Positions 1-64,000 of a DNA stretch of 64,000 nt are shown here, in pieces. The stretch spans positions 1 to 64,000 of the forward strand of contig PXYT01000008.1 of NCBI GenBank assembly GCA_003023725.1. The letters run 5' to 3'. Every line of letters starts with the position of its first letter. The first letter of the stretch is position 1. This DNA is from Sulfobacillus benefaciens. Its GTDB lineage: Bacteria > Bacillota > Sulfobacillia > Sulfobacillales > Sulfobacillaceae. Made by a program: the position numbers and the translations under genes. Below the pieces are notes generated by a model. The model was given only the letters and a program-made list of their open reading frames with translations. It was not told the origin of the DNA and searched no databases.

Positions 1-157
1 GGGCCGCATCCACCAGGCTCTGCCGCCCAAAGAGAGTCACGGCACCGGCAACCCCTAAAGCCGTCGTACCCACGAGAAACTGACGGCGACTCCATTGGTT
101 TTCTTCAACATTTTCGCCATTTAGAATATTCTCTTCTTTGGCGGGATTCTTTTCCAC
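1..157 (-). CDS. Tat-exported protein, N-terminal fragment (cut by window edge)
   Basis: Only the first 52 codons are inside the window. The GTG start at 157 follows AGGAGGAAAA, an excellent ribosome-binding site. The protein has a polar 23-residue lead, then SRRQFL followed by a hydrophobic run (VGTTALGVAGAVTLFG), the classic twin-arginine signal. The mature protein should therefore be folded, probably cofactor-bearing, and exported or membrane-anchored. Rieske iron-sulfur proteins, molybdoenzymes and multicopper proteins all carry such leaders; the visible part does not say which. The short form of this gene outside the track was found by reading the reverse strand directly. Confidence 0.75.
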   Translation of the reverse strand, partial: MEKNPAKEENILNGENVEENQWSRRQFLVGTTALGVAGAVTLFGRQSLVDAA

Positions 158-498
158 GCCTTTTCCTCCTTCACATGACCTGATGAAGATTTGACCCGCA
201 TCAGGTATATGTTTTTGAGCGGTGTCCACCGGGGTTATAAAAAGTTAACCAATCACCAAGAATATCGCTTTCAAAACCCCGTTATTACTTAACCAACATG
301 GCCCTGGATAGCTAGTTATTCCTTAAGATTTTACTACTCTTCGGGATTCCTAGGTGATTGTAGCACTTTTTGAACAAAAGCGATCCCACATTTTTTGTAA
401 AAGCACAAGGTTTTTACTAAAGTATAATAAATTAACAAGGTCTAGTTATATTTTCGAAGGCAGAGTGTGACAGTCGCGGATGAACAGTGAAAGCAAAA
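158..498. other. Gene-free stretch between the Tat protein and purK
   Basis: About 340 bases that are visibly AT-richer than the surroundings, with no open frame of note. It should hold the promoter of the Tat-protein gene (minus strand). I could not identify a convincing -35/-10 pair. Confidence 0.5.
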
Positions 499-524
499 CC
501 GCTCTGAGACTTATCTCAGAGCGG
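499..524 (-). terminator. Terminator hairpin overlapping the purK stop codon
   Basis: Perfect 11-bp inverted repeat CCGCTCTGAGA/TCTCAGAGCGG with a 4-nt loop, followed on the minus strand by TTTTGCTTTC. The purK TGA stop lies inside the right-hand arm, so the end of the gene is part of the hairpin. Confidence 0.75.
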
Positions 525-1658
525 CGGGTTGACCGTTAATGCTTCCCGAGCCTGACGCACTTTCCGGGCAGCGGCTTCCGGGGTTTCTGCTAAAGCGGTT
601 ATGTGTCCCATCTTTCTTCCCGACCGAGGTTCGGCTTTTCCATAGAGGTGCAAATAGGTGTGAGTGATGTCCATAGCCTTTTTCCAATTTAAAGACTCGT
701 GAAGCCACAAGTCTCCCAACAAGTTGGCCATAGCCGCAGGCCGTCCTTGACCCGAGAGCCCCAAAGGCAAGCCTGTAATAGCGCGAATGTGCTGGTCAAA
801 TTGTGAATAGTCAAAAGCCTCAATAGTTAAATGCCCCGAATTGTGGGGGCGCGGGGCCAGTTCGTTCACTAAAACCTCGTTGCCCACCACAAAGAACTCC
901 ACGGTCATCGTGCCCACCAAGTCCAAATCCGAGGCGATTTGCCGGGCATAGGAAATGGCCCGCTCTCTGATGTGTTCCGAAATTCGGGCTGGTGAAATAG
1001 ACACATCCAGAATCCCTTGGCGGTGATAATTTTCCATCACGCCAAAGTCCACAATGTCCTGCTGTTGGTCGCGAGTCAGCACTACCGAAATCTCCACATC
1101 GTAGGGAACAAATTCTTCAATAATCAAGGGCATGTCCGGCCACCTGCCCAGGACCTCTTCCAGTTCCACCCGGTTTTCGACTCGTGACTGCCCCTTCCCG
1201 TCATAGCCTCCCCGTGCTGTTTTCACAATGGCAGGGAAACGTCCGAACTCCAACAGCGAGGGGCGTTGGTCATAGGTTTCGGCCCACAGAAAGTTCGCGG
1301 TTTTTAACCCGAGCCGGCGGCACATATTCTTTTCATTAATCCGGTTCTGCGAAATCGACAATAGACGCGGGTTAGGAAAAACAGGGCGCTGGCGGGAAAT
1401 CGACTCGAGTTCGGGAACGCTGACGTTTTCAAATTCGTAGGTAATCACCGACGATAACGCGGCCAATTCTTCGACCGCCTCTCGATCTCCATACGGAGCC
1501 GTAATTTTCCTGTGTGCGATTTGGGCCAACGGAGAATCGGAATCGGGATCCAAAACCGCTACACGATACCCCAGTTCATAAGCGGAATATGCCATCATGC
1601 GGCCAAGCTGGCCTCCTCCGATTACGCCGATATAATCGCCGGGATCCAGTCTGATCAT
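516..1658 (-). CDS. purK: N5-carboxyaminoimidazole ribonucleotide synthase
   Basis: PurK makes N5-CAIR from AIR, ATP and bicarbonate in de novo purine synthesis. The 380-aa length is normal. The N-terminus carries the ATP-grasp pre-fold motif GVIGGGQLGRMM. The central part has KTARGGYDGKGQ (ATP-binding loop) and the C-terminal half has VNELAPRPHNSGH, which binds metal-ATP in PurK. The ATG follows AAGGAG. It lies 23 bp downstream of purE on the same strand, so the two form a purEK operon driven from upstream of purE. A terminator hairpin begins inside its stop codon. Confidence 0.97.
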   Translation of the reverse strand: MIRLDPGDYIGVIGGGQLGRMMAYSAYELGYRVAVLDPDSDSPLAQIAHRKITAPYGDREAVEELAALSSVITYEFENVSVPELESISRQRPVFPNPRLLSISQNRINEKNMCRRLGLKTANFLWAETYDQRPSLLEFGRFPAIVKTARGGYDGKGQSRVENRVELEEVLGRWPDMPLIIEEFVPYDVEISVVLTRDQQQDIVDFGVMENYHRQGILDVSISPARISEHIRERAISYARQIASDLDLVGTMTVEFFVVGNEVLVNELAPRPHNSGHLTIEAFDYSQFDQHIRAITGLPLGLSGQGRPAAMANLLGDLWLHESLNWKKAMDITHTYLHLYGKAEPRSGRKMGHITALAETPEAAARKVRQAREALTVNPPL

Positions 1659-1681
1659 AATTTGCGTCGACTCCTTGGTTT

Positions 1682-2170
1682 TTATGATTCGGAACGGTCA
1701 AGGGCCTGGTCAGTCGCCAAGACCTCTTGTTTCATGATGTCCCGATACTGGTGCAGGCGTTGGCGTAAGTCGCTGTCCGACAAAGCCAGAATTTCAGCGG
1801 CCAAAATAGCGGCATTTTTTGCCTGCCCAATAGCCACGGTTGCAACGGGCACGCCAGAAGGCATTTGCACGATGGAGAGAAGCGAATCAAGGCCTTGTAA
1901 GTGCCGGGAAGGAACGGGAACGCCAACGACCGGAACGGTCGTATAGGCGGCCGTCATCCCTGGCAGATGAGCAGCACCGCCCGCTCCCGCTATAATAACA
2001 CCATAGCCCCGGGTTTCCGCCATGCGTGCAAATTCCGCCATCCCTTCCGGGGTGCGGTGAGCCGACACAATTCGTACATCCACCTCCACACCAACGTCCC
2101 GCAAGAAATCCACGGCATCTTTCATCACGGGCCAGTCCGACTGACTCCCCATGATGACGGCAACTTTCAC
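1682..2170 (-). CDS. purE: N5-carboxyaminoimidazole ribonucleotide mutase
   Basis: PurE converts N5-CAIR to CAIR, the step after PurK. The 162-aa protein begins with the class I signature [10 protein letters not shown] and has the active-site segment [10 protein letters not shown] and the [11 protein letters not shown] loop. The start is GTG at 2170 behind AGGAGGAAAAAAG. It is the first gene of the purEK pair, and having purK beside it fits the bacterial (class I) two-enzyme route and not the AIR carboxylase type. Confidence 0.97.
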
Positions 2171-2202
2171 CTTTTTTCCTCCTCGTCAGACAAACTGTTT
2201 CT

Positions 2203-2211
2203 ATTATACCA
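2203..2211 (-). promoter_or_regulatory. Extended -10 promoter for purEK
   Basis: Minus strand reads TGGTATAAT: a perfect TATAAT with the TG of an extended -10, about 30 nt before the purE ribosome-binding site. No good -35 is visible 17 nt upstream, which is usual for extended -10 promoters. No purine riboswitch is possible, since the leader would be only about 25 nt. Confidence 0.6.
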
Positions 2212-2230
2212 ATTTTAAAAGGGGTGATCT

Positions 2231-2647
2231 TCAGCGAAAATTTTGAGAGGACAAGCGCAACCAGTGGATCCGTTTTTGGTCTTGATGCCACGTGGAGGCC
2301 ACATCGGGGTACGGATGTGACATGATGCGGATGGGTGCGAAACGTTCCGGAGGCCAATGACGGACAATGAGGGTGGCGGGAGCGTTAGGTGTTCTGGCTA
2401 AAAAAAGAACGGTCTTATTCGTCCCGTGAATGTGCATGCCGTACACGAGACCTTGATCAATGAGCAACTGCAATTCCTTTGAGGAGACGGCAGGGAGTTT
2501 TCCCAGTTTTTTCAGGCTGACGGCCGGAGAAATCCGGGACGTAATCACTGGAGCTGCGGGGACGTGCACAAAAGGAATATGATACCGCACCCATGCGAAG
2601 GTGGCTACCAGCGCCATTGCTATCACCGCTGCCAACTTGGCGCGCAT
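2231..2647 (-). CDS. Small exported or membrane-anchored protein of unknown function
   Basis: 138 aa, not recognised. Residues 1-20 form a short basic start followed by a hydrophobic segment (signal peptide or single membrane anchor). The rest is soluble and contains many His and Trp residues towards the end. The ATG at 2647 sits at the right distance from GGGAGTGA, so I prefer it to the TTG one codon earlier. It ends about 20 bp before the purE promoter and is probably a separate unit reading in the same direction. Confidence 0.6.
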   Translation of the reverse strand: MRAKLAAVIAMALVATFAWVRYHIPFVHVPAAPVITSRISPAVSLKKLGKLPAVSSKELQLLIDQGLVYGMHIHGTNKTVLFLARTPNAPATLIVRHWPPERFAPIRIMSHPYPDVASTWHQDQKRIHWLRLSSQNFR

Positions 2648-3548
2648 CAAAGGTCACTCCCGAGGCTTTTAGCTATTACAATTATAAAACGCTGGCAAAG
2701 GCATTGAGGTCACACTCCCCAAGGAGTGTTTCGTGATTTTTTCTTCTCGTAGCTTATCATATTGCGTGTCGCTCGGATCACTGGAAACACTCCATATTTT
2801 TGAAGTGCCGGAAAATCTCACGGGGGCCCTAGATCGTAATGTACAAAGCCAGTCACTGCGCAAACAGTTGTGTGAAAATCTCGATAGCCTTCCCTCATTT
2901 AGCACTCGGCATAGTCTTCCAGGGTCGACGGGCGTTTTTCTGAGAGATCTCTTAGTCAAGGATCGGTGGACGATCGCTTAGACGCTTCATAAACTGCACC
3001 ATGACCTGGCCCACAGCTCCTCGACCAGCGGGAGCAATACCCAATGAATGTTGGAGACTGTCCAATAACTATGCAAATCACGATGGATGAAGCTGCGATC
3101 ATGTCAAGCCTTGTGCGGGTTTCATGCGCGTAGTCTGCAACTTTGTTAAAGGCGCACGGAGCATCAAGCCCCAGAATCTCGGCACCGGGTACACCTCCCC
3201 TTACCGCAAGCCTCTTCATAACGGCTTTATCTTAATCACAAGGATAGGTTTCAATGAACACTTACTTGTAGAATAGTTGATGACGATAAATCTCCATCAT
3301 AGACTGTATAGCGGTGCGGCAGGGCCCTATACGAATTCTACCGCCTCCCTGTGATAACGATCTCAACATCAATTGGTACAGGCACAAACAAAAACGGGGA
3401 TGACGTGCCGCCAAATTGCGGTCATGCGACCAGGACATCCTATTGTCACCACTGCGCCGCGCCGTCTGTTGGCGCTAATCCCCCATTACCTCTTCACGGC
3501 ATCGAAAAGGGCTTCTTAGTCTCTGCGAAAAAAGGTAAAATACATTAT
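2648..3548. other. Gene-free stretch before moaA
   Basis: About 900 bases. Two open frames exist (2733-2981 on the plus strand, 2956-3219 on the minus strand), but neither has a ribosome-binding site or recognisable composition, and they could be remnants. An open frame also runs into moaA from 3351 without a usable start signal. I see no RNA gene or repeat. Confidence 0.4.
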
Positions 3549-4607
3549 ATGACAAAGTGTGCCGCCTCCATGGAAAGGGTGAGAAATCCGTTGCCAGCGA
3601 TTCTTGATAAACATCAGCGCCCCTTGCGTGATCTTAGAATATCCGTTACTGACCGGTGCAATTTTCGTTGCGTATACTGCATGCCCAAAGAGGTCTTCGG
3701 TGCCAAATTTCATTTTCTTCCCAAAAAGGAATTATTGACATTTGACGAACTGCAACGCACGGTGCGGATATTTGGACAATTGGGAGTGAGCAAAGTTCGC
3801 ATTACCGGGGGAGAACCCTTAATGCGTCAGGACTTGGATGTCTTGATCCGCCAGTTGTCCGAAGTCGAGGCCATCCAGGATATGGCCATGACCACCAACG
3901 GATATTTTCTTACACCCGAGAAGGCCACGGCACTCAAAAATGCCGGTCTTAAACGGATCACCGTCAGCCTTGATGCCTTGACCGATAATATTTTCAAAAC
4001 TGTTAACGACGTGGGCGTTCCTGTGTCTCGGATTTTGTCCGCAGTGGATGCCGCATTGACGGCGGGTTTAAAACCCGTCAAAGTCAACATGGTGGTTAAA
4101 CGGGACGTCAATGACCAACAAGTCATTCCCATGGCCCGGCATTTCCGTCATACTGGTGTGACTCTAAGATTTATCGAATACATGGATGTCGGCAACACGA
4201 ACGGGTGGCGCCTGGAAGATGTCGTCCAAGCCTCCGAAATTCTCTCAACGCTGCAAGAAGAATGGGACTTGGAGCCCGTGGCACCCAGCCATCCGGGCGA
4301 AGTAGCCAGACGGTTCCGCTACCGCGATGGCGGAGGAGAGATCGGCATTATTGCCTCAGTCACACAGCCCTTCTGTCGGCACTGTTCGCGCATCCGCATG
4401 TCGCCGGAAGGCCAGATCTATACCTGCCTGTTTGGGTCAGAAGGATTCGACCTTAGACAGCTATTACGCGATGAGAACGTCGACGACCAGCACATTATTG
4501 AGACCTTGACGGCGCTTTGGACAGAACGCCGCGATCAATACTCACTTTTGAGAACTCAAATGACACCCTCCCAGCCCAAAGTGGAGATGTCACACATCGG
4601 CGGTTGA
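3549..4607 (+). CDS. moaA: GTP 3',8-cyclase (molybdenum cofactor synthesis)
   Basis: MoaA is a radical-SAM enzyme that, with MoaC, turns GTP into cyclic pyranopterin phosphate, the first step of Moco synthesis. The N-terminal cluster motif CNFRCVYC is near residue 34; the C-terminal second cluster is formed by CRHC and a later C (YTCLF). The protein ends in Gly-Gly, a tail needed by MoaA. I place the start at ATG 3549, giving 352 aa, with a weak AAAAGG 13 nt upstream; ATG 3570 is an alternative. The frame is open from 3351, but those extra 66 residues do not resemble MoaA. No other mo genes are near. Confidence 0.95.
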   Translation: MTKCAASMERVRNPLPAILDKHQRPLRDLRISVTDRCNFRCVYCMPKEVFGAKFHFLPKKELLTFDELQRTVRIFGQLGVSKVRITGGEPLMRQDLDVLIRQLSEVEAIQDMAMTTNGYFLTPEKATALKNAGLKRITVSLDALTDNIFKTVNDVGVPVSRILSAVDAALTAGLKPVKVNMVVKRDVNDQQVIPMARHFRHTGVTLRFIEYMDVGNTNGWRLEDVVQASEILSTLQEEWDLEPVAPSHPGEVARRFRYRDGGGEIGIIASVTQPFCRHCSRIRMSPEGQIYTCLFGSEGFDLRQLLRDENVDDQHIIETLTALWTERRDQYSLLRTQMTPSQPKVEMSHIGG

Positions 4608-4698
4608 ACCTACAGAAAGGATGACTTGAAGAAATTCCCTGCTTGCAGCCCCTCACTCCCGTTTTCGTCCGTGCATAACGTAACCACTGATTCACGCA

Positions 4699-4718
4699 AC
4701 AGATCCATCCGGATCTGT
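4699..4718 (+). promoter_or_regulatory. Hairpin directly before the asnB ribosome-binding site
   Basis: ACAGATCC/GGATCTGT is a perfect 8-bp stem with a 4-nt loop, ending 6 nt before GAGGAGG. It is too close to the translation start for a normal terminator and has no T-run. It may be an operator palindrome or an RNA stem that affects ribosome access. Confidence 0.4.
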
Positions 4719-4737
4719 AGAATGAGGAGGTTATACG

Positions 4738-6582
4738 ATGTGCGGCATAGCAGGATGGATAGACTGGCAACAGGACCTTCGGCAACGTCAGTCCGCCTTG
4801 GAAAACATGATCAGCCCCCTAACCTGTCGTGGTCCGGATGGCAGCGGAACCTGGGTTACGGCCCATTGTGCAATGGGGCATCGCCGTTTAGTCGTCATAG
4901 ATCGGGAGGGCGGCATGCAGCCGATGTCAAGGCGAAATGGCCAGGGAATCTATACGATCGTTTATAACGGTGAATTATACAATTACCGCGAGTTACGTGA
5001 GGAACTGATCAGCCTCGGATACACATTTTCTACAAAGTCCGACACTGAAGTGTTGCTCAGTGCCTATATGGCGTGGAATCATGAGTGCTTATCCCGGCTT
5101 AACGGGATTTTTGCCTTCGCACTCTGGAACGCGAGAGAACAAACGCTGTTTCTGGCTCGGGACCGTCTAGGGGTTAAACCGTTATTCTACGCTCCCCTCA
5201 AGCACGGGATGCTCTTTGGTTCGGAAATCAAAGCCATTCTGGCTCATCCCGAAATGCCGCATCAGGTTAGCGCGGAAGGCCTAGCCGAGGTGTTTGCCTT
5301 AGGGCCCGCACGAACTCCCGGTCATGGTGTATTTTCCGGCCTTCACGAGTTGCGTCCGGGTGAATATTTACAATATCGGCGCGGGCGCCTTCAAAGTTTC
5401 CGCTACTGGAATCTTTTATCTCATGAGCACCCGGACAATTTACTGACAACCCGCCAAACCATCAGAGATTTGCTGGAAGATACCGTCCAACACCAGCTGG
5501 TCTCCGATGTCCCGGTTGTCACTCTCTTGTCGGGGGGTCTTGACTCCAGCGCCGTGACCGCGCTGGCCGTAAAATCGTCCAATGAGGAACACAAAGGGCC
5601 CCTAAAAACCTTCTCGGTCGACTTTGCCGACATGCAGAAGCATTTCAAACCCACAGCTTTTCAGACAAATTTGGACGCCCCCTGGGTTGAACGCGTTTCC
5701 TCATATTTGGGAACCTTACATTCCCGCATTGTTCTGGACACCCCGGATCTTACAAATAATCTGGTACGGTCACTCCATGCGCGGGACCTTCCGGGGATGG
5801 CGGATGTCGACACGTCTTTACTGGTATTCTCCGAAGCCATTAAACAACAAGCTGCCGTCGGCCTTTCAGGCGAGGCTGCCGATGAGATTTTTGGCGGATA
5901 CCCATGGTTTCATCACCCTGATGCCATTCAATCGCAGACTTTCCCTTGGGCCCGACGCCTCGAGGACCGCGTCAGCATTTTCACTAACGACTTTATTAAC
6001 TATATTAGGCCCTTGGAATATGTGCGCCGGCGATATGAAGAAGCTCTCGACGAAGTTCCCCGTCTGGTTGGTGAGTCTCGGCACGCCGAACGCATCCGGG
6101 AAATCGGTTACTTGACTTTGACGAGATTTCTTCCAACCTTGCTGGATCGGAAGGATCGCATGGCAATGGCCGCAGGTCTTGAAATTCGGGTACCCTTTTG
6201 TGACCATAGGCTAGTGGAATATGTCTGGAATATTCCCTGGTCCATGAAAACCCAAGGGGCACATCGTAAGGTTATCCTCCGCCAGGCCTTGGAGGGCTTG
6301 CTGCCGGACGACGTGTTGTGGCGTCAGAAAAGCCCCTATCCGTCAACTCCGAACCCCTCATATTTTTTAAGCATGCGCAACGAGCTTCTTAGAATCCTTG
6401 AGGATTCGCAATCGATTCTCCACCGCATCATCGATGCTGGGCGACTAAGGGGATTAATGGACAAAGGACCGATGGCTGAACAAATTCCCTGGTTCGGACA
6501 ACTAATGGGCAACGCCCAGTTGTTTGCTTTTCTCATCCAGGCCCATTATTGGTATACAGATTACCACATCCAGCTCATGTAA
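4738..6582 (+). CDS. asnB: Asparagine synthase (glutamine-hydrolysing)
   Basis: Makes asparagine from aspartate, glutamine and ATP. The protein begins MCGIAGW, so Cys2 after Met removal is the nucleophile of the N-terminal glutaminase domain (about residues 1-210). The C-terminal synthetase domain has the pyrophosphate loop LLSGGLDSSAV near residue 262 and GEAADEIFGGY near 380. At 614 aa it is full length for the long AsnB type. The start is fixed by GAGGAGG six bases upstream and the obligatory Cys2. It is transcribed separately from moaA (130-bp gap with a hairpin) and ends in a bidirectional terminator shared with dapA. Confidence 0.96.
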   Translation: MCGIAGWIDWQQDLRQRQSALENMISPLTCRGPDGSGTWVTAHCAMGHRRLVVIDREGGMQPMSRRNGQGIYTIVYNGELYNYRELREELISLGYTFSTKSDTEVLLSAYMAWNHECLSRLNGIFAFALWNAREQTLFLARDRLGVKPLFYAPLKHGMLFGSEIKAILAHPEMPHQVSAEGLAEVFALGPARTPGHGVFSGLHELRPGEYLQYRRGRLQSFRYWNLLSHEHPDNLLTTRQTIRDLLEDTVQHQLVSDVPVVTLLSGGLDSSAVTALAVKSSNEEHKGPLKTFSVDFADMQKHFKPTAFQTNLDAPWVERVSSYLGTLHSRIVLDTPDLTNNLVRSLHARDLPGMADVDTSLLVFSEAIKQQAAVGLSGEAADEIFGGYPWFHHPDAIQSQTFPWARRLEDRVSIFTNDFINYIRPLEYVRRRYEEALDEVPRLVGESRHAERIREIGYLTLTRFLPTLLDRKDRMAMAAGLEIRVPFCDHRLVEYVWNIPWSMKTQGAHRKVILRQALEGLLPDDVLWRQKSPYPSTPNPSYFLSMRNELLRILEDSQSILHRIIDAGRLRGLMDKGPMAEQIPWFGQLMGNAQLFAFLIQAHYWYTDYHIQLM

Positions 6583-6586
6583 TCCG

Positions 6587-6609
6587 GAAGGCCGGTCTCT
6601 CCGGCCTTC
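6587..6609. terminator. Bidirectional terminator between asnB and dapA
   Basis: Perfect 9-bp inverted repeat GAAGGCCGG/CCGGCCTTC with a 5-nt loop between the convergent genes asnB and dapA. The dapA TGA stop overlaps the right arm. T-tracts are poor on both sides. Confidence 0.65.
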
Positions 6610-7516
6610 ATGCCTCTGCCTCGGAGTATAACCCTGCCGAAACCAGCCGTATTATCAACTGCCGCAGCGACTCAAACGCCTGTTCATGATGAGGCGTCAC
6701 TAACGGCAACCTCACATCCCCCACCGGGATACCGAGATAATTCAGGGCCCATTTCACACTGATGGGGTTGGTGTAACGGAAGAGCTCTTGAAAGAGAGGT
6801 GTCAGGGTTGCATGAATCCGCCGGGCGCGCTCCAAGTTACCCTCGAGGACACTTTGGGTCATGGTGCCCAGTTCGTTTCCAACCAGATGAGCGGCTACAC
6901 TCACTACACCGTACGCTCCTAAGGTCAGTGCGGTAAAATACATGGCATCATCACCGGAATACACCCGTACCCGGGGAGGCAGCACACCAATAAGTTCCTG
7001 CAATTGCGGTAGAGATCCCCCAGCTTCTTTAATGGCCACAACGTTGTCACATTCTTGCGTGATGGTGCGCACAGAAGCAGGGAGCAAATTGACGCCGGTG
7101 CGGCTGGGGATATTGTAAAGCATAACCGGAATGGGTAACCCTGTGGCAATCTGAGTAAAGTGACGGATAAGACCTTCTTGCGGGGGTTTATTGTAGTACG
7201 GGCAGACCAGCAAGACTCCATCGGCACCATTGTCTGCCGCCTCCCAAGACAATTCACGGCTGTGGACGGTGTTATTGGTTCCGGTTCCCATCCATAAGGG
7301 AACATCGGGACCCAAGCGTTCACGAACGGCCCGCAACAATCTCATGCGCTCCGAATCCGTAAGCGCGGGCGATTCTCCAGTGGTGCCCGACAAAATAAGT
7401 CCCTCACTGCCGTGGGCCATAAGCCATTCGGCTAACCGACCTGCTTGATCATAATCCATTTCACCAGACTCGTTAAACGGGGTAACCATTGCAGTAAAAA
7501 TACGCGGTAATTGCAT
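6608..7516 (-). CDS. dapA: 4-hydroxy-tetrahydrodipicolinate synthase
   Basis: Condenses pyruvate with aspartate semialdehyde, the first committed lysine/diaminopimelate step. The protein (302 aa) has GTTGE, the catalytic tyrosine in YNIPSRTG and the Schiff-base lysine in VVAIKEAGG. The start is ATG 7516, seven bases after AGGAGG; the frame extends a few codons further up without a better signal. It is transcribed away from dapL, the later transaminase of the same pathway, across a shared control region. A 240-nt structured leader precedes it, so lysine-pathway control at the RNA level is likely. Confidence 0.96.
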   Translation of the reverse strand: MQLPRIFTAMVTPFNESGEMDYDQAGRLAEWLMAHGSEGLILSGTTGESPALTDSERMRLLRAVRERLGPDVPLWMGTGTNNTVHSRELSWEAADNGADGVLLVCPYYNKPPQEGLIRHFTQIATGLPIPVMLYNIPSRTGVNLLPASVRTITQECDNVVAIKEAGGSLPQLQELIGVLPPRVRVYSGDDAMYFTALTLGAYGVVSVAAHLVGNELGTMTQSVLEGNLERARRIHATLTPLFQELFRYTNPISVKWALNYLGIPVGDVRLPLVTPHHEQAFESLRQLIIRLVSAGLYSEAEA

Positions 7517-7763
7517 AAAAAAACCTCCTGTCAAAGTTGTGGAAATCTATCAAGCCTTCAGAAGCCGGAACGCACGCAAATTACGCACGAACCGGCCCGG
7601 TCTTAACGCCAGGCTTCTTCCACGACTTCGCAGAGGCCAAACCCAGAAGAGACTCAGAGCATACACAGACAGCTTGACAGGCGCTTAATTGAAACATATC
7701 GCCCATTTCCCTGTCTCTCCCTTCTGTGGCTAAGTGACTGCTTAATTCTTATTTTCTGGATTT
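7517..7763 (-). promoter_or_regulatory. Long structured 5' leader of dapA (possible riboswitch or attenuator)
   Basis: About 240 nt separate the dapA promoter from its ATG. On the minus strand I can pair 7713-7718 with 7648-7653 (GTCTCT/AGAGAC as plus-strand arms), 7612-7618 with 7560-7566 (GGCTTCT/AGAAGCC), and a long hairpin 7564-7596 (GCCGG closing a stem rich in G-U pairs). The last two share the GCC at 7564-7566 and so exclude each other, as expected for a switch. The position suggests a lysine-responsive leader. I could not match the conserved cores of the lysine riboswitch or the T-box, so the class is unknown. Confidence 0.5.
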
Positions 7764-7792
7764 ACTATATCATGATGCCTTTCACGCGTCAA
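7764..7792 (-). promoter_or_regulatory. Strong sigma-A promoter of dapA
   Basis: Minus strand: TTGACG (7792-7787), 17-nt spacer, TATAGT (7769-7764). Five of six bases match consensus in each box. The start of transcription should be near 7757, leaving a 240-nt leader. Confidence 0.8.
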
Positions 7793-7914
7793 ATAAAAAT
7801 GCATCGGCTCCTCAATAAAATGCGTTGCACTTTATAGAGACTTGTGTCATAACTGAGATGTTTAAAAATCCGCGCGAATTATCACGATTTCACGTCTAGG
7901 AGGTTTAGGTTGGT

Positions 7915-9093
7915 ATGCAGCCGGCATCGCGAATGAACCAAATCCCCCCTTATTTATTTCTCGAACTGGACAAACTGGTTGCCAAACAGCGGCAACTGGG
8001 GCGCGATGTCATTTCACTGGGCATTGGTGATCCTGATCGCCCCACGATCCCCGTGGCCGTCGACGCATTGAAATTGGCGGTGGACAATCCCGATACCCAT
8101 CGCTACCCCAATTATCTGGGAAGCGAGGCGTTTCGGCAGTCGATCAGTCACTGGTATCACCAGCGCTTCGGCGTGGATCTGGATCCAGCATCCGAAGTTA
8201 TAGGTCTGATCGGATCAAAAGAAGGGATTGCACATCTCATCTGGGCCATGGCAGGGCCTGGCGACATCGTTCTTGTCCCCGATCCTGCTTACCCGGTCTA
8301 CCATACCCAATCCATTTTAGCCGGAGCCCAGTCCTATCCGCTCCCCCTCACCGCGGAGAACCAATTTCTTCCTGACCTGAACGCGATTCCCGAAGACATC
8401 TGGAACCGAGCTAAAATACTGTGGCTCAACTATCCCAATAATCCCACCGGTGCTGTCGCTACCCGGGAGTTCTACCAGGAAGCCGTTCGATTGTGTCTTT
8501 TGCATGATGTGCTATTGGCAAGTGACGGGGCCTATCTCGACATAGGCTTTGACGGCTACCGGGCACCTTCCTTGCTAGAGATACCGGGCGCAAAAGAGAT
8601 CGCAATTGAATTTTATTCGTTGTCAAAACCCTTCAATATGACTGGATGGCGTATTGCTGCCGCCGTAGGTAATCCACAGGCCATTGGCCTTCTGGGAACA
8701 CTGAAGAGCAATCTGGATTCGGGACCTTTTACCGCTATTCAGGACGCTGCCCGTGCCACATTGGAGTCCAATCCCTGGCCATTTATCCAGTCCATGAACC
8801 AGCTCTATCAAGACCGGCGAGATCTGGCCGTTCAGGCGCTCAATAACATGGGGATAGCAATATCGCCGCCCCGTTCTACGTTTTATTTGTGGTTTCAGGC
8901 ACCTTTTGGCATGACATCGCAAGAAGCGACCAACTATTTTGTTCATCATGCCGATGTGGTGCTCACGCCGGGAGAAGCCTATGGAAAACACGGAGAGGGA
9001 TGGCTGCGGATTTCTCTGACAATAGACACCCTCCGTCTGCAGGAGGGACTGGATCGTATGGCCCGCGCCTTGCGCGATCATCCTCCCGCGTAA
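7915..9093 (+). CDS. dapL: LL-diaminopimelate aminotransferase
   Basis: DapL converts tetrahydrodipicolinate directly to LL-diaminopimelate, replacing the succinylase or acetylase branch. The 392-aa sequence has the family blocks IPPYLF, DVISLGIGDPD, HRYPNYLG, IGSKEGIAHL and NYPNNPTGAV, and the PLP lysine in SLSKPFNMTGWR near residue 240. The ATG lies 11 nt after AGGAGG. A weak promoter (TTGCAC, 17 nt, CATAAC at 7825-7853) may serve it. Being back to back with dapA supports the pathway assignment. Its 3' end overlaps the convergent Nudix gene by 16 bp. Confidence 0.93.
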   Translation: MQPASRMNQIPPYLFLELDKLVAKQRQLGRDVISLGIGDPDRPTIPVAVDALKLAVDNPDTHRYPNYLGSEAFRQSISHWYHQRFGVDLDPASEVIGLIGSKEGIAHLIWAMAGPGDIVLVPDPAYPVYHTQSILAGAQSYPLPLTAENQFLPDLNAIPEDIWNRAKILWLNYPNNPTGAVATREFYQEAVRLCLLHDVLLASDGAYLDIGFDGYRAPSLLEIPGAKEIAIEFYSLSKPFNMTGWRIAAAVGNPQAIGLLGTLKSNLDSGPFTAIQDAARATLESNPWPFIQSMNQLYQDRRDLAVQALNNMGIAISPPRSTFYLWFQAPFGMTSQEATNYFVHHADVVLTPGEAYGKHGEGWLRISLTIDTLRLQEGLDRMARALRDHPPA

Positions 9094-9845
9094 AGGCCTT
9101 GAACTATAGCTTTTAGATACCGCACGACGGGACGTGTTTGGCTATCCAGCATTTTGAGCCCCAAAGGGCCTAAGGGGATGCCTAACACGTCTTGCAGTTC
9201 CGGCTCTTTCTGGGTTTCCAAATATCCTCTAATCCGGGGAATGATATCGCGGGCCGTGTGTTTCACAGGCATATGGACCGCAACGGCAATGCGACCCATT
9301 TCATCCTGGGTAAATCCCATCACGCGGCAGTTCTGGGGGCTTACTGCCATCCCCACTTCCTCTTCCGTCTCACGACAAGCCGAAATAACCGGATTAAAAT
9401 ACCTGCCATCAATATCTTCCCACGCTGGGGATCCTCCGACAGCCTGAATCCATCCCGGTCTGGATGTGTTAGGACTCATAACGCCCGCAAGCAAAATCTG
9501 GTCCGTCGTGATCAAACACGCAGCGGCAAAAATTACGCGCACCCGATAAGGACTAGCCTCAGGCAGTAGCCGACTGTATAAATAATGAGCATAATCGGTC
9601 ATAACTGCCTCAATCACGACGGATGCCGGCATGGAGTGCACCTCTTTGGCACTGAGAACGGGTCCTCGGAAAAAACCAGCGCCTGTTGCCAAGAGTTCAT
9701 TCCAGTGGTCATCAACTTGTTGCTGAAGAGGCCTGGGCAATGCCAACGGCTCGTTTTCCACAATGACCGCAAGATGCGGGACACCCTTCCAAACGGTTCT
9801 CAAACGCATGCCGATCACCTGAATTCTTGGCACCCCAAAAGCCAA
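9078..9845 (-). CDS. Nudix hydrolase-like protein with an expanded Nudix box
   Basis: 255 aa. The segment from GGSPAWED through RETEEEVG carries the Nudix elements (Gly, x5, Glu, then REx2EEVG), but the gap between the first Glu and the REx2EE part is about six residues longer than the classic seven. Substrate is unknown; such long Nudix proteins often act on nucleoside-diphosphate conjugates. The start is uncertain: TTG 9845, GTG 9833 and ATG 9809 are all in frame, and only the last has a weak AGGTGAT before it. It overlaps the end of dapL tail to tail. Confidence 0.6.
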   Translation of the reverse strand: MAFGVPRIQVIGMRLRTVWKGVPHLAVIVENEPLALPRPLQQQVDDHWNELLATGAGFFRGPVLSAKEVHSMPASVVIEAVMTDYAHYLYSRLLPEASPYRVRVIFAAACLITTDQILLAGVMSPNTSRPGWIQAVGGSPAWEDIDGRYFNPVISACRETEEEVGMAVSPQNCRVMGFTQDEMGRIAVAVHMPVKHTARDIIPRIRGYLETQKEPELQDVLGIPLGPLGLKMLDSQTRPVVRYLKAIVQGLYAGG

Positions 9846-9929
9846 CGAACAACGGCTAGGGTGTCGAAATACTCGCCCCTTTAACGGGACCGCCCTGTGG
9901 TCAGGTCATTGTAAACTCCGGTGACTTTT

Positions 9930-10400
9930 TTATACTGGGGGTTTTTTTGCATCGCCCCACCCTGGGTAGGGATTAAGAAGCCAACTCTCAAGGATAAACC
10001 CCGCTAAAAGAATAACACCAATGACCGTGTTAATCATAACGGATTCGCCATGAAGATGAGCAAAGCGGCTGGAAGTTGTGCTGAGGCGTTTCATGATACT
10101 TAACAACCGCTCGACATACACCACCAGAATCCACGCCAAAAGGGACTCTATGAACAGAAGCCAGGCTCTCCGCCCGCTAGCGTACCAGCCATGTAATACC
10201 GAGCCAACGAGAGCCAGGCCTCCGCTCCATAATCCCACTCCGTAGTAGGCCGGAAAAATCCGGAGCAGGAGATGGCTGGCCTCCGGGAGAGGCAGTTCCA
10301 AAAAAATTGCTGGCGTTACCACCAATGAAAAAAATAAAATTGTTCCCAGCCAGATACCGCTGCCGACTCTCCAGAGAAAGCGCCCCAGCACGACCGCCAT
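9930..10400 (-). CDS. Integral membrane protein, DUF4149/TMEM205-like
   Basis: 156 aa with four predicted membrane segments (about residues 11-32, 48-68, 76-98 and 122-140). The beginning, WRVGSGIWLGTILFFSLVV followed by PAIF, is typical of the DUF4149 family, whose function is unknown. I chose ATG 10400 because GGGGTGAT precedes it; the frame extends 12 codons further without a ribosome-binding site. It stands alone between a Nudix gene and the divergent lipL. Confidence 0.7.
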   Translation of the reverse strand: MAVVLGRFLWRVGSGIWLGTILFFSLVVTPAIFLELPLPEASHLLLRIFPAYYGVGLWSGGLALVGSVLHGWYASGRRAWLLFIESLLAWILVVYVERLLSIMKRLSTTSSRFAHLHGESVMINTVIGVILLAGFILESWLLNPYPGWGDAKKPPV

Positions 10401-10703
10401 TTTATCACCCCAACTTCGAATTTGGTTCCCGTCCATTCAGTAAGAAGAATATTACGTTCCGCACAAATCAGACCTGACTGAATAAAAAACATGCTTCCCT
10501 CCGCCATGTCCTCCTAAAACCTCCCTCTTCCTCATGACCACCTTTTGTCATGCCACAGAGAAGAGGAATCGGCCACAGAGTTGCCGACCGGTCCTATTTT
10601 GCGTACCATTACCAAAGAACACATTTGCGGTTTGATTTCGGCAGATCATGAGCGATGTGGTTCAAAATTTGTCGTCTGCCAAATGCCAGAAAGGACATAA
10701 GCC

Positions 10704-11516
10704 GTGATGACATTGCCCAAGGCACGCTTTGTTACTCTCACCGCCGCCCAGAATAGGGAAAGTTTGTTTCTTTCCCCGGTCGCGGCAGAAGTCCTGGCTC
10801 GCTCATCAGCCAGGACCAGGTCCTGGGGCGTGCTGATTCGTGAGCACAATCCGTATCTTCTACTGGGGCCCAAAGACCGGCGTCTTCCCTTTCTTGATGA
10901 CGCCGTCCAATGGGCCCAAACCCAGGGATATCCCGTTTACATGCGCATTGGGGGAGGGTCGGCCGTGCTTCTGGACGCAAGTTGCCTAAGTTTCGCGGTA
11001 TCTCGCCCTTGCCGGGATCTCACTCAGTGGGAACGCAATTTTCGGGAAATGGGGCAGCCAGTCATTGATGGGCTCCGAACCTTAGGCGTTAACGCGGCGT
11101 TCGGACGAGCCGCAGGATCTTATTGCGAGGGGCCTTTTGACCTCGTCACTCAAGATGGCCGAAAAATTGCTGGAATTGCCCAGGCCATTCGCGGCGGTAC
11201 CGCATTGGTGTCCGGCATGATTTTGGTCCAACAGGACCCCATTACGACCACAGGGTTCATCCAAGAATTTTTCCGGAGAGCAGGGAGTCCCCAGGTGCTG
11301 AAAGCGGACGTGGTGACAGCCTTAAACCGCTATCCGCGGCTCAGAAATGTCACTACCGAAGACGTGCGTGATGCTCTAACGGTCGGGTTTAGCCGCCATT
11401 TTGATCTGGACCCGAATCCGTTTTCGGCCGGAGAGTGGGCGGAAGCCCGCGACCTGGAGCCGATGCGCCGCATCAGCGCCAGAACCGTCCAACGAATTGC
11501 CGAAGGCGCCCCTTAA
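10704..11516 (+). CDS. lipL: Octanoyl-[GcvH]:protein N-octanoyltransferase (lipoate pathway)
   Basis: 270 aa of the biotin/lipoyl protein-ligase fold. The loop [12 protein letters not shown] near residue 79 and KIAGIAQA near 152 are the family landmarks. The segment [10 protein letters not shown] places a cysteine just before the lysine motif, as in Bacillus LipL, where that cysteine carries the octanoyl group during amidotransfer from GcvH to E2 subunits. It is therefore more likely LipL than an ATP-dependent lipoate ligase. GTG 10704 and ATG 10707 are adjacent starts after GAAAGGA. The cyclophilin gene follows 65 bp later. Confidence 0.8.
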
Positions 11517-11581
11517 GCGCTTATTTCTCACTGTCCTTGATTCAGGATGCACTCAGCTACGAACAACATGGAGGGAATTTG

Positions 11582-12025
11582 ATGCACACCACGATTGAAA
11601 CCGATAAAGGAACCATGATTTTGGAACTCTATCCCAATGAGGCGCCCGGTACGGTCGCTAATTTTGCGAAACTCGCTGGCTCGGGATTTTATGATGGCCT
11701 AACGTTTCACCGGGTTATTCCGAATTTCGTTATTCAGGGAGGAGACCCGAACGGTGACGGAACCGGAGGTCCCGGTTACACCATAAAATGCGAAACAGAA
11801 GGCAACCCCCATAAGCATTTAAGAGGATCCTTGTCCATGGCTCACAGGGGCCGCGACACAGGCGGGAGCCAGTTTTTCATTTGTCATGGTCCCCAGCCGC
11901 ACTTGGACGGAGTGCATACGGTTTTCGGCCGAGTGGTTGAAGGATTCGATGTGCTCGACAAAATCCGCCAGGGCGACCACATGATCCATGTAACCATTCA
12001 AGAAGACCCACAAACAGAAAAATAA
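11582..12025 (+). CDS. Peptidyl-prolyl cis-trans isomerase (cyclophilin)
   Basis: 147-aa cytoplasmic single-domain cyclophilin that speeds proline isomerisation in protein folding. It has [15 protein letters not shown], then [16 protein letters not shown] and [15 protein letters not shown], covering the catalytic Arg and the binding pocket. There is no signal peptide. ATG 11582 follows GGAGGGAA. A clear hairpin and T-rich tract lie downstream. Confidence 0.93.
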
Positions 12026-12067
12026 GACAGACGGCCACGATATTTTTCCGGCCTCATTCTTAGAAGG

Positions 12068-12095
12068 GCCCTGAAGTCGTTTTCAGGGCTTTCCC
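12068..12095 (+). terminator. Rho-independent terminator after the cyclophilin gene
   Basis: GCCCTGAA/TTCAGGGC, 8-bp stem with a 6-nt loop, followed by TTTCCCTTTCC. Confidence 0.7.
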
Positions 12096-12131
12096 TTTCC
12101 CTCTCCTTCGGTGTGTTTCCCGTTAAATTGC

Positions 12132-14135
12132 CTAAGAATCTTCCGTCATATGCTCGTCCAGCCATACGGCAATCTGTTCCAGACGATACACCCGGTGCCA
12201 GGGAGCCCCGCTACGCACCATACCATGCGATTCATGAGGATAGACAATCATTTTGACTTCTCGGCCTAGATATTTTAAAGCATGGTACAGTTGCTCCCCT
12301 TGTTCAAGGGGAAGACGGTAGTCGTTCATCTGGTGCTCAATTAACACCGGTGTGTGAATTGATGACGCATACCGCAAGGGAGATTGCTGCCAGTACGGTT
12401 CAGGTTCGTCCCACCACGGTTTATTCCCGTATTGGGGAACCCGAAGCCAGCCTAGATCGCTGGTGCCCATGGCACTGAAGCGGTTGACAACAGAGCGCAT
12501 GGTTACAGCGCAGCGAAACCGGTTGGTATGAGAAATGGCCCAGTTGACCATAAATCCGCCGTAGCTTCCCCCCATCACAGCGACATTGTCCGGTTCCAGG
12601 TTTTTCGCCCACGGCCCTTTATAGCCGTCGTCAACAATAGCCATGACATCGGCATAATCTTTGTCTCCCCATTTACCGCGAATAGCCCGGCAAAAATTTT
12701 GTCCGTAGCCCTGAGAACCGCGAGGATTGCCGTACAACACCGCATAGCCCCGAGAACACAGAAATTGCATTTCGAACATAAATCGGTAGCCGTACATAGC
12801 CATGGGTCCGCCATGGATTTGAAGAATTGCAGGAACTTGTTTCTCCAAGCGAGATGGCATCAATATCCAGGCTTCAATCTTAGTTCCGTCATCACTGCAA
12901 ACCTCATAGGCTTTGGGCTGGACCAATTCTTTCTTGGGCCACGGCAAGGCCACCTCCACAGGACGGCTAAGCGCATTACCCTCAGGGTTGATTACCAGCA
13001 AGGTGGACGGACATAAAGGATCCGAGACCAAAATCACGAAACCTTCCGGGTGCGGGGCGTAACTATAGACAGTCCAGTCATTGCGTGTGAGAATAATCTG
13101 TTGTTCGCCATTCAAAGAAAATCTCCATAGGTTCACTCGTCCCCGATCCGTCACCGACATAATCACCCATCGCCCGTCGGCACTAATAAGGGGTTTGTCC
13201 AAGGCGACTCCCGCCACATCCCCCACCGAATGGTCTCCCACCGGCCGATCCAAGGAGGCGCTCAAGCACACGGCCTCCCCCGTTTCCAGATCATATCGCC
13301 ACAATGTTTCGTTACCGTAACCAGAGTCCGCCGGATCACTGGCCGTAAACAGCAAATGCTTTCCATCAGGATGGACAACCAAACGGGTGATGGCTAATCC
13401 CAGTTCTGTTATTTGTTGAATTTCCTTATCATGGCATGAGAAGATTTCACGAATCTGCGGATTACTGTCAGCATGCTTACGGGGACGTTGCAAATAAAAT
13501 AAGGTGCGAGCGTCTGGCGAAAATACCGGGTTTCCGGAATCCTGGAGTCCCGGTGTCATAACCTGGTAATCTTCTCCCGCCATATCCACCTGGACGAGCG
13601 TATCAATGCTGTCGCTTAGGTAGCCTTCCCCGTCGTATTTATAATATTGCCTGGTAATGACTTTGACATCCCGTGTAAAATGATAGGCCAAATTCCCGTC
13701 AGAGCTTGTCATGTTTGCATTGTTCGATCTTTCGTCCTCGATAAGTCCCCGGAACAATTTCGCTACCACCACGAATTGCTTCGAATTCGGATGCCACACA
13801 AAATCTTTGATCCCACCCTTGAGATGCGTGATGGGCCTTGCCTCACCCCCTGCCAAAGGCATCATCCACAGTTGCAAACTCCCTGAACGGCCTGATATAA
13901 AAGCCAGGGACTTCCCATTCGGGGATACTTGCGGCAATCTGTCATCCTCGCCTTGGGTAAAAGGTTGAACAGGTGTCCATGTATCGTTTTTCCATTCAGC
14001 TTGCATAATCCGATGTTCTGTTTTGTTTGTCTTCCGGTTTAGCGTCGACTCCACAAATAATACCCGGCCTTCTGGCGTACTGACCGCTTGTCCCCAGAGT
14101 GTGATTTTGAAGAGATCTTCGGCTTTCACATCCAT
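12132..14135 (-). CDS. S9-family prolyl oligopeptidase / acylaminoacyl-peptidase-like serine peptidase
   Basis: 667 aa with a TolB/beta-propeller N-terminal two thirds (several strand repeats such as LPQVSPNGKSLAFISG and PVFSPDARTLFYL) and a C-terminal alpha/beta-hydrolase domain. Ser524 lies in GGSYGG, Asp605 in MNDYRLP and His637 in PHESHG, a complete triad. No signal peptide is visible, so it probably trims peptides in the cytoplasm. The start is ATG 14135, preceded by a weak GGGGAGACG. The gene stands alone, with a 700-bp gene-free stretch upstream. Confidence 0.9.
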   Translation of the reverse strand: MDVKAEDLFKITLWGQAVSTPEGRVLFVESTLNRKTNKTEHRIMQAEWKNDTWTPVQPFTQGEDDRLPQVSPNGKSLAFISGRSGSLQLWMMPLAGGEARPITHLKGGIKDFVWHPNSKQFVVVAKLFRGLIEDERSNNANMTSSDGNLAYHFTRDVKVITRQYYKYDGEGYLSDSIDTLVQVDMAGEDYQVMTPGLQDSGNPVFSPDARTLFYLQRPRKHADSNPQIREIFSCHDKEIQQITELGLAITRLVVHPDGKHLLFTASDPADSGYGNETLWRYDLETGEAVCLSASLDRPVGDHSVGDVAGVALDKPLISADGRWVIMSVTDRGRVNLWRFSLNGEQQIILTRNDWTVYSYAPHPEGFVILVSDPLCPSTLLVINPEGNALSRPVEVALPWPKKELVQPKAYEVCSDDGTKIEAWILMPSRLEKQVPAILQIHGGPMAMYGYRFMFEMQFLCSRGYAVLYGNPRGSQGYGQNFCRAIRGKWGDKDYADVMAIVDDGYKGPWAKNLEPDNVAVMGGSYGGFMVNWAISHTNRFRCAVTMRSVVNRFSAMGTSDLGWLRVPQYGNKPWWDEPEPYWQQSPLRYASSIHTPVLIEHQMNDYRLPLEQGEQLYHALKYLGREVKMIVYPHESHGMVRSGAPWHRVYRLEQIAVWLDEHMTEDS

Positions 14136-14836
14136 TGGCGTCTCCCCTTCGATTAGATCACGCTGAAAAGGACAGTGCCCTTCTCCACTTCTTGTCGCTT
14201 AAACCTACAACGATTATAACAGTGGCGTTAACAGTTCTCCAAAAGCACGTTCAAACATGGATAACGATTGTTCGGCTGATCTTTTCTCATTCTGGCGAGT
14301 GAGGAATCCGGGCGTATCTTCTTACCGGTGTGTGGTTTATCCCCTCATCCAGCCAGCAGCGTCCTCTTGATCCCCGTCAGTGACGGTCTCCATCACAGAG
14401 TCACGCGCAATTATTGTAAGAAATGTTCTGAAAATAAAAGGCACCTCTTTCCTGAGCACTTCACTATACTCTGGAAGAGGTGCCTTTGCCATGGTCCGCC
14501 CCACTCTGCTGTCGGCTAGGATAAGTTACCTTTTCCCGTTCGAAATTGTTCACCTGGCCGAGACGAACAAACCGCAAAGTGGGCTCACTTTTATGAAATT
14601 ACTGGAAGCTACTTAAGGAGTTTCTGATCCTTCCGTGTATCGCTTGGACCTTGCCATTCGCCCGCGGCGGATGCCTTCATATTCTCGCCTTGAGCGTTTG
14701 GGAACCAGCCTTAACGGTGCCACCCGGCGTTAACTTGTGACGTCATAAGATAATTAAAAACTCTGATAACGAGAAGCCTCACGCGACAGAGAGCACCCGC
14801 TATGTTCAAGGACATTTAACGTGGCGAATCGACCGA
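14136..14836. other. Gene-free stretch with two hairpins
   Basis: Seven hundred bases with no credible gene. On the minus strand it contains a 6-bp inverted repeat at 14711-14733 whose loop holds GGGTGGCACC (T-box-like core) and, 225 nt further on, a strong terminator at 14437-14487. This layout could be a small RNA or the remains of a leader, but no downstream gene uses it. Confidence 0.4.
14437..14487 (-). terminator. Strong terminator with no gene immediately upstream
   Basis: Arms AAAGGCACCTCTTTCC and GGAAGAGGTGCCTTT pair over 15 bp with one bulge and a 20-nt loop. On the minus strand the stem runs into TTTTATTTTC, a good U-tract. The nearest upstream minus-strand gene ends 350 bp away. 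Confidence 0.65.
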
Positions 14837-15091
14837 TTAGTGTGTGAATTCCGCGTTTTTGCGCATTCGCCTTTTGGCAGAAATTCTGCTTCGCCGAGAA
14901 GGAGTCAAAATACGAAGACCTGGAGGATATAAACGCACGAGAACAGCCTGCGGGACCATAACCTGGAGATTTCCGCATAATGTACATTGAGATCCGCTCA
15001 CCACCGTGATGCAGGCGCGTTCACCCTCCACCGTCAATGGCCCCGTCTTCACAATATCCTCCGAACCACAAACTGAACATCGCTCACCCAT
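14837..15091 (-). CDS. Small zinc-ribbon-like protein of unknown function
   Basis: 84 aa. The first 40 residues hold two Cys-x2-Cys pairs (CSVC at 5-8 and CTLC at 36-39), spaced as in a zinc ribbon. The tail is strongly basic (RILTPSRRSRISAKRRMRK), suggesting nucleic-acid contact. ATG 15091 follows GGGAGGGTTT. It resembles YgiT-type zinc fingers only loosely. The DnaA-box cluster lies just upstream, within 130 bp of its start. Confidence 0.6.
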   Translation of the reverse strand: MGERCSVCGSEDIVKTGPLTVEGERACITVVSGSQCTLCGNLQVMVPQAVLVRLYPPGLRILTPSRRSRISAKRRMRKNAEFTH

Positions 15092-15128
15092 ATTAAACCC
15101 TCCCGTCCAAATCGTTATGTATTACTAC

Positions 15129-15229
15129 TTGTCCACACATTATCTGTACTCTGCTTTCCACACCGATACCTGCTTGAGATAGCAATTTATCCACAATTTT
15201 TACACAACTTTATCCCCATAATATCCACA
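15129..15229 (+). promoter_or_regulatory. Cluster of DnaA boxes
   Basis: Four 9-mers in the same orientation within 100 bp: TTGTCCACA (15129-15137), perfect TTATCCACA (15187-15195), TTATCCCCA (15210-15218) and ATATCCACA (15221-15229). Two weaker copies lie at 15154 and 15198. The last three are packed in an AT-rich segment. There is no dnaA, dnaN or gyrase gene in the window, so this is more likely a DnaA-titrating or regulatory cluster than the chromosomal origin. Confidence 0.65.
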
Positions 15230-15369
15230 ACTTTCGACATGAATAAGGATGGGACCTTTTATTCCCGGTAGCATGCACCGAGAAAATTGTCGACGGGAAA
15301 TCAGGCCCGTGGATAAATACTTCTTGCCGAAACATTTCTGTCAGTCGGAAAAGATTGCAGCGGTTTGAT

Positions 15370-16161
15370 CTAAACTCCCCGATGTATACCGCCATCCACG
15401 TCAATGCTTGTGCCGGTAACAAAATCGGCCTGAGAAGACATGAGAAAAACAACAATCCGGGCTATGTCCATAGGTCCCGGCAGACGTTTCAGAGGAGACC
15501 TGGCACGCATTTGATCAATGACGTCCGCAACATTCTGCCCTGATTCTTTGGCCGCACTCTTAGCCATTGCCGTGAGCAAATCCGTTTGGGTAGCCCCGGG
15601 ATTCACATTGAGGATACGGACACCATAAGCACTGGCATCGTCCGCCAGAACTTTCATGACCCCATTGAGGGCCCCGTTGACTGCGCTGGCGATGGGTAAG
15701 GCAGGATTGGGGTCTTTTCCGGCTATGCCGACAATATTGATGATGACGCCGCGCCGTTGCTCGGTCATGATAGGCAATATGGCCCGGGCCATGGCCAAAT
15801 AGCCAAAGAACTTGACCTGAAAGTCTTCTACCCATAACGACCAGGGAGCATCCATAGCACGGACGATCGACGCGCCCCCTGCTCCGTTGAGGAGAAGCGT
15901 AGGTTTTCCGATAGTCTTCACAGCGTAGTCGACAACCCTATCTGCCGAAGCCGGTTGATCGGCCATATCGCAAGCAAAGGCAAAAGCGTGTTCCGGAAAC
16001 AGGCCATTAAGTTCTCGAATCCGTTGCTGCAGTCTTTCGGTATCACGCCCGACCAGCAACACCCGTGCCCCCTGAGTCACTAATAGTTCGGCCACCGCCC
16101 GGCCGATGCCGCGACTGCCTCCTGTGACAATCGCCCTAGCCGACGAAAAAATTTTTTCCAC
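15370..16161 (-). CDS. Short-chain dehydrogenase/reductase family protein, atypical active site
   Basis: 263 aa with a Rossmann fold: TGGSRGIG at about 14-21, NGAGG near 90 and the C-terminal TGTSIDVDGG. The expected YxxxK after the serine strand is not there; the stretch reads NPALPIASAVNGALNG, with leucine where the catalytic Tyr should be. It may bind NAD(P) without classic SDR chemistry, or use another residue. No substrate can be named. The DnaA-box cluster lies downstream and a lipoprotein gene upstream in the same direction. Confidence 0.8.
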   Translation of the reverse strand: MEKIFSSARAIVTGGSRGIGRAVAELLVTQGARVLLVGRDTERLQQRIRELNGLFPEHAFAFACDMADQPASADRVVDYAVKTIGKPTLLLNGAGGASIVRAMDAPWSLWVEDFQVKFFGYLAMARAILPIMTEQRRGVIINIVGIAGKDPNPALPIASAVNGALNGVMKVLADDASAYGVRILNVNPGATQTDLLTAMAKSAAKESGQNVADVIDQMRARSPLKRLPGPMDIARIVVFLMSSQADFVTGTSIDVDGGIHRGV

Positions 16162-16218
16162 GGGTTTCGCCTCCTGGTGAAAATCGAAATCGCTACTTCA
16201 CCAGTATGCGACCATCCT

Positions 16219-17376
16219 TCATTTGATGAATCGATTCCACATTAAACTCGAGCGGAAGTAAAATGCCAACCCATAGCCTTGGCCGACGACAATCAGGTTT
16301 TGCATCTTAGTCGCCGCCAATGGAAACCGCGGTGGCTGAGCTCTCAAGAGTTGAGGGCGGAAATTGCTGTGAGGCAAAATTTTTGCACGACCGGTGACAA
16401 GATTAAACTTGGCAATCGCGACCTGCTGCAATCCGCTGTCCCACAGTGTCAATAACACGTATCGTGAACTCACCCAGTCGACACCCGTAGCACCGGCCAT
16501 AAAGGGAAGATTCGTGGATGGAATAGTCCAAGTCAGAGGCAGTTTGTGCCAGGAGTCGCTCTTGCGGGAAACTTGCATAACCGTATCCGCTGTCCCAGGG
16601 ATTGCGTCGGGGGAAGACACCAAAACCACTACACCGTTTGCTGGGGACGATGATGTCTGTGAAAAATCTGCTCCGGCCAGCATGACAGGGACGCCCGGAA
16701 GGGTGTACCAACGGATAATTTTTCCATGGTGCCATAGAAGAATCCGGTCAGGGTGTTTCGTAGCTAGCCACACGCCGCCCTCCGGATCCCTGTGTATGCC
16801 TGTGAGCTGTGATGACTCGGGAAGATCTAAACGTTTTACCGACGGTGTCTTTCCGGGGGAGACATGAACAAGGGCCCATCCGCCGCCCGCATCCAGGGCG
16901 GCAGCATAGGCCCCACCTCCGAGCGCCATGGCCAATCGCCGGGGTGAACTGGTTTCGGATGCCGGCCAGGTAAAGCGTAGCCGTCTTATCGTGAGGAAAT
17001 TGCGCGCGTTCGTGTCTCCCCCTACGATCATTCCCGCAGAGGAAAGGGTTTCGGCTGAAACGTGGTAATAGGGTGTGAGCCAAATGTCTCCACGATTGAC
17101 CGGCCAAGACAACAAGGACGCGGAACCTGGAACATTACTCCAGTTCACGGCGGCAGACAAGTGATAGCCAGATCCCAACGACAACGATGTCACCGCACCT
17201 TGAAGCTCGGGGCTGACGCTCACGAGAGAAACCGCCGTGACTCCCGGAAAGGTTTTGGGTTGAGCCACGTTCAAAGACGAAATACCTGAAGGCTGGGATC
17301 CCGGCTTCACTCCACATCCCGACAAAGTGAAAAACAGAAACCCTGCGAAGAGCATTTGCCACCGTTTGGCCAACAA
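16219..17376 (-). CDS. Predicted lipoprotein with a repeat-rich (propeller-like) exterior domain
   Basis: 385 aa. Basic start, hydrophobic segment and lipobox LSGC near residue 21, so it should be lipid-anchored outside the cell. The remainder is rich in Gly, Trp and strand-forming segments, resembling a beta-propeller, but no family is recognised. The start is TTG 17376 with GGTGAT nearby; ATG 17355 would lose the basic residues. It lies 57 bp before the SDR gene in the same direction. Confidence 0.65.
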   Translation of the reverse strand: MLAKRWQMLFAGFLFFTLSGCGVKPGSQPSGISSLNVAQPKTFPGVTAVSLVSVSPELQGAVTSLSLGSGYHLSAAVNWSNVPGSASLLSWPVNRGDIWLTPYYHVSAETLSSAGMIVGGDTNARNFLTIRRLRFTWPASETSSPRRLAMALGGGAYAAALDAGGGWALVHVSPGKTPSVKRLDLPESSQLTGIHRDPEGGVWLATKHPDRILLWHHGKIIRWYTLPGVPVMLAGADFSQTSSSPANGVVVLVSSPDAIPGTADTVMQVSRKSDSWHKLPLTWTIPSTNLPFMAGATGVDWVSSRYVLLTLWDSGLQQVAIAKFNLVTGRAKILPHSNFRPQLLRAQPPRFPLAATKMQNLIVVGQGYGLAFYFRSSLMWNRFIK

Positions 17377-17427
17377 AACTAATCACCACAAAACATTGTC
17401 CGCTATCCCATAGAAAATCGCAAGTTG

Positions 17428-17925
17428 CTACGAAAACCCTCGCTGCCTGTGGGCCTGGGCCTTTTGAATAATCGGTATTTGGGCCGGTAACAGTCCTTGG
17501 GGAAGATCGTCTGCAGAAAACCACGAGCTTTCCAGGATCTCGCCATCCGGTGACGGATGAAACGCATTCTCCCCCTCAATCCTTGCCCAAAATCCTACTT
17601 CAAGATGGCGCATTCCCACAACTTCGGCGTAAAAACAATGCAGCTCCGAAACCCTGACGCCGATTTCCTCCCAAACCTCGCGCAAGGCAGCTCTGGGAGG
17701 ACTTTCTCCAGCTTTTACCCACCCCGTCACCAGACCCCATGGATGACGAGGACGGTAGCTATGCCGTAACAAAAGAATTTGGTTGCCATGATAAAGAACC
17801 ACTACCACGGCAACCACGAACTTTGGCTGGGTAACGTACATTAAAAACTGGGTGAACCTTTTCGGAAACACCCGCGAAATCAGAAAAAAAACGATCTCTC
17901 GAAGGAAACGCCGAATACCTTGCAT
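17428..17925 (-). CDS. Nudix hydrolase
   Basis: 165 aa with a canonical Nudix box, GWVKAGESPPRAALREVWEEIGV, around residues 68-90, binding the metal for pyrophosphate hydrolysis. The first 35 residues are hydrophobic and basic and could be a membrane-associated helix. ATG 17925 lies 8 bp after the mutase stop, behind AGGGGCGATCG, so it is co-transcribed with the mutase. Such context raises CoA-type or nucleotide substrates, but nothing fixes one. Confidence 0.88.
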   Translation of the reverse strand: MQGIRRFLREIVFFLISRVFPKRFTQFLMYVTQPKFVVAVVVVLYHGNQILLLRHSYRPRHPWGLVTGWVKAGESPPRAALREVWEEIGVRVSELHCFYAEVVGMRHLEVGFWARIEGENAFHPSPDGEILESSWFSADDLPQGLLPAQIPIIQKAQAHRQRGFS

Positions 17926-17934
17926 CGATCGCCC

Positions 17935-19584
17935 CTAAAATACGGGGCGTTCACGCCAAGTCCCGAAAACCGATTTCATAACCGCGACAATTTCTCCTTT
18001 GGTTGCTCCTTGCCGGACCGCTTCAATAATGTGCGGCATCATGGGTGCGTCCGATGTCTGACAAGCCTGTTTCAAAGCATTCAGCGCATTCTGTACCGGA
18101 GCTTCTTGCCGGTTTTTACGCCACTGGACAAGCGACTCGACCTGATTGCGCTCCACAGACGGATCAATACGCAGCAAAGGAATCGGCTCGTCATCCCCGG
18201 AATCGACAAACGCATTAACACCTACGACGATTTGTTCATGATTTTCCAGTTCTTTTTGGTAGCGGTATGCCGCATCAGCAATTTCCCTCTGCAGAAAACC
18301 ATTTTCGATGCATTCCAGCACACCACCCTGTTCTTCTATACGCGCAAAATAGTTTTCCGCTTCTTCCTCCATCTTTGCAGTCAGAGCTTCCACGAAATAC
18401 GATCCGGCCAACGGATCCACGGTGTTCGCCACTCCAGTCTCATAGGCCAGAATCTGTTGAGTTCTCAGGGCAATTTTCACCGCCTTTTCGGTGGGCAGCG
18501 ATAGAACTTCGTCCATCGAATTCGTGTGCAGCGACTGGGTCCCTCCCAAGACGGCCGATAGTGCCTCATAAGCGGTTCGAACAATATTGTTTTCCGGTTG
18601 CTGGGCCGTTAGAGAACATCCTGCGGTTTGAGTGTGAAACCGCATCATCCACGACTTGGGGTTCTTGGCACCATAAATTTTTTTCATATGTCGGGCCCAA
18701 ATCCGCCGAGCCGCGCGAAATTTCGCAATCTCTTCAAAAAAATCGATGTGCGCATTAAAAAAGAACGAGAGCCTGGGAGCAAAATCGTCCACGTCCAGTC
18801 CGGCCTTTATGCCAGCCTCGACGTAAGCAAATCCATCGGCCAAGGTAAACGCCAGTTCCTGTGCCGCTGTCGACCCAGCTTCCCGAATATGGTAGCCGCT
18901 GATGCTGATAGAGTTCCATTGAGGCACATACCGGGTAGCATACGCCATCATGTCCACGATGAGACGCATGGACGGTTTAGGAGGAAAAATCCATTCTTTT
19001 TGGGCAATGTATTCTTTAAGAATATCGGCCTGCAACGTTCCGCGGAGCTGGGACCAATCAACCCCTTGGCGTTCCGCAGCAACTAAATACATAGCCCAGA
19101 TTATGGGAGCAGGGCCATTGATCGTCATTGAGGTGGAAACTTTCCCCAGTGGAATCTCCGAAAACAGCCGTTCCATATCCCCTATATGGTCAATCGCCAC
19201 GCCCTCCCGTCCCACTTCACCTAAGGAATGCGGATCGTCGGAATCATAGCCCATGAGCGTGGGCATATCGAAAGCCACGGATAATCCGGTCTGACCTTGT
19301 TCCAATAAATACTTAAACCGCTGATTGGTCTCACGGGCCGTACCAAAGCCAGCGAATTGCCGCATCGTCCAATATCTTTGCCGGTACATCGTGGAATGGA
19401 TTCCCCGAGTGAATGGATACTGTCCAGGCAACCCCATCGTACTGGGATCAGGGAGGTCCTTTTCGGTATAGACCTCTTTTATCGGTATTCCCGATATCGT
19501 TCGAAAATCCCTTCGTCCTTGATAAGGGTCGCCGCTAGGAGCCGGTCGCAAGGACGCGGAGTGATGAGAAGCTTCTATGGCCAT
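17935..19584 (-). CDS. icmA: AdoCbl-dependent acyl-CoA mutase, large subunit, isobutyryl-CoA mutase type
   Basis: 549 aa: the catalytic TIM-barrel half of the methylmalonyl-CoA mutase family with no C-terminal B12-binding domain, so a separate small subunit is needed. Two substrate-pocket residues point away from methylmalonyl-CoA. Where that enzyme has Tyr (RQYAGF), this has Phe77 (RQFAGF). Where it has Arg before the IFPP block, this has Gln195 (EYIAQKEWIFPP). Phe/Gln is the known isobutyryl-CoA mutase signature. The conserved GYHIREAG is present. The start is ATG 19584 after AAAGGAG. Leucine dehydrogenase upstream and an adenosyltransferase 7 kb away fit branched-chain acid metabolism. Confidence 0.8.
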   Translation of the reverse strand: MAIEASHHSASLRPAPSGDPYQGRRDFRTISGIPIKEVYTEKDLPDPSTMGLPGQYPFTRGIHSTMYRQRYWTMRQFAGFGTARETNQRFKYLLEQGQTGLSVAFDMPTLMGYDSDDPHSLGEVGREGVAIDHIGDMERLFSEIPLGKVSTSMTINGPAPIIWAMYLVAAERQGVDWSQLRGTLQADILKEYIAQKEWIFPPKPSMRLIVDMMAYATRYVPQWNSISISGYHIREAGSTAAQELAFTLADGFAYVEAGIKAGLDVDDFAPRLSFFFNAHIDFFEEIAKFRAARRIWARHMKKIYGAKNPKSWMMRFHTQTAGCSLTAQQPENNIVRTAYEALSAVLGGTQSLHTNSMDEVLSLPTEKAVKIALRTQQILAYETGVANTVDPLAGSYFVEALTAKMEEEAENYFARIEEQGGVLECIENGFLQREIADAAYRYQKELENHEQIVVGVNAFVDSGDDEPIPLLRIDPSVERNQVESLVQWRKNRQEAPVQNALNALKQACQTSDAPMMPHIIEAVRQGATKGEIVAVMKSVFGTWRERPVF

Positions 19585-20082
19585 GCTGAACTCCTTTCCG
19601 GCTGACAAACTCAATCATCAGTCACAGTCCTCTTATGTTCCGCGGCTACTTCTCCGTCGCGGCTATTTTATACCAACTTCATCATACACTGGGGCCATAC
19701 ACCCTTCAAGACGGCGGTCTGCCGGGACAGAACAAGCGGCCACACCCACCCGCCCTCAGTCCTTCCTGATTTCCGTCCCCAGAATGGAATTTAGGCAATG
19801 CCAGCCGTAAAATACTCATTCCGGGACAAGATATGGATCCACGACGGCAAGGCAAGCCGATTATCCGATTTGCCCAATGAACATTACAGAAATTTCCGGT
19901 TCCAGACCTTGTCTCTCGTTAATGTCTTAATGTCTGGCACCCCAAACTCCTGACTTTCCTTTGATGTCCGGACGAGAGACGTTATTGCCCACACGGTGAC
20001 CATCTTTGCGTTCCCACCCTTCCATCACACCATATGCTCCCGCCGACCGAAAAATTCCGTGACAAAGAGGATATGGCCTTCT
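19585..20082. other. Gene-free stretch between the mutase and leucine dehydrogenase
   Basis: About 500 bases without an open frame supported by a ribosome-binding site. It should contain the mutase promoter and the end of the leucine-dehydrogenase transcript. I found neither a clear promoter nor a clear terminator. Confidence 0.4.
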
Positions 20083-21162
20083 TTACTTTTCGCCACTCGA
20101 ACTGTAAATTCTGTGCACCGCGTCAAGGAGCTTCATCCGTTCGTCAACCATGTCCAAGGCAACAGACACCGTTGACCGGTGATTCTCTCCGGCCCTGTGA
20201 AAAATAGCGAGTAGCAATTCGTAGATTCCATTGACTTGCTTGCGCACACGCTCTTCTTGATAGTGGCTCCGTTCATTGGCCACTTGGATCAAACCGCCGG
20301 CGCTCGTGATGAAATCAGGCGCATACAAAATGTTTCGATGCTGCAGCACATCCCCCAAGCTGGGGTCCTCGAGTTGGTTGTTAGCTGGCCCCGCAATAAT
20401 TCGGCAGTTCAATTTGTCTATGGTCTCATGATTCACAACATTACCGAGAGCACATGGCGACAACACATCACAAGGCGTTTCCAAAATGGTCCACGGATCA
20501 GCAGGTTCAATATCCAATTCACTGGCAGCCTCGCCAACAACATGCGGGTTGATGTCCGCGGCCGTGACATAGGCGCCTTCGTCCCGGGCATGACGAGCCA
20601 GTTGATATCCGACTTTTCCCAGACCCTGAATTGCGATGTGACGTCTGTTCAGCGAGGCAGACCCATACAGGTAAGTCAGAGCGGCACGGATGGCAGCCAA
20701 GACTCCAATAGCCGTTATCTCTCCCGTGTCACCCGAGCCACCGCAATCCTGTGGCAATCCCACGACATAAGACGTTTCCCTGGCACATTGGACGAGATCC
20801 TCTTCGTTTGTGCCCACATCCTCCCCGGCAAGATAGCGGCCTTTCATGGCTTCCAAAAACCGCCCAAAGGCCCGAAACAAAGCCTCAGATTTGTCGTTGG
20901 CAGGATCACCGATAATGATCGCCTTTCCTCCGCCGAAATCCAGTCCCGCTGCTGCGGCCTTGTAGGTCATCCCTTCGGACAAACGCAATGCATCCTCAAT
21001 GGCTTGATCCTCTGAACCATAGGGCAACATGCGGCACCCGCCCAATGCCGGCCCTAAAGTGGTATTGTGAATCGCTATAATCGCTTTTAACCCAGTGGCT
21101 TTATCAAAGTTGAAAATCAGCTGCTCGTGCCCCCGTCGGGCCATCTCTTTGAATATTTCCAC
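20083..21162 (-). CDS. Leucine dehydrogenase (Glu/Leu/Phe/Val dehydrogenase family)
   Basis: 359 aa. NAD-dependent oxidative deamination of leucine, valine and isoleucine. The start aligns with Bacillus LeuDH: EIFKEMARRGHEQLIF, then IIAIHNTTLGPALGG, GGGKAIIIGDP with the catalytic lysine region, and the dinucleotide fold IQGLGKVGYQLA. The frame opens at GTG 21171, but the GTG at 21162 has AGGGGGTG six bases upstream and gives the usual N-terminus. It supplies branched 2-oxo acids, whose acyl-CoA product isobutyryl-CoA would feed the mutase downstream. A separate transcript is likely (500-bp gap). Confidence 0.9.
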   Translation of the reverse strand: MEIFKEMARRGHEQLIFNFDKATGLKAIIAIHNTTLGPALGGCRMLPYGSEDQAIEDALRLSEGMTYKAAAAGLDFGGGKAIIIGDPANDKSEALFRAFGRFLEAMKGRYLAGEDVGTNEEDLVQCARETSYVVGLPQDCGGSGDTGEITAIGVLAAIRAALTYLYGSASLNRRHIAIQGLGKVGYQLARHARDEGAYVTAADINPHVVGEAASELDIEPADPWTILETPCDVLSPCALGNVVNHETIDKLNCRIIAGPANNQLEDPSLGDVLQHRNILYAPDFITSAGGLIQVANERSHYQEERVRKQVNGIYELLLAIFHRAGENHRSTVSVALDMVDERMKLLDAVHRIYSSSGEK

Positions 21163-21330
21163 GGAATTCACCCCCTGGCCGCATCCCTCATCCCGATGAC
21201 ATTCCCAGACACGGCAAGATAAAAGGCACCGTAGTGCCCCGTCTAGGATCCGCGCACCGTTAGTTAGACTTTAGCGACACGAGCCATCATTTGCAATCCA
21301 TGCGACTGGAAGATCTTAGAAATTTTAAGG

Positions 21331-21350
21331 GGGGGTCTCTCTTCTCCCCC
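21331..21350 (-). terminator. Possible terminator after the CofE-like gene
   Basis: GGGGG/CCCCC arms with a 10-nt loop, followed on the minus strand by CCTTAAAATTTC. It lies 80 bp past the stop codon of the CofE-like gene. The stem is short and the U-tract broken, so support is modest. Confidence 0.35.
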
Positions 21351-21429
21351 GGTCCAACCGGGCAAATTATTACCCTCTCCGGGGACCGTACCCACCCCCT
21401 CTAAAGTGTCCATATTCTCTGGCTCAGCT

Positions 21430-22173
21430 TCATTGCCCGGTTGCCCAATGGGTGGGCCGCAACACAGCCATAGGAGTTCTTTGGGCGCCCTGGCCCATAG
21501 GGTTATCGTGCAGCAGATTCACCACCAAATTTTTGTCCACATTTTTGGACGCGGCAAGAACTTCAGCACCGATGTCATTAACATCAACAATGGCCACGCC
21601 GGCCTTTAGCGCCTTAGACAACTGATTCGCCACCCTGTCCCCAGAACAAGGGGCTAGCACGATATACTCGTCGTAAGGTGGTATCGTCGTCGGCCCGGGA
21701 CCGTCAATTGAAGCCACACGCCTCCCGGCTATCCGGTAAAAATCCCCCGAACGGTGAAGAATCCGTCCACAGGCGCCAATTCCGGCAGCCAAAATTATTC
21801 GTGGCAATCCCGCCTCGCGAATAGCCATTTCCATGGTTTCGGGACGTCTTAGGCCCAAGCCGTAACCGAGCTGGCGGACGTAGCGGGACAGGAACCGCGC
21901 ACTCCACCCCGGTTTGACATGACTCAATGGCACTGTCCGCCCTTCCGAAATGGCTACAACCTTTTCCCCTATTACGACGATATCTTTAGTCGTAACCCTA
22001 TTCTGACAATAAGGAAGAAGAGTTCGAGTCAAATTCTCGCCCGGCTTCACCAAATGAGTCCGGATTACGTAGCGCAAGTAACGTTTGTTTCCGATCTCCA
22101 TGACCGGTTTTTCAATCCATGTGCCAGTGCCGTCGTCGGGATATCCGTCGCGATGAATTGGATTATCAGCCAT
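21430..22173 (-). CDS. Coenzyme F420-0:L-glutamate ligase (CofE)-like protein
   Basis: 247 aa of the CofE family, which in archaea and actinobacteria adds gamma-linked glutamates to F420-0 using GTP. The family landmarks visible are an early VIGEKVVAISEGR block, VDVNDIGAEVLAASK in the middle and the metal/nucleotide segment DNPMGQGAQRTP near the C-terminus. Firmicutes mostly lack F420, and CofE-like paralogs of unknown role occur there. No other F420 gene is in the window. ATG 22173 follows GGAGGAGAGA. Confidence 0.75.
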   Translation of the reverse strand: MADNPIHRDGYPDDGTGTWIEKPVMEIGNKRYLRYVIRTHLVKPGENLTRTLLPYCQNRVTTKDIVVIGEKVVAISEGRTVPLSHVKPGWSARFLSRYVRQLGYGLGLRRPETMEMAIREAGLPRIILAAGIGACGRILHRSGDFYRIAGRRVASIDGPGPTTIPPYDEYIVLAPCSGDRVANQLSKALKAGVAIVDVNDIGAEVLAASKNVDKNLVVNLLHDNPMGQGAQRTPMAVLRPTHWATGQ

Positions 22174-22409
22174 CGTGTCTCTCCTCCATCACTCTTGTCA
22201 TCCATCCCTTAAGGTATGACGGTGACGAGACGAGAGACACTCCGGTTTTGGCTTAACTTTTTACCATGCCGTCAAGAATTTAGTCGGGATCCCTCTATTA
22301 TCCAAAACGAAAACGGTAAGTCCCTGGCCGATTATTGCACCGTCACGGAATTAGACAGTTTTGGCCAACGATTGTTAACGGGAGACTTCGCCGCCCAGGC
22401 AAGCCTGAA

Positions 22410-23315
22410 TTAACCCGGATAATTAGCCAACAGCTGATGAATTTTTTCGCTCAGGATCATCGCGTCGTGGTAAGACTGCTGCCATACGTTGCGCCCAAAA
22501 ATCAAGCCTGTCGCCCCAACATCCATGCATAAACGCCCTTTTTCCAATGTGCTTTCCAAGGAGCCTTTTTCCCCTCCGGCAAAAATGACCAGCGAGCGGC
22601 CAGCGGATCGGATAATCTGCTGAAGAGCGGATTCCAATGTCCATTCCCGCTGATACGGCTTAGGTGCACGCGACAACTTCTCGGCATCAATCTTGGGCAC
22701 ATTGACTTTCACGACGTCGGCTCCCAGTTCTTGAGCCACGCGTGCTGCGTAATCAATCGCATAGACAGAATCCCGTCCTCCCTTTTGCTCGATTGCCGCT
22801 CCTCGGGGGTAGCTCCATACCACCACAGGCAAGCCGTAACGATCGGCCTCCTCCCGAATTTGGCGAAATTGCTCAAAGTCTTCATTCTGACGGGGAGATC
22901 CAACGTACAGCGTATATCCTACTGCATCGGCTCCTAGCCGCACTGCGTCTTCCACTGTGGCAATCAGCGGAGATATAGGTTCGTCGTCCGATGGGATTTC
23001 GGTCTTCCCGTTGAGTTTTAAGATAAGCGGGACTTGACCGGCATAATCCCCATAATATTTTTGAGCCAACCCAATCTGACAGGCAATGGCCGAAAAATGG
23101 CCATCCAAGGCAATACGAAACTGGAATGAAGGATCCTGGCTTTCGGGAGCCTCCAAAAAGTCTCGCGGTCCATGCTCCAACCCTTGATCAATGGGTAAGA
23201 TCATGAGAGTGCCATTGCCGGGGCCTGTACCATAGAGTAAACGGTACAAACGAGCTTTCTTACCCGTGCTGAGATTCAGTTGATCAAGATGCGCACGAAT
23301 TTCCTGGTTAGCCAT
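22410..23315 (-). CDS. fbaB: Class I (DhnA/FbaB-type) fructose-bisphosphate aldolase
   Basis: 301 aa, a lysine-dependent TIM barrel. It has PIDQGLEHGP near residue 42, DVVKVNVPK with the Schiff-base lysine near 200, and FAGGEKG and GATGLIFGRNVWQ forming the phosphate site. The type is common in archaea and deep Firmicutes and cleaves or makes fructose 1,6-bisphosphate; related sugar-phosphate substrates cannot be excluded. ATG 23315 lies five bases after AAGGAG, preferred to the in-frame GTG two codons earlier. It is divergent from the M61 peptidase. Confidence 0.88.
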   Translation of the reverse strand: MANQEIRAHLDQLNLSTGKKARLYRLLYGTGPGNGTLMILPIDQGLEHGPRDFLEAPESQDPSFQFRIALDGHFSAIACQIGLAQKYYGDYAGQVPLILKLNGKTEIPSDDEPISPLIATVEDAVRLGADAVGYTLYVGSPRQNEDFEQFRQIREEADRYGLPVVVWSYPRGAAIEQKGGRDSVYAIDYAARVAQELGADVVKVNVPKIDAEKLSRAPKPYQREWTLESALQQIIRSAGRSLVIFAGGEKGSLESTLEKGRLCMDVGATGLIFGRNVWQQSYHDAMILSEKIHQLLANYPG

Positions 23316-23522
23316 AGTCACTCCTTCATCCCTTTCCCTTCTTCAACAATTACTGCCATCTGGTCACAATGATACCAAAGCCTTCTGTGGAAGCGAAGCC
23401 GTCCCCCCAGCCTTGGCCCAAAATCCAGGGTCTTTTCTTGGGCAATCAGGACTTTTCGGGTAAGATAGTGACTGTAACCACTACCATTAAGTCCACAGTA
23501 CCTACCTTGAGGAGGGTGTCTA

Positions 23523-25265
23523 ACGAATCAGCCGCTTATACACTACCAAATTTCCATGCAAAAGCCCAACACGCACCGCTTCCAAATCCGAATAGAGTGG
23601 CGCGGCGACACCCCGAAACATATGATGTGGCGGTTGCCAGTTTGGACTCCCGGTTCCTATCTTATCAGAGAATTTTCGCGCCACATCGAATGGATACAGG
23701 CCTCGTCCGGAACAGAGCTTTTACCGATACACAAAATTGATAAAGCCACCTTTGAAGTTCAGTGCCCGGAAAACACTTCCCTGCTAACCCTGACGTATGA
23801 AGTCTTTGCTTATGACCTTTCCGTGCGAACCAGTTATCTGGACACCAGCCGCGGATATTTCAACGGAGCCAATGTTTTTCTTTATCCCGACACCGATATT
23901 GCCGCCGCCATCGAACTGGAGGTAATTCCAGATACCGGATGGGACGTCGCCACGGCTCTGCCACGCCTCGATAAACCGGGGTACTGCTTTATAGCGTCTG
24001 ATTACGACACCTTGGTCGACAGCCCCGTTGAAGCAGGCCATTTCCAACGCTACATTTTTGAAGCCTGTGACGTAAGACATGAACTCATTTTCACGGGCTT
24101 TGAAGACGTGGATCTGTCGGCCTTGGTCCACGACATTCCCAGAATTGTCGAAGCTGCCCAATCCATCTTTCAATCGCCCTTGCCTTATACACGATATGTT
24201 TTTCTGGTTCATGGACAGGTCCAGTCAGGGGGCGGGTTGGAACACCGCAATTCCGCCAGTATTATGTTTGACCCTTTTATGCTGCACGATCCGGAAAAAT
24301 ATTCGAGGATATTGGGCTTATTTGCCCACGAATATTTCCACTTATGGAACGTCAAGCGTCTGCGACCGACTTATCTGGGTCCCTTTGATTATCAACACGA
24401 GGTCTACACACCCTTGTTATGGGTGCTGGAAGGATGGACGGACTACTACGCCTGGATCCTGCTGGCTCGGTCGGGAGTGGTAGAATCCGGGCGAGTTCTG
24501 GATTATTTTGCCGAAGCTTTTCGACAACTCGATCTGATTCCGGCCCGGCACCAGCAAAGCCTGACGCAAGCCTCGTTCGACACATGGATAAAATTGTACC
24601 GTCCTGACGGGAATACGCCCAACAATACTATCAGTTATTATCACAAGGGCGCACTGGTTGCGTTGGCTCTTGATTTGTCCCTGCGCCGGGCAACCGGAGG
24701 ACGAGAAAGCCTGGACTCGGTCTTACGGGTTTTATGGACTTCCTACGGCGATCAGGGATATCCGGATACCGCCGTCGATTCCGCCCTGGTGCAAATCGGC
24801 GGGCCCTTTATGCGTCAACTTCTGGACCAGTGGGTGTACGGCACGGAAGACATCCCAGACGACGTTTTTGACACTGTGGGATTAAAACTGCTTAGAGAGT
24901 TCAAAAATCTCAGTCAAAAAGTTCCCTATACCGGAATCGTGGCGGAACAATCGGCCGCCCATTCGGTTGTCATCAAGCATGTGCTTAAAGGCAGTCCGGC
25001 CGAGTCAGCGGGATTGGCACCAGGCGACGAATGGATTGCCCTCAACAATTACCGTATCCCGTTTGATGCCATTGAGGCCCGGCTATCCGCCTGTTCAGCT
25101 GATGAACCTATTACAATAACAATTTTCCGTCATCACGAGTTGCACACTTTCACCCTAACCCCCGATTCCCCGCTTCCCGACAGATGGCGCTTTGTTACAG
25201 ACCCTCTAGCCGCCGAAGAGGCCCGCACCCGGTTCACGGAGTGGATGGGAACACCGATTCCCTGA
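23523..25265 (+). CDS. M61-family metallopeptidase with a PDZ domain (probable non-AUG start)
   Basis: Glycyl-aminopeptidase-type zinc peptidase. LFAHEYFHLWNVKRLRP carries HExxH, with the third ligand in WVLEGWTDYYA; a PDZ domain (KHVLKGSPAESAGLAPGDE) occupies the last 120 residues. The first ATG in frame is 23556, with no ribosome-binding site. Homology continues upstream as PLIHYQISMQKPNTH, a typical M61 beginning, and GAGGAGG at 23509-23515 is correctly spaced for the ACG codon at 23523. I therefore place the start there (580 aa), against 569 aa from the ATG. No signal peptide is visible, so it is probably cytoplasmic. Confidence 0.85.
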   Translation, partial: TNQPLIHYQISMQKPNTHRFQIRIEWRGDTPKHMMWRLPVWTPGSYLIREFSRHIEWIQASSGTELLPIHKIDKATFEVQCPENTSLLTLTYEVFAYDLSVRTSYLDTSRGYFNGANVFLYPDTDIAAAIELEVIPDTGWDVATALPRLDKPGYCFIASDYDTLVDSPVEAGHFQRYIFEACDVRHELIFTGFEDVDLSALVHDIPRIVEAAQSIFQSPLPYTRYVFLVHGQVQSGGGLEHRNSASIMFDPFMLHDPEKYSRILGLFAHEYFHLWNVKRLRPTYLGPFDYQHEVYTPLLWVLEGWTDYYAWILLARSGVVESGRVLDYFAEAFRQLDLIPARHQQSLTQASFDTWIKLYRPDGNTPNNTISYYHKGALVALALDLSLRRATGGRESLDSVLRVLWTSYGDQGYPDTAVDSALVQIGGPFMRQLLDQWVYGTEDIPDDVFDTVGLKLLREFKNLSQKVPYTGIVAEQSAAHSVVIKHVLKGSPAESAGLAPGDEWIALNNYRIPFDAIEARLSACSADEPITITIFRHHELHTFTLTPDSPLPDRWRFVTDPLAAEEARTRFTEWMGTPIP

Positions 25266-25433
25266 AGCAGAGTGTGTGTTCACCACATGCGGCAAGCAAT
25301 CGCGGGCTAATTCGTCGCAAAGAGGCTAAGAAATGCGGGCAGCTATAGTAGATTTGGTGCGAACATGTCGGTTGCCAAAATTTCGATTTCGCGGTATGGT
25401 CTTGGGAAAAGTTTTGTCAAGGTGGTTGGTGGA

Positions 25434-26009
25434 ATGTCTGAGACGATGTGGCCCACGCGGGACCACTCATGGCAATTACTAAACCGTTATACGAAAAACC
25501 CGTCCCTTATCAAACACGCATTAGCCGTCGAAGCAGTGATGAAGGCTTTCGCCGAACGCTATCACGAGGATCCCAAATTGTACGGCCATGTAGGGCTTCT
25601 CCACGATTTCGATTATGAAGCTTTTCCTGAAATCGGCGCCCATACCGTGGAAGGAGCAAAAATTCTCACAGCTGAGGGATTTCCGGATGTCATCATTGAA
25701 GCCATTCAGTCCCATGTGACGGAAAATAACATTCCCCGAGACACATGGCTGAAAAAGTCTATTTACGCAGCCGACGAGTTAACTGGGTTCATCGTGGCGG
25801 TCACTTTGGTTCGTCCCGCAAAAAGTTTAAGTGAAGTGACTCCAAAATCTGTGAAGAAAAAACTTAAAGACAAAAGTTTTGCCAAGGGCGTTAATCGCGA
25901 TGATGTTTATCGCGGCGCCATAGGACTGGACATGGAGCTCGATGAGCTCATTGAATTTATTGTCCAGGCCCTTATACCCCACGCCCATGTTCTTGATCTC
26001 AATCCGTAA
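25434..26009 (+). CDS. HD-domain (HDIG) phosphohydrolase-like protein
   Basis: 191 aa. KHALAVEAVMKAFAER, then GLLHDFDYE (HD motif), HTVEGAKIL and IQSHVTENN give the HDIG-type metal site. Many relatives hydrolyse phosphomonoesters or nucleotides; the substrate here is unknown. The start is ATG 25434 because AAGGTGG is 10 bases upstream; the frame opens at 25365 without support. It ends in a perfect inverted repeat shared with the convergent DUF2203 gene. Confidence 0.8.
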   Translation: MSETMWPTRDHSWQLLNRYTKNPSLIKHALAVEAVMKAFAERYHEDPKLYGHVGLLHDFDYEAFPEIGAHTVEGAKILTAEGFPDVIIEAIQSHVTENNIPRDTWLKKSIYAADELTGFIVAVTLVRPAKSLSEVTPKSVKKKLKDKSFAKGVNRDDVYRGAIGLDMELDELIEFIVQALIPHAHVLDLNP

Positions 26010-26045
26010 CGGCGACGGAGGGAAATTCTGTCGCCGTTACGGATT
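26001..26045. terminator. Bidirectional terminator containing two stop codons
   Basis: A perfect 16-bp stem (26001-26016 with 26030-26045) with a 13-nt loop. Both arms contain AATCCGTAA, so the two convergent genes, HD protein and DUF2203, each end in Asn-Pro-stop within the stem. Plus-strand tail is GATCTTTCC. Confidence 0.85.
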
Positions 26046-26450
26046 GATCTTTCCTATGGGTTTCCGGCCCGCATACCCTTCTTCCAGTCCATGGTAGTAT
26101 TGGACGGATTCCTCATCAATGCGCCAGCATAGGTAAACAGGACGCCCGTCGATTTCGGCCGGGAAGTCAATCAGCCCGAGTTCCACGTCGGTTACCCGGC
26201 AACCAAGCTGGTTGATGACAGCCAGCAATTGATTGGCTTCATTCACGACCTGATCAAATTCTTTTTTGGCAATCTGATAATCCGTTAACATTATCAAATT
26301 GCCATCTTTTCGATAACCGACTTCCCGAATATCACGCATTTCCTCATATTTCTTCCGGGCTTGATCCTGCAGAGAACGCAGACCTAATAAGTGTTCACGA
26401 AGTGCTGGCAACAAATGGTTTGCTTCTTTCAGTGTAAATTGTCGAGTCAT
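26037..26450 (-). CDS. DUF2203-family protein
   Basis: 137 aa. FTLKEANHLLPALREHL at the start, a long helical middle and the family tail LIDFPAEIDGRPVYLCWRID followed by YYHGLEEGYAGRKP. The family is conserved in Firmicutes and has no established function. ATG 26450 follows GGGAGGAT. It begins 16 bp after the PduO stop on the same strand, so the two are one operon. Confidence 0.85.
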   Translation of the reverse strand: MTRQFTLKEANHLLPALREHLLGLRSLQDQARKKYEEMRDIREVGYRKDGNLIMLTDYQIAKKEFDQVVNEANQLLAVINQLGCRVTDVELGLIDFPAEIDGRPVYLCWRIDEESVQYYHGLEEGYAGRKPIGKINP

Positions 26451-26466
26451 ACATCCTCCCTCACCC

Positions 26467-27015
26467 TCAGAATTCCGCTTTGATATCCGACACACCTTTT
26501 AGGCGGTTCGCCTCTCTAGCTGCAACGAAGAGAAAATCGGAAAGACGGTTTAAATATTTGAGATGGAGCGCGAATGACGCATCCACGTTCACAAGCGCCA
26601 CCATTCGTCTTTCAGCCCTCCTGACGACGGTTCTGGCCTGATGGAGAATTGCTGCTGCCGGATCGCCCCCTGGTAAAATAAATTGTCTTAACGGCGGTAA
26701 ATGTTCTTCCAGCTGATCTATCCATTTCTCGAGTACCTCGACTGAGTCGTCAGGTAGCCGATTCGCTCTGTCCGGGCTCACATTGGACAAATCCGCCCCC
26801 AAAGCAAACAGCGTGTTTTGTATAAGAATTAACATCCCCGTGATGCTGCTGTCTTCCGATTTTAGAAAAGACAGGGCTATGCCAACAACAGCATTCGCTT
26901 CGTCAATGGTCCCATAAACATCCACGCGCGGATCATTTTTAGAAACCCGTTTGACGTCGCCATGTCCCCATAAACTTGTCATTCCGCCGTCCCCGGTTTT
27001 CGTATAAATTTTCAT
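26467..27015 (-). CDS. pduO: PduO-type cob(I)alamin adenosyltransferase
   Basis: 182 aa. Makes adenosylcobalamin from cob(I)alamin and ATP. The start KIYTKTGDGGMTSLW is the ATP-binding motif, YGTIDEANAVVG and FILPGGDPAAAILHQARTVVRRAER complete the PduO signature. ATG 27015 is chosen from the motif position; GGGGGTACAGG lies before it. The likely client is the acyl-CoA mutase encoded 7 kb away, the only obvious B12 enzyme in the window. Co-transcribed with the DUF2203 gene. Confidence 0.95.
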   Translation of the reverse strand: MKIYTKTGDGGMTSLWGHGDVKRVSKNDPRVDVYGTIDEANAVVGIALSFLKSEDSSITGMLILIQNTLFALGADLSNVSPDRANRLPDDSVEVLEKWIDQLEEHLPPLRQFILPGGDPAAAILHQARTVVRRAERRMVALVNVDASFALHLKYLNRLSDFLFVAAREANRLKGVSDIKAEF

Positions 27016-27306
27016 CCTGTACCCCCGTTGCAATGTGGATTCTTTGAATCCAGATTAGCACGAAAGGCATAAGAACCCTATCCCCGAAAACATATCGCAA
27101 CACGCCTCCGGCGACAGTCCAACCACTGCCCTTCGTCTCTATTTTACGAGAACGCACGGTTTCGGAAAAGACAAACCCAATATCCCGAGCCTACAGCTTC
27201 ACCACCACAAATCAAGGAGAGCCCCCCATATCCAGCGGGCTCTGAGGGTGTGGATAACTTTTCATGTGCTCCGTAAAGTTAAATCCCGCGGAAAAAGCCG
27301 CCGTCA

Positions 27307-28191
27307 TTACGGATGCCCGGGCACCCCGTCCGGTCTCTGCATCGAGGCCCTACTACGTTCCATTATACGCGGGCTTGGACGGTACCGGTCAATTCCCAGC
27401 TGCTTGATGACCCCGCCCTTATTCTCTTTGATTTCCAGCCAGTTCTGCACTCGAACTCCATCTTGTCCAGGAGCCAGAATTTTCTCCTCACCGGGTTTTA
27501 AGTCGCTGCGATAACGGACGATAGTCTTAAAGGGATAAATTGCCAAAATTTTGTGATGAACCGAAATATCGGGTCCCGCACTGGTTCCCATAATTTTTAC
27601 CACCATATGCCGCTTTTGAGCGTCAGCCACTATCAGAACCGGGGTCTTGCGGTTGTTTCGAAACCGGAAGTCGAGATAGTCTCCCGCAACCGTGGCATCT
27701 TCTCCTGGCGGCAAATAGGGTACGGTCAACCCGTGCTGGTGCCGTTCGACAACCGTAAGCCCTGTTCTCAAAATCGCGGAATAGAGGGTAGAAGAGCCCT
27801 GACAGACGCCTCCTCCCACAGACGGAACAATACGGTCGCCCATAAAGGCCCGGCCCCATCCATATCCATTTTCTTCGGTATAAGGCCCCACAACAGCATA
27901 GTAGGAAAACATTTTTCCTGGACCCACAACCGTGCCATTGAGCCTCCGTGCCGCCAATTCAATATTTTCCGCCTGGCTTGCGCTGGCATGAGAGTAATTT
28001 GTGGTTTGTTTGCCGAGAACGTACGGCAATTTCAAATCCCCGACTTGCGTCTCCCAATTACGTGTGGTTAGGCTCACGACTATCGGCGCTAATTCGTGAT
28101 GTTCCCTTTCAGACAAAGTGGCAGGAGCGCGATGGAGAATAGGGTGGAGAAAGAGTCCTAAAACCGTACTCACAAACCATAGAAGCTTCAT
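27307..28191 (-). CDS. VanW-family protein, exported
   Basis: 294 aa. A hydrophobic signal segment at residues 1-20, then the VanW core: AENIELAARRLNGTVVGPGKMFSYY, GRAFMGDRIVPSVGGGVCQGSSTLYSA and ERHQHGLTVPYLPPGEDATV. A short G5-like segment (LKPGEEKILAPGQDGVRV) ends the protein. VanW proteins are cell-wall-associated; their biochemical role is not established. ATG 28191 is chosen because it begins the signal peptide; the frame runs 28 codons further up. No vancomycin-resistance gene is near. Confidence 0.85.
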   Translation of the reverse strand: MKLLWFVSTVLGLFLHPILHRAPATLSEREHHELAPIVVSLTTRNWETQVGDLKLPYVLGKQTTNYSHASASQAENIELAARRLNGTVVGPGKMFSYYAVVGPYTEENGYGWGRAFMGDRIVPSVGGGVCQGSSTLYSAILRTGLTVVERHQHGLTVPYLPPGEDATVAGDYLDFRFRNNRKTPVLIVADAQKRHMVVKIMGTSAGPDISVHHKILAIYPFKTIVRYRSDLKPGEEKILAPGQDGVRVQNWLEIKENKGGVIKQLGIDRYRPSPRIMERSRASMQRPDGVPGHP

Positions 28192-28672
28192 CGATCCGTC
28201 GCATCCTTTCCCGTTTCGCCTTAATTTGATGAACAATGAAAGTCTCACGTTGTGAACGCTCCTATCATTCCCCACACCAAGCTTTTTGACTCCTAAGCCC
28301 TCTGATCCACCCCAGGCGTCGTTCCTTTAAGGGTATGCAGATTTTATGATGGGTCGGGCCATTGTTACGATGCCTATCATCTGAAGGCAAAACCGGATTG
28401 TGTGATGGATCGGAATTCCCATGAAGGAAGTTTTCCGCCGCGGAAAACACCTGGGACACGTATTAACGCGCTCTGGAATCGGCAGTCTTAAGGTACTAAC
28501 GCGTCGAATAGTTCATGATTAGTAACGTTAAGCACCATGTGGTCTCCCTGGCCCGGGGCCGCACCGTTGCGCGGTTAGTCATGGTGATTCGCGTCCCCGA
28601 GTTTATTAAAGGTTCTCGACTCTCGCTGGGGACTCTCTGGGTTTGCGGACGGGCATACGGAAAAACCTCCGC
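28192..28672. other. Gene-free stretch before the ArsR gene
   Basis: About 480 bases without a supported gene. It holds a 19-nt near-perfect palindrome at 28430-28448 (GTTTTCCGC, one base, GCGGAAAAC), with no T-run on either side. It presumably includes the VanW promoter. Confidence 0.4.
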
Positions 28673-28719
28673 TTGACACGACACCATTCAGTGCCATATT
28701 ATCCAAATAGGCCACTGAA
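28673..28719 (+). promoter_or_regulatory. Promoter with an operator palindrome for the arsR-like operon
   Basis: Perfect -35 TTGACA (28673-28678), 18-nt spacer, -10 TATTAT (28697-28702). An inverted repeat ATTCAGTG (28686-28693)/CACTGAAT (28713-28720) straddles the -10 box. A repressor bound there would block the promoter, the usual arrangement for an autoregulated ArsR protein. Confidence 0.7.
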
Positions 28720-28721
28720 TA

Positions 28722-29063
28722 GTGTCTTTTAGCGAGAGGGGGGATCTTCCCACGAGAGATGTCTTTAGCGCGATTGCCGATCCCACTCGCCGCCAGATGC
28801 TCGACGTTCTGGCGCAAGTCGATGAGTTGCCTCTCTACGAGATGACCGCCAAGTTCCACATGGGTCGTACGGGAGTGTCCAAGCATCTGGCCATCCTTAA
28901 AGAGGCCGGGCTTGTAGAGGACCGCAAAGTGGGACGGGAATCAAGGTACCACCTGAACGCCGCTCGCCTGCACGAGGTTCAGGAGTGGGTATCGTTCTAT
29001 GAGCGGTTCTGGACCCAACGGATTGATCGTTTGAAGGACCTGCTGGAGGAAGACAACACATGA
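28722..29063 (+). CDS. ArsR-family transcriptional regulator
   Basis: 113-aa winged-helix protein. FSAIADPTRRQMLDVL, then the recognition helix MGRTGVSKHLAILKEAGLV and the wing DRKVGRESRYHL. There are no metal-binding cysteines, so it is not an arsenic sensor in the strict sense; it belongs to the type paired with SRPBCC proteins. GTG 28722 is the only standard start but has no ribosome-binding site. AGAGGGGGG at 28735-28743 instead precedes an ACG codon at 28752. It overlaps the SRPBCC gene by ATGA. Confidence 0.85.
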   Translation: MSFSERGDLPTRDVFSAIADPTRRQMLDVLAQVDELPLYEMTAKFHMGRTGVSKHLAILKEAGLVEDRKVGRESRYHLNAARLHEVQEWVSFYERFWTQRIDRLKDLLEEDNT

Positions 29064-29503
29064 GTGAAACAGTTTCGTTGGATTTCGAGATAAAGAGCCC
29101 CATCGAGCGCGTGTGGCATGCCCTGACAGATCCAACCACCCTTGCCAAGTGGATGTTTTTTGAAACGGACGACTTTCAGCCCGTCGTCGGACATCACTTT
29201 CAATTTCGCGGCAAGGAGGCCACAGGCTGGACCGGGATTGTCGATTGTAAGGTACTGATAGTCGACGAGCCACATCGGCTGTCCTACACCTGGGTGACCG
29301 AGGGACAGTTAGGCCAACACCGGACCACCGTCAGCTGGACGCTGACGGCCTCCGACAACGGCATGACCCAGATTCATTTGGAGCAGAGGGGATTCGACCG
29401 CGAAACTAAGCAGGAGATCGACGGCGCCAAGTACGGCTGGACGCATCAACTGAACCAATTGAGGGATCTGCTCACACCCTCAAACAATGCGAACGAGGTA
29501 TGA
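29060..29503 (+). CDS. SRPBCC (AHSA1-like) domain protein
   Basis: 147 aa. VSLDFEIKSPIERVWHALTDP, then KWMFF and a C-terminal YGWTHQLNQLRDLL helix give the START/AHSA1 fold with a hydrophobic cavity. Ligand is unknown; such proteins often sense or bind small molecules. It overlaps the upstream ArsR gene by four bases (ATGA), so the two are translationally coupled. That pairing is widespread and suggests the SRPBCC protein acts in the same response. Confidence 0.85.
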   Translation: MSETVSLDFEIKSPIERVWHALTDPTTLAKWMFFETDDFQPVVGHHFQFRGKEATGWTGIVDCKVLIVDEPHRLSYTWVTEGQLGQHRTTVSWTLTASDNGMTQIHLEQRGFDRETKQEIDGAKYGWTHQLNQLRDLLTPSNNANEV

Positions 29504-29760
29504 GACGGGCCCCGAAACCCATGGTTCAGTGATGGTCGACGTCAAGCCATGGCGAGTCAACGCTGAGCCCCGGGGCAGAACTGCAGGCAACGCCTCCCAA
29601 ATTGCCCGGCAGATCGGGTTGTTTAACAACGCCTCCGATCGGGCTTGTATTCTACCGAGGGGAACACTCTCGAACAGCTGTTGGATCGGGGTTCCAGGGT
29701 ATTCCAAGTAACAGAATTTCTTCTGTGCGCGAAATACAGAAACAAGAAGGAGGCGTGGAA

Positions 29761-30225
29761 ATGTCGTATGTCGTTGATTTTAGCAAGGTGTCAACGGTTG
29801 GGTTAGCGTCGTCACCGGTAGCAGAAGCCCTGGCAGGTTTGCGTGCGAATGAAGCCCGTTACTTTATGAACAAATATCAGCATACATTTACCGTTGTACC
29901 CGCCAACGAAAGCCAGGAGACATTGGATTACGTCCGCCGCATTTTGAAAGAAGAGCGCGGTATTGAGTTGGCCGCCAAAGCTTTAGAAACGTCTCGGTTT
30001 CAAGTGAAAAACCTCAAATTTGCCTACGTTCTTTATGAGGACGGTCTTGCGGTCAATGTCATGTATGCAGTGGACGAGCCGAAGAAGCGAGCGGTAGGGT
30101 TTAAACTGTCTGAGGGGATGGAGGTACCCAAAGAACTGGAGGGGAAGTTTAAATTTGCTAAGCAAAAGTCTAAACTGGCCGGCACTATTCGTGGTTCATT
30201 CTTTGTCATTAAAGGGGATTATTGA
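29761..30225 (+). CDS. Unknown 154-aa soluble protein, probably well expressed
   Basis: Not recognised. No signal peptide or membrane segment. The sequence is lysine- and glutamate-rich with alternating helices and strands (ANEARYFMNKYQHTFTVVPA, LKFAYVLYEDGLAVNVMYAV) and a basic C-terminal third. The ribosome-binding site AAGAAGGAGG is close to ideal, suggesting strong translation. An ACAGAA/TTCTGT inverted repeat lies about 40 nt upstream. It stands alone, with 250-460 bp of non-coding sequence on each side. Confidence 0.7.
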   Translation: MSYVVDFSKVSTVGLASSPVAEALAGLRANEARYFMNKYQHTFTVVPANESQETLDYVRRILKEERGIELAAKALETSRFQVKNLKFAYVLYEDGLAVNVMYAVDEPKKRAVGFKLSEGMEVPKELEGKFKFAKQKSKLAGTIRGSFFVIKGDY

Positions 30226-30690
30226 AGCCAGCAAGAGCGCCCGAGGAGGCAATTCAGCCATTGCTGTCGTTCACACTGTTTGTCGGGGCGCAGTTGAAAC
30301 ATCGTGTTTGCCTCTTCTCACGTAAAACTTCATCACGCTAATCATGAACAAACGGGAATGTTAGTGCAGTAAAAGCTGGAGCGGATCCACCTCCTTTGCC
30401 AACAATCTCGGCCACCCTTTAAAAATGTCACCGCTTGAGAGTGAGAGGTTTGGGAGCTACCGGGAAACATCTCTCGCCTGGATTATTTTTTCTTGACTGG
30501 CCGTGTTCCGTTTCGCTTCACATCGCTGTCACCCTGCAGGAAACCACTCGGAGCGAAACAGAACTTACACTAGTACGATACAAAACCGTCTCGAAATCTT
30601 AAAAACGTGCAAGTGCGGCCAATCTGTGGCAAACTAGAAACGATTGGTATTATTCCCGAAAATGTAAAGGGATTTAAGTCAGGTGACAGG
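30226..30690. other. Gene-free stretch before hom
   Basis: About 460 bases. No gene seen. TTGACT at 30493 is a possible -35 but lacks a good -10. A GCGCCC/GGGCGC pair flanks 30236-30291 loosely. No recognised riboswitch, although hom is often controlled by one. Confidence 0.35.
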
Positions 30691-31806
30691 ATGAAGACAA
30701 CACGTATCGGAATTTTAGGGCTTGGCACGGTGGGCAAGGGTGTCGTCGAGGCCTTGGGGCGCCAAAACACCGTAGTAATAGACAAAATTTTGGTCCGCGA
30801 ACCCTATCGTTATAACAGCGATCTGCCTTTGACCACCAACGTGTGGGAAATTATTGAAGATCCTGATATCGATATCGTGGTCGAAGTCATGGGCGGCGTT
30901 GATCCTGCCTATGAGTACCTAAGCTCTGCACTTCATTCCGGGAAATCCGTGGTGACAGCCAACAAAGAAGTGGTGGCTCGTTATGGACCGGAATTGATGG
31001 AACTAGCCCGTCAAAATCGTCAGGGATTCTTGTTCGAAGCCAGCGTAGGAGGTGGCATTCCTATACTTGATGCCTTGACATGGCATCTTCGTGCAACGCC
31101 TATTCATGCCGTTGAGGGGGTCGTCAACGGCACCACCAATTTCATACTGAATCAAATGGAACAAGGCATGGAATTTTCTGCTGCCTTGCAACGGGCTCAA
31201 GCGCTGGGTCTGGCCGAGCAAAACCCTTCTGCGGATGTGGAAGGGTGGGACAGCGCACGCAAGCTGTCGATTCTAGCGGGACTCGCATTTAGTTCCTGGA
31301 TTCATGCCGAAAAGGAACACGTCTTGGGAATAACGCACGTGAAATCCTGTCATTTGCGCCGATTACACGAGATGGGCTTTGGGCTGCGGCTCGTAGCCCG
31401 TGCGCAACGCCAACCGTCGTCCATAGGCTTTGTGGTGGCTCCAACCGTTTACCCCCGGGGTCACCGGTATCTTAAACTGGCCGGATCGCAAAATGCCATT
31501 GGAATTTTTTCGGAAGCAGGCACCACATGGATCGAGGGTCCAGGAGCCGGGGGAATTGCCACGGCCAGCAGTATCATCGCCGACATCCAGCGCATTCGGT
31601 TTAGCATTCCCGATCGCGAGCCTCTTTTCTTTGAGGATTTCCCTGCGGCCGACATCGATGACTCTTACTTGATTTTCACGGAGGATCCCTATCAACCGCT
31701 TCCCGACATCCCCGATTCCCTGCAAAAGGGAGCAGGATATCTTGTCTCGCCCCATGCCTTGCCGCCCGAAACCGGACTGGTGCAATATCGGTTCAGAATT
31801 CAGTAA
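30691..31806 (+). CDS. hom: Homoserine dehydrogenase, short form
   Basis: Reduces aspartate semialdehyde to homoserine for threonine and methionine. GLGTVGKGVVEAL binds the nucleotide, VVTANKEVVA and VEGVVNGTTNFIL are the substrate loops, ADVEGWDSARKLSILA is the family's strongest signature. At 371 aa it is about 60 residues shorter than the usual Firmicute enzyme and appears to lack the C-terminal ACT domain, so threonine feedback may be missing. ATG 30691 follows AGGTGACAGG. The gene ends inside a perfect palindrome. Confidence 0.93.
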   Translation: MKTTRIGILGLGTVGKGVVEALGRQNTVVIDKILVREPYRYNSDLPLTTNVWEIIEDPDIDIVVEVMGGVDPAYEYLSSALHSGKSVVTANKEVVARYGPELMELARQNRQGFLFEASVGGGIPILDALTWHLRATPIHAVEGVVNGTTNFILNQMEQGMEFSAALQRAQALGLAEQNPSADVEGWDSARKLSILAGLAFSSWIHAEKEHVLGITHVKSCHLRRLHEMGFGLRLVARAQRQPSSIGFVVAPTVYPRGHRYLKLAGSQNAIGIFSEAGTTWIEGPGAGGIATASSIIADIQRIRFSIPDREPLFFEDFPAADIDDSYLIFTEDPYQPLPDIPDSLQKGAGYLVSPHALPPETGLVQYRFRIQ

Positions 31807-31829
31807 GGGCGGCCGCGGCCGCCCTTACT
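31802..31829. terminator. Perfect 28-bp palindrome over the hom stop codon
   Basis: Positions 31802-31815 and 31816-31829 are exact reverse complements (AGTAAGGGCGGCCG and its partner) with no loop. The TAA of hom lies in the left arm. Followed on the plus strand by TTGGGGTTT. It can serve as terminator for hom and for the minus-strand SASP-like gene ending at 31837. Confidence 0.7.
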
Positions 31830-31836
31830 TTGGGGT

Positions 31837-32049
31837 TTATACCTGGTGCCGGAGTTCTTCCTCGGCCAATCGAATGGCTTCTCGTACAAGGTTGCCACAT
31901 TCTCTGGCAGGAACGCCGCCCCATCCTTCCCGGCGGACGATATCATCCACTCCTAAGCGCTCACCTAGCTTCATTTTTGTGGCCTCTGACAGGATTTTTG
32001 CCAAGATACCACCCCCGCCCCTTATTATGTCCTTTTCGGCCTGGAGCAT
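31837..32049 (-). CDS. Divergent small acid-soluble spore protein, alpha/beta family-like
   Basis: 70 aa. KLGERLGVDDI aligns with the SASP germination-protease site region (ELG...), and WGGVPARECGNLVREAIRLAEEEL matches the second conserved block (WGDxxSRxCGxxGGxMVxxMIExAEQQ). The Gly-Gly pair of the classic block is lost, so it is a divergent member that may bind DNA weakly or serve another role. ATG 32049 follows GGAGAG; GTG 32064 overlaps the slt stop as GTGA. It is the last gene of the polA-mutM-coaE-slt run, an unusual place for a spore protein. Confidence 0.65.
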   Translation of the reverse strand: MLQAEKDIIRGGGGILAKILSEATKMKLGERLGVDDIVRREGWGGVPARECGNLVREAIRLAEEELRHQV

Positions 32050-32060
32050 GTGCTCTCCAA

Positions 32061-32663
32061 TCACGGAATGGAGCGGGATTGGACCGCGAAAAGCGGAAGA
32101 AATCCATACAAGATCCGATACAGAGTCTTTAAAAACAAGACTCGATGCACAAAGTTTTTTGTTTCAGGAAAGGGAACCCTCGCGGCGGATTTTGCTGAGG
32201 GTGTTAACAATCCGTGCGTCATCCATGATTGAACATTCCGCGCTCCGGCATTATAAGCGGCCAGACCCAGGACTTCATTCCCCCGATAGCTCTTCAGCAA
32301 CTGACTCAGATACCAGCTACCCAAATGAATATTGGTCGCGGGATTCAAGAGCCCCCCTTTCTTTAAAACCTTTTTATCGGCTTTCAAGCTGGCCCATTCG
32401 GCCGTTGAGGGGATTAATTGCATGAGACCCACCGCCCCTTTGTCGCTCACTACGTCGGGACGGTAACTGCTTTCCACGCGAATAACCGCTGCGATTAGGT
32501 AGGGGCTCAGATGGTTCATTTGCGCCTCCTGCCAAATGACAGGGCGGTAAGGCATGGGCGCAACATACCGGTACAAAATGAAAAGGACCACTACGCACAA
32601 ACCCAGCCACAAAACCACGGCTTTGCGGGCTCTTATTCGGTAGCGGTGCTTTGGTTGTGCCAT
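32061..32663 (-). CDS. Lytic transglycosylase, membrane-anchored
   Basis: 200 aa. A membrane segment at about residues 16-36 anchors a soluble-lytic-transglycosylase domain that cuts peptidoglycan: RVESSYRPD with the catalytic Glu, GAVGLMQLIPST and GLAAYNAGARNVQ are its motifs. It overlaps the end of coaE by 31 bp and its stop touches the SASP-like gene, so all three are co-transcribed. A role in spore or cell-wall remodelling is plausible but inferred from position only. Confidence 0.9.
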   Translation of the reverse strand: MAQPKHRYRIRARKAVVLWLGLCVVVLFILYRYVAPMPYRPVIWQEAQMNHLSPYLIAAVIRVESSYRPDVVSDKGAVGLMQLIPSTAEWASLKADKKVLKKGGLLNPATNIHLGSWYLSQLLKSYRGNEVLGLAAYNAGARNVQSWMTHGLLTPSAKSAARVPFPETKNFVHRVLFLKTLYRILYGFLPLFAVQSRSIP

Positions 32664-33235
32664 AAACGCGTCACCTGTTCTCTCAATCCATCCAAAGATC
32701 CTTGGTTGTCAATAATGCAGTCCGCATAACGAATTTTCTCATCGACCGGTATTTGCGCCTGAATTCGGCGGAATGCCTCTTCTCTTCCTAAATGATCCCG
32801 GCGCATAATCCGTTCAAGTTGCACCTCTAAAGGCGCATACACCAACCAAATTTGATCGACACTCCGACGCCAATCGCTTTCTATCAACAAAGGAATATCG
32901 AGAACGACGGCAGCATAGCCCTGTTGGGACATTTCTACAATTTGCTGCATAATAGACTGCCGAACCAAAGGATGAACCAGCGCGTTTAATTTCTGGCGCT
33001 CTTCGGGGTCCTGAAAAATTCGATGTCCCAACTTCCTCCGCAACAACTGCCCATCGGGGCCCAACACACTCCATCCGTAACGGGACCAGATTGCCCGCCA
33101 CAGAGGCTGTCCCCGGTTTTGAAGAGTGTGGGTCAGCCTATCGGCATCAATCACGGGAGCCCCCAGCCCCCGCAAGATGGCACTAACCTCGGATTTCCCG
33201 GTTCCAATACTTCCCGTCAGTCCTATCAAGCGCAA
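32633..33235 (-). CDS. coaE: Dephospho-CoA kinase
   Basis: Last step of coenzyme A synthesis, phosphorylating the 3' hydroxyl of dephospho-CoA. 200 aa with the P-loop GLTGSIGTGKS at 5-15, DADRLTH and DIPLLIES. TTG 33235 is the start, nine bases after GGGAGG. It is part of the polA-mutM-coaE run that is common in Firmicutes and overlaps the downstream transglycosylase gene by 31 bp. Confidence 0.95.
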   Translation of the reverse strand: MRLIGLTGSIGTGKSEVSAILRGLGAPVIDADRLTHTLQNRGQPLWRAIWSRYGWSVLGPDGQLLRRKLGHRIFQDPEERQKLNALVHPLVRQSIMQQIVEMSQQGYAAVVLDIPLLIESDWRRSVDQIWLVYAPLEVQLERIMRRDHLGREEAFRRIQAQIPVDEKIRYADCIIDNQGSLDGLREQVTRLWHNQSTATE

Positions 33236-33295
33236 ATCGGAAATCCTCCCTTAAATGCGACCCAAAAGGTGTCCCGGCTATTATATGAATCCCGG

Positions 33296-34573
33296 CTAGG
33301 GAACAGAATGCCATGACAGAATTTGATGATCCATAACCATGGCATGAGGAGCGCGAAATGAAAACAACCAGAAGCTAACATTAGGGACAACACGAACCGA
33401 AATTCCGCGGGCAAAGCGGTTGGCTGTTCCCAGATAGGCCGCAATCCTTCCCGATCGCGCCAGCCGGCTAAGATTTGCGGCCGACGTCGGGGATACCGTG
33501 ATACCGTGCGGGTCTATGGCGTGAAGGCTCTGAGCAAGCTGCATTGCCTCTCCGTCGCTACTGTTCACCCAAACGCTCAGAGCCGCCCTCTTCCCTGTCA
33601 CCTGATGCAACGTCGAAGGATATCGGGCGGATAAAGGTGCCAAGGTTCCCCGAAAAGCCGCACGAACCCACTGACTCAACGACACTTTGGGAATTTTTTT
33701 GGTAATGGCGCCATTGATGTAAAGCGATACATTACCCGGCAAGGGAAGGGCTTCGACCCCAGAGAGTTCCGTTCCATTCAACTGCTTGAGTTGTCCCGGC
33801 TGCAAAGGTACCGCGTTGACCAGATGATTTTGGTAGGCCAGAAGTGCCTCCCGCAAGGTTGGGTACCTGAGCAAATCAACAGACTGCGGGCCGGAACCCG
33901 ATACCTTCTTGAAACTCAACGAGGAGTCAAGAGTCCATCCCGTCAGCTTATATCCGCCGGTTCCTATAAGATTGGTAAATTGCCAGTTGGTTCCTCCTTG
34001 GGTTTGATCCGAAACCGGAACAATGGCTAGTGCCAGGTTGGCTAGATTCTTTATAAATCCGGGGCCGACGGCCTTTTTCAACGTCAACTGCAAAGTATTA
34101 GTCCCTGTGACCTGCACACCTTGCAAATACTTGGTCTTCCCCTGTTCAAACCGCCGGACGCCGACCACTTGAGAAAGCAAAGTTCGAGCTTTCGTCGAAT
34201 CAACCGGGGCAATAAGTGGCCGAACCAGGGCCCGAGCCACCATATCCGGGGTTAGAGGCTGCCCACCTGGGAGGCGCGCCCTGCGCAACTGAATGGTTAC
34301 CACATTACCGTGATACGTGACGGAACTAGCCAACCCCGGTACGATAGCCCCTGAAGGAGAAACATTCACCAAGGTTTGAAAGATGTTGGCACTCACTTCC
34401 TCATCTGCCGCATTCGACGCTAAAGCCGGATCCAGATTACCCGGATTCTGGAAAATCGCTTCAGTGAAAACATGGCTGACGACCGGCTGCATCGATACTT
34501 CGGGCTGATGAATAAGAAGCGCCGGCAAAAAGGCCAATACCAACAAGAGCCATGGCCATAGTTTTGCTGGCAT
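33296..34573 (-). CDS. Extracellular solute-binding protein (family 5)-like
   Basis: 425 aa, shorter than the usual 500-600 aa of oligopeptide-binding proteins. A single hydrophobic segment near the start, no lipobox. The family-5 pattern is seen in NPGNLDPALASNAADEEVSANIFQTLVNV and in the VVTIQLRRARLPGGQPLTPDMVARAL block. No permease or ATPase genes are near, so it may not be part of a working importer. Its ATG overlaps the stop of the 64-aa gene (ATGA). Confidence 0.75.
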   Translation of the reverse strand: MPAKLWPWLLLVLAFLPALLIHQPEVSMQPVVSHVFTEAIFQNPGNLDPALASNAADEEVSANIFQTLVNVSPSGAIVPGLASSVTYHGNVVTIQLRRARLPGGQPLTPDMVARALVRPLIAPVDSTKARTLLSQVVGVRRFEQGKTKYLQGVQVTGTNTLQLTLKKAVGPGFIKNLANLALAIVPVSDQTQGGTNWQFTNLIGTGGYKLTGWTLDSSLSFKKVSGSGPQSVDLLRYPTLREALLAYQNHLVNAVPLQPGQLKQLNGTELSGVEALPLPGNVSLYINGAITKKIPKVSLSQWVRAAFRGTLAPLSARYPSTLHQVTGKRAALSVWVNSSDGEAMQLAQSLHAIDPHGITVSPTSAANLSRLARSGRIAAYLGTANRFARGISVRVVPNVSFWLFSFRAPHAMVMDHQILSWHSVP

Positions 34574-34767
34574 CAGACCAACTTCCCCGGTAATTTTTCC
34601 AGTTGTGACGTACTTAACGTTTTTTCCGATATGACATTCACGCGATATTTCTCATGTTCTTGGGGAATCAACTCCACTTCGCCACGTACTCCGAACTGGT
34701 CCCATATCATGTCCTTCAGCGCTATAGCCGCATCCCGTGAATCCACGGAAAATGTGAGATGTTGCAC
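34573..34767 (-). CDS. Unknown 64-aa protein
   Basis: Starts with GTG 34767 behind AGGCAGGG and overlaps the next gene by ATGA, which supports its being real. The sequence has an alternating strand-helix pattern (QHLTFSVDSRDAAIALKDMIWDQF, then KYRVNVISEKTL), compatible with a small ferredoxin-like or ACT-like fold. No family recognised. Confidence 0.6.
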   Translation of the reverse strand: MQHLTFSVDSRDAAIALKDMIWDQFGVRGEVELIPQEHEKYRVNVISEKTLSTSQLEKLPGKLV

Positions 34768-34848
34768 GGATTCCCTGCCTCTCTGTCATGCCGTCAAAAA
34801 CCTTGGTTTTCACGAAATTCAATCAGAACTTGATCTCTGCCAAGCTAT

Positions 34849-35664
34849 TCATCTCTGGCAATGTTCGCAATAGTGAGCAGTTCTTCCCTGAATAACCTGC
34901 GTCACAATAACTTCCCCGCACACGGAACACGGGCCTTGATTTCGGCCGTATACCCGCAAATAATCCTGGTTTTGGCCGGGATGCCCTAATGCATCGACAT
35001 AGTCGGAAAATGACGTTCCCCGATGCTCAATGGCTTGCTTTAAAACGGCACGGATGGCCCGCGTGAGCCTTTTGGCATCGGTCTCCGTCAAAGAGCCTCC
35101 CGGGCGATCCGGACGAATCTTGGCCCGAAACAACGCTTCGTCAACATAAATGTTGCCCAGGCCGGCTACGATGCCCTGATTCAACAAAAGACTCTTGATA
35201 GGGGCCGTCCGACCCGCTAAACGTTGGATCAGCCTGGGAGCCGTCAGATCGTGGCTCAACGGCTCAATCCCCAAATGCGGCACAAGATCCTCCCCACTTG
35301 CCATCCAGCCAATACGTCCAAACCGCCTAGGATCAATCAGACGCAAATGATGTCCGCCAAAATCCAGTACCATGTGTGTATGAACGACCCATGGCACATT
35401 CTCGGGTACCCAGATAAGGCGTCCCGACATACCTAAATGTAACAGGAGATGGTCTTTTGTGTCCCACTCCAAAAAAAGAAACTTGCCACGTCGCTTTAAG
35501 GATTTTACCATGTGGCCCGGTAATCGGCGAGCGATTTCTTCGGATGATAGGCGCCCATTTTTCACCATTCTGGAATCAAGATGCAGCACTTGGCGCACTT
35601 GAAGCCCCGGAAGGACGTCATTCAAATACTGGCGAATGGTTTCGACTTCGGGTAGCTCTGGCAT
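34849..35664 (-). CDS. mutM: Formamidopyrimidine-DNA glycosylase
   Basis: Removes oxidised purines such as 8-oxoguanine and cuts the abasic site. After Met removal Pro2 is the nucleophile, followed by Glu3 (PELPEVETIR). The C-terminal zinc finger CSVCGEVIVTQVIQGR with CEHC is intact. The start ATG 35664 overlaps the polA stop by one base (TAATG). At 271 aa it is full length. Confidence 0.97.
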   Translation of the reverse strand: MPELPEVETIRQYLNDVLPGLQVRQVLHLDSRMVKNGRLSSEEIARRLPGHMVKSLKRRGKFLFLEWDTKDHLLLHLGMSGRLIWVPENVPWVVHTHMVLDFGGHHLRLIDPRRFGRIGWMASGEDLVPHLGIEPLSHDLTAPRLIQRLAGRTAPIKSLLLNQGIVAGLGNIYVDEALFRAKIRPDRPGGSLTETDAKRLTRAIRAVLKQAIEHRGTSFSDYVDALGHPGQNQDYLRVYGRNQGPCSVCGEVIVTQVIQGRTAHYCEHCQR

Positions 35665-38234
35665 TACACTGTCCTTTTCCAAGGCGCCAGGTCTTCCCAA
35701 GTATGGCCCTTTTTAAATTCGACGATGAGAGGAACCTTTAGGGACATGGCCTGAGTCATGGACCTTTCCGCCACTTCCGCCAACTCGCCCAATTCGCCAT
35801 CCACAGCGTCCCAGATCAGCTCATCATGAACCTGAAGCACTAACTGGCTTTGAAATCGCTCTCGTCTGCAGGCCTCGTAAACTGTCACCATGGCAATTTT
35901 TATCAGGTCGGCTGCACTGCCCTGAATGGCTGTATTCATCGCCATCCTCTCGGCATACTGGCGACGTGCGCGATTTCGGGAGTGGATATCTCCAAGGGGG
36001 CGAATTCGGCCCATAACAGTTCGCACAATGCCTTCACGGCGTGCTCGTTCGATGATGTCGTCAAAATATTCCTTGAGTCTCGGATAACGGCTAAAATAGC
36101 GGGCAATGTACTCCTTGGCCTCATGTTGACTGACTCCGGTATCTCGAGCCAGCCCAAAATCGGAGATGCCGTACACAATACCAAAATTCACAGCTTTGGC
36201 CCGATTGCGCCAGGTGCTGTCAACCTGGTCCATGGGAATATTAAAAATTTCTGCGGCTGTGCGCCTATGAATATCCTCTCCATGCCAAAAAGCTTCAATC
36301 AGATGCTCGTCGCCCGACAGATGGGCCAAAATCCGCAGTTCAATCTGTGAGTAGTCCGCAGCAAGAAAAGTTCGTCCTCGGCTGGGCACGAACACGCTCC
36401 GGACGTGGCGACCAAGAGGAAGGCGTACGGGAATATTTTGCAAATTGGGATCACTGGACGACAATCGCCCGGTCGCCGTTCCCGTTTGATGGAAGGTCGT
36501 ATGAACCCGGTTATCGGATTCAATCAAAGGGAGGACCCCGTCCACGTAAGTGCCCTTAATTTTCATGAGTTGACGGTAAAACAAAATTTTCTCGACAATC
36601 GGGTGCAAAGGCGCTATTTTTTCCAGGGTCTCGGCATCGGTCGAATACCCGCCTGTCTTAGTTTTTTTGGCACTGGGCAGATTCAATTTAACGAACAGCA
36701 CATCGCCCAGTTGCTGTGGCGAATTAATGTTAAATTCCATTTCCGCCAGTTCGTAAATTTCCCTCTGTACCGTCAGAATGGATACATCCAATTCTTTTCC
36801 GAGAGCCTGCAATTGACCACGGTCAACGTACATTCCCGCTTCTTCCATTTCGGCCAATACCAGGCTAAGGGGCAGTTCTACATCGCGGTACAGCCGATCG
36901 AGGCCCCACTTCTCGATTTCCACGGCTTGTTGTTTTATTAAGTGCTCAATGGTAATGAGACATTCAGGAGGAGTCACGGGAGTGCGAAAATTATGGCGTG
37001 ATGCCACCGAATTCAAATCATACTTCCCATTTTCAGCGTCTAACAGATAGGACTGGAGTTTCCCGTCTTCCGCGTGGACCATCTCGCGGGTCCCCTCTTT
37101 CAGCCAAAAATGATAGAGTCGCTTACTATCCCATGTCCATAGCGGAGACTTCGGCCACGCTCCCCCTACATAGCGCGCAATCCGTCCTTCATGATCCATT
37201 GCCCATAACTCGCGCTCGCGTTCGTCCAACCAGACAGTCAAGTAAGGAGAGTCCTGGGAAAGCTGGTCCCACCGAACAACCCAGTGTTCCCGGGCTAGTT
37301 CCGTTGAAGATGACGAAGAGTCGATACCTCTGCTACTCTCATCGACACTGTGGTTCGTTGTTTTTACAAGCCGGCGCTTAATCGCCTGCAATTCCCATTC
37401 GTCAAGCAGCTCAATTAACTCTCCGTCGACCCGAAAGGAAAACGGTTCTTCCACGACAGGCCACTCGAGAGGAACATTGCGAACAATGGTAGCCAAATCT
37501 CGAAAGGTCCGTGCGTCTTCCTCATGGCCCGACAATGCTTTGACCCACCGTTTGTTGTCCATTTCCGGAAGATGCCTGATGATCTCTTCGATTGTCCCGT
37601 AACAGCGTAAAAGGTCTTTGGCTGATTGTTCGCCGATTCCCCGGACACCTGGGATGTTGTCGGAACTGTCCCCCATGAGTCCTTTAAAATCCGGAACCTG
37701 TGACGGTCCGACACCCATCTTTTCCGTGACTTTGGCAGCGTCCATGCGATCCAAATCACTGATCCCGGTTCGTGTCGTCAAGAGCACCGTCACGTCGTCA
37801 TCGACGAGTTGCAGTAAATCCCGGTCTCCCGTCACAATGAAGGTTCGGTAAGCATGATCCTTGCCCATCATGGTCAGTGTACCAATAACATCGTCGGCTT
37901 CAAATCCTTCCACCATCACGGTCGGAATACCCAAGTGGCGTATAATGTCGAGTGCCACCGGCACTTGTTGTCGGAATTCATCGGGGCTTTCGGCGCGATT
38001 GGCCTTATAATCGAGATATTGATTGTGGCGGAAGGTCTTTTGCGATCCGTCATAGGCCAGAATAACCCGGTCCGGACGTTCACCCGTTATGACTTTAATC
38101 ACCATGGAAAGCAATCCATGAATGGCTCCCGTGGGCTTCCCGTCTTTGGTTTGCAGGTTTTGTTGCCGTAATGCATGGTATGCCCGGAACAACAAACTAT
38201 GGCCATCAATTAAAAGTTGGGTCGGCATCCGCAC
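35664..38234 (-). CDS. polA: DNA polymerase I
   Basis: 856 aa with an N-terminal 5'-3' exonuclease domain (LIDGHSLLFRAYHAL, VTGDRDLLQLV), a middle domain without the DxE proofreading residues (LTVWLDERE stands where DYETT would be) and a family A polymerase with motif A ADYSQIELRILAHLS, B RAKAVNFGIVYGIS and C VHDELI. It should repair and mature Okazaki fragments without proofreading, as in thermophilic Bacilli. GTG 38234 follows AAGGAG. It heads the block leading to mutM and coaE. Confidence 0.97.
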   Translation of the reverse strand: MRMPTQLLIDGHSLLFRAYHALRQQNLQTKDGKPTGAIHGLLSMVIKVITGERPDRVILAYDGSQKTFRHNQYLDYKANRAESPDEFRQQVPVALDIIRHLGIPTVMVEGFEADDVIGTLTMMGKDHAYRTFIVTGDRDLLQLVDDDVTVLLTTRTGISDLDRMDAAKVTEKMGVGPSQVPDFKGLMGDSSDNIPGVRGIGEQSAKDLLRCYGTIEEIIRHLPEMDNKRWVKALSGHEEDARTFRDLATIVRNVPLEWPVVEEPFSFRVDGELIELLDEWELQAIKRRLVKTTNHSVDESSRGIDSSSSSTELAREHWVVRWDQLSQDSPYLTVWLDERERELWAMDHEGRIARYVGGAWPKSPLWTWDSKRLYHFWLKEGTREMVHAEDGKLQSYLLDAENGKYDLNSVASRHNFRTPVTPPECLITIEHLIKQQAVEIEKWGLDRLYRDVELPLSLVLAEMEEAGMYVDRGQLQALGKELDVSILTVQREIYELAEMEFNINSPQQLGDVLFVKLNLPSAKKTKTGGYSTDAETLEKIAPLHPIVEKILFYRQLMKIKGTYVDGVLPLIESDNRVHTTFHQTGTATGRLSSSDPNLQNIPVRLPLGRHVRSVFVPSRGRTFLAADYSQIELRILAHLSGDEHLIEAFWHGEDIHRRTAAEIFNIPMDQVDSTWRNRAKAVNFGIVYGISDFGLARDTGVSQHEAKEYIARYFSRYPRLKEYFDDIIERARREGIVRTVMGRIRPLGDIHSRNRARRQYAERMAMNTAIQGSAADLIKIAMVTVYEACRRERFQSQLVLQVHDELIWDAVDGELGELAEVAERSMTQAMSLKVPLIVEFKKGHTWEDLAPWKRTV

Positions 38235-38308
38235 TGATAACTCCTTCTCTGAGATATACTAGGGTCACAAACATTTTACCCCAATACGGACTGCGAGGAG
38301 TGAATCCT

Positions 38309-39013
38309 GTGCCCTGGTTGTTCATTCACGGAGTTGGCTCAACCAGCCAAACATGGTCAAAGCAACACCGACTGCCTTTCGCTTTGCAATTTTGTGACTT
38401 GCCATCGCGACCGCAAATCTTGCCCAACCACCTCATCGTCTCATTGGCCGAATGGTGCCTCGATTTGGTCTCCGAGCCCGCCGTGGTGGTAGGGCACTCC
38501 ATGGGCGGAGCCATTGCGCAGATCATGGCTATTCTGAATCCCAATGCCGTCAAAGCCTTGATATTGGTGGGCACAGGACCGCGACTTCCCGTCAATCCCG
38601 ATTTGCTGGAACAATTGGTCAAAAATCCCGAGCAAGCGGTTGAAAATATTGCACGCTGGTCATTGGCCAGACACTACGACTCTGCGTTATACGAAGCGAG
38701 TCTTGCAGTGTTGCAAAAAATATCTGCAGATCGCATTCTACACGAATTGACCGCTTGCAGCCTGTTTGACAGCCGGTCTCTGCTGTCCCGCTATACGGGT
38801 CCGCTCTTTCTCATCCGCGGTGCCGAAGACCGGATGACTCCACAAGTCCTATCGGATGAGTTTCTTTCTATTAGACCGAATATGCCGATTTATACGATTC
38901 CCCACAGCGGGCATATGGTCATGCTGGAACAGCCGGAATTATTCAATCAGACTCTCTTAACTATCGCTGAACAGATCCCTGGGGCCACTGGCAAACCACG
39001 GGAACGCCAATAA
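38309..39013 (+). CDS. Alpha/beta hydrolase
   Basis: 234 aa. PWLFIHGVGSTSQTW at the oxyanion loop, nucleophile Ser in VVVGHSMGGAIAQ, Asp in GAEDRMTP and His in HSGHMVMLEQPE complete the triad. It is cytoplasmic, with an unknown ester or other substrate. GTG 38309 follows GAGGAG by eight bases. The frame is open 46 codons further up, into polA's promoter area, without support. Divergent from polA; followed by a terminator it shares with tRNA-Leu. Confidence 0.9.
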   Translation: MPWLFIHGVGSTSQTWSKQHRLPFALQFCDLPSRPQILPNHLIVSLAEWCLDLVSEPAVVVGHSMGGAIAQIMAILNPNAVKALILVGTGPRLPVNPDLLEQLVKNPEQAVENIARWSLARHYDSALYEASLAVLQKISADRILHELTACSLFDSRSLLSRYTGPLFLIRGAEDRMTPQVLSDEFLSIRPNMPIYTIPHSGHMVMLEQPELFNQTLLTIAEQIPGATGKPRERQ

Positions 39014-39018
39014 TAAAA

Positions 39019-39038
39019 AAGCGGCCCACAGGCCGCTT
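39019..39038. terminator. Terminator shared by the hydrolase gene and tRNA-Leu
   Basis: AAGCGGCC/GGCCGCTT, 8-bp stem with a CACA loop. On the minus strand it runs into TTTTTTATTA, a strong U-tract ending the tRNA transcript. Confidence 0.85.
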
Positions 39039-39044
39039 AAAATT

Positions 39045-39131
39045 TGGTGCCGAAGGCCGGACTTGAACCGGCACGAGGGTAACCTCATACGATTTTGAGT
39101 CGTACGCGTCTGCCAATTCCGCCACTCCGGC
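39045..39131 (-). tRNA. tRNA-Leu (anticodon CAA)
   Basis: 87 nt including the encoded CCA. The acceptor stem GCCGGAG pairs with CTTCGGC (one G-T). The anticodon stem TACGA/TCGTA encloses the loop CTCAAAA with anticodon CAA. The T arm is CCGG-TTCAAGT-CCGG. A long variable arm, as expected of a class II tRNA, is present (about 15 nt). A strong terminator follows. Confidence 0.96.
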
Positions 39132-39371
39132 AACAGCAAATTGATTATAGCACAGACCTTGGGCGAGCTCAAGCCACGGACAATTTTTTAACGTCACCTA
39201 AAAACCGGAACCGTTCGGCCATTTTGCGGACCCCCATACCGGACCGGAAGGATGTCTTTCAGCCACCACGCTCTCTTCACAACGCCCCAGGAACGGTATG
39301 TCCGCACCGATGCCGTCACGACACGCGAAAATTCCCGCACGGGCTGGCGTACCGTTCCTGGTCCAAATGTC

Positions 39372-40790
39372 TTAACTGTTGAAATACAATTCGAACTCCA
39401 TCGGATGTGGTCTTAAATTGACCGCGTTCACTTCGTTAATACGCTTGTACTCAATCCAGGTTTCAATAAGATCCTTGGAAAACACACCGCCTTCCAGCAA
39501 GAACGCCTGATCCTGCTCCAAAGCCTCTAAAGATTCTGCCAGAGAACCCGGAACACTTTGAATCTCGGCCTGCTCTGACTCGCTCAGAGTGTAAATGTTC
39601 TTGTCCAAAGGGCCAAACCCTTCTTTTACGGGATCCAGTCCTTGGCGAACACCATCAAGACCAGCCATTAACATCGCCGCAAAAGCCAGATAGGGGTTTG
39701 ACGTGGAGTCGGGTGTCCGGAATTCAATGCGGCTGGCTTGGGGACGGTTTGTCACGGGGATTCGCACCGCAGCGGAACGATTGCCATGAGAAAACACAAT
39801 ATTCACCGGTGCCTCAAAGCCCGGTACTAAGCGTCTGTAACTGTTCGTAGAAGGATTGCTAAACGCCAAAATGGCACGGGCATGCTTAAGAATCCCTGCG
39901 ATGTAACTCAATGCCGTAGGTGACATACGACCATACCCGTCTTCTGCATAAAACAACGGTTTACCATCTTTCCACAAAGATTGGTGAACATGCATTCCGT
40001 TCCCATTGTCGCCAAATATCGGCTTAGGCATAAATGTCACGGTTTTGCCATGCTGATGAGCCACATTCCGCAAGATGTATTTATACATCATAACGGTATC
40101 GGCCTGTTTGGTCAGAGTGTTAAACCGCAGGTCGATTTCCCCCTGACCGGCAGTCGCAACCTCATGATGATGCATTTCTACGCGGATGCCCGCATTTTGC
40201 AAAGCCTTGACCATTTCTGTGCGCAATGCCGCAGTGCTGTCCAGTGGGGGGACCGGGAAGTATCCCTCCTTATTCCGAATAGTGTGGCCCAGGCTTCCCG
40301 GCTCGTTAGAGTTCCAGAATCCCTCCTGAGATTCCACAAGATATGACGCATAGTGGCCTTGATTAATGTAACGGACCGAATCGAAAATGAAAAACTCGAG
40401 CTCTGGTCCCCAGTATGATGTGTCGGCAATTCCGGTGGCTCGAAGAAACTCCTCAGCATTTCGGGCAATGCGTCTGGGGTCTCGTTGGTAAGGAACGTGT
40501 TGGGGATCGGTAATATCCGCCACTAAACTTAGGGTCGGAACAGCAGCAAAAGGATCCATCACAGCCGTTTCCGGATCCGGAATCATCAACATGTCACTTT
40601 CTTCAATCCCACGAAATCCGCGAAGGCTTGACCCATCAAAAGGGATGCCATGGGAAAAAGTGTCCTCATCCACTTCGCTGACGGGAACACTCACATGCTG
40701 CCAGGTTCCCGGCAAATCAATGATGTGCACATCAATCATTTCGATATTCTGTTCCCTGATTGTCCGTAACACGTCCTCAGCTTTCACCAT
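39372..40790 (-). CDS. glnA: Glutamine synthetase, type I
   Basis: 472 aa. Converts glutamate and ammonia to glutamine with ATP. DGSSLRGF near residue 50, GPELEFFIFD (metal site), GNGMHVHQSLWKDG, and NRSAAVRIPV are GSI landmarks. DKNIYTLSESE puts a tyrosine where GSI-beta enzymes are adenylylated, and the length is of that class too; regulation by GlnE here is inference. ATG 40790 follows GAGGAGGATTT. It is a single-gene unit with its own promoter. No glnR lies beside it, unlike in Bacillus. Confidence 0.97.
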   Translation of the reverse strand: MVKAEDVLRTIREQNIEMIDVHIIDLPGTWQHVSVPVSEVDEDTFSHGIPFDGSSLRGFRGIEESDMLMIPDPETAVMDPFAAVPTLSLVADITDPQHVPYQRDPRRIARNAEEFLRATGIADTSYWGPELEFFIFDSVRYINQGHYASYLVESQEGFWNSNEPGSLGHTIRNKEGYFPVPPLDSTAALRTEMVKALQNAGIRVEMHHHEVATAGQGEIDLRFNTLTKQADTVMMYKYILRNVAHQHGKTVTFMPKPIFGDNGNGMHVHQSLWKDGKPLFYAEDGYGRMSPTALSYIAGILKHARAILAFSNPSTNSYRRLVPGFEAPVNIVFSHGNRSAAVRIPVTNRPQASRIEFRTPDSTSNPYLAFAAMLMAGLDGVRQGLDPVKEGFGPLDKNIYTLSESEQAEIQSVPGSLAESLEALEQDQAFLLEGGVFSKDLIETWIEYKRINEVNAVNLRPHPMEFELYFNS

Positions 40791-40855
40791 TAAATCCTCC
40801 TCATAAGTTTACGAACAGCGTACGCTTTGACGAAAAATACGCCAATACGATGTTA

Positions 40856-40885
40856 AGTATATGAACAAATCTATCACAATGTCAA
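40856..40885 (-). promoter_or_regulatory. glnA promoter
   Basis: Minus strand: perfect TTGACA (40885-40880), 18-nt spacer, TATACT (40861-40856). Transcription should begin near 40849, giving a leader of about 60 nt. Confidence 0.75.
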
Positions 40886-42009
40886 TATGGCTTGTAAGCT
40901 TTTCAACAAAATCTCACACTGATGCTGATAAGGTATTTATCGAATAGAAAGGGGCGTCTCGCCGTCGTTCGCTCACACCTCCCTACAAGCAGATCCCTAT
41001 AAGGCAGCCCACAAAGGTTGACGCAGACAGTGATATCCCTTCGCAGTACACTCTTGGACCCGGCGTGTGAAAATTTTCCGTATCGAAAGCGCTTTGGGGT
41101 TTCGAGTCCTTTCCCACGGTCCTCGCCCTGCGTTTGCCACAATATGTCCCTAATTCCCGGGCACCTGTGCGACCCGAGGCTGCCGACAGCGTGTGTGCCT
41201 ATACATTTCCCCTCCTTTCACTAGCATCACTAGCAGAGGCGGTGTCACCGCCGTCTTCAGCCATCGATGCATTCACAGGGGGCCTTTCCGAGCCGGCGGA
41301 AAAAAGGACGTCCATCCCGTGAGGTAAGTGTTTGAGGAAAGTGAAGGAAATGCGGCTGGCCAGCGGCAGACTCCGCAAGTTCCGTGAATATTCCCTACCC
41401 AGGCATCGAGACGTCACAGTCTTGGCCACCAGCCAGATATGAGCCTCTGAATCAAATAGGCAGTTAAATCCCGGAAAACTCTGCTTTTGCCTTCTGTCTG
41501 CCGCTCTTCTCCCGGTTAACCGGGAGTTTCGAAGCTGGTTCCCGATACTCCCTCCGGAAATCCCTCACGTGCACTCCTCCCTCCAACGGACGCTGCCGCT
41601 CCGACTTTATATGGCCTCGGCTGATTCGTGCCCGTTCATCGCCACCTGATAGCAACAGTTGCCCTTCTGGATGGCATCTCGAGCAAATCTCCCCGGCTAA
41701 GAGCAATTTCTTTTCTGTCATGTCCCTGCCACATTTGCCCCTGAGCTTTTGGGACGTTTCCGCTGTGCCGGCGACGCGTCCCTCAAGAGATGTCATGTGC
41801 ACTTCGTGTTCCTGGGATCAAGAATTCGCCGCGATTCCTCCAAATCCCGCCTCGCGGCGAACATCCTGGCTGTTGGGTAATGATAGGTGCGTCGCCTACT
41901 CCGTTCCGGACTTTCACCATAGAGAAACCATCCATGCCTGAGGTGCAACAAAACAGCCCAGGAATGTCCTGAGCTGTTCTTATTTACTGGAGCCTTTAGA
42001 GCTTTCGCG
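40886..42009. other. Long stretch without a recognisable gene
   Basis: About 1.1 kb. On the minus strand are open frames 41464-41802 (112 aa, basic, one CxxC) and 41199-41429 (76 aa); neither has a clear family or ribosome-binding site. Hairpin-rich segments (for example GGCGGTGTCACCGCC at 41241-41255) suggest remnants of an inserted element, but I could not name one. Confidence 0.4.
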
Positions 42010-42609
42010 TTAGATATGGTATTTGGCCAGACGCTGATTGACTTCGGCCCAGTCGACATTCTTCATGAACGCCTCTATGTAGGGAGCCCGCTTCACGCCA
42101 TAATCGATACCATACGCGTGCTCGTAAACGTCCAACACAAAGAGGGGATAAGCGCCCCAGGGAACACCTACATTGTGTGCGTCCTGCCCAAAAATATGCA
42201 GTTTCTCGTCATCCATGTCATAAGCGAGAACGACCCAGCCACGAACCGCCAAACCCGTAGCCTTAAATTCCGCCTCAAATTTTTGATATGAGCCGAAATC
42301 GCGGTTAATCAGCTCCAGAGCGCGTCCGTGGGGCTCGCCCCCTTTACCCCCAAGATTGTCAAAGTACCATTCGTGAAGTTTGGCACCGTTTAGGCAAAAG
42401 GTTTCCTCTGTCTTTAATCCTCGCAGTTCGCTGTAGGACTGATTGGCCTGGGACAGATCCACATTCTCCATTTTGCCCCGGATTTCATTGAGTTTGTTGA
42501 CGTAACCCTTGTAGAGAATGCCATAATGCTGCTCGATTTCTTCTTTGCTAATCCCGTCCATCGTTAAGCAGCTTTCCTTGAGTTCACGAATTGCACGCTG
42601 TTCCGCCAT
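42010..42609 (-). CDS. sodA: Superoxide dismutase, Fe/Mn family
   Basis: 199 aa. Ligands of the single metal are visible: His in IEQHYGILYKGYVNKLN, His in CLNGAKLHEWYFDNLGG, Asp and His in VLDVYEHAYGID. It starts unusually, with a 20-residue helical lead. GWVVLAYDMDDEKLHIFGQD is the C-terminal core. Which metal is used cannot be decided from these motifs. ATG 42609 follows AGGAGGATGTTTA. It is a single gene, divergent from the hisC gene across a 200-bp region with a promoter and an inverted repeat. Confidence 0.92.
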   Translation of the reverse strand: MAEQRAIRELKESCLTMDGISKEEIEQHYGILYKGYVNKLNEIRGKMENVDLSQANQSYSELRGLKTEETFCLNGAKLHEWYFDNLGGKGGEPHGRALELINRDFGSYQKFEAEFKATGLAVRGWVVLAYDMDDEKLHIFGQDAHNVGVPWGAYPLFVLDVYEHAYGIDYGVKRAPYIEAFMKNVDWAEVNQRLAKYHI

Positions 42610-42662
42610 TAAACATCCTCCTGTCTTAAATTGAAATCCACTTGTCTTACCTGCTGGGGTCT

Positions 42663-42702
42663 GGCCTACCCTCAGAAACCAAAAACCAATAGGGTCTAGG
42701 CC
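42663..42702. repeat. Imperfect inverted repeat in the sod leader
   Basis: GGCCTACCCT (42663-42672) against AGGGTCTAGGCC (42691-42702): ten pairs with a 2-nt bulge and an 18-nt loop. It lies between the sod promoter and its ribosome-binding site, in a position suited to an RNA-level or repressor-based control. Confidence 0.4.
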
Positions 42703-42717
42703 ATTCTTACCATTTTT

Positions 42718-42746
42718 AGTATAACAGAACTTGATGTTGCTCTAAA
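42718..42746 (-). promoter_or_regulatory. Probable sod promoter
   Basis: Minus strand: TTTAGA (42746-42741), 17-nt spacer, TATACT (42723-42718). Confidence 0.5.
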
Positions 42747-42810
42747 CAGCCAAAACAGCCTATGCTGACGTTGAAGATAACGCCCACTACACGACGAGGT
42801 GGTATGTCAC

Positions 42811-43905
42811 GTGATAGCGCCGAAATCAAGTCTGAAATCCCTAACCCCTTATGTTCCCGGCCGTTCGCTGGAATCCGTCTATCAGGAAAAAGGGATCCAT
42901 GCCATAAAGCTGGCCTCCAATGAAAGTCTATGGGGCCCTTCACCACGGGCAATCGAATCCGCGAAACAATCCTTGGATCAATTAGCAACCTACCCGGAGG
43001 CTCACTTTGCTCCCCTGTATGAGCTTTTAGGTTCTCTCCACGGATTCTCGGCAGACCATATAATCGCCGGCAATGGTGCAGACGAACTGCTTCAAGTCAT
43101 AGCCCTGACTTATGCGAGTCCCGGCGACGAGGTGATTTATCCCGTTCCCAGCTTTTCGGCCTATCGCCATGGGACTCTCCTAACCGGTGCCAATCCGGTG
43201 GAAGTCGGGCTCAACTCGGAAGGAGCGCCCAACTTACAGGAGGTTCAAGCCAAAATCACCCCGAAAACCCGTCTTATCTTTCTATGCAGTCCCAATAATC
43301 CAACCGGCGGGATCCTGCACCAAGAAGAATGGCAATCTTTTCTCCGGACACTCCCAGAATCGGTTCTGGTGGTTGTTGACCAGGCCTATTACGAATTTGT
43401 GGAGGATCCTTCCTATGCTGAACTGACTCAGGACATTTTAGCAGACCGTCCGGTCATTATGGTCCGAACGCTTTCGAAAATCTATGGTTTAGCAGCCCTT
43501 CGAATTGGCTGGGCAGCCGGTCCAGTATCGCTTATTTCAGTTTTAAGAACGATGCGCCCCCCATTTTCTGTCAGCCGGACGGCTTCGGCCGCAGCCGAAG
43601 CTGCACTGCTGGACCAACACTATATTGCCCGGGTCCGTGAGGCCACTTTAGAAGCCAGAGAATACATGATGTCCGAGTTTCGAAGACGGGGTTACCGTTT
43701 TTGGCCTTCCCAGGCGAATTTTGTCACCATTGAGCTGGAGTCCGAAGCCCAGGCTGTCGCGGAAAAACTGGAGGCCGAAGGCTATGTCACACGTCCTGCC
43801 GCCAACTTCGGACTTCCCCGGCACCTGCGCGTGACAGTGGCTCCCATTCCCGTCTTGGAAGGATTTTTCCGCGCCCTGGATCATATTAGCGGGATGACGA
43901 GGTAA
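42811..43905 (+). CDS. hisC: Histidinol-phosphate aminotransferase
   Basis: 364 aa PLP enzyme converting imidazole acetol phosphate to histidinol phosphate. KLASNESLWGPSP, GNGADELLQV, SPNNPTGG and the PLP-lysine segment TLSKIYGLAALRIGW are present. GTG 42811 is favoured over GTG 42799 because GAGGTGG ends seven bases upstream. It precedes the rest of the his genes by 82 bp, a gap with its own promoter, so hisC may be both co- and separately transcribed. Confidence 0.95.
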   Translation: MIAPKSSLKSLTPYVPGRSLESVYQEKGIHAIKLASNESLWGPSPRAIESAKQSLDQLATYPEAHFAPLYELLGSLHGFSADHIIAGNGADELLQVIALTYASPGDEVIYPVPSFSAYRHGTLLTGANPVEVGLNSEGAPNLQEVQAKITPKTRLIFLCSPNNPTGGILHQEEWQSFLRTLPESVLVVVDQAYYEFVEDPSYAELTQDILADRPVIMVRTLSKIYGLAALRIGWAAGPVSLISVLRTMRPPFSVSRTASAAAEAALLDQHYIARVREATLEAREYMMSEFRRRGYRFWPSQANFVTIELESEAQAVAEKLEAEGYVTRPAANFGLPRHLRVTVAPIPVLEGFFRALDHISGMTR

Positions 43906-43910
43906 AGTGA

Positions 43911-43939
43911 TTGACAATCTCGAACAGGTGCGGTACTGT
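43911..43939 (+). promoter_or_regulatory. Promoter before hisZ
   Basis: Perfect TTGACA (43911-43916), 17-nt spacer, TACTGT (43934-43939). It starts 3 bp after the hisC stop region and could give separate expression to the hisZ-hisIE run. Confidence 0.55.
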
Positions 43940-43987
43940 TGTCACATTCTTTAGTACACTGAATCGCTAATGTAGTGAGGTGCGTTC

Positions 43988-44824
43988 ATGGACGAATGGC
44001 TCAACCAAAACCGTCGGGAGTATGAATTGATGATGATGGTCATCAATCAATTCCTGGCCCAAGGATTTTATCCGGTTCCGACTGCTCCCGCCCAAGCGGG
44101 ACATTACCGCGAAGATCACACCCAGTCGATCTTGGAGTTGCTGTCATCGTTTCCGGAGAGTCACATTCAGTTTCCCTTGCAGGTTTTTTCGCTGGGACCG
44201 GTGTATGATCCAGGTTACGGACGCTGGGCGGAAACCATTGACGTCGAAATATTGGGAGCCGGGGGAGCGCAGCATGAAGTCCTTGCTTTGGAATTGATTA
44301 TGCGGCTCATTGCCACTTGGCCAAACCTCGCCTCGGGCACCCTCATGGTATTGGGACATTTGGGTTTGTTAAACCAAGTACTAGCCACGGAATCCGTTCC
44401 CGACGTCACTGCCGCTCAAATCTTGGCGGCCTTGCGCTCCGGAAACCTGGTGACCGCCGAAACTCTCATGACGCACATGGCACCGGCCAGCCGCCGGCTG
44501 TTGATGTCCCAACCTTTTGCCGAGTTTCTGGAAATTTTCAGGAAAATTCTTCCGGAAGCGGATTTTGAGCACCTCTCGCGTCTCGAAAAAGTGGTTCACC
44601 AGCACGTTGAAACCCGATGGGATTTGTCCTTGACCGGCAACTGGTCCTACTATACGGATTTAGTGTTCTCGCTATATTTGAAAGATGTGGGACAACCCGT
44701 TTTAAATGGTGGCCGCTTCATCCAGGATATTCATGGACGGGCATGGCAGGGTGTTGGCTTCACCCTGTACCTGGACCCCTTATATCAAGCGGTTCGCCAA
44801 GAAATGGGGTCCTTGATTCCATGA
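43988..44824 (+). CDS. hisZ: ATP phosphoribosyltransferase regulatory subunit
   Basis: 278 aa, a class II histidyl-tRNA-synthetase-like protein without catalytic motifs; it forms a complex with short HisG and confers histidine feedback. Sequence marks are FSLGPVYDPGYGRWAETIDVEILG (motif 2-like) and PVLNGGRFIQDIHGRAWQGVGFTLYLDPL at the C-terminus. ATG 43988 has GTGAGG upstream. Its stop overlaps the hisG start (ATGA). At 278 aa it is shorter than most HisZ (about 380), so part of the C-terminal region is missing or reduced. Confidence 0.85.
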   Translation: MDEWLNQNRREYELMMMVINQFLAQGFYPVPTAPAQAGHYREDHTQSILELLSSFPESHIQFPLQVFSLGPVYDPGYGRWAETIDVEILGAGGAQHEVLALELIMRLIATWPNLASGTLMVLGHLGLLNQVLATESVPDVTAAQILAALRSGNLVTAETLMTHMAPASRRLLMSQPFAEFLEIFRKILPEADFEHLSRLEKVVHQHVETRWDLSLTGNWSYYTDLVFSLYLKDVGQPVLNGGRFIQDIHGRAWQGVGFTLYLDPLYQAVRQEMGSLIP

Positions 44825-45438
44825 GTTTTAATAACGTAACAATAGCGATTGCCAAAGGACGAATTCTGGAAGGTGCCCAAAACTTGTGGCGCAAAAGCGG
44901 ACTACCCTGGCCCGTGGATAACGACAGCCGGCAATTATGGTTTGCACCCCAAAAAGAACGCCCAGGAATGCTGATAGCGCGAGCCAGGGACATTCCCACC
45001 TTAGTGGGAATGGGAATTGCCGATTTGGGAATTGTCGGTCTCGACATTCTCGAAGAATATCCCAATACCCATGTATTGCAGGTTGCCGATTTAAGTTTTG
45101 CGCACTGCCGGGTCGTGCTGGCTGGTCAAAAAAACCAGTGGCCGGAAGGGCCGACCCGCATTGCCACCAAATATCAGCGAATCGCACAGACCTACTTCAG
45201 CGTACACCGTCATCCCGTTGAAATGGTTCCGTTGTCGGGAAGTCTCGAGCTGGCACCGGTGATTGGACTCGCTCCCTACATTGTCGACATTGTCGATACC
45301 GGCAATACGTTGCGTCAGCACCATCTGACCGAAATCGCGACAATCTTGGAATCCAGCGCGCGCCTCATCGCTAATGCATCTCACTGGCGCACCAAGCCAG
45401 AACTCGCACAGGTGCGCCAAGTACTGCAAAGTGAATAG
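44821..45438 (+). CDS. hisG: ATP phosphoribosyltransferase, short form
   Basis: 205 aa. First enzyme of histidine synthesis, joining ATP and PRPP. VTIAIAKGRILE at the start, GIADLGIVGLDIL, and the PRPP loop LSGSLELAPVIGLAPYIVDIVDTGNTL are conserved. The short form lacks the regulatory C-terminal domain and depends on HisZ, whose gene overlaps it by 4 bp. The frame is open upstream from 44617, but ATG 44821 gives the family N-terminus. Confidence 0.96.
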   Translation: MSFNNVTIAIAKGRILEGAQNLWRKSGLPWPVDNDSRQLWFAPQKERPGMLIARARDIPTLVGMGIADLGIVGLDILEEYPNTHVLQVADLSFAHCRVVLAGQKNQWPEGPTRIATKYQRIAQTYFSVHRHPVEMVPLSGSLELAPVIGLAPYIVDIVDTGNTLRQHHLTEIATILESSARLIANASHWRTKPELAQVRQVLQSE

Positions 45439-45485
45439 AGTCATCCGGGCGAAGCTCCGAACCACGACACGAAAGGATGAAAAGT

Positions 45486-46715
45486 ATGAATTTCGTTCAA
45501 GAAACCGTAAAGCAGATTCTTGACGGCGTCGAGCGTGAGGGCGTAGCCAAAATCCTGTCTTATACAAGACAGTTTGACGGGGTCGAGCTCGATCCCGGGC
45601 AAATCCTTGTCAGTGTGGACAGCCTCCCGGTTCCGGCAGTTCCGCCTGCCGCGAAAGAGGCCGTCGATTTTGCCTGTGAACAAATCCGCATGTTCCACCA
45701 GGCGACAAAGCCGGAGACCGTTATCTCCGTTGACCCGGTTCCCGGTCTTCATCTGGAGGAACGCTTAATTCCTCTGCAACGGGTGGGATTATATGTGCCA
45801 AACGGTCAGTATCCCCTCATATCCAGTCTGCTGATGACGGCTATTCCTGCCACAGTTGCCGGGGTCGAGAATCTGAGTGTTGCGATTGCACCCAAGATGC
45901 CTCTGGATCTGGATCCGTTATGGATCTACGCGTTAAAAGCGACGAACGTTAAAACCGTTCTGCGAGTAGGGGGCGCCCAAGGCGTCGCCGCTATGGCTTA
46001 TGGTTTTGAGGGATTTGATCCGGTGGAATTGATTGCCGGTCCCGGCAACCAATTCGTGGCCGAAGCCAAAAATGAATTATTTCGTCGGGGTATCGTCGGT
46101 ATCGATGTAATCGCCGGACCTTCCGAGGTTCTTGTTATAGCCGGCGATTTAACCTCTCCGGAAATAGAGACTGCCGCTTTGGATTTACTGGCCCAAGCCG
46201 AACACGCCGCCGACACCCACGCCTACTTTGTTTCCTGGAGTCAAAAGTCAGTTTCAATGGTGCAGAACCGGGTTCAACAATGGGTAAAAGACTATGACGG
46301 GATTCTGGGACAAATTGACTGGATTTTCGTATCCGGACCCGAGGAGGCGCTCAAGGTGGCTCACCGCATTGCGCCGGAACACCTGAGTTTAACGGGGCCG
46401 GAGGCGGAAGAACTGGCGCCGCGCATAAAATCCGCCGGAGCCTTGTTTGTCGGACGACTTGCAGGCCAGGCACTGGGGGATTATGCCGCCGGTCCCAGTC
46501 ATGTTCTGCCGACAGGAGGAACGGGACGGTTTTCGGGTGGATTGGCGACACGGACATTTATGCGCCGAATGTCCGTCATCGCAGCCGACGACCGACTGCC
46601 CGACGAATATCTGAATGCCGGTAAAGTTCTAGCGTCTTTGGAAGGGCTCAAATTTCATGAACAGTCCCTTAAGACACGCCTGCAACAAAAATCTTCCCCG
46701 AGGTATCAGCCGTGA
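45486..46715 (+). CDS. hisD: Histidinol dehydrogenase
   Basis: 409 aa zinc enzyme carrying out the last two oxidations to histidine. RVGLYVPNGQYPLISSLLM, VGGAQGVAAMAYG, GPGNQFVAEAKN, IAGPSEVLV, and GPSHVLPTGGTGRFSGGL are family signatures, with the zinc-ligand and catalytic His residues inside EHLSLTG. ATG 45486 follows AAAGGAT; an ATG nine bases earlier is less well spaced. The TGA overlaps the hisB start. Confidence 0.97.
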   Translation: MNFVQETVKQILDGVEREGVAKILSYTRQFDGVELDPGQILVSVDSLPVPAVPPAAKEAVDFACEQIRMFHQATKPETVISVDPVPGLHLEERLIPLQRVGLYVPNGQYPLISSLLMTAIPATVAGVENLSVAIAPKMPLDLDPLWIYALKATNVKTVLRVGGAQGVAAMAYGFEGFDPVELIAGPGNQFVAEAKNELFRRGIVGIDVIAGPSEVLVIAGDLTSPEIETAALDLLAQAEHAADTHAYFVSWSQKSVSMVQNRVQQWVKDYDGILGQIDWIFVSGPEEALKVAHRIAPEHLSLTGPEAEELAPRIKSAGALFVGRLAGQALGDYAAGPSHVLPTGGTGRFSGGLATRTFMRRMSVIAADDRLPDEYLNAGKVLASLEGLKFHEQSLKTRLQQKSSPRYQP

Positions 46716-47296
46716 TGAGACAACACGAAATCCACCGAAAAACTCACGAAACCGAAATCCGAACAGCCCTTAATCTGGACGTCCCCGAGCCAGTAGCCGT
46801 ATACACCCAATTGCCCCTGTTCACACATTTTCTGGCAGCGTTGGCCAAACACAGCCACCTTTCCTGGCAGATTTCCGGTCAAGGTGACATTGAAGTCGAT
46901 CCGCATCACTTAATTGAGGACACCGGCATTGTCATGGGGCAAGCCCTCCGGGGAGCGTTAGCCGACATGCGCGGAATTCACCGTTTCGGTCAGCGCCTTT
47001 TGCCGATGGATGACGCCTTGATTCTCTGTGCATTAGACATTTCTGGCCGAGGCCAATTATATTGGTCCGGTTCGTTTCCTGATCGTCCGATTAACGGAGT
47101 CAATGCCGAGGTCTGGCCGGAATTTTTCCGGGCCTTTGCTTCACATGCCGGAATCACGCTTCACCTCGTCTGTCAGGCCGGAGAAAATGCCCATCACACT
47201 TACGAGGCGGCTTTTAAGGCGTTGGGACAGGCTCTTTATGAAGCGGTCCAAGTCGGTCCCTCGACCGACGTACCCTCCACTAAAGGAGTGTTGTAA
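46712..47296 (+). CDS. hisB: Imidazoleglycerol-phosphate dehydratase
   Basis: 194 aa, the monofunctional form. HEIHRKTHETEIRTALNLD, THFLAALAKHSHL, GDIEVDPHHLIEDTGIVMGQAL and ENAHHTYEAAFKALGQAL carry the manganese-binding His clusters. GTG 46712 overlaps the hisD stop and has GAGG eight bases before it; ATG 46715 is the alternative. The phosphatase domain found in enterobacterial HisB is absent. Confidence 0.96.
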   Translation: MMRQHEIHRKTHETEIRTALNLDVPEPVAVYTQLPLFTHFLAALAKHSHLSWQISGQGDIEVDPHHLIEDTGIVMGQALRGALADMRGIHRFGQRLLPMDDALILCALDISGRGQLYWSGSFPDRPINGVNAEVWPEFFRAFASHAGITLHLVCQAGENAHHTYEAAFKALGQALYEAVQVGPSTDVPSTKGVL

Positions 47297-47297
47297 T

Positions 47298-47924
47298 ATG
47301 GAGATCGCTGTCATTGACTACGGAAACGGCAATTTAGGCAGTCTCTTGGCCGCCCTGCGGCGTCTCGGGCAACGTCCCCACGTGGTTCGGACAGCAAAGG
47401 ACATACGCCACACGGATACCTTGATTTTCCCCGGCGTGGGTTCCATGAATTCGGTTTTGCCCCGCTTGAAAGACCATGGGCTTTTCGGATGGCTCAACGA
47501 AATGCGTTCCGCCGGCGTGCCGATTCTGGGGATATGTCTGGGGATGCAACTGTTTTTCGATGAGAGCGCCGAAGGCGGGGAGGGACTCCACTGGCTGCCG
47601 GGAAACGTGACGCAAATTGATGCTCCGATTCTTCCCCACATTGGCTGGAATACCGTCGATGCCACGCCCGATTCCTTCTTGTGGCGCAATTTGACAGAAC
47701 CTTACACGTTCTATTTTGTGCACACCTACCGCGTTCAGCCCGCCGATCCCGGGATCGTACGTGGTCTTACACAGTATTACGAGACATTTCCAGCCGCTTT
47801 GTACGCTCCTCCTCTTTACGGCGTTCAGTTTCATCCTGAGTTGAGCGGAACAAGTGGAGCGCAGTTATTAAATAATTTTTTGGAAATAGTGGAGGATCCT
47901 CATGGAAATTTGGCCAGCGGTTGA
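47298..47924 (+). CDS. hisH: Imidazole glycerol phosphate synthase, glutamine amidotransferase subunit
   Basis: 208 aa class I amidotransferase giving ammonia to HisF. VIDYGNGNLGS at the start, nucleophile Cys in GICLGMQLFF and the His/Glu dyad in GVQFHPELSG. ATG 47298, with AAAGGAG before it. It overlaps hisA by 23 bp. Confidence 0.97.
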   Translation: MEIAVIDYGNGNLGSLLAALRRLGQRPHVVRTAKDIRHTDTLIFPGVGSMNSVLPRLKDHGLFGWLNEMRSAGVPILGICLGMQLFFDESAEGGEGLHWLPGNVTQIDAPILPHIGWNTVDATPDSFLWRNLTEPYTFYFVHTYRVQPADPGIVRGLTQYYETFPAALYAPPLYGVQFHPELSGTSGAQLLNNFLEIVEDPHGNLASG

Positions 47925-48609
47925 CTGGCTTGACGGTTATATGGTGCGCTTGGAACGAGGGCAATATGACGCCGTTACCCGGTACGGCACGAACCCTGTA
48001 GAGGTTTTTAAGACCCGTTACGGTCGGGTACCCAAAAGGATACATCTTGTGGACCTGAACGGGGCTCGCTCCGGCTGTTTTACAGCCTGGTCGCTATTAT
48101 CCCGCCTGCACAGTGAAGGCATCGACGTGGAGGCGGGGGGTGGCTTCCGTGACAAGAACTCTATTGAACGCGCGTTAAATCTTGGAGCCAAAAGGGTGGT
48201 GCTGGGCACTCGGATCCTGCAAGACCCAAAGTGGGCTGCTGAACTGTTAAGCCGCTTTCAATCCGATCAATTGGTTCCGGGTATTGACATTGTCCAAGGA
48301 CGGGCCAGAGTCCGTGGCTGGACCGAAGAAGGAGGGAATGCCGCAGAATTGTGGCGTTCCTTATACAAGATGGGTTACCTGCTGTGTAATGTCACGGACA
48401 TTTCGCGCGACGGCACATTGGATGGAATTAACGCGCCGTTCTGGCAAGAGATCGTTTCCCATTATCCTGGGAATATCGGGGCGGGCGGAGGAATCCGCTC
48501 GGCCCATGATTTGGAGACTCTGCAACAATTAGGAATTCACCGCGTCGTTATCGGCAAGGCTTGGTTAAACGAGTCAATCGACTTGTCCCAATGGGAAGGA
48601 GTTTTTTAA
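47902..48609 (+). CDS. hisA: Phosphoribosylformimino-5-aminoimidazole carboxamide ribotide isomerase
   Basis: 235-aa TIM barrel. EIWPAVDWLDGYMVRL near the start (catalytic Asp in AVDW), VEAGGGFRD and the C-terminal NIGAGGGIRSAHDL phosphate-binding loop. The TSRDGTL loop with the second Asp is seen as DISRDGTLDG. It starts inside the end of hisH behind GTGGAGGATCCTC. Confidence 0.95.
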   Translation: MEIWPAVDWLDGYMVRLERGQYDAVTRYGTNPVEVFKTRYGRVPKRIHLVDLNGARSGCFTAWSLLSRLHSEGIDVEAGGGFRDKNSIERALNLGAKRVVLGTRILQDPKWAAELLSRFQSDQLVPGIDIVQGRARVRGWTEEGGNAAELWRSLYKMGYLLCNVTDISRDGTLDGINAPFWQEIVSHYPGNIGAGGGIRSAHDLETLQQLGIHRVVIGKAWLNESIDLSQWEGVF

Positions 48610-48610
48610 G

Positions 48611-49369
48611 ATGGTGAAGCCCCGCATTATTCCCTGCCTCGACGTGAAGCACGGTCGCGTGGTCAAAGGAGTAAACTTCAATGACCTCCGGGATTCCGGG
48701 GATCCCGTGGAAATGGCGGTAAAATACTGCGACGATGGCGCTGATGAAATCGTCTGGCTCGACATCGTCGCCACCGTCGAAGACGAGGAAATTAGTCTGG
48801 ATCTCATTCAAAGAGCACGCGATGCCTTGTCGATACCCTTGACCGTAGGCGGAGGCATTCGTTCCGTCCGTCACGTGGAACAATTGCTGGAACACGGTGC
48901 GGATAAAGTGTCCATCAACACCTATGGCCTCGAAAACCCCGCCATCCTCGCCCAGGTTGCTCAAAGGTGGGGGGAACAGTGTCTTGTTGTCGCCGTAGAT
49001 GCGAAACGCGAGGGCGATCATTACCAAGTCTACAGCCATGGCGGGCGGACTCGCACACCCCGTCACTTGGACGAGTGGCTCAGAGAAGCCCAAGATTTAG
49101 GAGCCGGTGAATTTCTTTTGACCAGCATTGACACGGACGGCACACAACAGGGATATGATTTGCCCATGCTTCGCTATGCGCGTCAAGTAGTGCACCGTCC
49201 CGTTATTGCCTCGGGCGGAGCGGGCAATGTCGACCATCTTGCCTCGGCCATTCAAGAAGGCCAGCAGGCTGTCTTGCTGGCTTCCCTGTTGCACGAGCAG
49301 CACCTAACCATTGGACAGATTAAGAAACAATTGTTTGAGAAAGGACTGGATATTCGGTGGCCGTTGTAA
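48611..49369 (+). CDS. hisF: Imidazole glycerol phosphate synthase, cyclase subunit
   Basis: 252-aa TIM barrel closing the imidazole ring with ammonia from HisH. RIIPCLDVKHGRVVKGVNF at the start, VGGGIRSVRHVEQLLEHGADKVSIN, and TSIDTDGTQQGYDLP with the second catalytic Asp. ATG 48611, one base after hisA's stop, with GGAAGGAG upstream. Overlaps hisIE by 13 bp. Confidence 0.97.
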   Translation: MVKPRIIPCLDVKHGRVVKGVNFNDLRDSGDPVEMAVKYCDDGADEIVWLDIVATVEDEEISLDLIQRARDALSIPLTVGGGIRSVRHVEQLLEHGADKVSINTYGLENPAILAQVAQRWGEQCLVVAVDAKREGDHYQVYSHGGRTRTPRHLDEWLREAQDLGAGEFLLTSIDTDGTQQGYDLPMLRYARQVVHRPVIASGGAGNVDHLASAIQEGQQAVLLASLLHEQHLTIGQIKKQLFEKGLDIRWPL

Positions 49370-49992
49370 AAGAGGCAGGTCGAATTTTGTATCCCGTGGT
49401 CGTGCAACACGCTTCCACACTTCAGATTTTAATGTGTGCCTTTGCGGACGATGAAGCCTTAACCTTGACGAAGCAAACCCATCGTGCCCATTTTTACAGT
49501 CGTTCACGTCAAGAACTCTGGGAAAAGGGACGAACCTCCGGGAATTACCTGACAGTTTCCCAGGTTCTTCCCGACTGCGACGGCGATAGCTTTCTTTATT
49601 TGGTCACTAGTGACAAGCCGGCGTGTCACCGGGGAAGCCCGTCCTGTTTTGACAATACCCCTCAACTCGCCCAGGACCCCAATCCCCTGGGCCGGCTCCG
49701 GCGTTATATCCAGGAGCGAGAGCATGCGAATCCGGCCGAATCGTATACGGCTCGCCTGTTAAACGATCCGTTGGAAAAACTCCTGAAAAAGATTGGCGAA
49801 GAAGCAATTGAGGTTATTGTAGCAGCGGCAACCGATTCCCAAACCCCGGGGGCGGATTTAGTGTGGGAAACCACCGATTTACTGTATCATTTGAGCGTGC
49901 TTTTGATGCGATCCGGTATATCACTGGATACCCTAGACCAAGAACTTATTCGGCGCCATCACGAGCCATCCTCCGCGACTCCTCAACCATAA
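49357..49992 (+). CDS. hisI: Phosphoribosyl-AMP cyclohydrolase / phosphoribosyl-ATP pyrophosphatase
   Basis: 211 aa, fused HisI and HisE. The N-terminal half (to about 110) has MCAFADDEALTLTKQT, SRSRQELWEKG and the zinc-site ACHRGSPSCF; the C-terminal half, from about 112, has the NTP-pyrophosphatase helices YTARLLNDPLEKLLKKIGEEAIEVIVAA and the DLLYHLSVLLM segment. The last 47 bases lie under the convergent unknown gene ending at 49946. This closes the his operon. No histidinol-phosphate phosphatase (HisK/HisN) is in the window. Confidence 0.95.
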   Translation: MAVVKEAGRILYPVVVQHASTLQILMCAFADDEALTLTKQTHRAHFYSRSRQELWEKGRTSGNYLTVSQVLPDCDGDSFLYLVTSDKPACHRGSPSCFDNTPQLAQDPNPLGRLRRYIQEREHANPAESYTARLLNDPLEKLLKKIGEEAIEVIVAAATDSQTPGADLVWETTDLLYHLSVLLMRSGISLDTLDQELIRRHHEPSSATPQP

Positions 49993-51262
49993 TCCTCACG
50001 GGTGCAGGAACCCAAGGACTGGCAAACGGCTTTTCAACGAGCCATGGTTTAAATGTCCAGACACAGCGCAGCGGTGCGGGAGACGAACTGACCAGAGCCT
50101 CGTCCTCGACATCTTGCCACAACTGGTCCACATCGCCGATTTTGTTGGCCAGGGTAATGGCAGACTGTTGATTGCCTTCAGTATAGGCCTGCCATAATTC
50201 CTGCTCGTCACCATCCTCGGCCAGGCCGGGGGACAGGCGGATGACGGCACCGGAACCCGGCGCCAAGAATGCGAGGGCCGCCGCCAGAAACCATCCCCAG
50301 GCTCCCCAAATGGCTGCGCGCTCGTCATGAGCCGAACCTGCCAACCGTGACATCCACAGCCAGTCGCTCACCGCCACGAGATGTTTAGATAACTGGTCCA
50401 TATCACGGATAACGGGGCTGACTTGCAGAAGATGCGCCATAACCTCCAACAAAAGGGCCGTTAACCGTCTGTTGCTAAGTTCAGAGGTACAATGGGCAAT
50501 GCGGCTCATGAGCAAACCCGCCGAATCCGGTCCGTAACAGGCCAAAAGATTGCCAGACATTTCAGGGGTTCTGGGAAATTCCTGAATCGTGTCAATAACG
50601 TACTGAACCGGTTCCCATGCGCGTATACTCGCTGATTCAGAGGGCGGCGGCAACACAGTGACCCGATACGGAGACGTCATCCATTGAGCATGCGATCGGG
50701 TGGCGAGACGAAAATCGGGTGTCTCGCCAATGGGGGGCCACCATTGGCCCAAACGTGCACTCACGGTCCATAACGACGGCAAAAAAGTCGGCACTGGCTG
50801 AGGCATTGCCGGCGGCAAAGTCGAAGCAAGCACAGAGTGAATCCCAAAGAGCCGAATTTGACGGTCCGTATGCCATTCGGCCGAACGCAGGGATCCCGCC
50901 TGCCAAGCTGTACGTAGATCGCCCTCCCCGCCTGATCGCAACAGATTGCGAATCCGTTCGCCGCTAAAAATCGTCAAAGACCGTTTGATGAGATGCGAAA
51001 CCACGGCCCACCCCGTTACGGGTGTGCTGTTGTGGATACTCAACAACGATCTTCCCATATCGACCCGTTGGTAAACTAAATCCGCGTTCTCCCTGACTCT
51101 CGGACAGATTATAAAATACCACAAAGCACGTGATAATTCGGTCAATGGAAGATTATGAATTCGCCAATTTGCAATCCATTCGTCAACTTCGTAGGGGGCC
51201 AGCGATTCAATTTGTTCCACCAACGAGACACCAATGGATCGCCAGCTCTGAAGGGGTTCCAA
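49946..51262 (-). CDS. Unknown 438-aa protein
   Basis: Not recognised. Rich in Trp and Leu, no signal peptide; one hydrophobic stretch near residues 318-336 (GAWGWFLAAALAFLAPG). A TTG start at 51262 with GGAGGAGG 8 bases upstream supports expression. It runs tail to tail with hisIE and shares 47 bp with it. Could be a helical-repeat or scaffold protein, but nothing confirms that. Confidence 0.6.
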   Translation of the reverse strand: MEPLQSWRSIGVSLVEQIESLAPYEVDEWIANWRIHNLPLTELSRALWYFIICPRVRENADLVYQRVDMGRSLLSIHNSTPVTGWAVVSHLIKRSLTIFSGERIRNLLRSGGEGDLRTAWQAGSLRSAEWHTDRQIRLFGIHSVLASTLPPAMPQPVPTFLPSLWTVSARLGQWWPPIGETPDFRLATRSHAQWMTSPYRVTVLPPPSESASIRAWEPVQYVIDTIQEFPRTPEMSGNLLACYGPDSAGLLMSRIAHCTSELSNRRLTALLLEVMAHLLQVSPVIRDMDQLSKHLVAVSDWLWMSRLAGSAHDERAAIWGAWGWFLAAALAFLAPGSGAVIRLSPGLAEDGDEQELWQAYTEGNQQSAITLANKIGDVDQLWQDVEDEALVSSSPAPLRCVWTFKPWLVEKPFASPWVPAPVRIMVEESRRMARDGAE

Positions 51263-51304
51263 GGTAATGCCTCCTCCTGGTTTTCACACACCAAAATGCC
51301 CATG

Positions 51305-51320
51305 CTACAATTAATTGTAG
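51305..51320. promoter_or_regulatory. Perfect 16-bp palindrome between divergent unknown genes
   Basis: CTACAATT/AATTGTAG with no spacer, 40 bp before the 438-aa gene and 127 bp before the 129-aa gene. Typical size for a dimeric repressor site. Confidence 0.45.
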
Positions 51321-51446
51321 TACCACTGTCAGTCAGAAAGGAAATTTCAAGAATGAAATCTAGACACTTTTCTTCCGACAAGGCACAATAACAGTAAAAG
51401 AATATCTTGACTTCAAGAAGAAGTTTAAGAAAAAGGGTGAGGAACA

Positions 51447-51836
51447 ATGTCATTCCTACGTTCTTGGGGATACGCTAAAGATCGACCACTGACATCATAT
51501 CAAGAACAACGTCTCAACGATTTACTAGATCAGTATCATGAAGTGCAGCATAAGAATTTTGTCGATGAATTGGATGTGACTGAGGCTGTTATTGGCCGGG
51601 CAGTTCCATTCAGTGAACTCACGGTGGAAGAAGCCAACAAAATAGCCGCTCATCTCAATGTGCGCATTGCTCTTCACACCCATTTTCGTGACACACTTCC
51701 TTCGCCGCCTCCGAGCTTCGCCGAGGAAACCAAATGGCTCAACGCGGATAGGACGTTGTTGGATCGAGTGATTGCCCGAGCGGGCTGGGATACCGGAGAA
51801 TATTTTCTGTCGCCTCATCCCCTTGATAAAGTTTAA
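51447..51836 (+). CDS. Unknown 129-aa protein
   Basis: Acidic, helical, cytoplasmic by appearance; no family recognised. It contains a run of paired charged helices (YQEQRLNDLLDQYHEVQHKNF) and a proline cluster near residue 86. ATG 51447 follows GGTGAGGAACA. It ends with a strong terminator, so it is a one-gene unit, directly upstream of the IscB element. Confidence 0.65.
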   Translation: MSFLRSWGYAKDRPLTSYQEQRLNDLLDQYHEVQHKNFVDELDVTEAVIGRAVPFSELTVEEANKIAAHLNVRIALHTHFRDTLPSPPPSFAEETKWLNADRTLLDRVIARAGWDTGEYFLSPHPLDKV

Positions 51837-51871
51837 CGCAGACTTTCATCATCATTATTATTACTGCACAC

Positions 51872-51906
51872 CACAGAGCTTGAGGAGAACACCCTCAAGC
51901 TCTGTG
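51872..51906 (+). terminator. Strong Rho-independent terminator
   Basis: Fourteen-base-pair stem CACAGAGCTTGAGG/CCTCAAGCTCTGTG with a 7-nt loop, followed by CTTCGTTCTT. It separates the 129-aa gene from the promoter of the omega RNA region. Confidence 0.85.
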
Positions 51907-51920
51907 CTTCGTTCTTCGGC

Positions 51921-51929
51921 TGATATAAT
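51921..51929 (+). promoter_or_regulatory. Extended -10 promoter before the omega RNA
   Basis: TGATATAAT: perfect TATAAT with TG one base upstream. The -35 position (TCTGTG, inside the terminator stem) is weak. Transcription would start near 51936 and run into the structured RNA and iscB. Confidence 0.55.
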
Positions 51930-51989
51930 ATAGGATGTGTGTCATAGCTGTGTCCCGGAGTAACTGCTTTTGAGTTTACTTTGGTGAGG

Positions 51990-52357
51990 TTCCGGCGCAA
52001 GACACCCGCAGGAGTGCTCTGCCGCGTTCCAGTCACCGGCAGGATTTCACTGACGCATTGTCTGAAAGGAGATCAAGGCAGCTCATCCGAATCCGGGTGA
52101 CTGAGAAGGCCGCACACTATCACCCCCTGGCCTGAGCCCCCGACCAGGCTCCGTGGCGGGAAGCCCGGTGGCGGTAGGTGCCAGAACTAGCGGGAAACCG
52201 TACACTCCGTCGGTTGACAAGCCTTAGCCGTTGGCGTCTTGGGGGTAGTGCACAAGGTGAGGTGTCCGTAGGCGACCGGACGGAATTTTGGCGAGCCAAG
52301 AGATCGAAAGAATCCCTCACGGATTTCTACGATGAGCGGCTGAGGAGGAAAATTTCG
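51990..52357 (+). ncRNA. Probable omega RNA (HEARO) of an IscB element
   Basis: The 370 bases before the iscB start are non-coding and full of stems. The clearest is a multi-branch unit: GTGAGG (52257-52262) pairs with CCTCAC (52315-52320), enclosing hairpins GTCCG/CGGAC (52264-52281) and TTGGC/GCCAA (52287-52298). Upstream, CCTGG/CCAGG and GCCCGG-type stems follow. Omega RNA normally lies just upstream of iscB, ends near its start codon and carries the target guide at its 5' end, at the element's left edge. The exact 5' end and the guide cannot be read from one copy; 51990-52060 is my range for the edge. Confidence 0.55.
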
Positions 52358-53050
52358 ATGGTTTTCGTTTTGGGCTGGCCCAAGAGACTTCTGATGTCCT
52401 GTACCGAACAGCGAGCCCACAAGTTGCTCGAATACGGCCTGGCTGTCAGTCACAAGAGGGCTTTCTTTACTATCCGTCTTAAGGCTCGTACAGTGGAAGA
52501 CTCGGCCCTTCAGCCCTTTGAGACCCACTTCGATACCGGGAGCAAGGTGACAGGTATCACTATCATCTGGGAACCACCTCACGATCCCAAAGGCATCATC
52601 TTCGAAGAGAGTGTCCACAAGGCAAAAATCAAAGGGCAATCGGATACTCGCAGGGCGTTTGGGCGGGTCCGCACCAATCGAATCGACAACCTGGTTTTGG
52701 TGTGCGCCCCCGGCAATCTCCGGAAGAATAATCGCAGAGAGGCAAAATGCAGCTCGCCCGGGATTCGACTGCAGCCCAAGAAGCCGTTGAAAGATTTGGT
52801 CCTAACGAATGCCAGCCAGTGGCGGCTCAGCCAGTTAAAAGTCAACCAATTGCCGTTGAAGGCACATCGCGAGGCGGCCGCAAGCGCGACGAAGGGGTCA
52901 CAAATTTTCAACAGAACACAACGACGATTCCCTGTGCGTCGGCCTAAATACATCGGTACACGTCACAAAAATTCGGGAGATCCGAGGCCGCTATCAACGC
53001 TGTCGCGGGGACTGATAGTTCCCAATTCGACCCTTGTTGCGGCAGAATGA
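52358..53050 (+). pseudogene. iscB: IscB RNA-guided endonuclease, internally deleted relic
   Basis: 230 aa, against roughly 400-500 for IscB. ATG 52358 after GAGGAGG. The beginning follows IscB closely: VFVLGWPKRLLMSCTEQRA (degenerate PLMP motif), FFTIRLKARTV, and the RuvC-I strand with Asp in HFDTGSKVTGI. It then reaches the start of the bridge helix (DTRRAFGR) and continues, in frame, with RIDNLVLVCAPGN, the back half of an HNH domain in which a zinc cysteine is replaced by Gly. RuvC-II and the HNH front are missing; the final RuvC-III part (LKDLVLTNASQW and FNRTQRRFPV) is degenerate. It cannot be an active nuclease, but might still bind RNA. Confidence 0.75.
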
Positions 53051-53322
53051 TCTTGGGTTTACGGCCGTCATTCCGTCAGAAACGTCCGCGGTCATCTAGA
53101 CAGATCGTGCCACCGTGGAAGCAAGCGGGTAGGTCGTGACCCGACCGGAACCGAAATCCTCGCCGAAAACGCGAGGTCGTTCAACCCGGAGACAAGCGAC
53201 AAACACTGCCCCGTCCTCCACTGAGGAGGCGGGTGGCAGTCGAGAAAGCGGCCTGTTAATGCCTAGGAAGGGGGGAAGGCGCTCCTCTGTGCCCCCAAGG
53301 GCGGAGTCCTCGCGCCACGAAA
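53051..53322 (+). mobile_element. Right end of the IscB element (structured, non-coding)
   Basis: 270 bases with several stems: CCTCGC/GCGAGG (53158-53176), CCTCC/GGAGG in the segment 53210-53232, GCCC/GGGC near 53293-53304. Such stem-rich tails are usual at the right end of IS200/IS605-type elements. No transposase is present, so the element cannot move on its own. The precise end is unknown; it stops close to the start of the response-regulator gene. Confidence 0.45.
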
Positions 53323-53325
53323 TTG

Positions 53326-53997
53326 ATGGATAAACATCGGATTTTGGTTGTTGATGACGAGGAGGTTATTCGCGACGTTTTGGAAATCGGTTTGTCCCAT
53401 CGCGGGTTTCAGGTTCTTACTTGTCAGGACAGCGAAGAAGCCTTACAGGCTGTGGGAACCTTTAAACCTCATGCTGCCGTTATCGACGTCATGATGCCCG
53501 GTGAAGACGGATTCCAGCTCAGTCGTAAATTGCGCCAGGACCCCCATCTGTTCATTCTCCTTCTTACCGCCCGAGATGCGGTAGCTGACCGTGTCACGGG
53601 TCTGGAGGGTGGAGCCGACGATTACGTCATTAAACCTTTTGACTTTGACGAATTGGTGGCCCGGCTTAGGGCCGGACTGCGGCGTGTTGGCCAAGATCAA
53701 AATCATAATCTTCAATTTGGCTCTTTAATCATGGATGACGCCAGCCACAAAGTGTTTGCCGACGGGGAACCGATAACGTTAACAGCCAAGGAATATGAAT
53801 TACTGCGGTACTTGCTATTAAACCCGGGCATTGTTTTGTCCAAAGTCCAGATTTTGCAGCATGTTTGGGGATATGATTACCCTGGTGACGATAACCTGGT
53901 GGAGGTGCACGTGTCGAGTCTTCGGGAAAAAATACAGGACCGCACCAAAAAACTTATTCAAACCGTCCGTGGATTTGGTTACAGGTTAGGAAGTTAG
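53326..53997 (+). CDS. OmpR-family response regulator
   Basis: 223 aa. Receiver domain with acidic pocket VVDDEE, phosphoacceptor Asp in VIDVMMPGEDG near residue 52, Lys in YVIKPFDFDE, then a winged-helix DNA-binding domain ending in TVRGFGYRLG. The start, ATG 53326 (TTG 53323 alternative), has no good ribosome-binding site: the IscB element's tail runs directly up to it. It is followed, six bases later, by its histidine kinase. Confidence 0.93.
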   Translation: MDKHRILVVDDEEVIRDVLEIGLSHRGFQVLTCQDSEEALQAVGTFKPHAAVIDVMMPGEDGFQLSRKLRQDPHLFILLLTARDAVADRVTGLEGGADDYVIKPFDFDELVARLRAGLRRVGQDQNHNLQFGSLIMDDASHKVFADGEPITLTAKEYELLRYLLLNPGIVLSKVQILQHVWGYDYPGDDNLVEVHVSSLREKIQDRTKKLIQTVRGFGYRLGS

Positions 53998-54003
53998 ATA
54001 GCC

Positions 54004-55398
54004 ATGGCACAAAAAACTCTCACAGACGAACTCATTGGCCGCCAAATTCTGCTCCTGGCAATTTTATTGGTCATTATCGGTATCAGTCAATATTTGACAT
54101 TGCGTTTTGTTCTCTTTCATTCGGAATCTCAGTCACTGCACCAGGAGATTGCCGTTCTCGCTCCCATTATTCACCATGCCATGGTGAAACACGAGGCCTT
54201 GCATTTCCATGCCCTGGCCAATCTGCTGGTTGCAAGGCTTCAGGCACCGGGCGTCGATGTGGTTATCACCAACCGCTTTGGATTACTTGTGGCCAGTTCC
54301 TCGCCTTTGACCAAAATTCCGCCGCTCGACTTCTCCCATAGCTATTTTCTTTGGCACCATTATCTCGTTGTCGATGCACCTTTGGGTTCTGCCGGTCATC
54401 CTTCGGGGTATGTCTGGCTCTTGACCAGCACCGCCTCGTCCAGTCGTATTTTAGCGAGAGACATTGAATTATTCACCTTTCTGGGTTTTTTATCGCTCGT
54501 CGTCACCGGATGGCTGGGATCGCTGTCGGTGAAAAACAGCTTGGTGCCGTTGAAACAAATTCGGGACAGCACAGTCCGCATCGCCGAAGGTGAGATTGGA
54601 CACACGACCATGCTCAAAAATCCCCCCAAGGAACTCGGTGAACTCGGTGACGCAATCAATGCGATGTCGTTATCGATCAAGGACTTGCTGGACCATGAGA
54701 GAATGCTGTCGGAGCAAATGCGCCGGTTTGTGGCTGACGCCTCCCATGAATTAAGAACGCCGCTTACGGCGCTCAATGGCTTTCTGACTCTCATGTCTGA
54801 GGACAACCTCACGGAAGAAGAAATTCAACGTGGATTTCAGGCTATGCGTCAAGAAGCGCGACGCATGGCCCGACTCGTCAACCAGTTGCTGACCCTTTCT
54901 CGTCTAGACACGGCGCTGGAAGCTGCTGTGCAAATTTCTCCTGTGTCATTGGATGAATGGCTCAATGACTCGGTCCCACTCCTTGAACCCATTACCCGCA
55001 ACCACTCTCTCTCCATTTCGTCTGAACCGGTTACAGTAACTGCGGACAAAGACCGCCTCACAGAAATGCTGCTAAACCTTGTCGATAACGCCACGCGCTA
55101 TACTCCTTGGGGTTCTGCCATTACCGTGGAAATCAAACAGGAAGGTTCATATGGCCTGATCCAGGTGATGGACGATGGCCCGGGAATCAAGGAAGAGGAC
55201 TTACCGCACATTTTTGATCGGTTTTTCCGCGGTGATCGATCCCGCACGTCAAAATCCGGGGGCAGCGGCCTTGGCCTCAGTATTGTGCAAGCGCTAGCCC
55301 AGGCCATGAACGGCGTAGTCGAAGTGTACAACCGTCAACCGCCACAACATGGCGCCATTTTTGTGATTAAACTCCCTGTGACTCAAGTTCTACCCTAA
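54004..55398 (+). CDS. Sensor histidine kinase
   Basis: 464 aa. Membrane segments at about 15-33 and 158-178 flank a 120-residue external sensor; then HAMP (PLKQIRDSTVRIAEGEIG), the phosphoacceptor box FVADASHELRTPLTALNG, N box LLNLVDNATRYTPWG, and G boxes DDGPGIKEEDLPHIFDRFFRGD with GGSGLGLSIV. It partners the regulator six bases upstream. The signal is unknown. A hairpin 100 bp downstream probably ends the transcript. Confidence 0.94.
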   Translation: MAQKTLTDELIGRQILLLAILLVIIGISQYLTLRFVLFHSESQSLHQEIAVLAPIIHHAMVKHEALHFHALANLLVARLQAPGVDVVITNRFGLLVASSSPLTKIPPLDFSHSYFLWHHYLVVDAPLGSAGHPSGYVWLLTSTASSSRILARDIELFTFLGFLSLVVTGWLGSLSVKNSLVPLKQIRDSTVRIAEGEIGHTTMLKNPPKELGELGDAINAMSLSIKDLLDHERMLSEQMRRFVADASHELRTPLTALNGFLTLMSEDNLTEEEIQRGFQAMRQEARRMARLVNQLLTLSRLDTALEAAVQISPVSLDEWLNDSVPLLEPITRNHSLSISSEPVTVTADKDRLTEMLLNLVDNATRYTPWGSAITVEIKQEGSYGLIQVMDDGPGIKEEDLPHIFDRFFRGDRSRTSKSGGSGLGLSIVQALAQAMNGVVEVYNRQPPQHGAIFVIKLPVTQVLP

Positions 55399-55690
55399 GC
55401 TATCCAGTTTGCTTTCAGAGCGCTTAAACAATTATCAATCCGCACTTCAGACATATTTTGCCGCAACGCGGATTATTATCTTTCCCTGCACTGGGCACCA
55501 CCCGCCATTAACGATTATGGCGGGCTGACGGTTTTGGAGCTGTGCACCCTAAAGAGCCACTCTGACGTTTTGCTATTTTTCAGCCATTGTTCAGTTAATC
55601 GGCGGATGAAACAATGCCCTTTTGCCCATACTTTCCACGAATAAATAAATCCCTTGGCTTGAACTGGGAAGGAAGGAAGGCCTGTTCGTT
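55399..55690. other. Intergenic stretch with a terminator
   Basis: 290 bases. It contains the terminator at 55501-55524 and probably the promoter of the exported-protein gene, which I could not define. Confidence 0.4.
55501..55524 (+). terminator. Terminator after the two-component genes
   Basis: CCCGCCAT/ATGGCGGG, 8-bp stem with an 8-nt loop, followed by CTGACGGTTTTGG. Confidence 0.6.
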
Positions 55691-56761
55691 ATGATTCTTG
55701 GAACACCACCACAACTGGCTTTTGCCCTCTTGGCGATGACGCTGTCCGGCACTCAACTCTCCGGGACCGCCGTTCCCCTCTATGGCGGCTCTCTTCGCAA
55801 TAACCCCGTCTTCGTGGCCACGCATAAACACTTGGTTCGTAGTGGTTTCGGCGAAGTTCTCGCAACCTCCAATGCATCCGTTACCGTATCCGTGCCGCGA
55901 GGACACCATACCTGGCGCCTGCCATTGCAAAATCTCACATTGCGTGCCGGGTGGTACCCTACTCCAACAGCACTAGCGCCAAACATTTTGCGACCGGGTG
56001 AATGGGTGCGGTTCATCAAGAGTTCGAATCGCCTATTTATGACAATACAACCGGCGGCCTTTGGAAAGCTGACAAAAAACCGAAATCAGTGGGCCCTTAG
56101 TTCGGATTTAGAATCCAAGATCTCGACGAGTCGTAGATCATGGCCTCTGTCAGCGGACCTTCCGCGCCTAGGTCGTCTTCCATTGGATACAAATCAAAAT
56201 ATTGAGGTGTTTGGTACATTTGATGGCCCCACCATTCACCCTACCGCGCTAGCACCACTACCCATGCGAGTGTCGGCGCACCTTCGCTCTTATAACGCTG
56301 GCGCTCTCACATTAGACACATCAAAGTATGGGGCTTTGGTCTACCATCCGAGTGCCCGCCCCTCTCAGTGGCTGCAAGGTCTAACACCCGGTACTCCGCT
56401 CATGCTACTTCTTAACCCCCTCACCCGGAACGTTCTCAGTGTCTATCTTCCCGGCTATCGCATGCGTTCGGTACAACTCTTGTGCCATAACACATTTGGC
56501 CAAGTGGTAAAGGCAAGCGCCGGCCAATTGCAGCTTAAGACCGTTTGGGGCAACCAAACCGTGAATTTAAACGGGATAGATATAAAAATCCGGGGTCTCC
56601 ATTCCGAAACCCTTCAATCCCTACGCGATTTACCCCCAAGATCCCAAGTTCTCATACACTTGATTCCCAAAGAGCATCGTGCCGTCATTCACATTCTTCC
56701 AAATCTCATTCCCTGTCCGCGGAGCACACAAACCGGAGAACATCCGAAGAAGACGGATTAA
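55691..56761 (+). CDS. Exported protein of unknown function with repeated beta modules
   Basis: 356 aa. A weak signal peptide (residues 1-24, ending near LSG). The rest shows at least three modules of the pattern 'G-V-x-strand, L-x4-W/L..., G-x-P/R, strand', reminiscent of OB-like or DUF5666-type folds (FGEVLATSNASVTVSVPRG; FGQVVKASAGQLQLKTVWG). Function not known. ATG 55691, with AAGGAAGG about 16 bases upstream. Its last bases are followed by a terminator that also ends the convergent MFS gene. Confidence 0.65.
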   Translation: MILGTPPQLAFALLAMTLSGTQLSGTAVPLYGGSLRNNPVFVATHKHLVRSGFGEVLATSNASVTVSVPRGHHTWRLPLQNLTLRAGWYPTPTALAPNILRPGEWVRFIKSSNRLFMTIQPAAFGKLTKNRNQWALSSDLESKISTSRRSWPLSADLPRLGRLPLDTNQNIEVFGTFDGPTIHPTALAPLPMRVSAHLRSYNAGALTLDTSKYGALVYHPSARPSQWLQGLTPGTPLMLLLNPLTRNVLSVYLPGYRMRSVQLLCHNTFGQVVKASAGQLQLKTVWGNQTVNLNGIDIKIRGLHSETLQSLRDLPPRSQVLIHLIPKEHRAVIHILPNLIPCPRSTQTGEHPKKTD

Positions 56762-56764
56762 AAA

Positions 56765-56803
56765 GCCAGGAGAAACTCGTAAAAAGTCGACGCTTCTCCT
56801 GGC
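56765..56803. terminator. Bidirectional terminator, best for the minus-strand MFS gene
   Basis: GCCAGGAGAA/TTCTCCTGGC, 10-bp stem with a 19-nt loop. On the minus strand the stem runs into CTTTTTAATCC, a good U-tract. Confidence 0.8.
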
Positions 56804-56818
56804 ACATCTCCGCCTTGT

Positions 56819-58069
56819 TCATCTCGCAAAACTTTCGGGTTTGTCCAGACGCCTCCTTCTTAACAGTTCCTGACGTGCCTCGGAGGCCATAATCGCCATC
56901 CCTACAAACTGCAGCAACCCGATGATCCAAAATCCCCAACCCAGGTTCCCCTGGCTGATCACTAAGCTGATGGCAAGGGGGCCAAAGGTTCCGGACAAAT
57001 CAAACGATGATTGCGCAATGGTGTTGGCGGCCACCAACAAGTGACGGTCAACACTACCCGCAATACGCATGGAAACCAAAGGAAACAACACGGCATGTGG
57101 CCATGCCAACATCCAAAACCCTACGAGGAACATGATCAGAGAAGGAGCCCATCCCATCAGCCCCAAGCCGACACCGCCGATACCCAAACTCCATAGCATC
57201 CAAGTAGCCTTGTTTTCGAGCCTTTTTTTCCTCACAAACCGGGAGACCACCAAACGCCCCATTAAGGACGCCACAAAAAAGCTGGTCAAAACCAGTTCCA
57301 CTCCGCTGTAAGCCAGTCCAAAGCGGTTTTTCACATCAAGTCCTCCAAAAGACATCGCCGAGGCAAAAGAAAGATTAAAGAGAAACAATGATGCGAAACT
57401 GCGGGTATATGTCTTATTACGAACAAGATCCGAGATGGCCGTCCGCAAGTTTAGGTTTTTGGGTTTTTTGTCATGCAGGAGCCGTTGCTGAAAGCGGCGG
57501 TAGTTGCTCAGCATCACTCCCAAACCCATCAAAGAGAAGACCAACAGTAAGCCGTAAAGCCCCCTCAGATTCAAATGGGTCAAAATCAGAGTTCCCAACA
57601 CAGGAGCCACAACCAGACTCGTTGAAAGTGCCAGAGAATAGTAACTCAGATTCTTTTCACGGTCTTCGGCAGGTGACAACGCTCCCATCAGAGACAGCAA
57701 ATGCGGCATTACCAACGCCGTGGACACACCTGCCAACGCAATGGCAAACAGGAATTCCGCGAAATTTTGACTAAGCAGCGTCCCTACTATCGACAGCGTC
57801 AACAAGACAAAACCCACGGTCATAACGCGTGGAACATTGTGCAAATTAACCCGTGCACTGTAACCAAAGCGCACAATCATCGTGACCATCGCATAGACGG
57901 ATGTCGTCAAACCGACTTGCGTCAGCTGCGCACCCAAAGAATGCGCGTAAAGTGGATTATTGGATTGCATCATCGACGAATTGGCACGGGCCAAAAAAGT
58001 CAGAACCAATATCAAATAAATAACGGCTGAACCCCCGAACAAAGTACTGAGTCCTCTATGTTGCCGCAT
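56819..58069 (-). CDS. Major facilitator superfamily transporter
   Basis: 416 aa with about 12 membrane segments. The N-terminal pore half includes VPRVMTVGFVLLTLSIVGTLLSQ, the C-terminal half the conserved RKKRLENKATW loop. It resembles drug or small-solute efflux carriers; no substrate-specific motif is recognised. It starts at ATG 58069 with AAGGGGGGACAAGCTG before it. The terminator at 56765-56803 ends it. Confidence 0.85.
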   Translation of the reverse strand: MRQHRGLSTLFGGSAVIYLILVLTFLARANSSMMQSNNPLYAHSLGAQLTQVGLTTSVYAMVTMIVRFGYSARVNLHNVPRVMTVGFVLLTLSIVGTLLSQNFAEFLFAIALAGVSTALVMPHLLSLMGALSPAEDREKNLSYYSLALSTSLVVAPVLGTLILTHLNLRGLYGLLLVFSLMGLGVMLSNYRRFQQRLLHDKKPKNLNLRTAISDLVRNKTYTRSFASLFLFNLSFASAMSFGGLDVKNRFGLAYSGVELVLTSFFVASLMGRLVVSRFVRKKRLENKATWMLWSLGIGGVGLGLMGWAPSLIMFLVGFWMLAWPHAVLFPLVSMRIAGSVDRHLLVAANTIAQSSFDLSGTFGPLAISLVISQGNLGWGFWIIGLLQFVGMAIMASEARQELLRRRRLDKPESFAR

Positions 58070-58707
58070 CAGCTTGTCCCCCCTTCCAACAACTTTTAAC
58101 TAAAACATTGGTGTTTCCTGGACCCGACGACCGTTCCTCGGTTACTGCTTGTCCATCACATTGCCTACTCTTTACAACGATCATTAACATTGTACTGAAT
58201 TTTTCACTGTTTGTATCTAGTTGCTCTGGACTATTTCTTATTTCTCACTTCAGCCCTCTTTACTGGCCGCCTAATGGCGTGTCTCCCATGACCTCGTGTT
58301 CATGATGCAAAGTGAAGCGGAAATTCTCTCCTCCGCTCTATCCAATAACCCAAAACCAATCCTCCGCATGAAAAAGAACACCTCCACGCCATAGGCATCT
58401 CTTGGCGTTTGCAGGAAATGCTCTCGCCACTTCCGTTCGCAATCCTCCAAAAAGCCCGTCCATGCCCATTGTTACACGGTTTTCTCGTTTATCCAAGGGG
58501 CAGAAAAAGCTTGCGAATGCAGCTCCCTCACGGAATAGCTATCGAGGTCTTTTTTATCGTCCCGTTGTCAGCAGCGTTATGAACAATCATTGCCAGACGG
58601 TCATGATAAGTGCCTAAAATTGGCATACGTTAAAAGTGAGAAGGACGGGTAAAACGAACCAGACACGGCAATAATACCTTCATGTTACGAGAGACGGAGG
58701 TGAAAAA
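58070..58707. other. Gene-free stretch before the SASP gene
   Basis: 640 bases. It holds small inverted repeats (for example ACGCCA/TGGCGT, 58387-58410) and no supported gene. The SASP should use a sigma-G-type promoter within 100 bp of its start; GCATA at 58623 is a possible -35 element but I could not pair it convincingly. Confidence 0.4.
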
Positions 58708-58926
58708 ATGGCACGTGGAAGCAACACCGGTAACCGCGCACTTGTACAAGGAGCCGCAAGAGCGCTGGACCAGTTCAAATACGAAGTGGCTCGAGAACTC
58801 GGTTTGCAAGGAGTCGAAGACGGTTACTGGGGCGATGTCCCCTCTCGGCAATGTGGCGCGGTAGGTGGTCATATGGTGCGCAAAATGATTGAGATGGCCG
58901 AACAGCAAATGGCTGGACGCCGTTAA
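58708..58926 (+). CDS. Small acid-soluble spore protein, alpha/beta type
   Basis: 72 aa. Both blocks of the family are intact: KYEVARELGLQG (germination-protease site) and YWGDVPSRQCGAVGGHMVRKMIEMAEQQM. It coats and protects DNA in the dormant spore, and is degraded at germination. ATG 58708 follows GGAGGTG. This is the strongest evidence in the window that the organism makes endospores. Confidence 0.95.
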   Translation: MARGSNTGNRALVQGAARALDQFKYEVARELGLQGVEDGYWGDVPSRQCGAVGGHMVRKMIEMAEQQMAGRR

Positions 58927-58954
58927 GCGTTGGCTGACCTCGTAGTTTACTTCC

Positions 58955-58988
58955 GGGCCTCCTCTCTCGCGAGGAGGTCCCACTTTTT
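58955..58988 (+). terminator. SASP terminator
   Basis: GGGCCTCCTC pairs with GAGGAGGTCCC (one bulge), 6-nt loop, then ACTTTTTCG. Confidence 0.8.
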
Positions 58989-59123
58989 CGCCTCTCTTAA
59001 GGGATCATCCCAACTCTCACGACGCACAACGAAGGGACTGAACACATACGCAGGTCTGATATTTGTAACAATCCCTTCACGCAAGAAAGAGCTTTAGAGA
59101 CCCCAATTGTCATGACCGGTCCT

Positions 59124-60137
59124 TTATATATCGAGAACGATTTTGCCGAACAACCTCTGAGATTCCATGTGAATGTGCGCATCCCTGGCCTCTTGAAGGG
59201 GAAATGTCTTGTCGATTTCCGGAACAAGGGTCCCGCGAGCAAACAAAGTCAGAATTCTCGGCAAAATAGCCGATGACCCCATGTATGCTCCCAACATGGT
59301 CAAACGTCGGCGAAAGAACTGGCCCAGTTCCATTTGAATTTTTCCTCCGGCGGTACTGCCCACAGAAATGACGGTGCCTCCCCGGCGCACCATGTCTAGA
59401 GACTGCATAAAGCTTATCTGTCCGAGAGAATCCACGACAATGTCACAGCCTTTTGACCCGGTCATGTTCAGAATATCGGGAGTCAGAAGAGCCTTACCGT
59501 CCCAGACAATGACATCCGATGCTCCAACCTGCTTTAGCCGTTCAACAAAGGCGTTTGAGCGGACGATAGCCAAAATGCGCATCCCTCTAATCCGCGCCAG
59601 CTGAATTGTTGCCAGTCCCACTCCTCCATTGGCGCCCCACACCACTATCGTTTGTCCGGACACAGCCTGCGCACGCGTAAGGAAATCTTCCGCCGTCACG
59701 AAGGGGATACCAATCGAAGCTGCCTCAATAAAGGTCAGACCACTGGGCATGGGTACCACGTTTTGCACAGGTACGACAATCTGTTCAGCATACGTTCCGT
59801 CCAGAATGCGGTAGTGAGGACAGCTGTTTTGCTGACCCGATAGACAAAAGACACAACGTCCGCAACTGACCCCAGGACTGATGACAACCTTTTGACCCAC
59901 CGCGTAGTCTCGCGCGCCCGGACCCAGAGCATCAATTTCTCCCGCTCCGTCCGAACCCGGAATTAGCGGCTCGGAAAAAGCACCAAAGGCTCCTTGACGA
60001 ACCCAGATATCCCGGTGGTTGACTCCTGCAGCACGTAAGCGGACCCGCACTTCTCCTGGTCCCGGTTCGGGATTGGAAACCTCTTCATAGACGAGGACCG
60101 AGGGGTCCCCCGGTTGATGAATTCGTATAGCATGCAC
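59124..60137 (-). CDS. Zinc-type alcohol dehydrogenase family oxidoreductase (MDR)
   Basis: 337 aa. GroES-like N-terminal domain with the structural-zinc cysteines in GVSCGRCVFCLSGQQNSC, and a Rossmann domain starting at VVWGANGGVGLATIQLAR. The catalytic-zinc Cys of classic ADHs is replaced by Asn-His (GVNHRDIWVR), as in quinone-reductase-like members, so it may be an NADPH-dependent quinone or enone reductase. GTG 60137 after GGGAGGATAATATC. Confidence 0.85.
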   Translation of the reverse strand: MHAIRIHQPGDPSVLVYEEVSNPEPGPGEVRVRLRAAGVNHRDIWVRQGAFGAFSEPLIPGSDGAGEIDALGPGARDYAVGQKVVISPGVSCGRCVFCLSGQQNSCPHYRILDGTYAEQIVVPVQNVVPMPSGLTFIEAASIGIPFVTAEDFLTRAQAVSGQTIVVWGANGGVGLATIQLARIRGMRILAIVRSNAFVERLKQVGASDVIVWDGKALLTPDILNMTGSKGCDIVVDSLGQISFMQSLDMVRRGGTVISVGSTAGGKIQMELGQFFRRRLTMLGAYMGSSAILPRILTLFARGTLVPEIDKTFPLQEARDAHIHMESQRLFGKIVLDI

Positions 60138-60206
60138 GATATTATCCTCCCAATTTGTCTATCATCCCTTGATTGGCCCGTCATCTGCCCTCAGGATGTC
60201 TCAACG

Positions 60207-61583
60207 CTACGACCGGTATTGTGCCGGTTTTAACGACCACGCAAGTCGCCGGGTTTCCTGCCACAAACGATACGGCTGAAAGTTCGGTGGAAAAATGGGC
60301 CAATCCCAGTGCAGCTGGTCGGGCTCTTTAACATAGTCCAAAAATGTCAGCGGCAATGGAGGAAATTCGTCCACCGGCCTCTTCAGCGCCTGACTTAAAT
60401 GAAATATCGCCGAAAAAGCCCAGTTTTCGATGCTCTCAGACCCTCTTCCCACAGCCCGAGGCAGACATCCTGATGCACGCACCTGCCGGATAATTTCCCG
60501 TGCCCCCGATTCCACCGTATCGATACTCTCCGGATGAGCAGCATAGGCATGCAACAGATGACCATATCCCCAGCCCTGAGGTGCTCTCACCCGGGGTAGT
60601 TCTTGCCCTGGGGTTGTCCCGATCAAAAGTAACGCCAACGCCACCACCTCGTCCGCGGCACTGAAATTTTCACCACGGATAGTGGTCGGTCCCAAGCCAT
60701 TTTGGGATAGATTTTCCAACAACTCGGACGGGTCCCCTAAATGGGGGGAACTCAGGGGCTTTAGCCGTGAACTGAGTTCGACCACATCCACCCACTCAAC
60801 ATGGGGAACGCTGGCAATCCGGCGAATATAGCTACGGAAACTCTCGAACGCTTCCTTACGATCTTGCCGACTGCGCAAGGGAGCCTTGCGCAGTGTTGCC
60901 GTGGTGGCGCCGAACTCAAAGTTGACCGCATCCCAAAACTTTGTTGTCACCAGCTCCGTAGGATGAACCATCACCATGAAGGCATCCCCTGTAGACAGTT
61001 TTGAAGATGCTTGCTCCACCATGGTCACGGCGTCATCCATGTTATCCGGCAGTTTCATGGCAAAAGGCCTGGGATTCAGCACAGGAACTGACCAATGTAC
61101 GATGTCCTCAATCCACAAAGGCTGCGTCGAGGTGGCAATATAACTGTTCCAGCTGTCGCTGAAAAAAACCGGCATATCCAGATGAACCAGGGCTGTTATC
61201 GCCTGAGGGACCCAGTTCCCACCCGGTTGAGTAAAATAACGGGGAGCTTTAATCAGTTTTGCCACCACATCGACGCCCACACTCTCTCGTTCTATGAACC
61301 GCTTCACTCCTTGTTCATAGTCCATCTCCGCTAATTCTTCCGCCAGTGTGGGGTGTTCACTGTGAGTGGTAGAATGGAAGCCCAGAGAATTTTTTGTCGC
61401 CAGTCGCTGCAATATCTTCTGATGTTGACGATCATGCAAACTTTGCGCTTTCTTTCCGACAATGCCGTAACTGGCAGGAATGCGGAATTCATCCATGACA
61501 TCAAGAATGAATTCCAGAGCATCGTCAGACTCCTGAGTGACAAAATCTTCAATATCGAAACGGATTAACCCGTACACCGTCAT
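60207..61583 (-). CDS. Polysaccharide deacetylase-family protein
   Basis: 458 aa. An acidic DIED motif near residue 10, and HSTTHSEHPT near 73 (the two metal-binding His). The barrel is followed by a long C-terminal helical region (about residues 290-458) without a known family. It may modify a surface glycan made by the glycosyltransferase whose gene overlaps it by ATGA (61580-61583), fixing the start at ATG 61583. No signal peptide is visible, so the substrate is probably reached inside the cell. Confidence 0.8.
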   Translation of the reverse strand: MTVYGLIRFDIEDFVTQESDDALEFILDVMDEFRIPASYGIVGKKAQSLHDRQHQKILQRLATKNSLGFHSTTHSEHPTLAEELAEMDYEQGVKRFIERESVGVDVVAKLIKAPRYFTQPGGNWVPQAITALVHLDMPVFFSDSWNSYIATSTQPLWIEDIVHWSVPVLNPRPFAMKLPDNMDDAVTMVEQASSKLSTGDAFMVMVHPTELVTTKFWDAVNFEFGATTATLRKAPLRSRQDRKEAFESFRSYIRRIASVPHVEWVDVVELSSRLKPLSSPHLGDPSELLENLSQNGLGPTTIRGENFSAADEVVALALLLIGTTPGQELPRVRAPQGWGYGHLLHAYAAHPESIDTVESGAREIIRQVRASGCLPRAVGRGSESIENWAFSAIFHLSQALKRPVDEFPPLPLTFLDYVKEPDQLHWDWPIFPPNFQPYRLWQETRRLAWSLKPAQYRS

Positions 61584-62587
61584 AGCCCGCATCCCCGTGA
61601 ACAGAGCGACCACGCCATCCGGCGGTATATAGCTGCATAAGCCTGGGCCTCATGACTTGGCAAATGTCTGGAAAGAATCCGCATTCGAGCATTGCGACGA
61701 ATGCGCTCGGATTGCTCCGGATTTTCCATCACGAACCGAAAAGCCTCCACCAAGCCCTCAGTGTCATCAAACAAGAAACCGGTATTACCATGCTCGATAA
61801 GATACCGGTTGCCATGGATATTGGTGGCCACGACCAGTGCCTGACTGCTCATAGCCTCCATGAGTGCATTGGATACCCCTTCGATCCGGCTGGAGTTGAG
61901 CACAATGGTCGCTCGCTGATACCATTCCCTCATGGAATCCTTGGGTATTTCTCCGACAATGTGAACCCATGGTTTACCCTTGGATGCCTGAATCACCCGT
62001 TCCCATTCTTCAAAATCCCTAACAGGGCCCAGGACGGCTAACTGAAAATCATATGCCAGACGGCTTCGCGCCGTCTCGACTAGATCAATGGCCCATGCGC
62101 TGCGTTTCACAGGCCGAACACCTCCTGCGATCACCACCAGCGGCGGCCACTCCCGCGTGTGAGGAGAATCGGCCGGATAGAATAGGGTTTCATCGACCGA
62201 CGGTCCAATCACCTCCACGATATCGTCCCATTCAGGGGCATCGGCCAGAAGACGTTTTTTGGCATTAGGCGTAAAAACCACCTGATGCTGAAGAGGAGAC
62301 AGCGCACGGCGGATGGGTTGCGGATTTTTAGCCCAGTCCCCCCATAAATCCGTGCCGGTCCACGTTACTACGATCTTCTGAGGATCGATATTGTGTTCTA
62401 GCAACCGCTTCCCAACGTGAACGGCATTCCATGCATGATAGACATCATATCCCTGCATCCGGGAATGAAATTTCTCTACGTGCGTTTCTATCCCCAGCCG
62501 GGAAAGACCGGTTTTGAGGCGTTCTGCCGAAACAAAATTTCCACCCGTGATTGGAGTATCGGGTGGCACAACCAAAACAACCTTCAT
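61580..62587 (-). CDS. Glycosyltransferase, GT4 family
   Basis: 335 aa, GT-B fold. N-terminal GGNFVSAERLKTGL, the sugar-nucleotide block AGGVRPVKRSAWAIDL, and the C-terminal EGVSNALMEAMSSQALVVATNIHGN (the E-x7-E retaining signature). It adds a sugar to an unknown acceptor, perhaps a cell-surface glycan. It is 26 bp downstream of csaA and overlaps the deacetylase by four bases. ATG 62587 follows GAAAGGACTGAGAGACGCG. Confidence 0.88.
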   Translation of the reverse strand: MKVVLVVPPDTPITGGNFVSAERLKTGLSRLGIETHVEKFHSRMQGYDVYHAWNAVHVGKRLLEHNIDPQKIVVTWTGTDLWGDWAKNPQPIRRALSPLQHQVVFTPNAKKRLLADAPEWDDIVEVIGPSVDETLFYPADSPHTREWPPLVVIAGGVRPVKRSAWAIDLVETARSRLAYDFQLAVLGPVRDFEEWERVIQASKGKPWVHIVGEIPKDSMREWYQRATIVLNSSRIEGVSNALMEAMSSQALVVATNIHGNRYLIEHGNTGFLFDDTEGLVEAFRFVMENPEQSERIRRNARMRILSRHLPSHEAQAYAAIYRRMAWSLCSRGCGL

Positions 62588-62613
62588 CGCGTCTCTCAGT
62601 CCTTTCCTGTCTG

Positions 62614-62940
62614 CTACCCGATCGCCGTCCCATTCGGTACCGGGCTCTCAACGCTCAAGAGAACCACATCCGTCTCACTCATCATCGCTCCCAAAATCAA
62701 AACCTCCGATCGGACGCCAGCCACTTTTTTGGGCGGAAGATTGAGTACTGCCACGATTTGCCTTCCTATCAAGTCATCCGGCTGATAACGCTCCGTCAAT
62801 TGGGCAGAAGAGTCCTTCATGCCGAAGGGGCCAAAATCAACGGTAATAAAATATGCAGGCTTTTTCGCTTTGGGATTGGGCACGGCACGACGAATCGTTC
62901 CTACATATAAACCCACCTGGAAAAATTGATCGGCAGAAAT
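62614..62940 (-). CDS. csaA: CsaA-like tRNA-binding-domain chaperone
   Basis: OB-fold protein of the CsaA family: VGTIRRAVPNPKAKKPAYFITVDFG, KDSSAQLTERYQPDDLIGRQIVAVLNLPPKK and SEVLILGAMM. CsaA assists protein export in Bacilli and binds unfolded proteins. The first standard start is GTG 62916, but homology continues above it (ISADQFFQVGLYVG). The open frame between there and the upstream TGA (62965-62967) offers no ATG, GTG or TTG. I place the start at the ATT 62940, near the family N-terminus; ATC 62958 is possible. The gene lies in the HD-csaA-GT operon. Confidence 0.75.
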   Translation of the reverse strand: MSADQFFQVGLYVGTIRRAVPNPKAKKPAYFITVDFGPFGMKDSSAQLTERYQPDDLIGRQIVAVLNLPPKKVAGVRSEVLILGAMMSETDVVLLSVESPVPNGTAIG

Positions 62941-63019
62941 TGTCTCTAACTCTTCGATGACCCATCACTCCCATAGCATATTACTTTTTCCACAGCATCA
63001 CCATCTTTATGTGTTCTCC

Positions 63020-64000
63020 TTATATGTTCCATTGAACCTCCCGGGGGAAGTAAATCCGCCGGACAGCCTGCCGTTCTCTGGCGATCGCATTGACTGGCTT
63101 GGAGAGCCTGGACATCTCAATGAGCCGTTTACCGTCATCATCCCATAAAAATAGTGCACTGTCTTTGTCTTTATCGTCCTCGGCTCCTAAGTAATAATCA
63201 TAATAAACTGTACCAGTTTCGTCGACGGCTAGGTAATATGCCGGGTCATAACCCTGGCTCTTGACCTTCACGCTCATTTTTTCATAGAAGTCCGGATCTT
63301 GATCAGGATACTCCATATAGGTGAACAGACGACGGTCCAAAAACCGGCAACACAGATCTCTCAAGATCGGATCCGGGCTATGTTGCCAGACATTGAACGC
63401 ATTAAATAAGACAGTGTCGTCCAGCGCAAAATAACTTTCCAGATCGAGCGCTCCCAAGAACAGCCCGTTTAGAGCAGGATGCGTCATTTCGGGGCCTTGG
63501 CCCTGTGCCACTAAATCCTTGACGCGCTTGAGAATTGCCTTCAAAATTACCTCTGCTGAACGGGAAACAGGATGAAAATACACTTGCCAGTACATGAAAT
63601 ATCGAGCCAACAAATAGGCCTCAACTGTGTGAAGGCCTGAGCGTTTCACAACAATTCTTCCGTCCAGGGGCCTCATGACACGAATGATGCGCGCCAAGTC
63701 AAATTTTCCGTAATCCACACCTGTGGACACGGAGTCTCGCATGAGATAGTCCAGGCGGTCGGCATCCAATTGACCGCTAACTAGGGAAACCACAAGCTTT
63801 TGAGGGTGTGTCTTGTTGATCACCGCAGCAACGTCAAAAGGGAACTGTTGCTGAAATTGTTTCAACACTTGATGAACTTCTGTCGAAGGGTTGAGAATGA
63901 TGCGTTCGGTCCATACTTCGTGCCGTAGGCCAATAACCTTTTCCAGCGCATGGGAAAAGGGTGCATGCCCGATATCGTGTAAAAGCCCCGCGGCCATTAC
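63020..64000 (-). CDS. HD-domain phosphohydrolase (YwfO/dGTPase-like), N-terminus cut by window edge
   Basis: At least 326 aa, open at the window edge, so the true start is outside. GLLHDIGHAPFSHALE is the HD motif with its second His pair; QLDADRLDYLMRDSVSTGVDYGKFDLARI is the strongest signature of the YwfO-type HD phosphohydrolases. These hydrolyse nucleoside triphosphates in some relatives. A C-terminal region with a coiled acidic end follows. It heads a minus-strand run with csaA and the glycosyltransferase. Confidence 0.88.
   Translation of the reverse strand, partial: VMAAGLLHDIGHAPFSHALEKVIGLRHEVWTERIILNPSTEVHQVLKQFQQQFPFDVAAVINKTHPQKLVVSLVSGQLDADRLDYLMRDSVSTGVDYGKFDLARIIRVMRPLDGRIVVKRSGLHTVEAYLLARYFMYWQVYFHPVSRSAEVILKAILKRVKDLVAQGQGPEMTHPALNGLFLGALDLESYFALDDTVLFNAFNVWQHSPDPILRDLCCRFLDRRLFTYMEYPDQDPDFYEKMSVKVKSQGYDPAYYLAVDETGTVYYDYYLGAEDDKDKDSALFLWDDDGKRLIEMSRLSKPVNAIARERQAVRRIYFPREVQWNI

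Follow-up and report, generated by a model that had tools for sequence, protein, structure and literature searches.

An internally deleted iscB reading frame in Sulfobacillus benefaciens is most likely the relic of a core-deleted HEARO/ISC element

The 64,000-nt stretch of Sulfobacillus benefaciens DNA analysed here (the window; contig PXYT01000008.1, forward strand) contains a 230-aa open reading frame at 52358-53050 (+), in which the front of an IscB protein is joined to the rear of an HNH domain. We conclude, with a probability of roughly 0.9, that the feature is a decaying, core-deleted, non-autonomous HEARO/ISC element and that its open frame is a chance survivor. Core-deleted elements of the IS605 type are already known, and the window relic is a further instance of this kind. 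The iscB gene lost 345 internal nt in frame, and what remains of it has lost amino-acid conservation and a recognisable omega RNA and has gained a frameshift. The deletion is probably a single event, for which slippage or recombination involving short arginine/glycine-codon repeats in phase with each other (RRGR, SRGG) may be responsible; at least one round of copying of the deleted element probably followed, given a second copy on contig C68. Mobilisation would have been in trans by a Y1 transposase, the element having no transposase of its own here; Y1 transposases are present in the genome. The frame itself would have stayed open by chance, without a function.

The ORF is preceded by a Shine-Dalgarno-like GAGGAGG (52342-52348, +), 9 nt 5' of the ATG, and its frame is open upstream as far back as a GTG at 52178. 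The NCBIfam profile for IscB (NF040563) matched it with an E value of 3.8e-22 over profile positions 1-105 and 217-281 of 314, at a score (78.8 bits) below the curated cut-off of 175, and Pfam RRXRR matched with an E value of 1.7e-18. When aligned with the intact relative L075, ORF residues 1-108 were 53% identical to residues 1-108 of that protein, and ORF residues 106-192 were 40% identical to its sequence from residue 221 onward. The first part, at 52358-52660 (+), comprises the PLMP domain, RuvC-I (FDTG, with the Asp kept) and the first bridge-helix residues; the second, in the same frame at 52676-52851 (+), comprises the HNH rear and the beginning of the stretch that leads to RuvC-III. 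A PDB sequence search gave chance matches only, and a related-locus search of the genome contigs yielded no confirmed relatives.

An earlier note, made from the letters alone, had read the ORF as IscB from its start through RuvC-I to DTRRAFGR, continuing without a frame change at the junction into the HNH rear. The profile matches and the alignments agree with this, both parts lying in one frame. The note had also reported that RuvC-II and the HNH front are absent and that a zinc Cys is replaced by Gly; the alignment to intact relatives gave the same result, the replaced residue being the second Cys of the ACxxCN zinc motif. The HNH domain is thus incomplete, with its front deleted and its rear CxxC reading CxxG. 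The first residues (DTRRAFGR) are all that is left of the bridge helix, and they do not amount to an arginine-rich helix. As for the RuvC catalytic residues, the RuvC-I Asp is kept, RuvC-II is deleted, and the His and Asp of RuvC-III are lost and the region is out of frame.

We mapped the deletion junction, as the earlier note had proposed, to 52661-52675 (+) by alignment with a check of the register. Here 345 nt are missing in frame, corresponding to IscB residues ~106-220, and the ~115 residues lost comprise RuvC-II and the HNH front as well as the remainder of the bridge helix. A tblastn chain at the ORF gave the same 345-nt deletion with both parts in the same frame. In relatives, the two flanks joined at the junction are RRGR- and SRGG-coding stretches that share a codon phase, so that a deletion between them would be a multiple of three without any selection. 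Because the flanks match exactly over only a short run in the register needed, at best 5 nt (CGAGG) in one relative, this repeat mechanism is one that we infer. Among about 60 fetched IscB loci, tallied by hand, ~20 large internal deletions were found in the family, of which roughly 9-10 kept the frame and 10-11 broke it. The in-frame excess over the expected one-third was not significant in this survey (9/19, p 0.15; 10/21, p 0.12), and in-frame internal deletions of iscB are therefore ordinary in this family. Another one was seen in L113 (G007:C54:2500-5000), whose iscB at 1155-523 (-) has residues 1-86 joined to ~301-428; this locus has a weak HEARO match (40 bits) and its right end lies at a GTGA start codon.

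Past residue 100, where the earlier note had continued to read the ORF as IscB, the homology holds up to residue ~164 and then fails. A 1-nt deletion near 52852, overlooked in the first reading, shifts the frame, and residues ~165-230 are for this reason not IscB sequence. In the alignment the out-of-frame tail of the ORF occupies 52852-53047 (+), and it is open by chance (P 0.05 from shuffling). The overlapping ORF 52747-52947 takes up the true frame, and its part at 52853-52947 (+) holds a remnant of the RuvC-III region. Its translation reads ..AVEGTSRGGRK..TTTIPCASA where relatives have VEGGSGGRTK..HYFDALCVG, indicating that in the true frame HYFDALCVG has become TTTIPCASA, without the His and the Asp.

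The element as a whole was placed at 52100-53325 (+), with an approximate left edge, from DNA similarity to copies in the same genome, aligned right ends and the empty sites of congeners. A region at 52120-52350 (+), similar to L038, L039 and L044, is a decayed omega RNA (HEARO) region. No match to Rfam HEARO (RF02033) was found upstream of the ORF at E<=1 or at E<=10; eight intact relatives have such a match, with 86-147 bits. The right end, at 53140-53325 (+), carries a subterminal inverted repeat (GGCGCTCC...GGAGTCCTCGCGCC) and is repeated in the genome in copies 74-76% identical. It abuts the ATG of a response-regulator gene at 53326. In the intact copies examined the right ends abut GTGA, and in relics of the host genome they abut ATGG or ATGA, often at a gene start. 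The right ends of old copies (L037, L039, L044, L045, L046, L112 and the window copy at 53325) directly precede an ATG that opens 96 to >400 codons. Exaptation of the right-end hairpin as a 5' leader was considered and rejected: only the G006 copy had a notable folding z-score, those from C68, L045, G002 and the window being unremarkable.

In four congeners (G001, G003, G004 and G005) the response-regulator gene directly follows the upstream gene, with a gap of about 19 nt in G004; in the window the RNA region, the deleted iscB and the right end lie between them. Two other congeners, G002 and G006, have at that ATG a right-end-like scrap only, with local-alignment z values of 5.9 and 6.9 (about 0 for empty sites), and no iscB was found at their orthologous site. 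Since these scraps lie at the same ATG, the insertion probably predates the split of the window species from the G002 and G006 species, and the ORF would since have been lost in two of the three. The alternative is separate insertions at this ATG in the window genome, G002 and G006. Between the upstream gene and the element, the window has a strong terminator-like hairpin with a 14-pair stem (51872-51906), and ~265 extra nt to the left of the element are absent from the empty sites of the congeners. Elsewhere in the window, Rfam Group II intron D1-D4-3 matched 41704-41861 (-) with 41.8 bits; near it, no reverse-transcriptase-like ORF was seen among ORFs of 100 aa or more.

The host genome (4.56 Mb in 155 contigs, 2.95% estimated contamination) gave 23 IscB-profile matches, three of them above the cut-off and full length or nearly so (C65, C144 and C72). 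The earlier note had suggested a search for a full-length copy in related genomes; 11 intact relatives were compared. One of the other matches, the copy on C68 (L037), gave a single unbroken alignment with the window ORF that spans the junction, with 39% identity and the same spacing. At the DNA level the two copies are 61% identical; the C68 copy has a frameshift near residue 43 and is more decayed than the window copy. A junction-spanning query over 34 genomes of the family found no copy other than these two, on C134 (the window) and C68, both in the host genome. In a tree from all sites the window and C68 copies grouped apart from the 11 intact relatives (support 98.5/99), and the AU test on all sites rejected the five tested best trees that join one deleted copy to an intact copy (p 0.016-0.038). 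With codon positions 1+2 alone the sister grouping was weaker and fell short of clear significance (AU p 0.05-0.12). Given the same junction and the all-site grouping, tempered by the weaker result at positions 1+2, it is probable that the two copies descend from one deleted ancestor.

Descent from a single deletion has one competitor among readings that also treat the ORF as a relic, namely that the same deletion arose twice, independently, at recombination-prone arginine/glycine-codon stretches. Both break points do fall in RRGR- and SRGG-coding stretches of the same codon phase, the family often shows internal iscB deletions, at a wide variety of break points, and sites changed in both copies exceed chance overlap by little. 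We nevertheless consider two events unlikely, given the identical spacing of the junction in both copies, their grouping on all sites and the lack of any other such junction among the 34 family genomes.

Decay of the ORF was assessed at 84 residues invariant among the 11 intact relatives. The window copy has changed at 33 of these (39%) and L037 at 44, whereas intact relatives, each left out in turn, had 0-4 changes. The decay reaches into the PLMP domain and RuvC-I (MVFVLD to MVFVLG, LMPC to LMSC, FDPG to FDTG). In a neutral simulation the mean BLOSUM score was -0.69 +/- 0.27, and the changes at invariant sites of the window copy, with a mean of -0.85, are equally radical. Along the window branch we estimated 0.32 substitutions per site at codon positions 1+2, almost the rate of position 3 (0.39). 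The dN/dS analysis that the earlier note had called for gave a mixed answer: omega on the window branch was 0.39, above the background of 0.09 (2dlnL 22.6) yet below 1 (2dlnL 5.6, nominal p about 0.02), and for L037 it was 1.28. Part of the window branch therefore looks constrained. For a functional life before decay to account for this value, the window and C68 copies must have separated before the deletion, an order of events that fits poorly with a deletion held in common. No stop codon occurs in the aligned IscB codons of either deleted copy. At the observed decay, the probability that 162 aligned codons stay open under neutrality is 0.077, and the absence of stops in both copies is somewhat unlikely under pure neutrality.

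Two explanations would give the open frame a use. A truncated IscB might be kept by selection, for example as an omega RNA-binding regulator or decoy built from PLMP/RuvC-I and the HNH rear, and the earlier note had offered a truncated RNA-binding derivative beside a chance survivor. The in-frame deletion common to two copies, the retained GAGGAGG and an omega that is not 1 are consistent with selection, and the PLMP domain of IsrB is reported to contact the terminal hairpins of omega RNA (PMC9581776). However, the changed invariant residues include those of the very domains that would serve, the C-terminal part is out of frame, no recognisable HEARO RNA is left to bind, the C68 copy is frameshifted with an omega of about 1.3, and two congeners have no iscB at the orthologous site. 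We regard a selected protein as very improbable. The other explanation holds that decayed iscB frames of the family avoid stops without conserving sequence because the relics lie directly 5' of host start codons and must stay translatable. On this view the response-regulator gene would have acquired the window ORF as a translated leader by exaptation, and translation through the otherwise unconstrained frame of the ORF would protect transcription into that gene. The stop-free frames of both strongly decayed copies and the many right ends that abut host start codons fit such a role. Lesion-bearing iscB relics (L001, L037, L113, L171, L173, L177, L203 and others) contain 36 in-frame stops against 106 naively expected, but this expectation is inflated, since it takes the parents to be no more distant than the 15 references, and since selection by tblastn enriches for stretches without stops. 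With the baseline so uncertain, we do not use the deficit as evidence. The frameshift in the C68 copy and the complete loss of the ORF in G002 and G006 also tell against a leader, which we think has hardly any chance of being correct.

That the missing middle exists in the organism and was lost by collapse in the assembly is a reading to which we give next to no credence. The genome is indeed fragmented, and some contamination is estimated, but the locus lies >11 kb from the end of its contig, a diverged copy with the same junction on another contig answers the point indirectly, and the frameshift and the decay are independent of the deletion. A chance survivor, the other of the two readings offered in the earlier note, is favoured by the 33 changed residues, the frameshift, the missing HEARO match and the ORF's loss from two congeners, together with a probability of staying open of about 0.08.

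HEARO elements and their RNA have been described (PMC9755519). With HEARO/ISC elements (NF040563, RF02033) the window relic has in common the PLMP and RuvC-I sequence, the HNH rear, the place 3' of the RNA region, and a right end that carries a subterminal inverted repeat and borders on a start-codon-like NTG. It differs from them in the 345-nt internal deletion, the frameshift, the lost RuvC-III residues, the lack of a detectable HEARO match and a right end that meets ATGG, where intact copies have GTGA. Like IsrB, the ORF is shorter than IscB and has PLMP and RuvC-I. However, IsrB keeps RuvC I-III and the bridge helix and has no HNH domain (PMC9581776), and an IsrB identity is ruled out by the deletion of RuvC-II and the presence of half an HNH.

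A closer likeness is to PATEs, core-deleted derivatives of IS605-type transposons that have been ascribed to repeat-mediated deletion (PMC3119063). As in PATEs, the ends of an IS605-type element are joined by loss of the core: the RNA region and the right end are present, with an approximate left terminus, and the deleted form occurs in more than one copy, on C134 and C68 with the same junction. PATEs, as that paper describes them, lack the length to encode a transposase (PMC3119063), whereas in the window copy ~690 nt of coding sequence survive in decayed form. Shorter derivatives on C132 and C1, which consist of the RNA region and the right end without iscB, are nearer to the PATE form. The literature we searched held nothing directly on IscB relics. 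That a decaying core-deleted mobile element can account for an apparently striking 'mini-IscB' ORF calls for caution in mining genomes for small RNA-guided proteins, and the family survey, with some half of its roughly 20 internal deletions keeping the frame, is a baseline by which a truly selected short derivative could be recognised.

Two pairs of loci in different species, comprising relic and intact iscB, are nearly identical: L041 (G000:C133) and L164 (G027:C140) at 98.9% over 2.6 kb, and L204 (G000:C72) and L139 (G006:C106) at 99.7% over 3.9 kb. One of these pairs spans genera, and the near-identity reflects either recent transfer or binning contamination.
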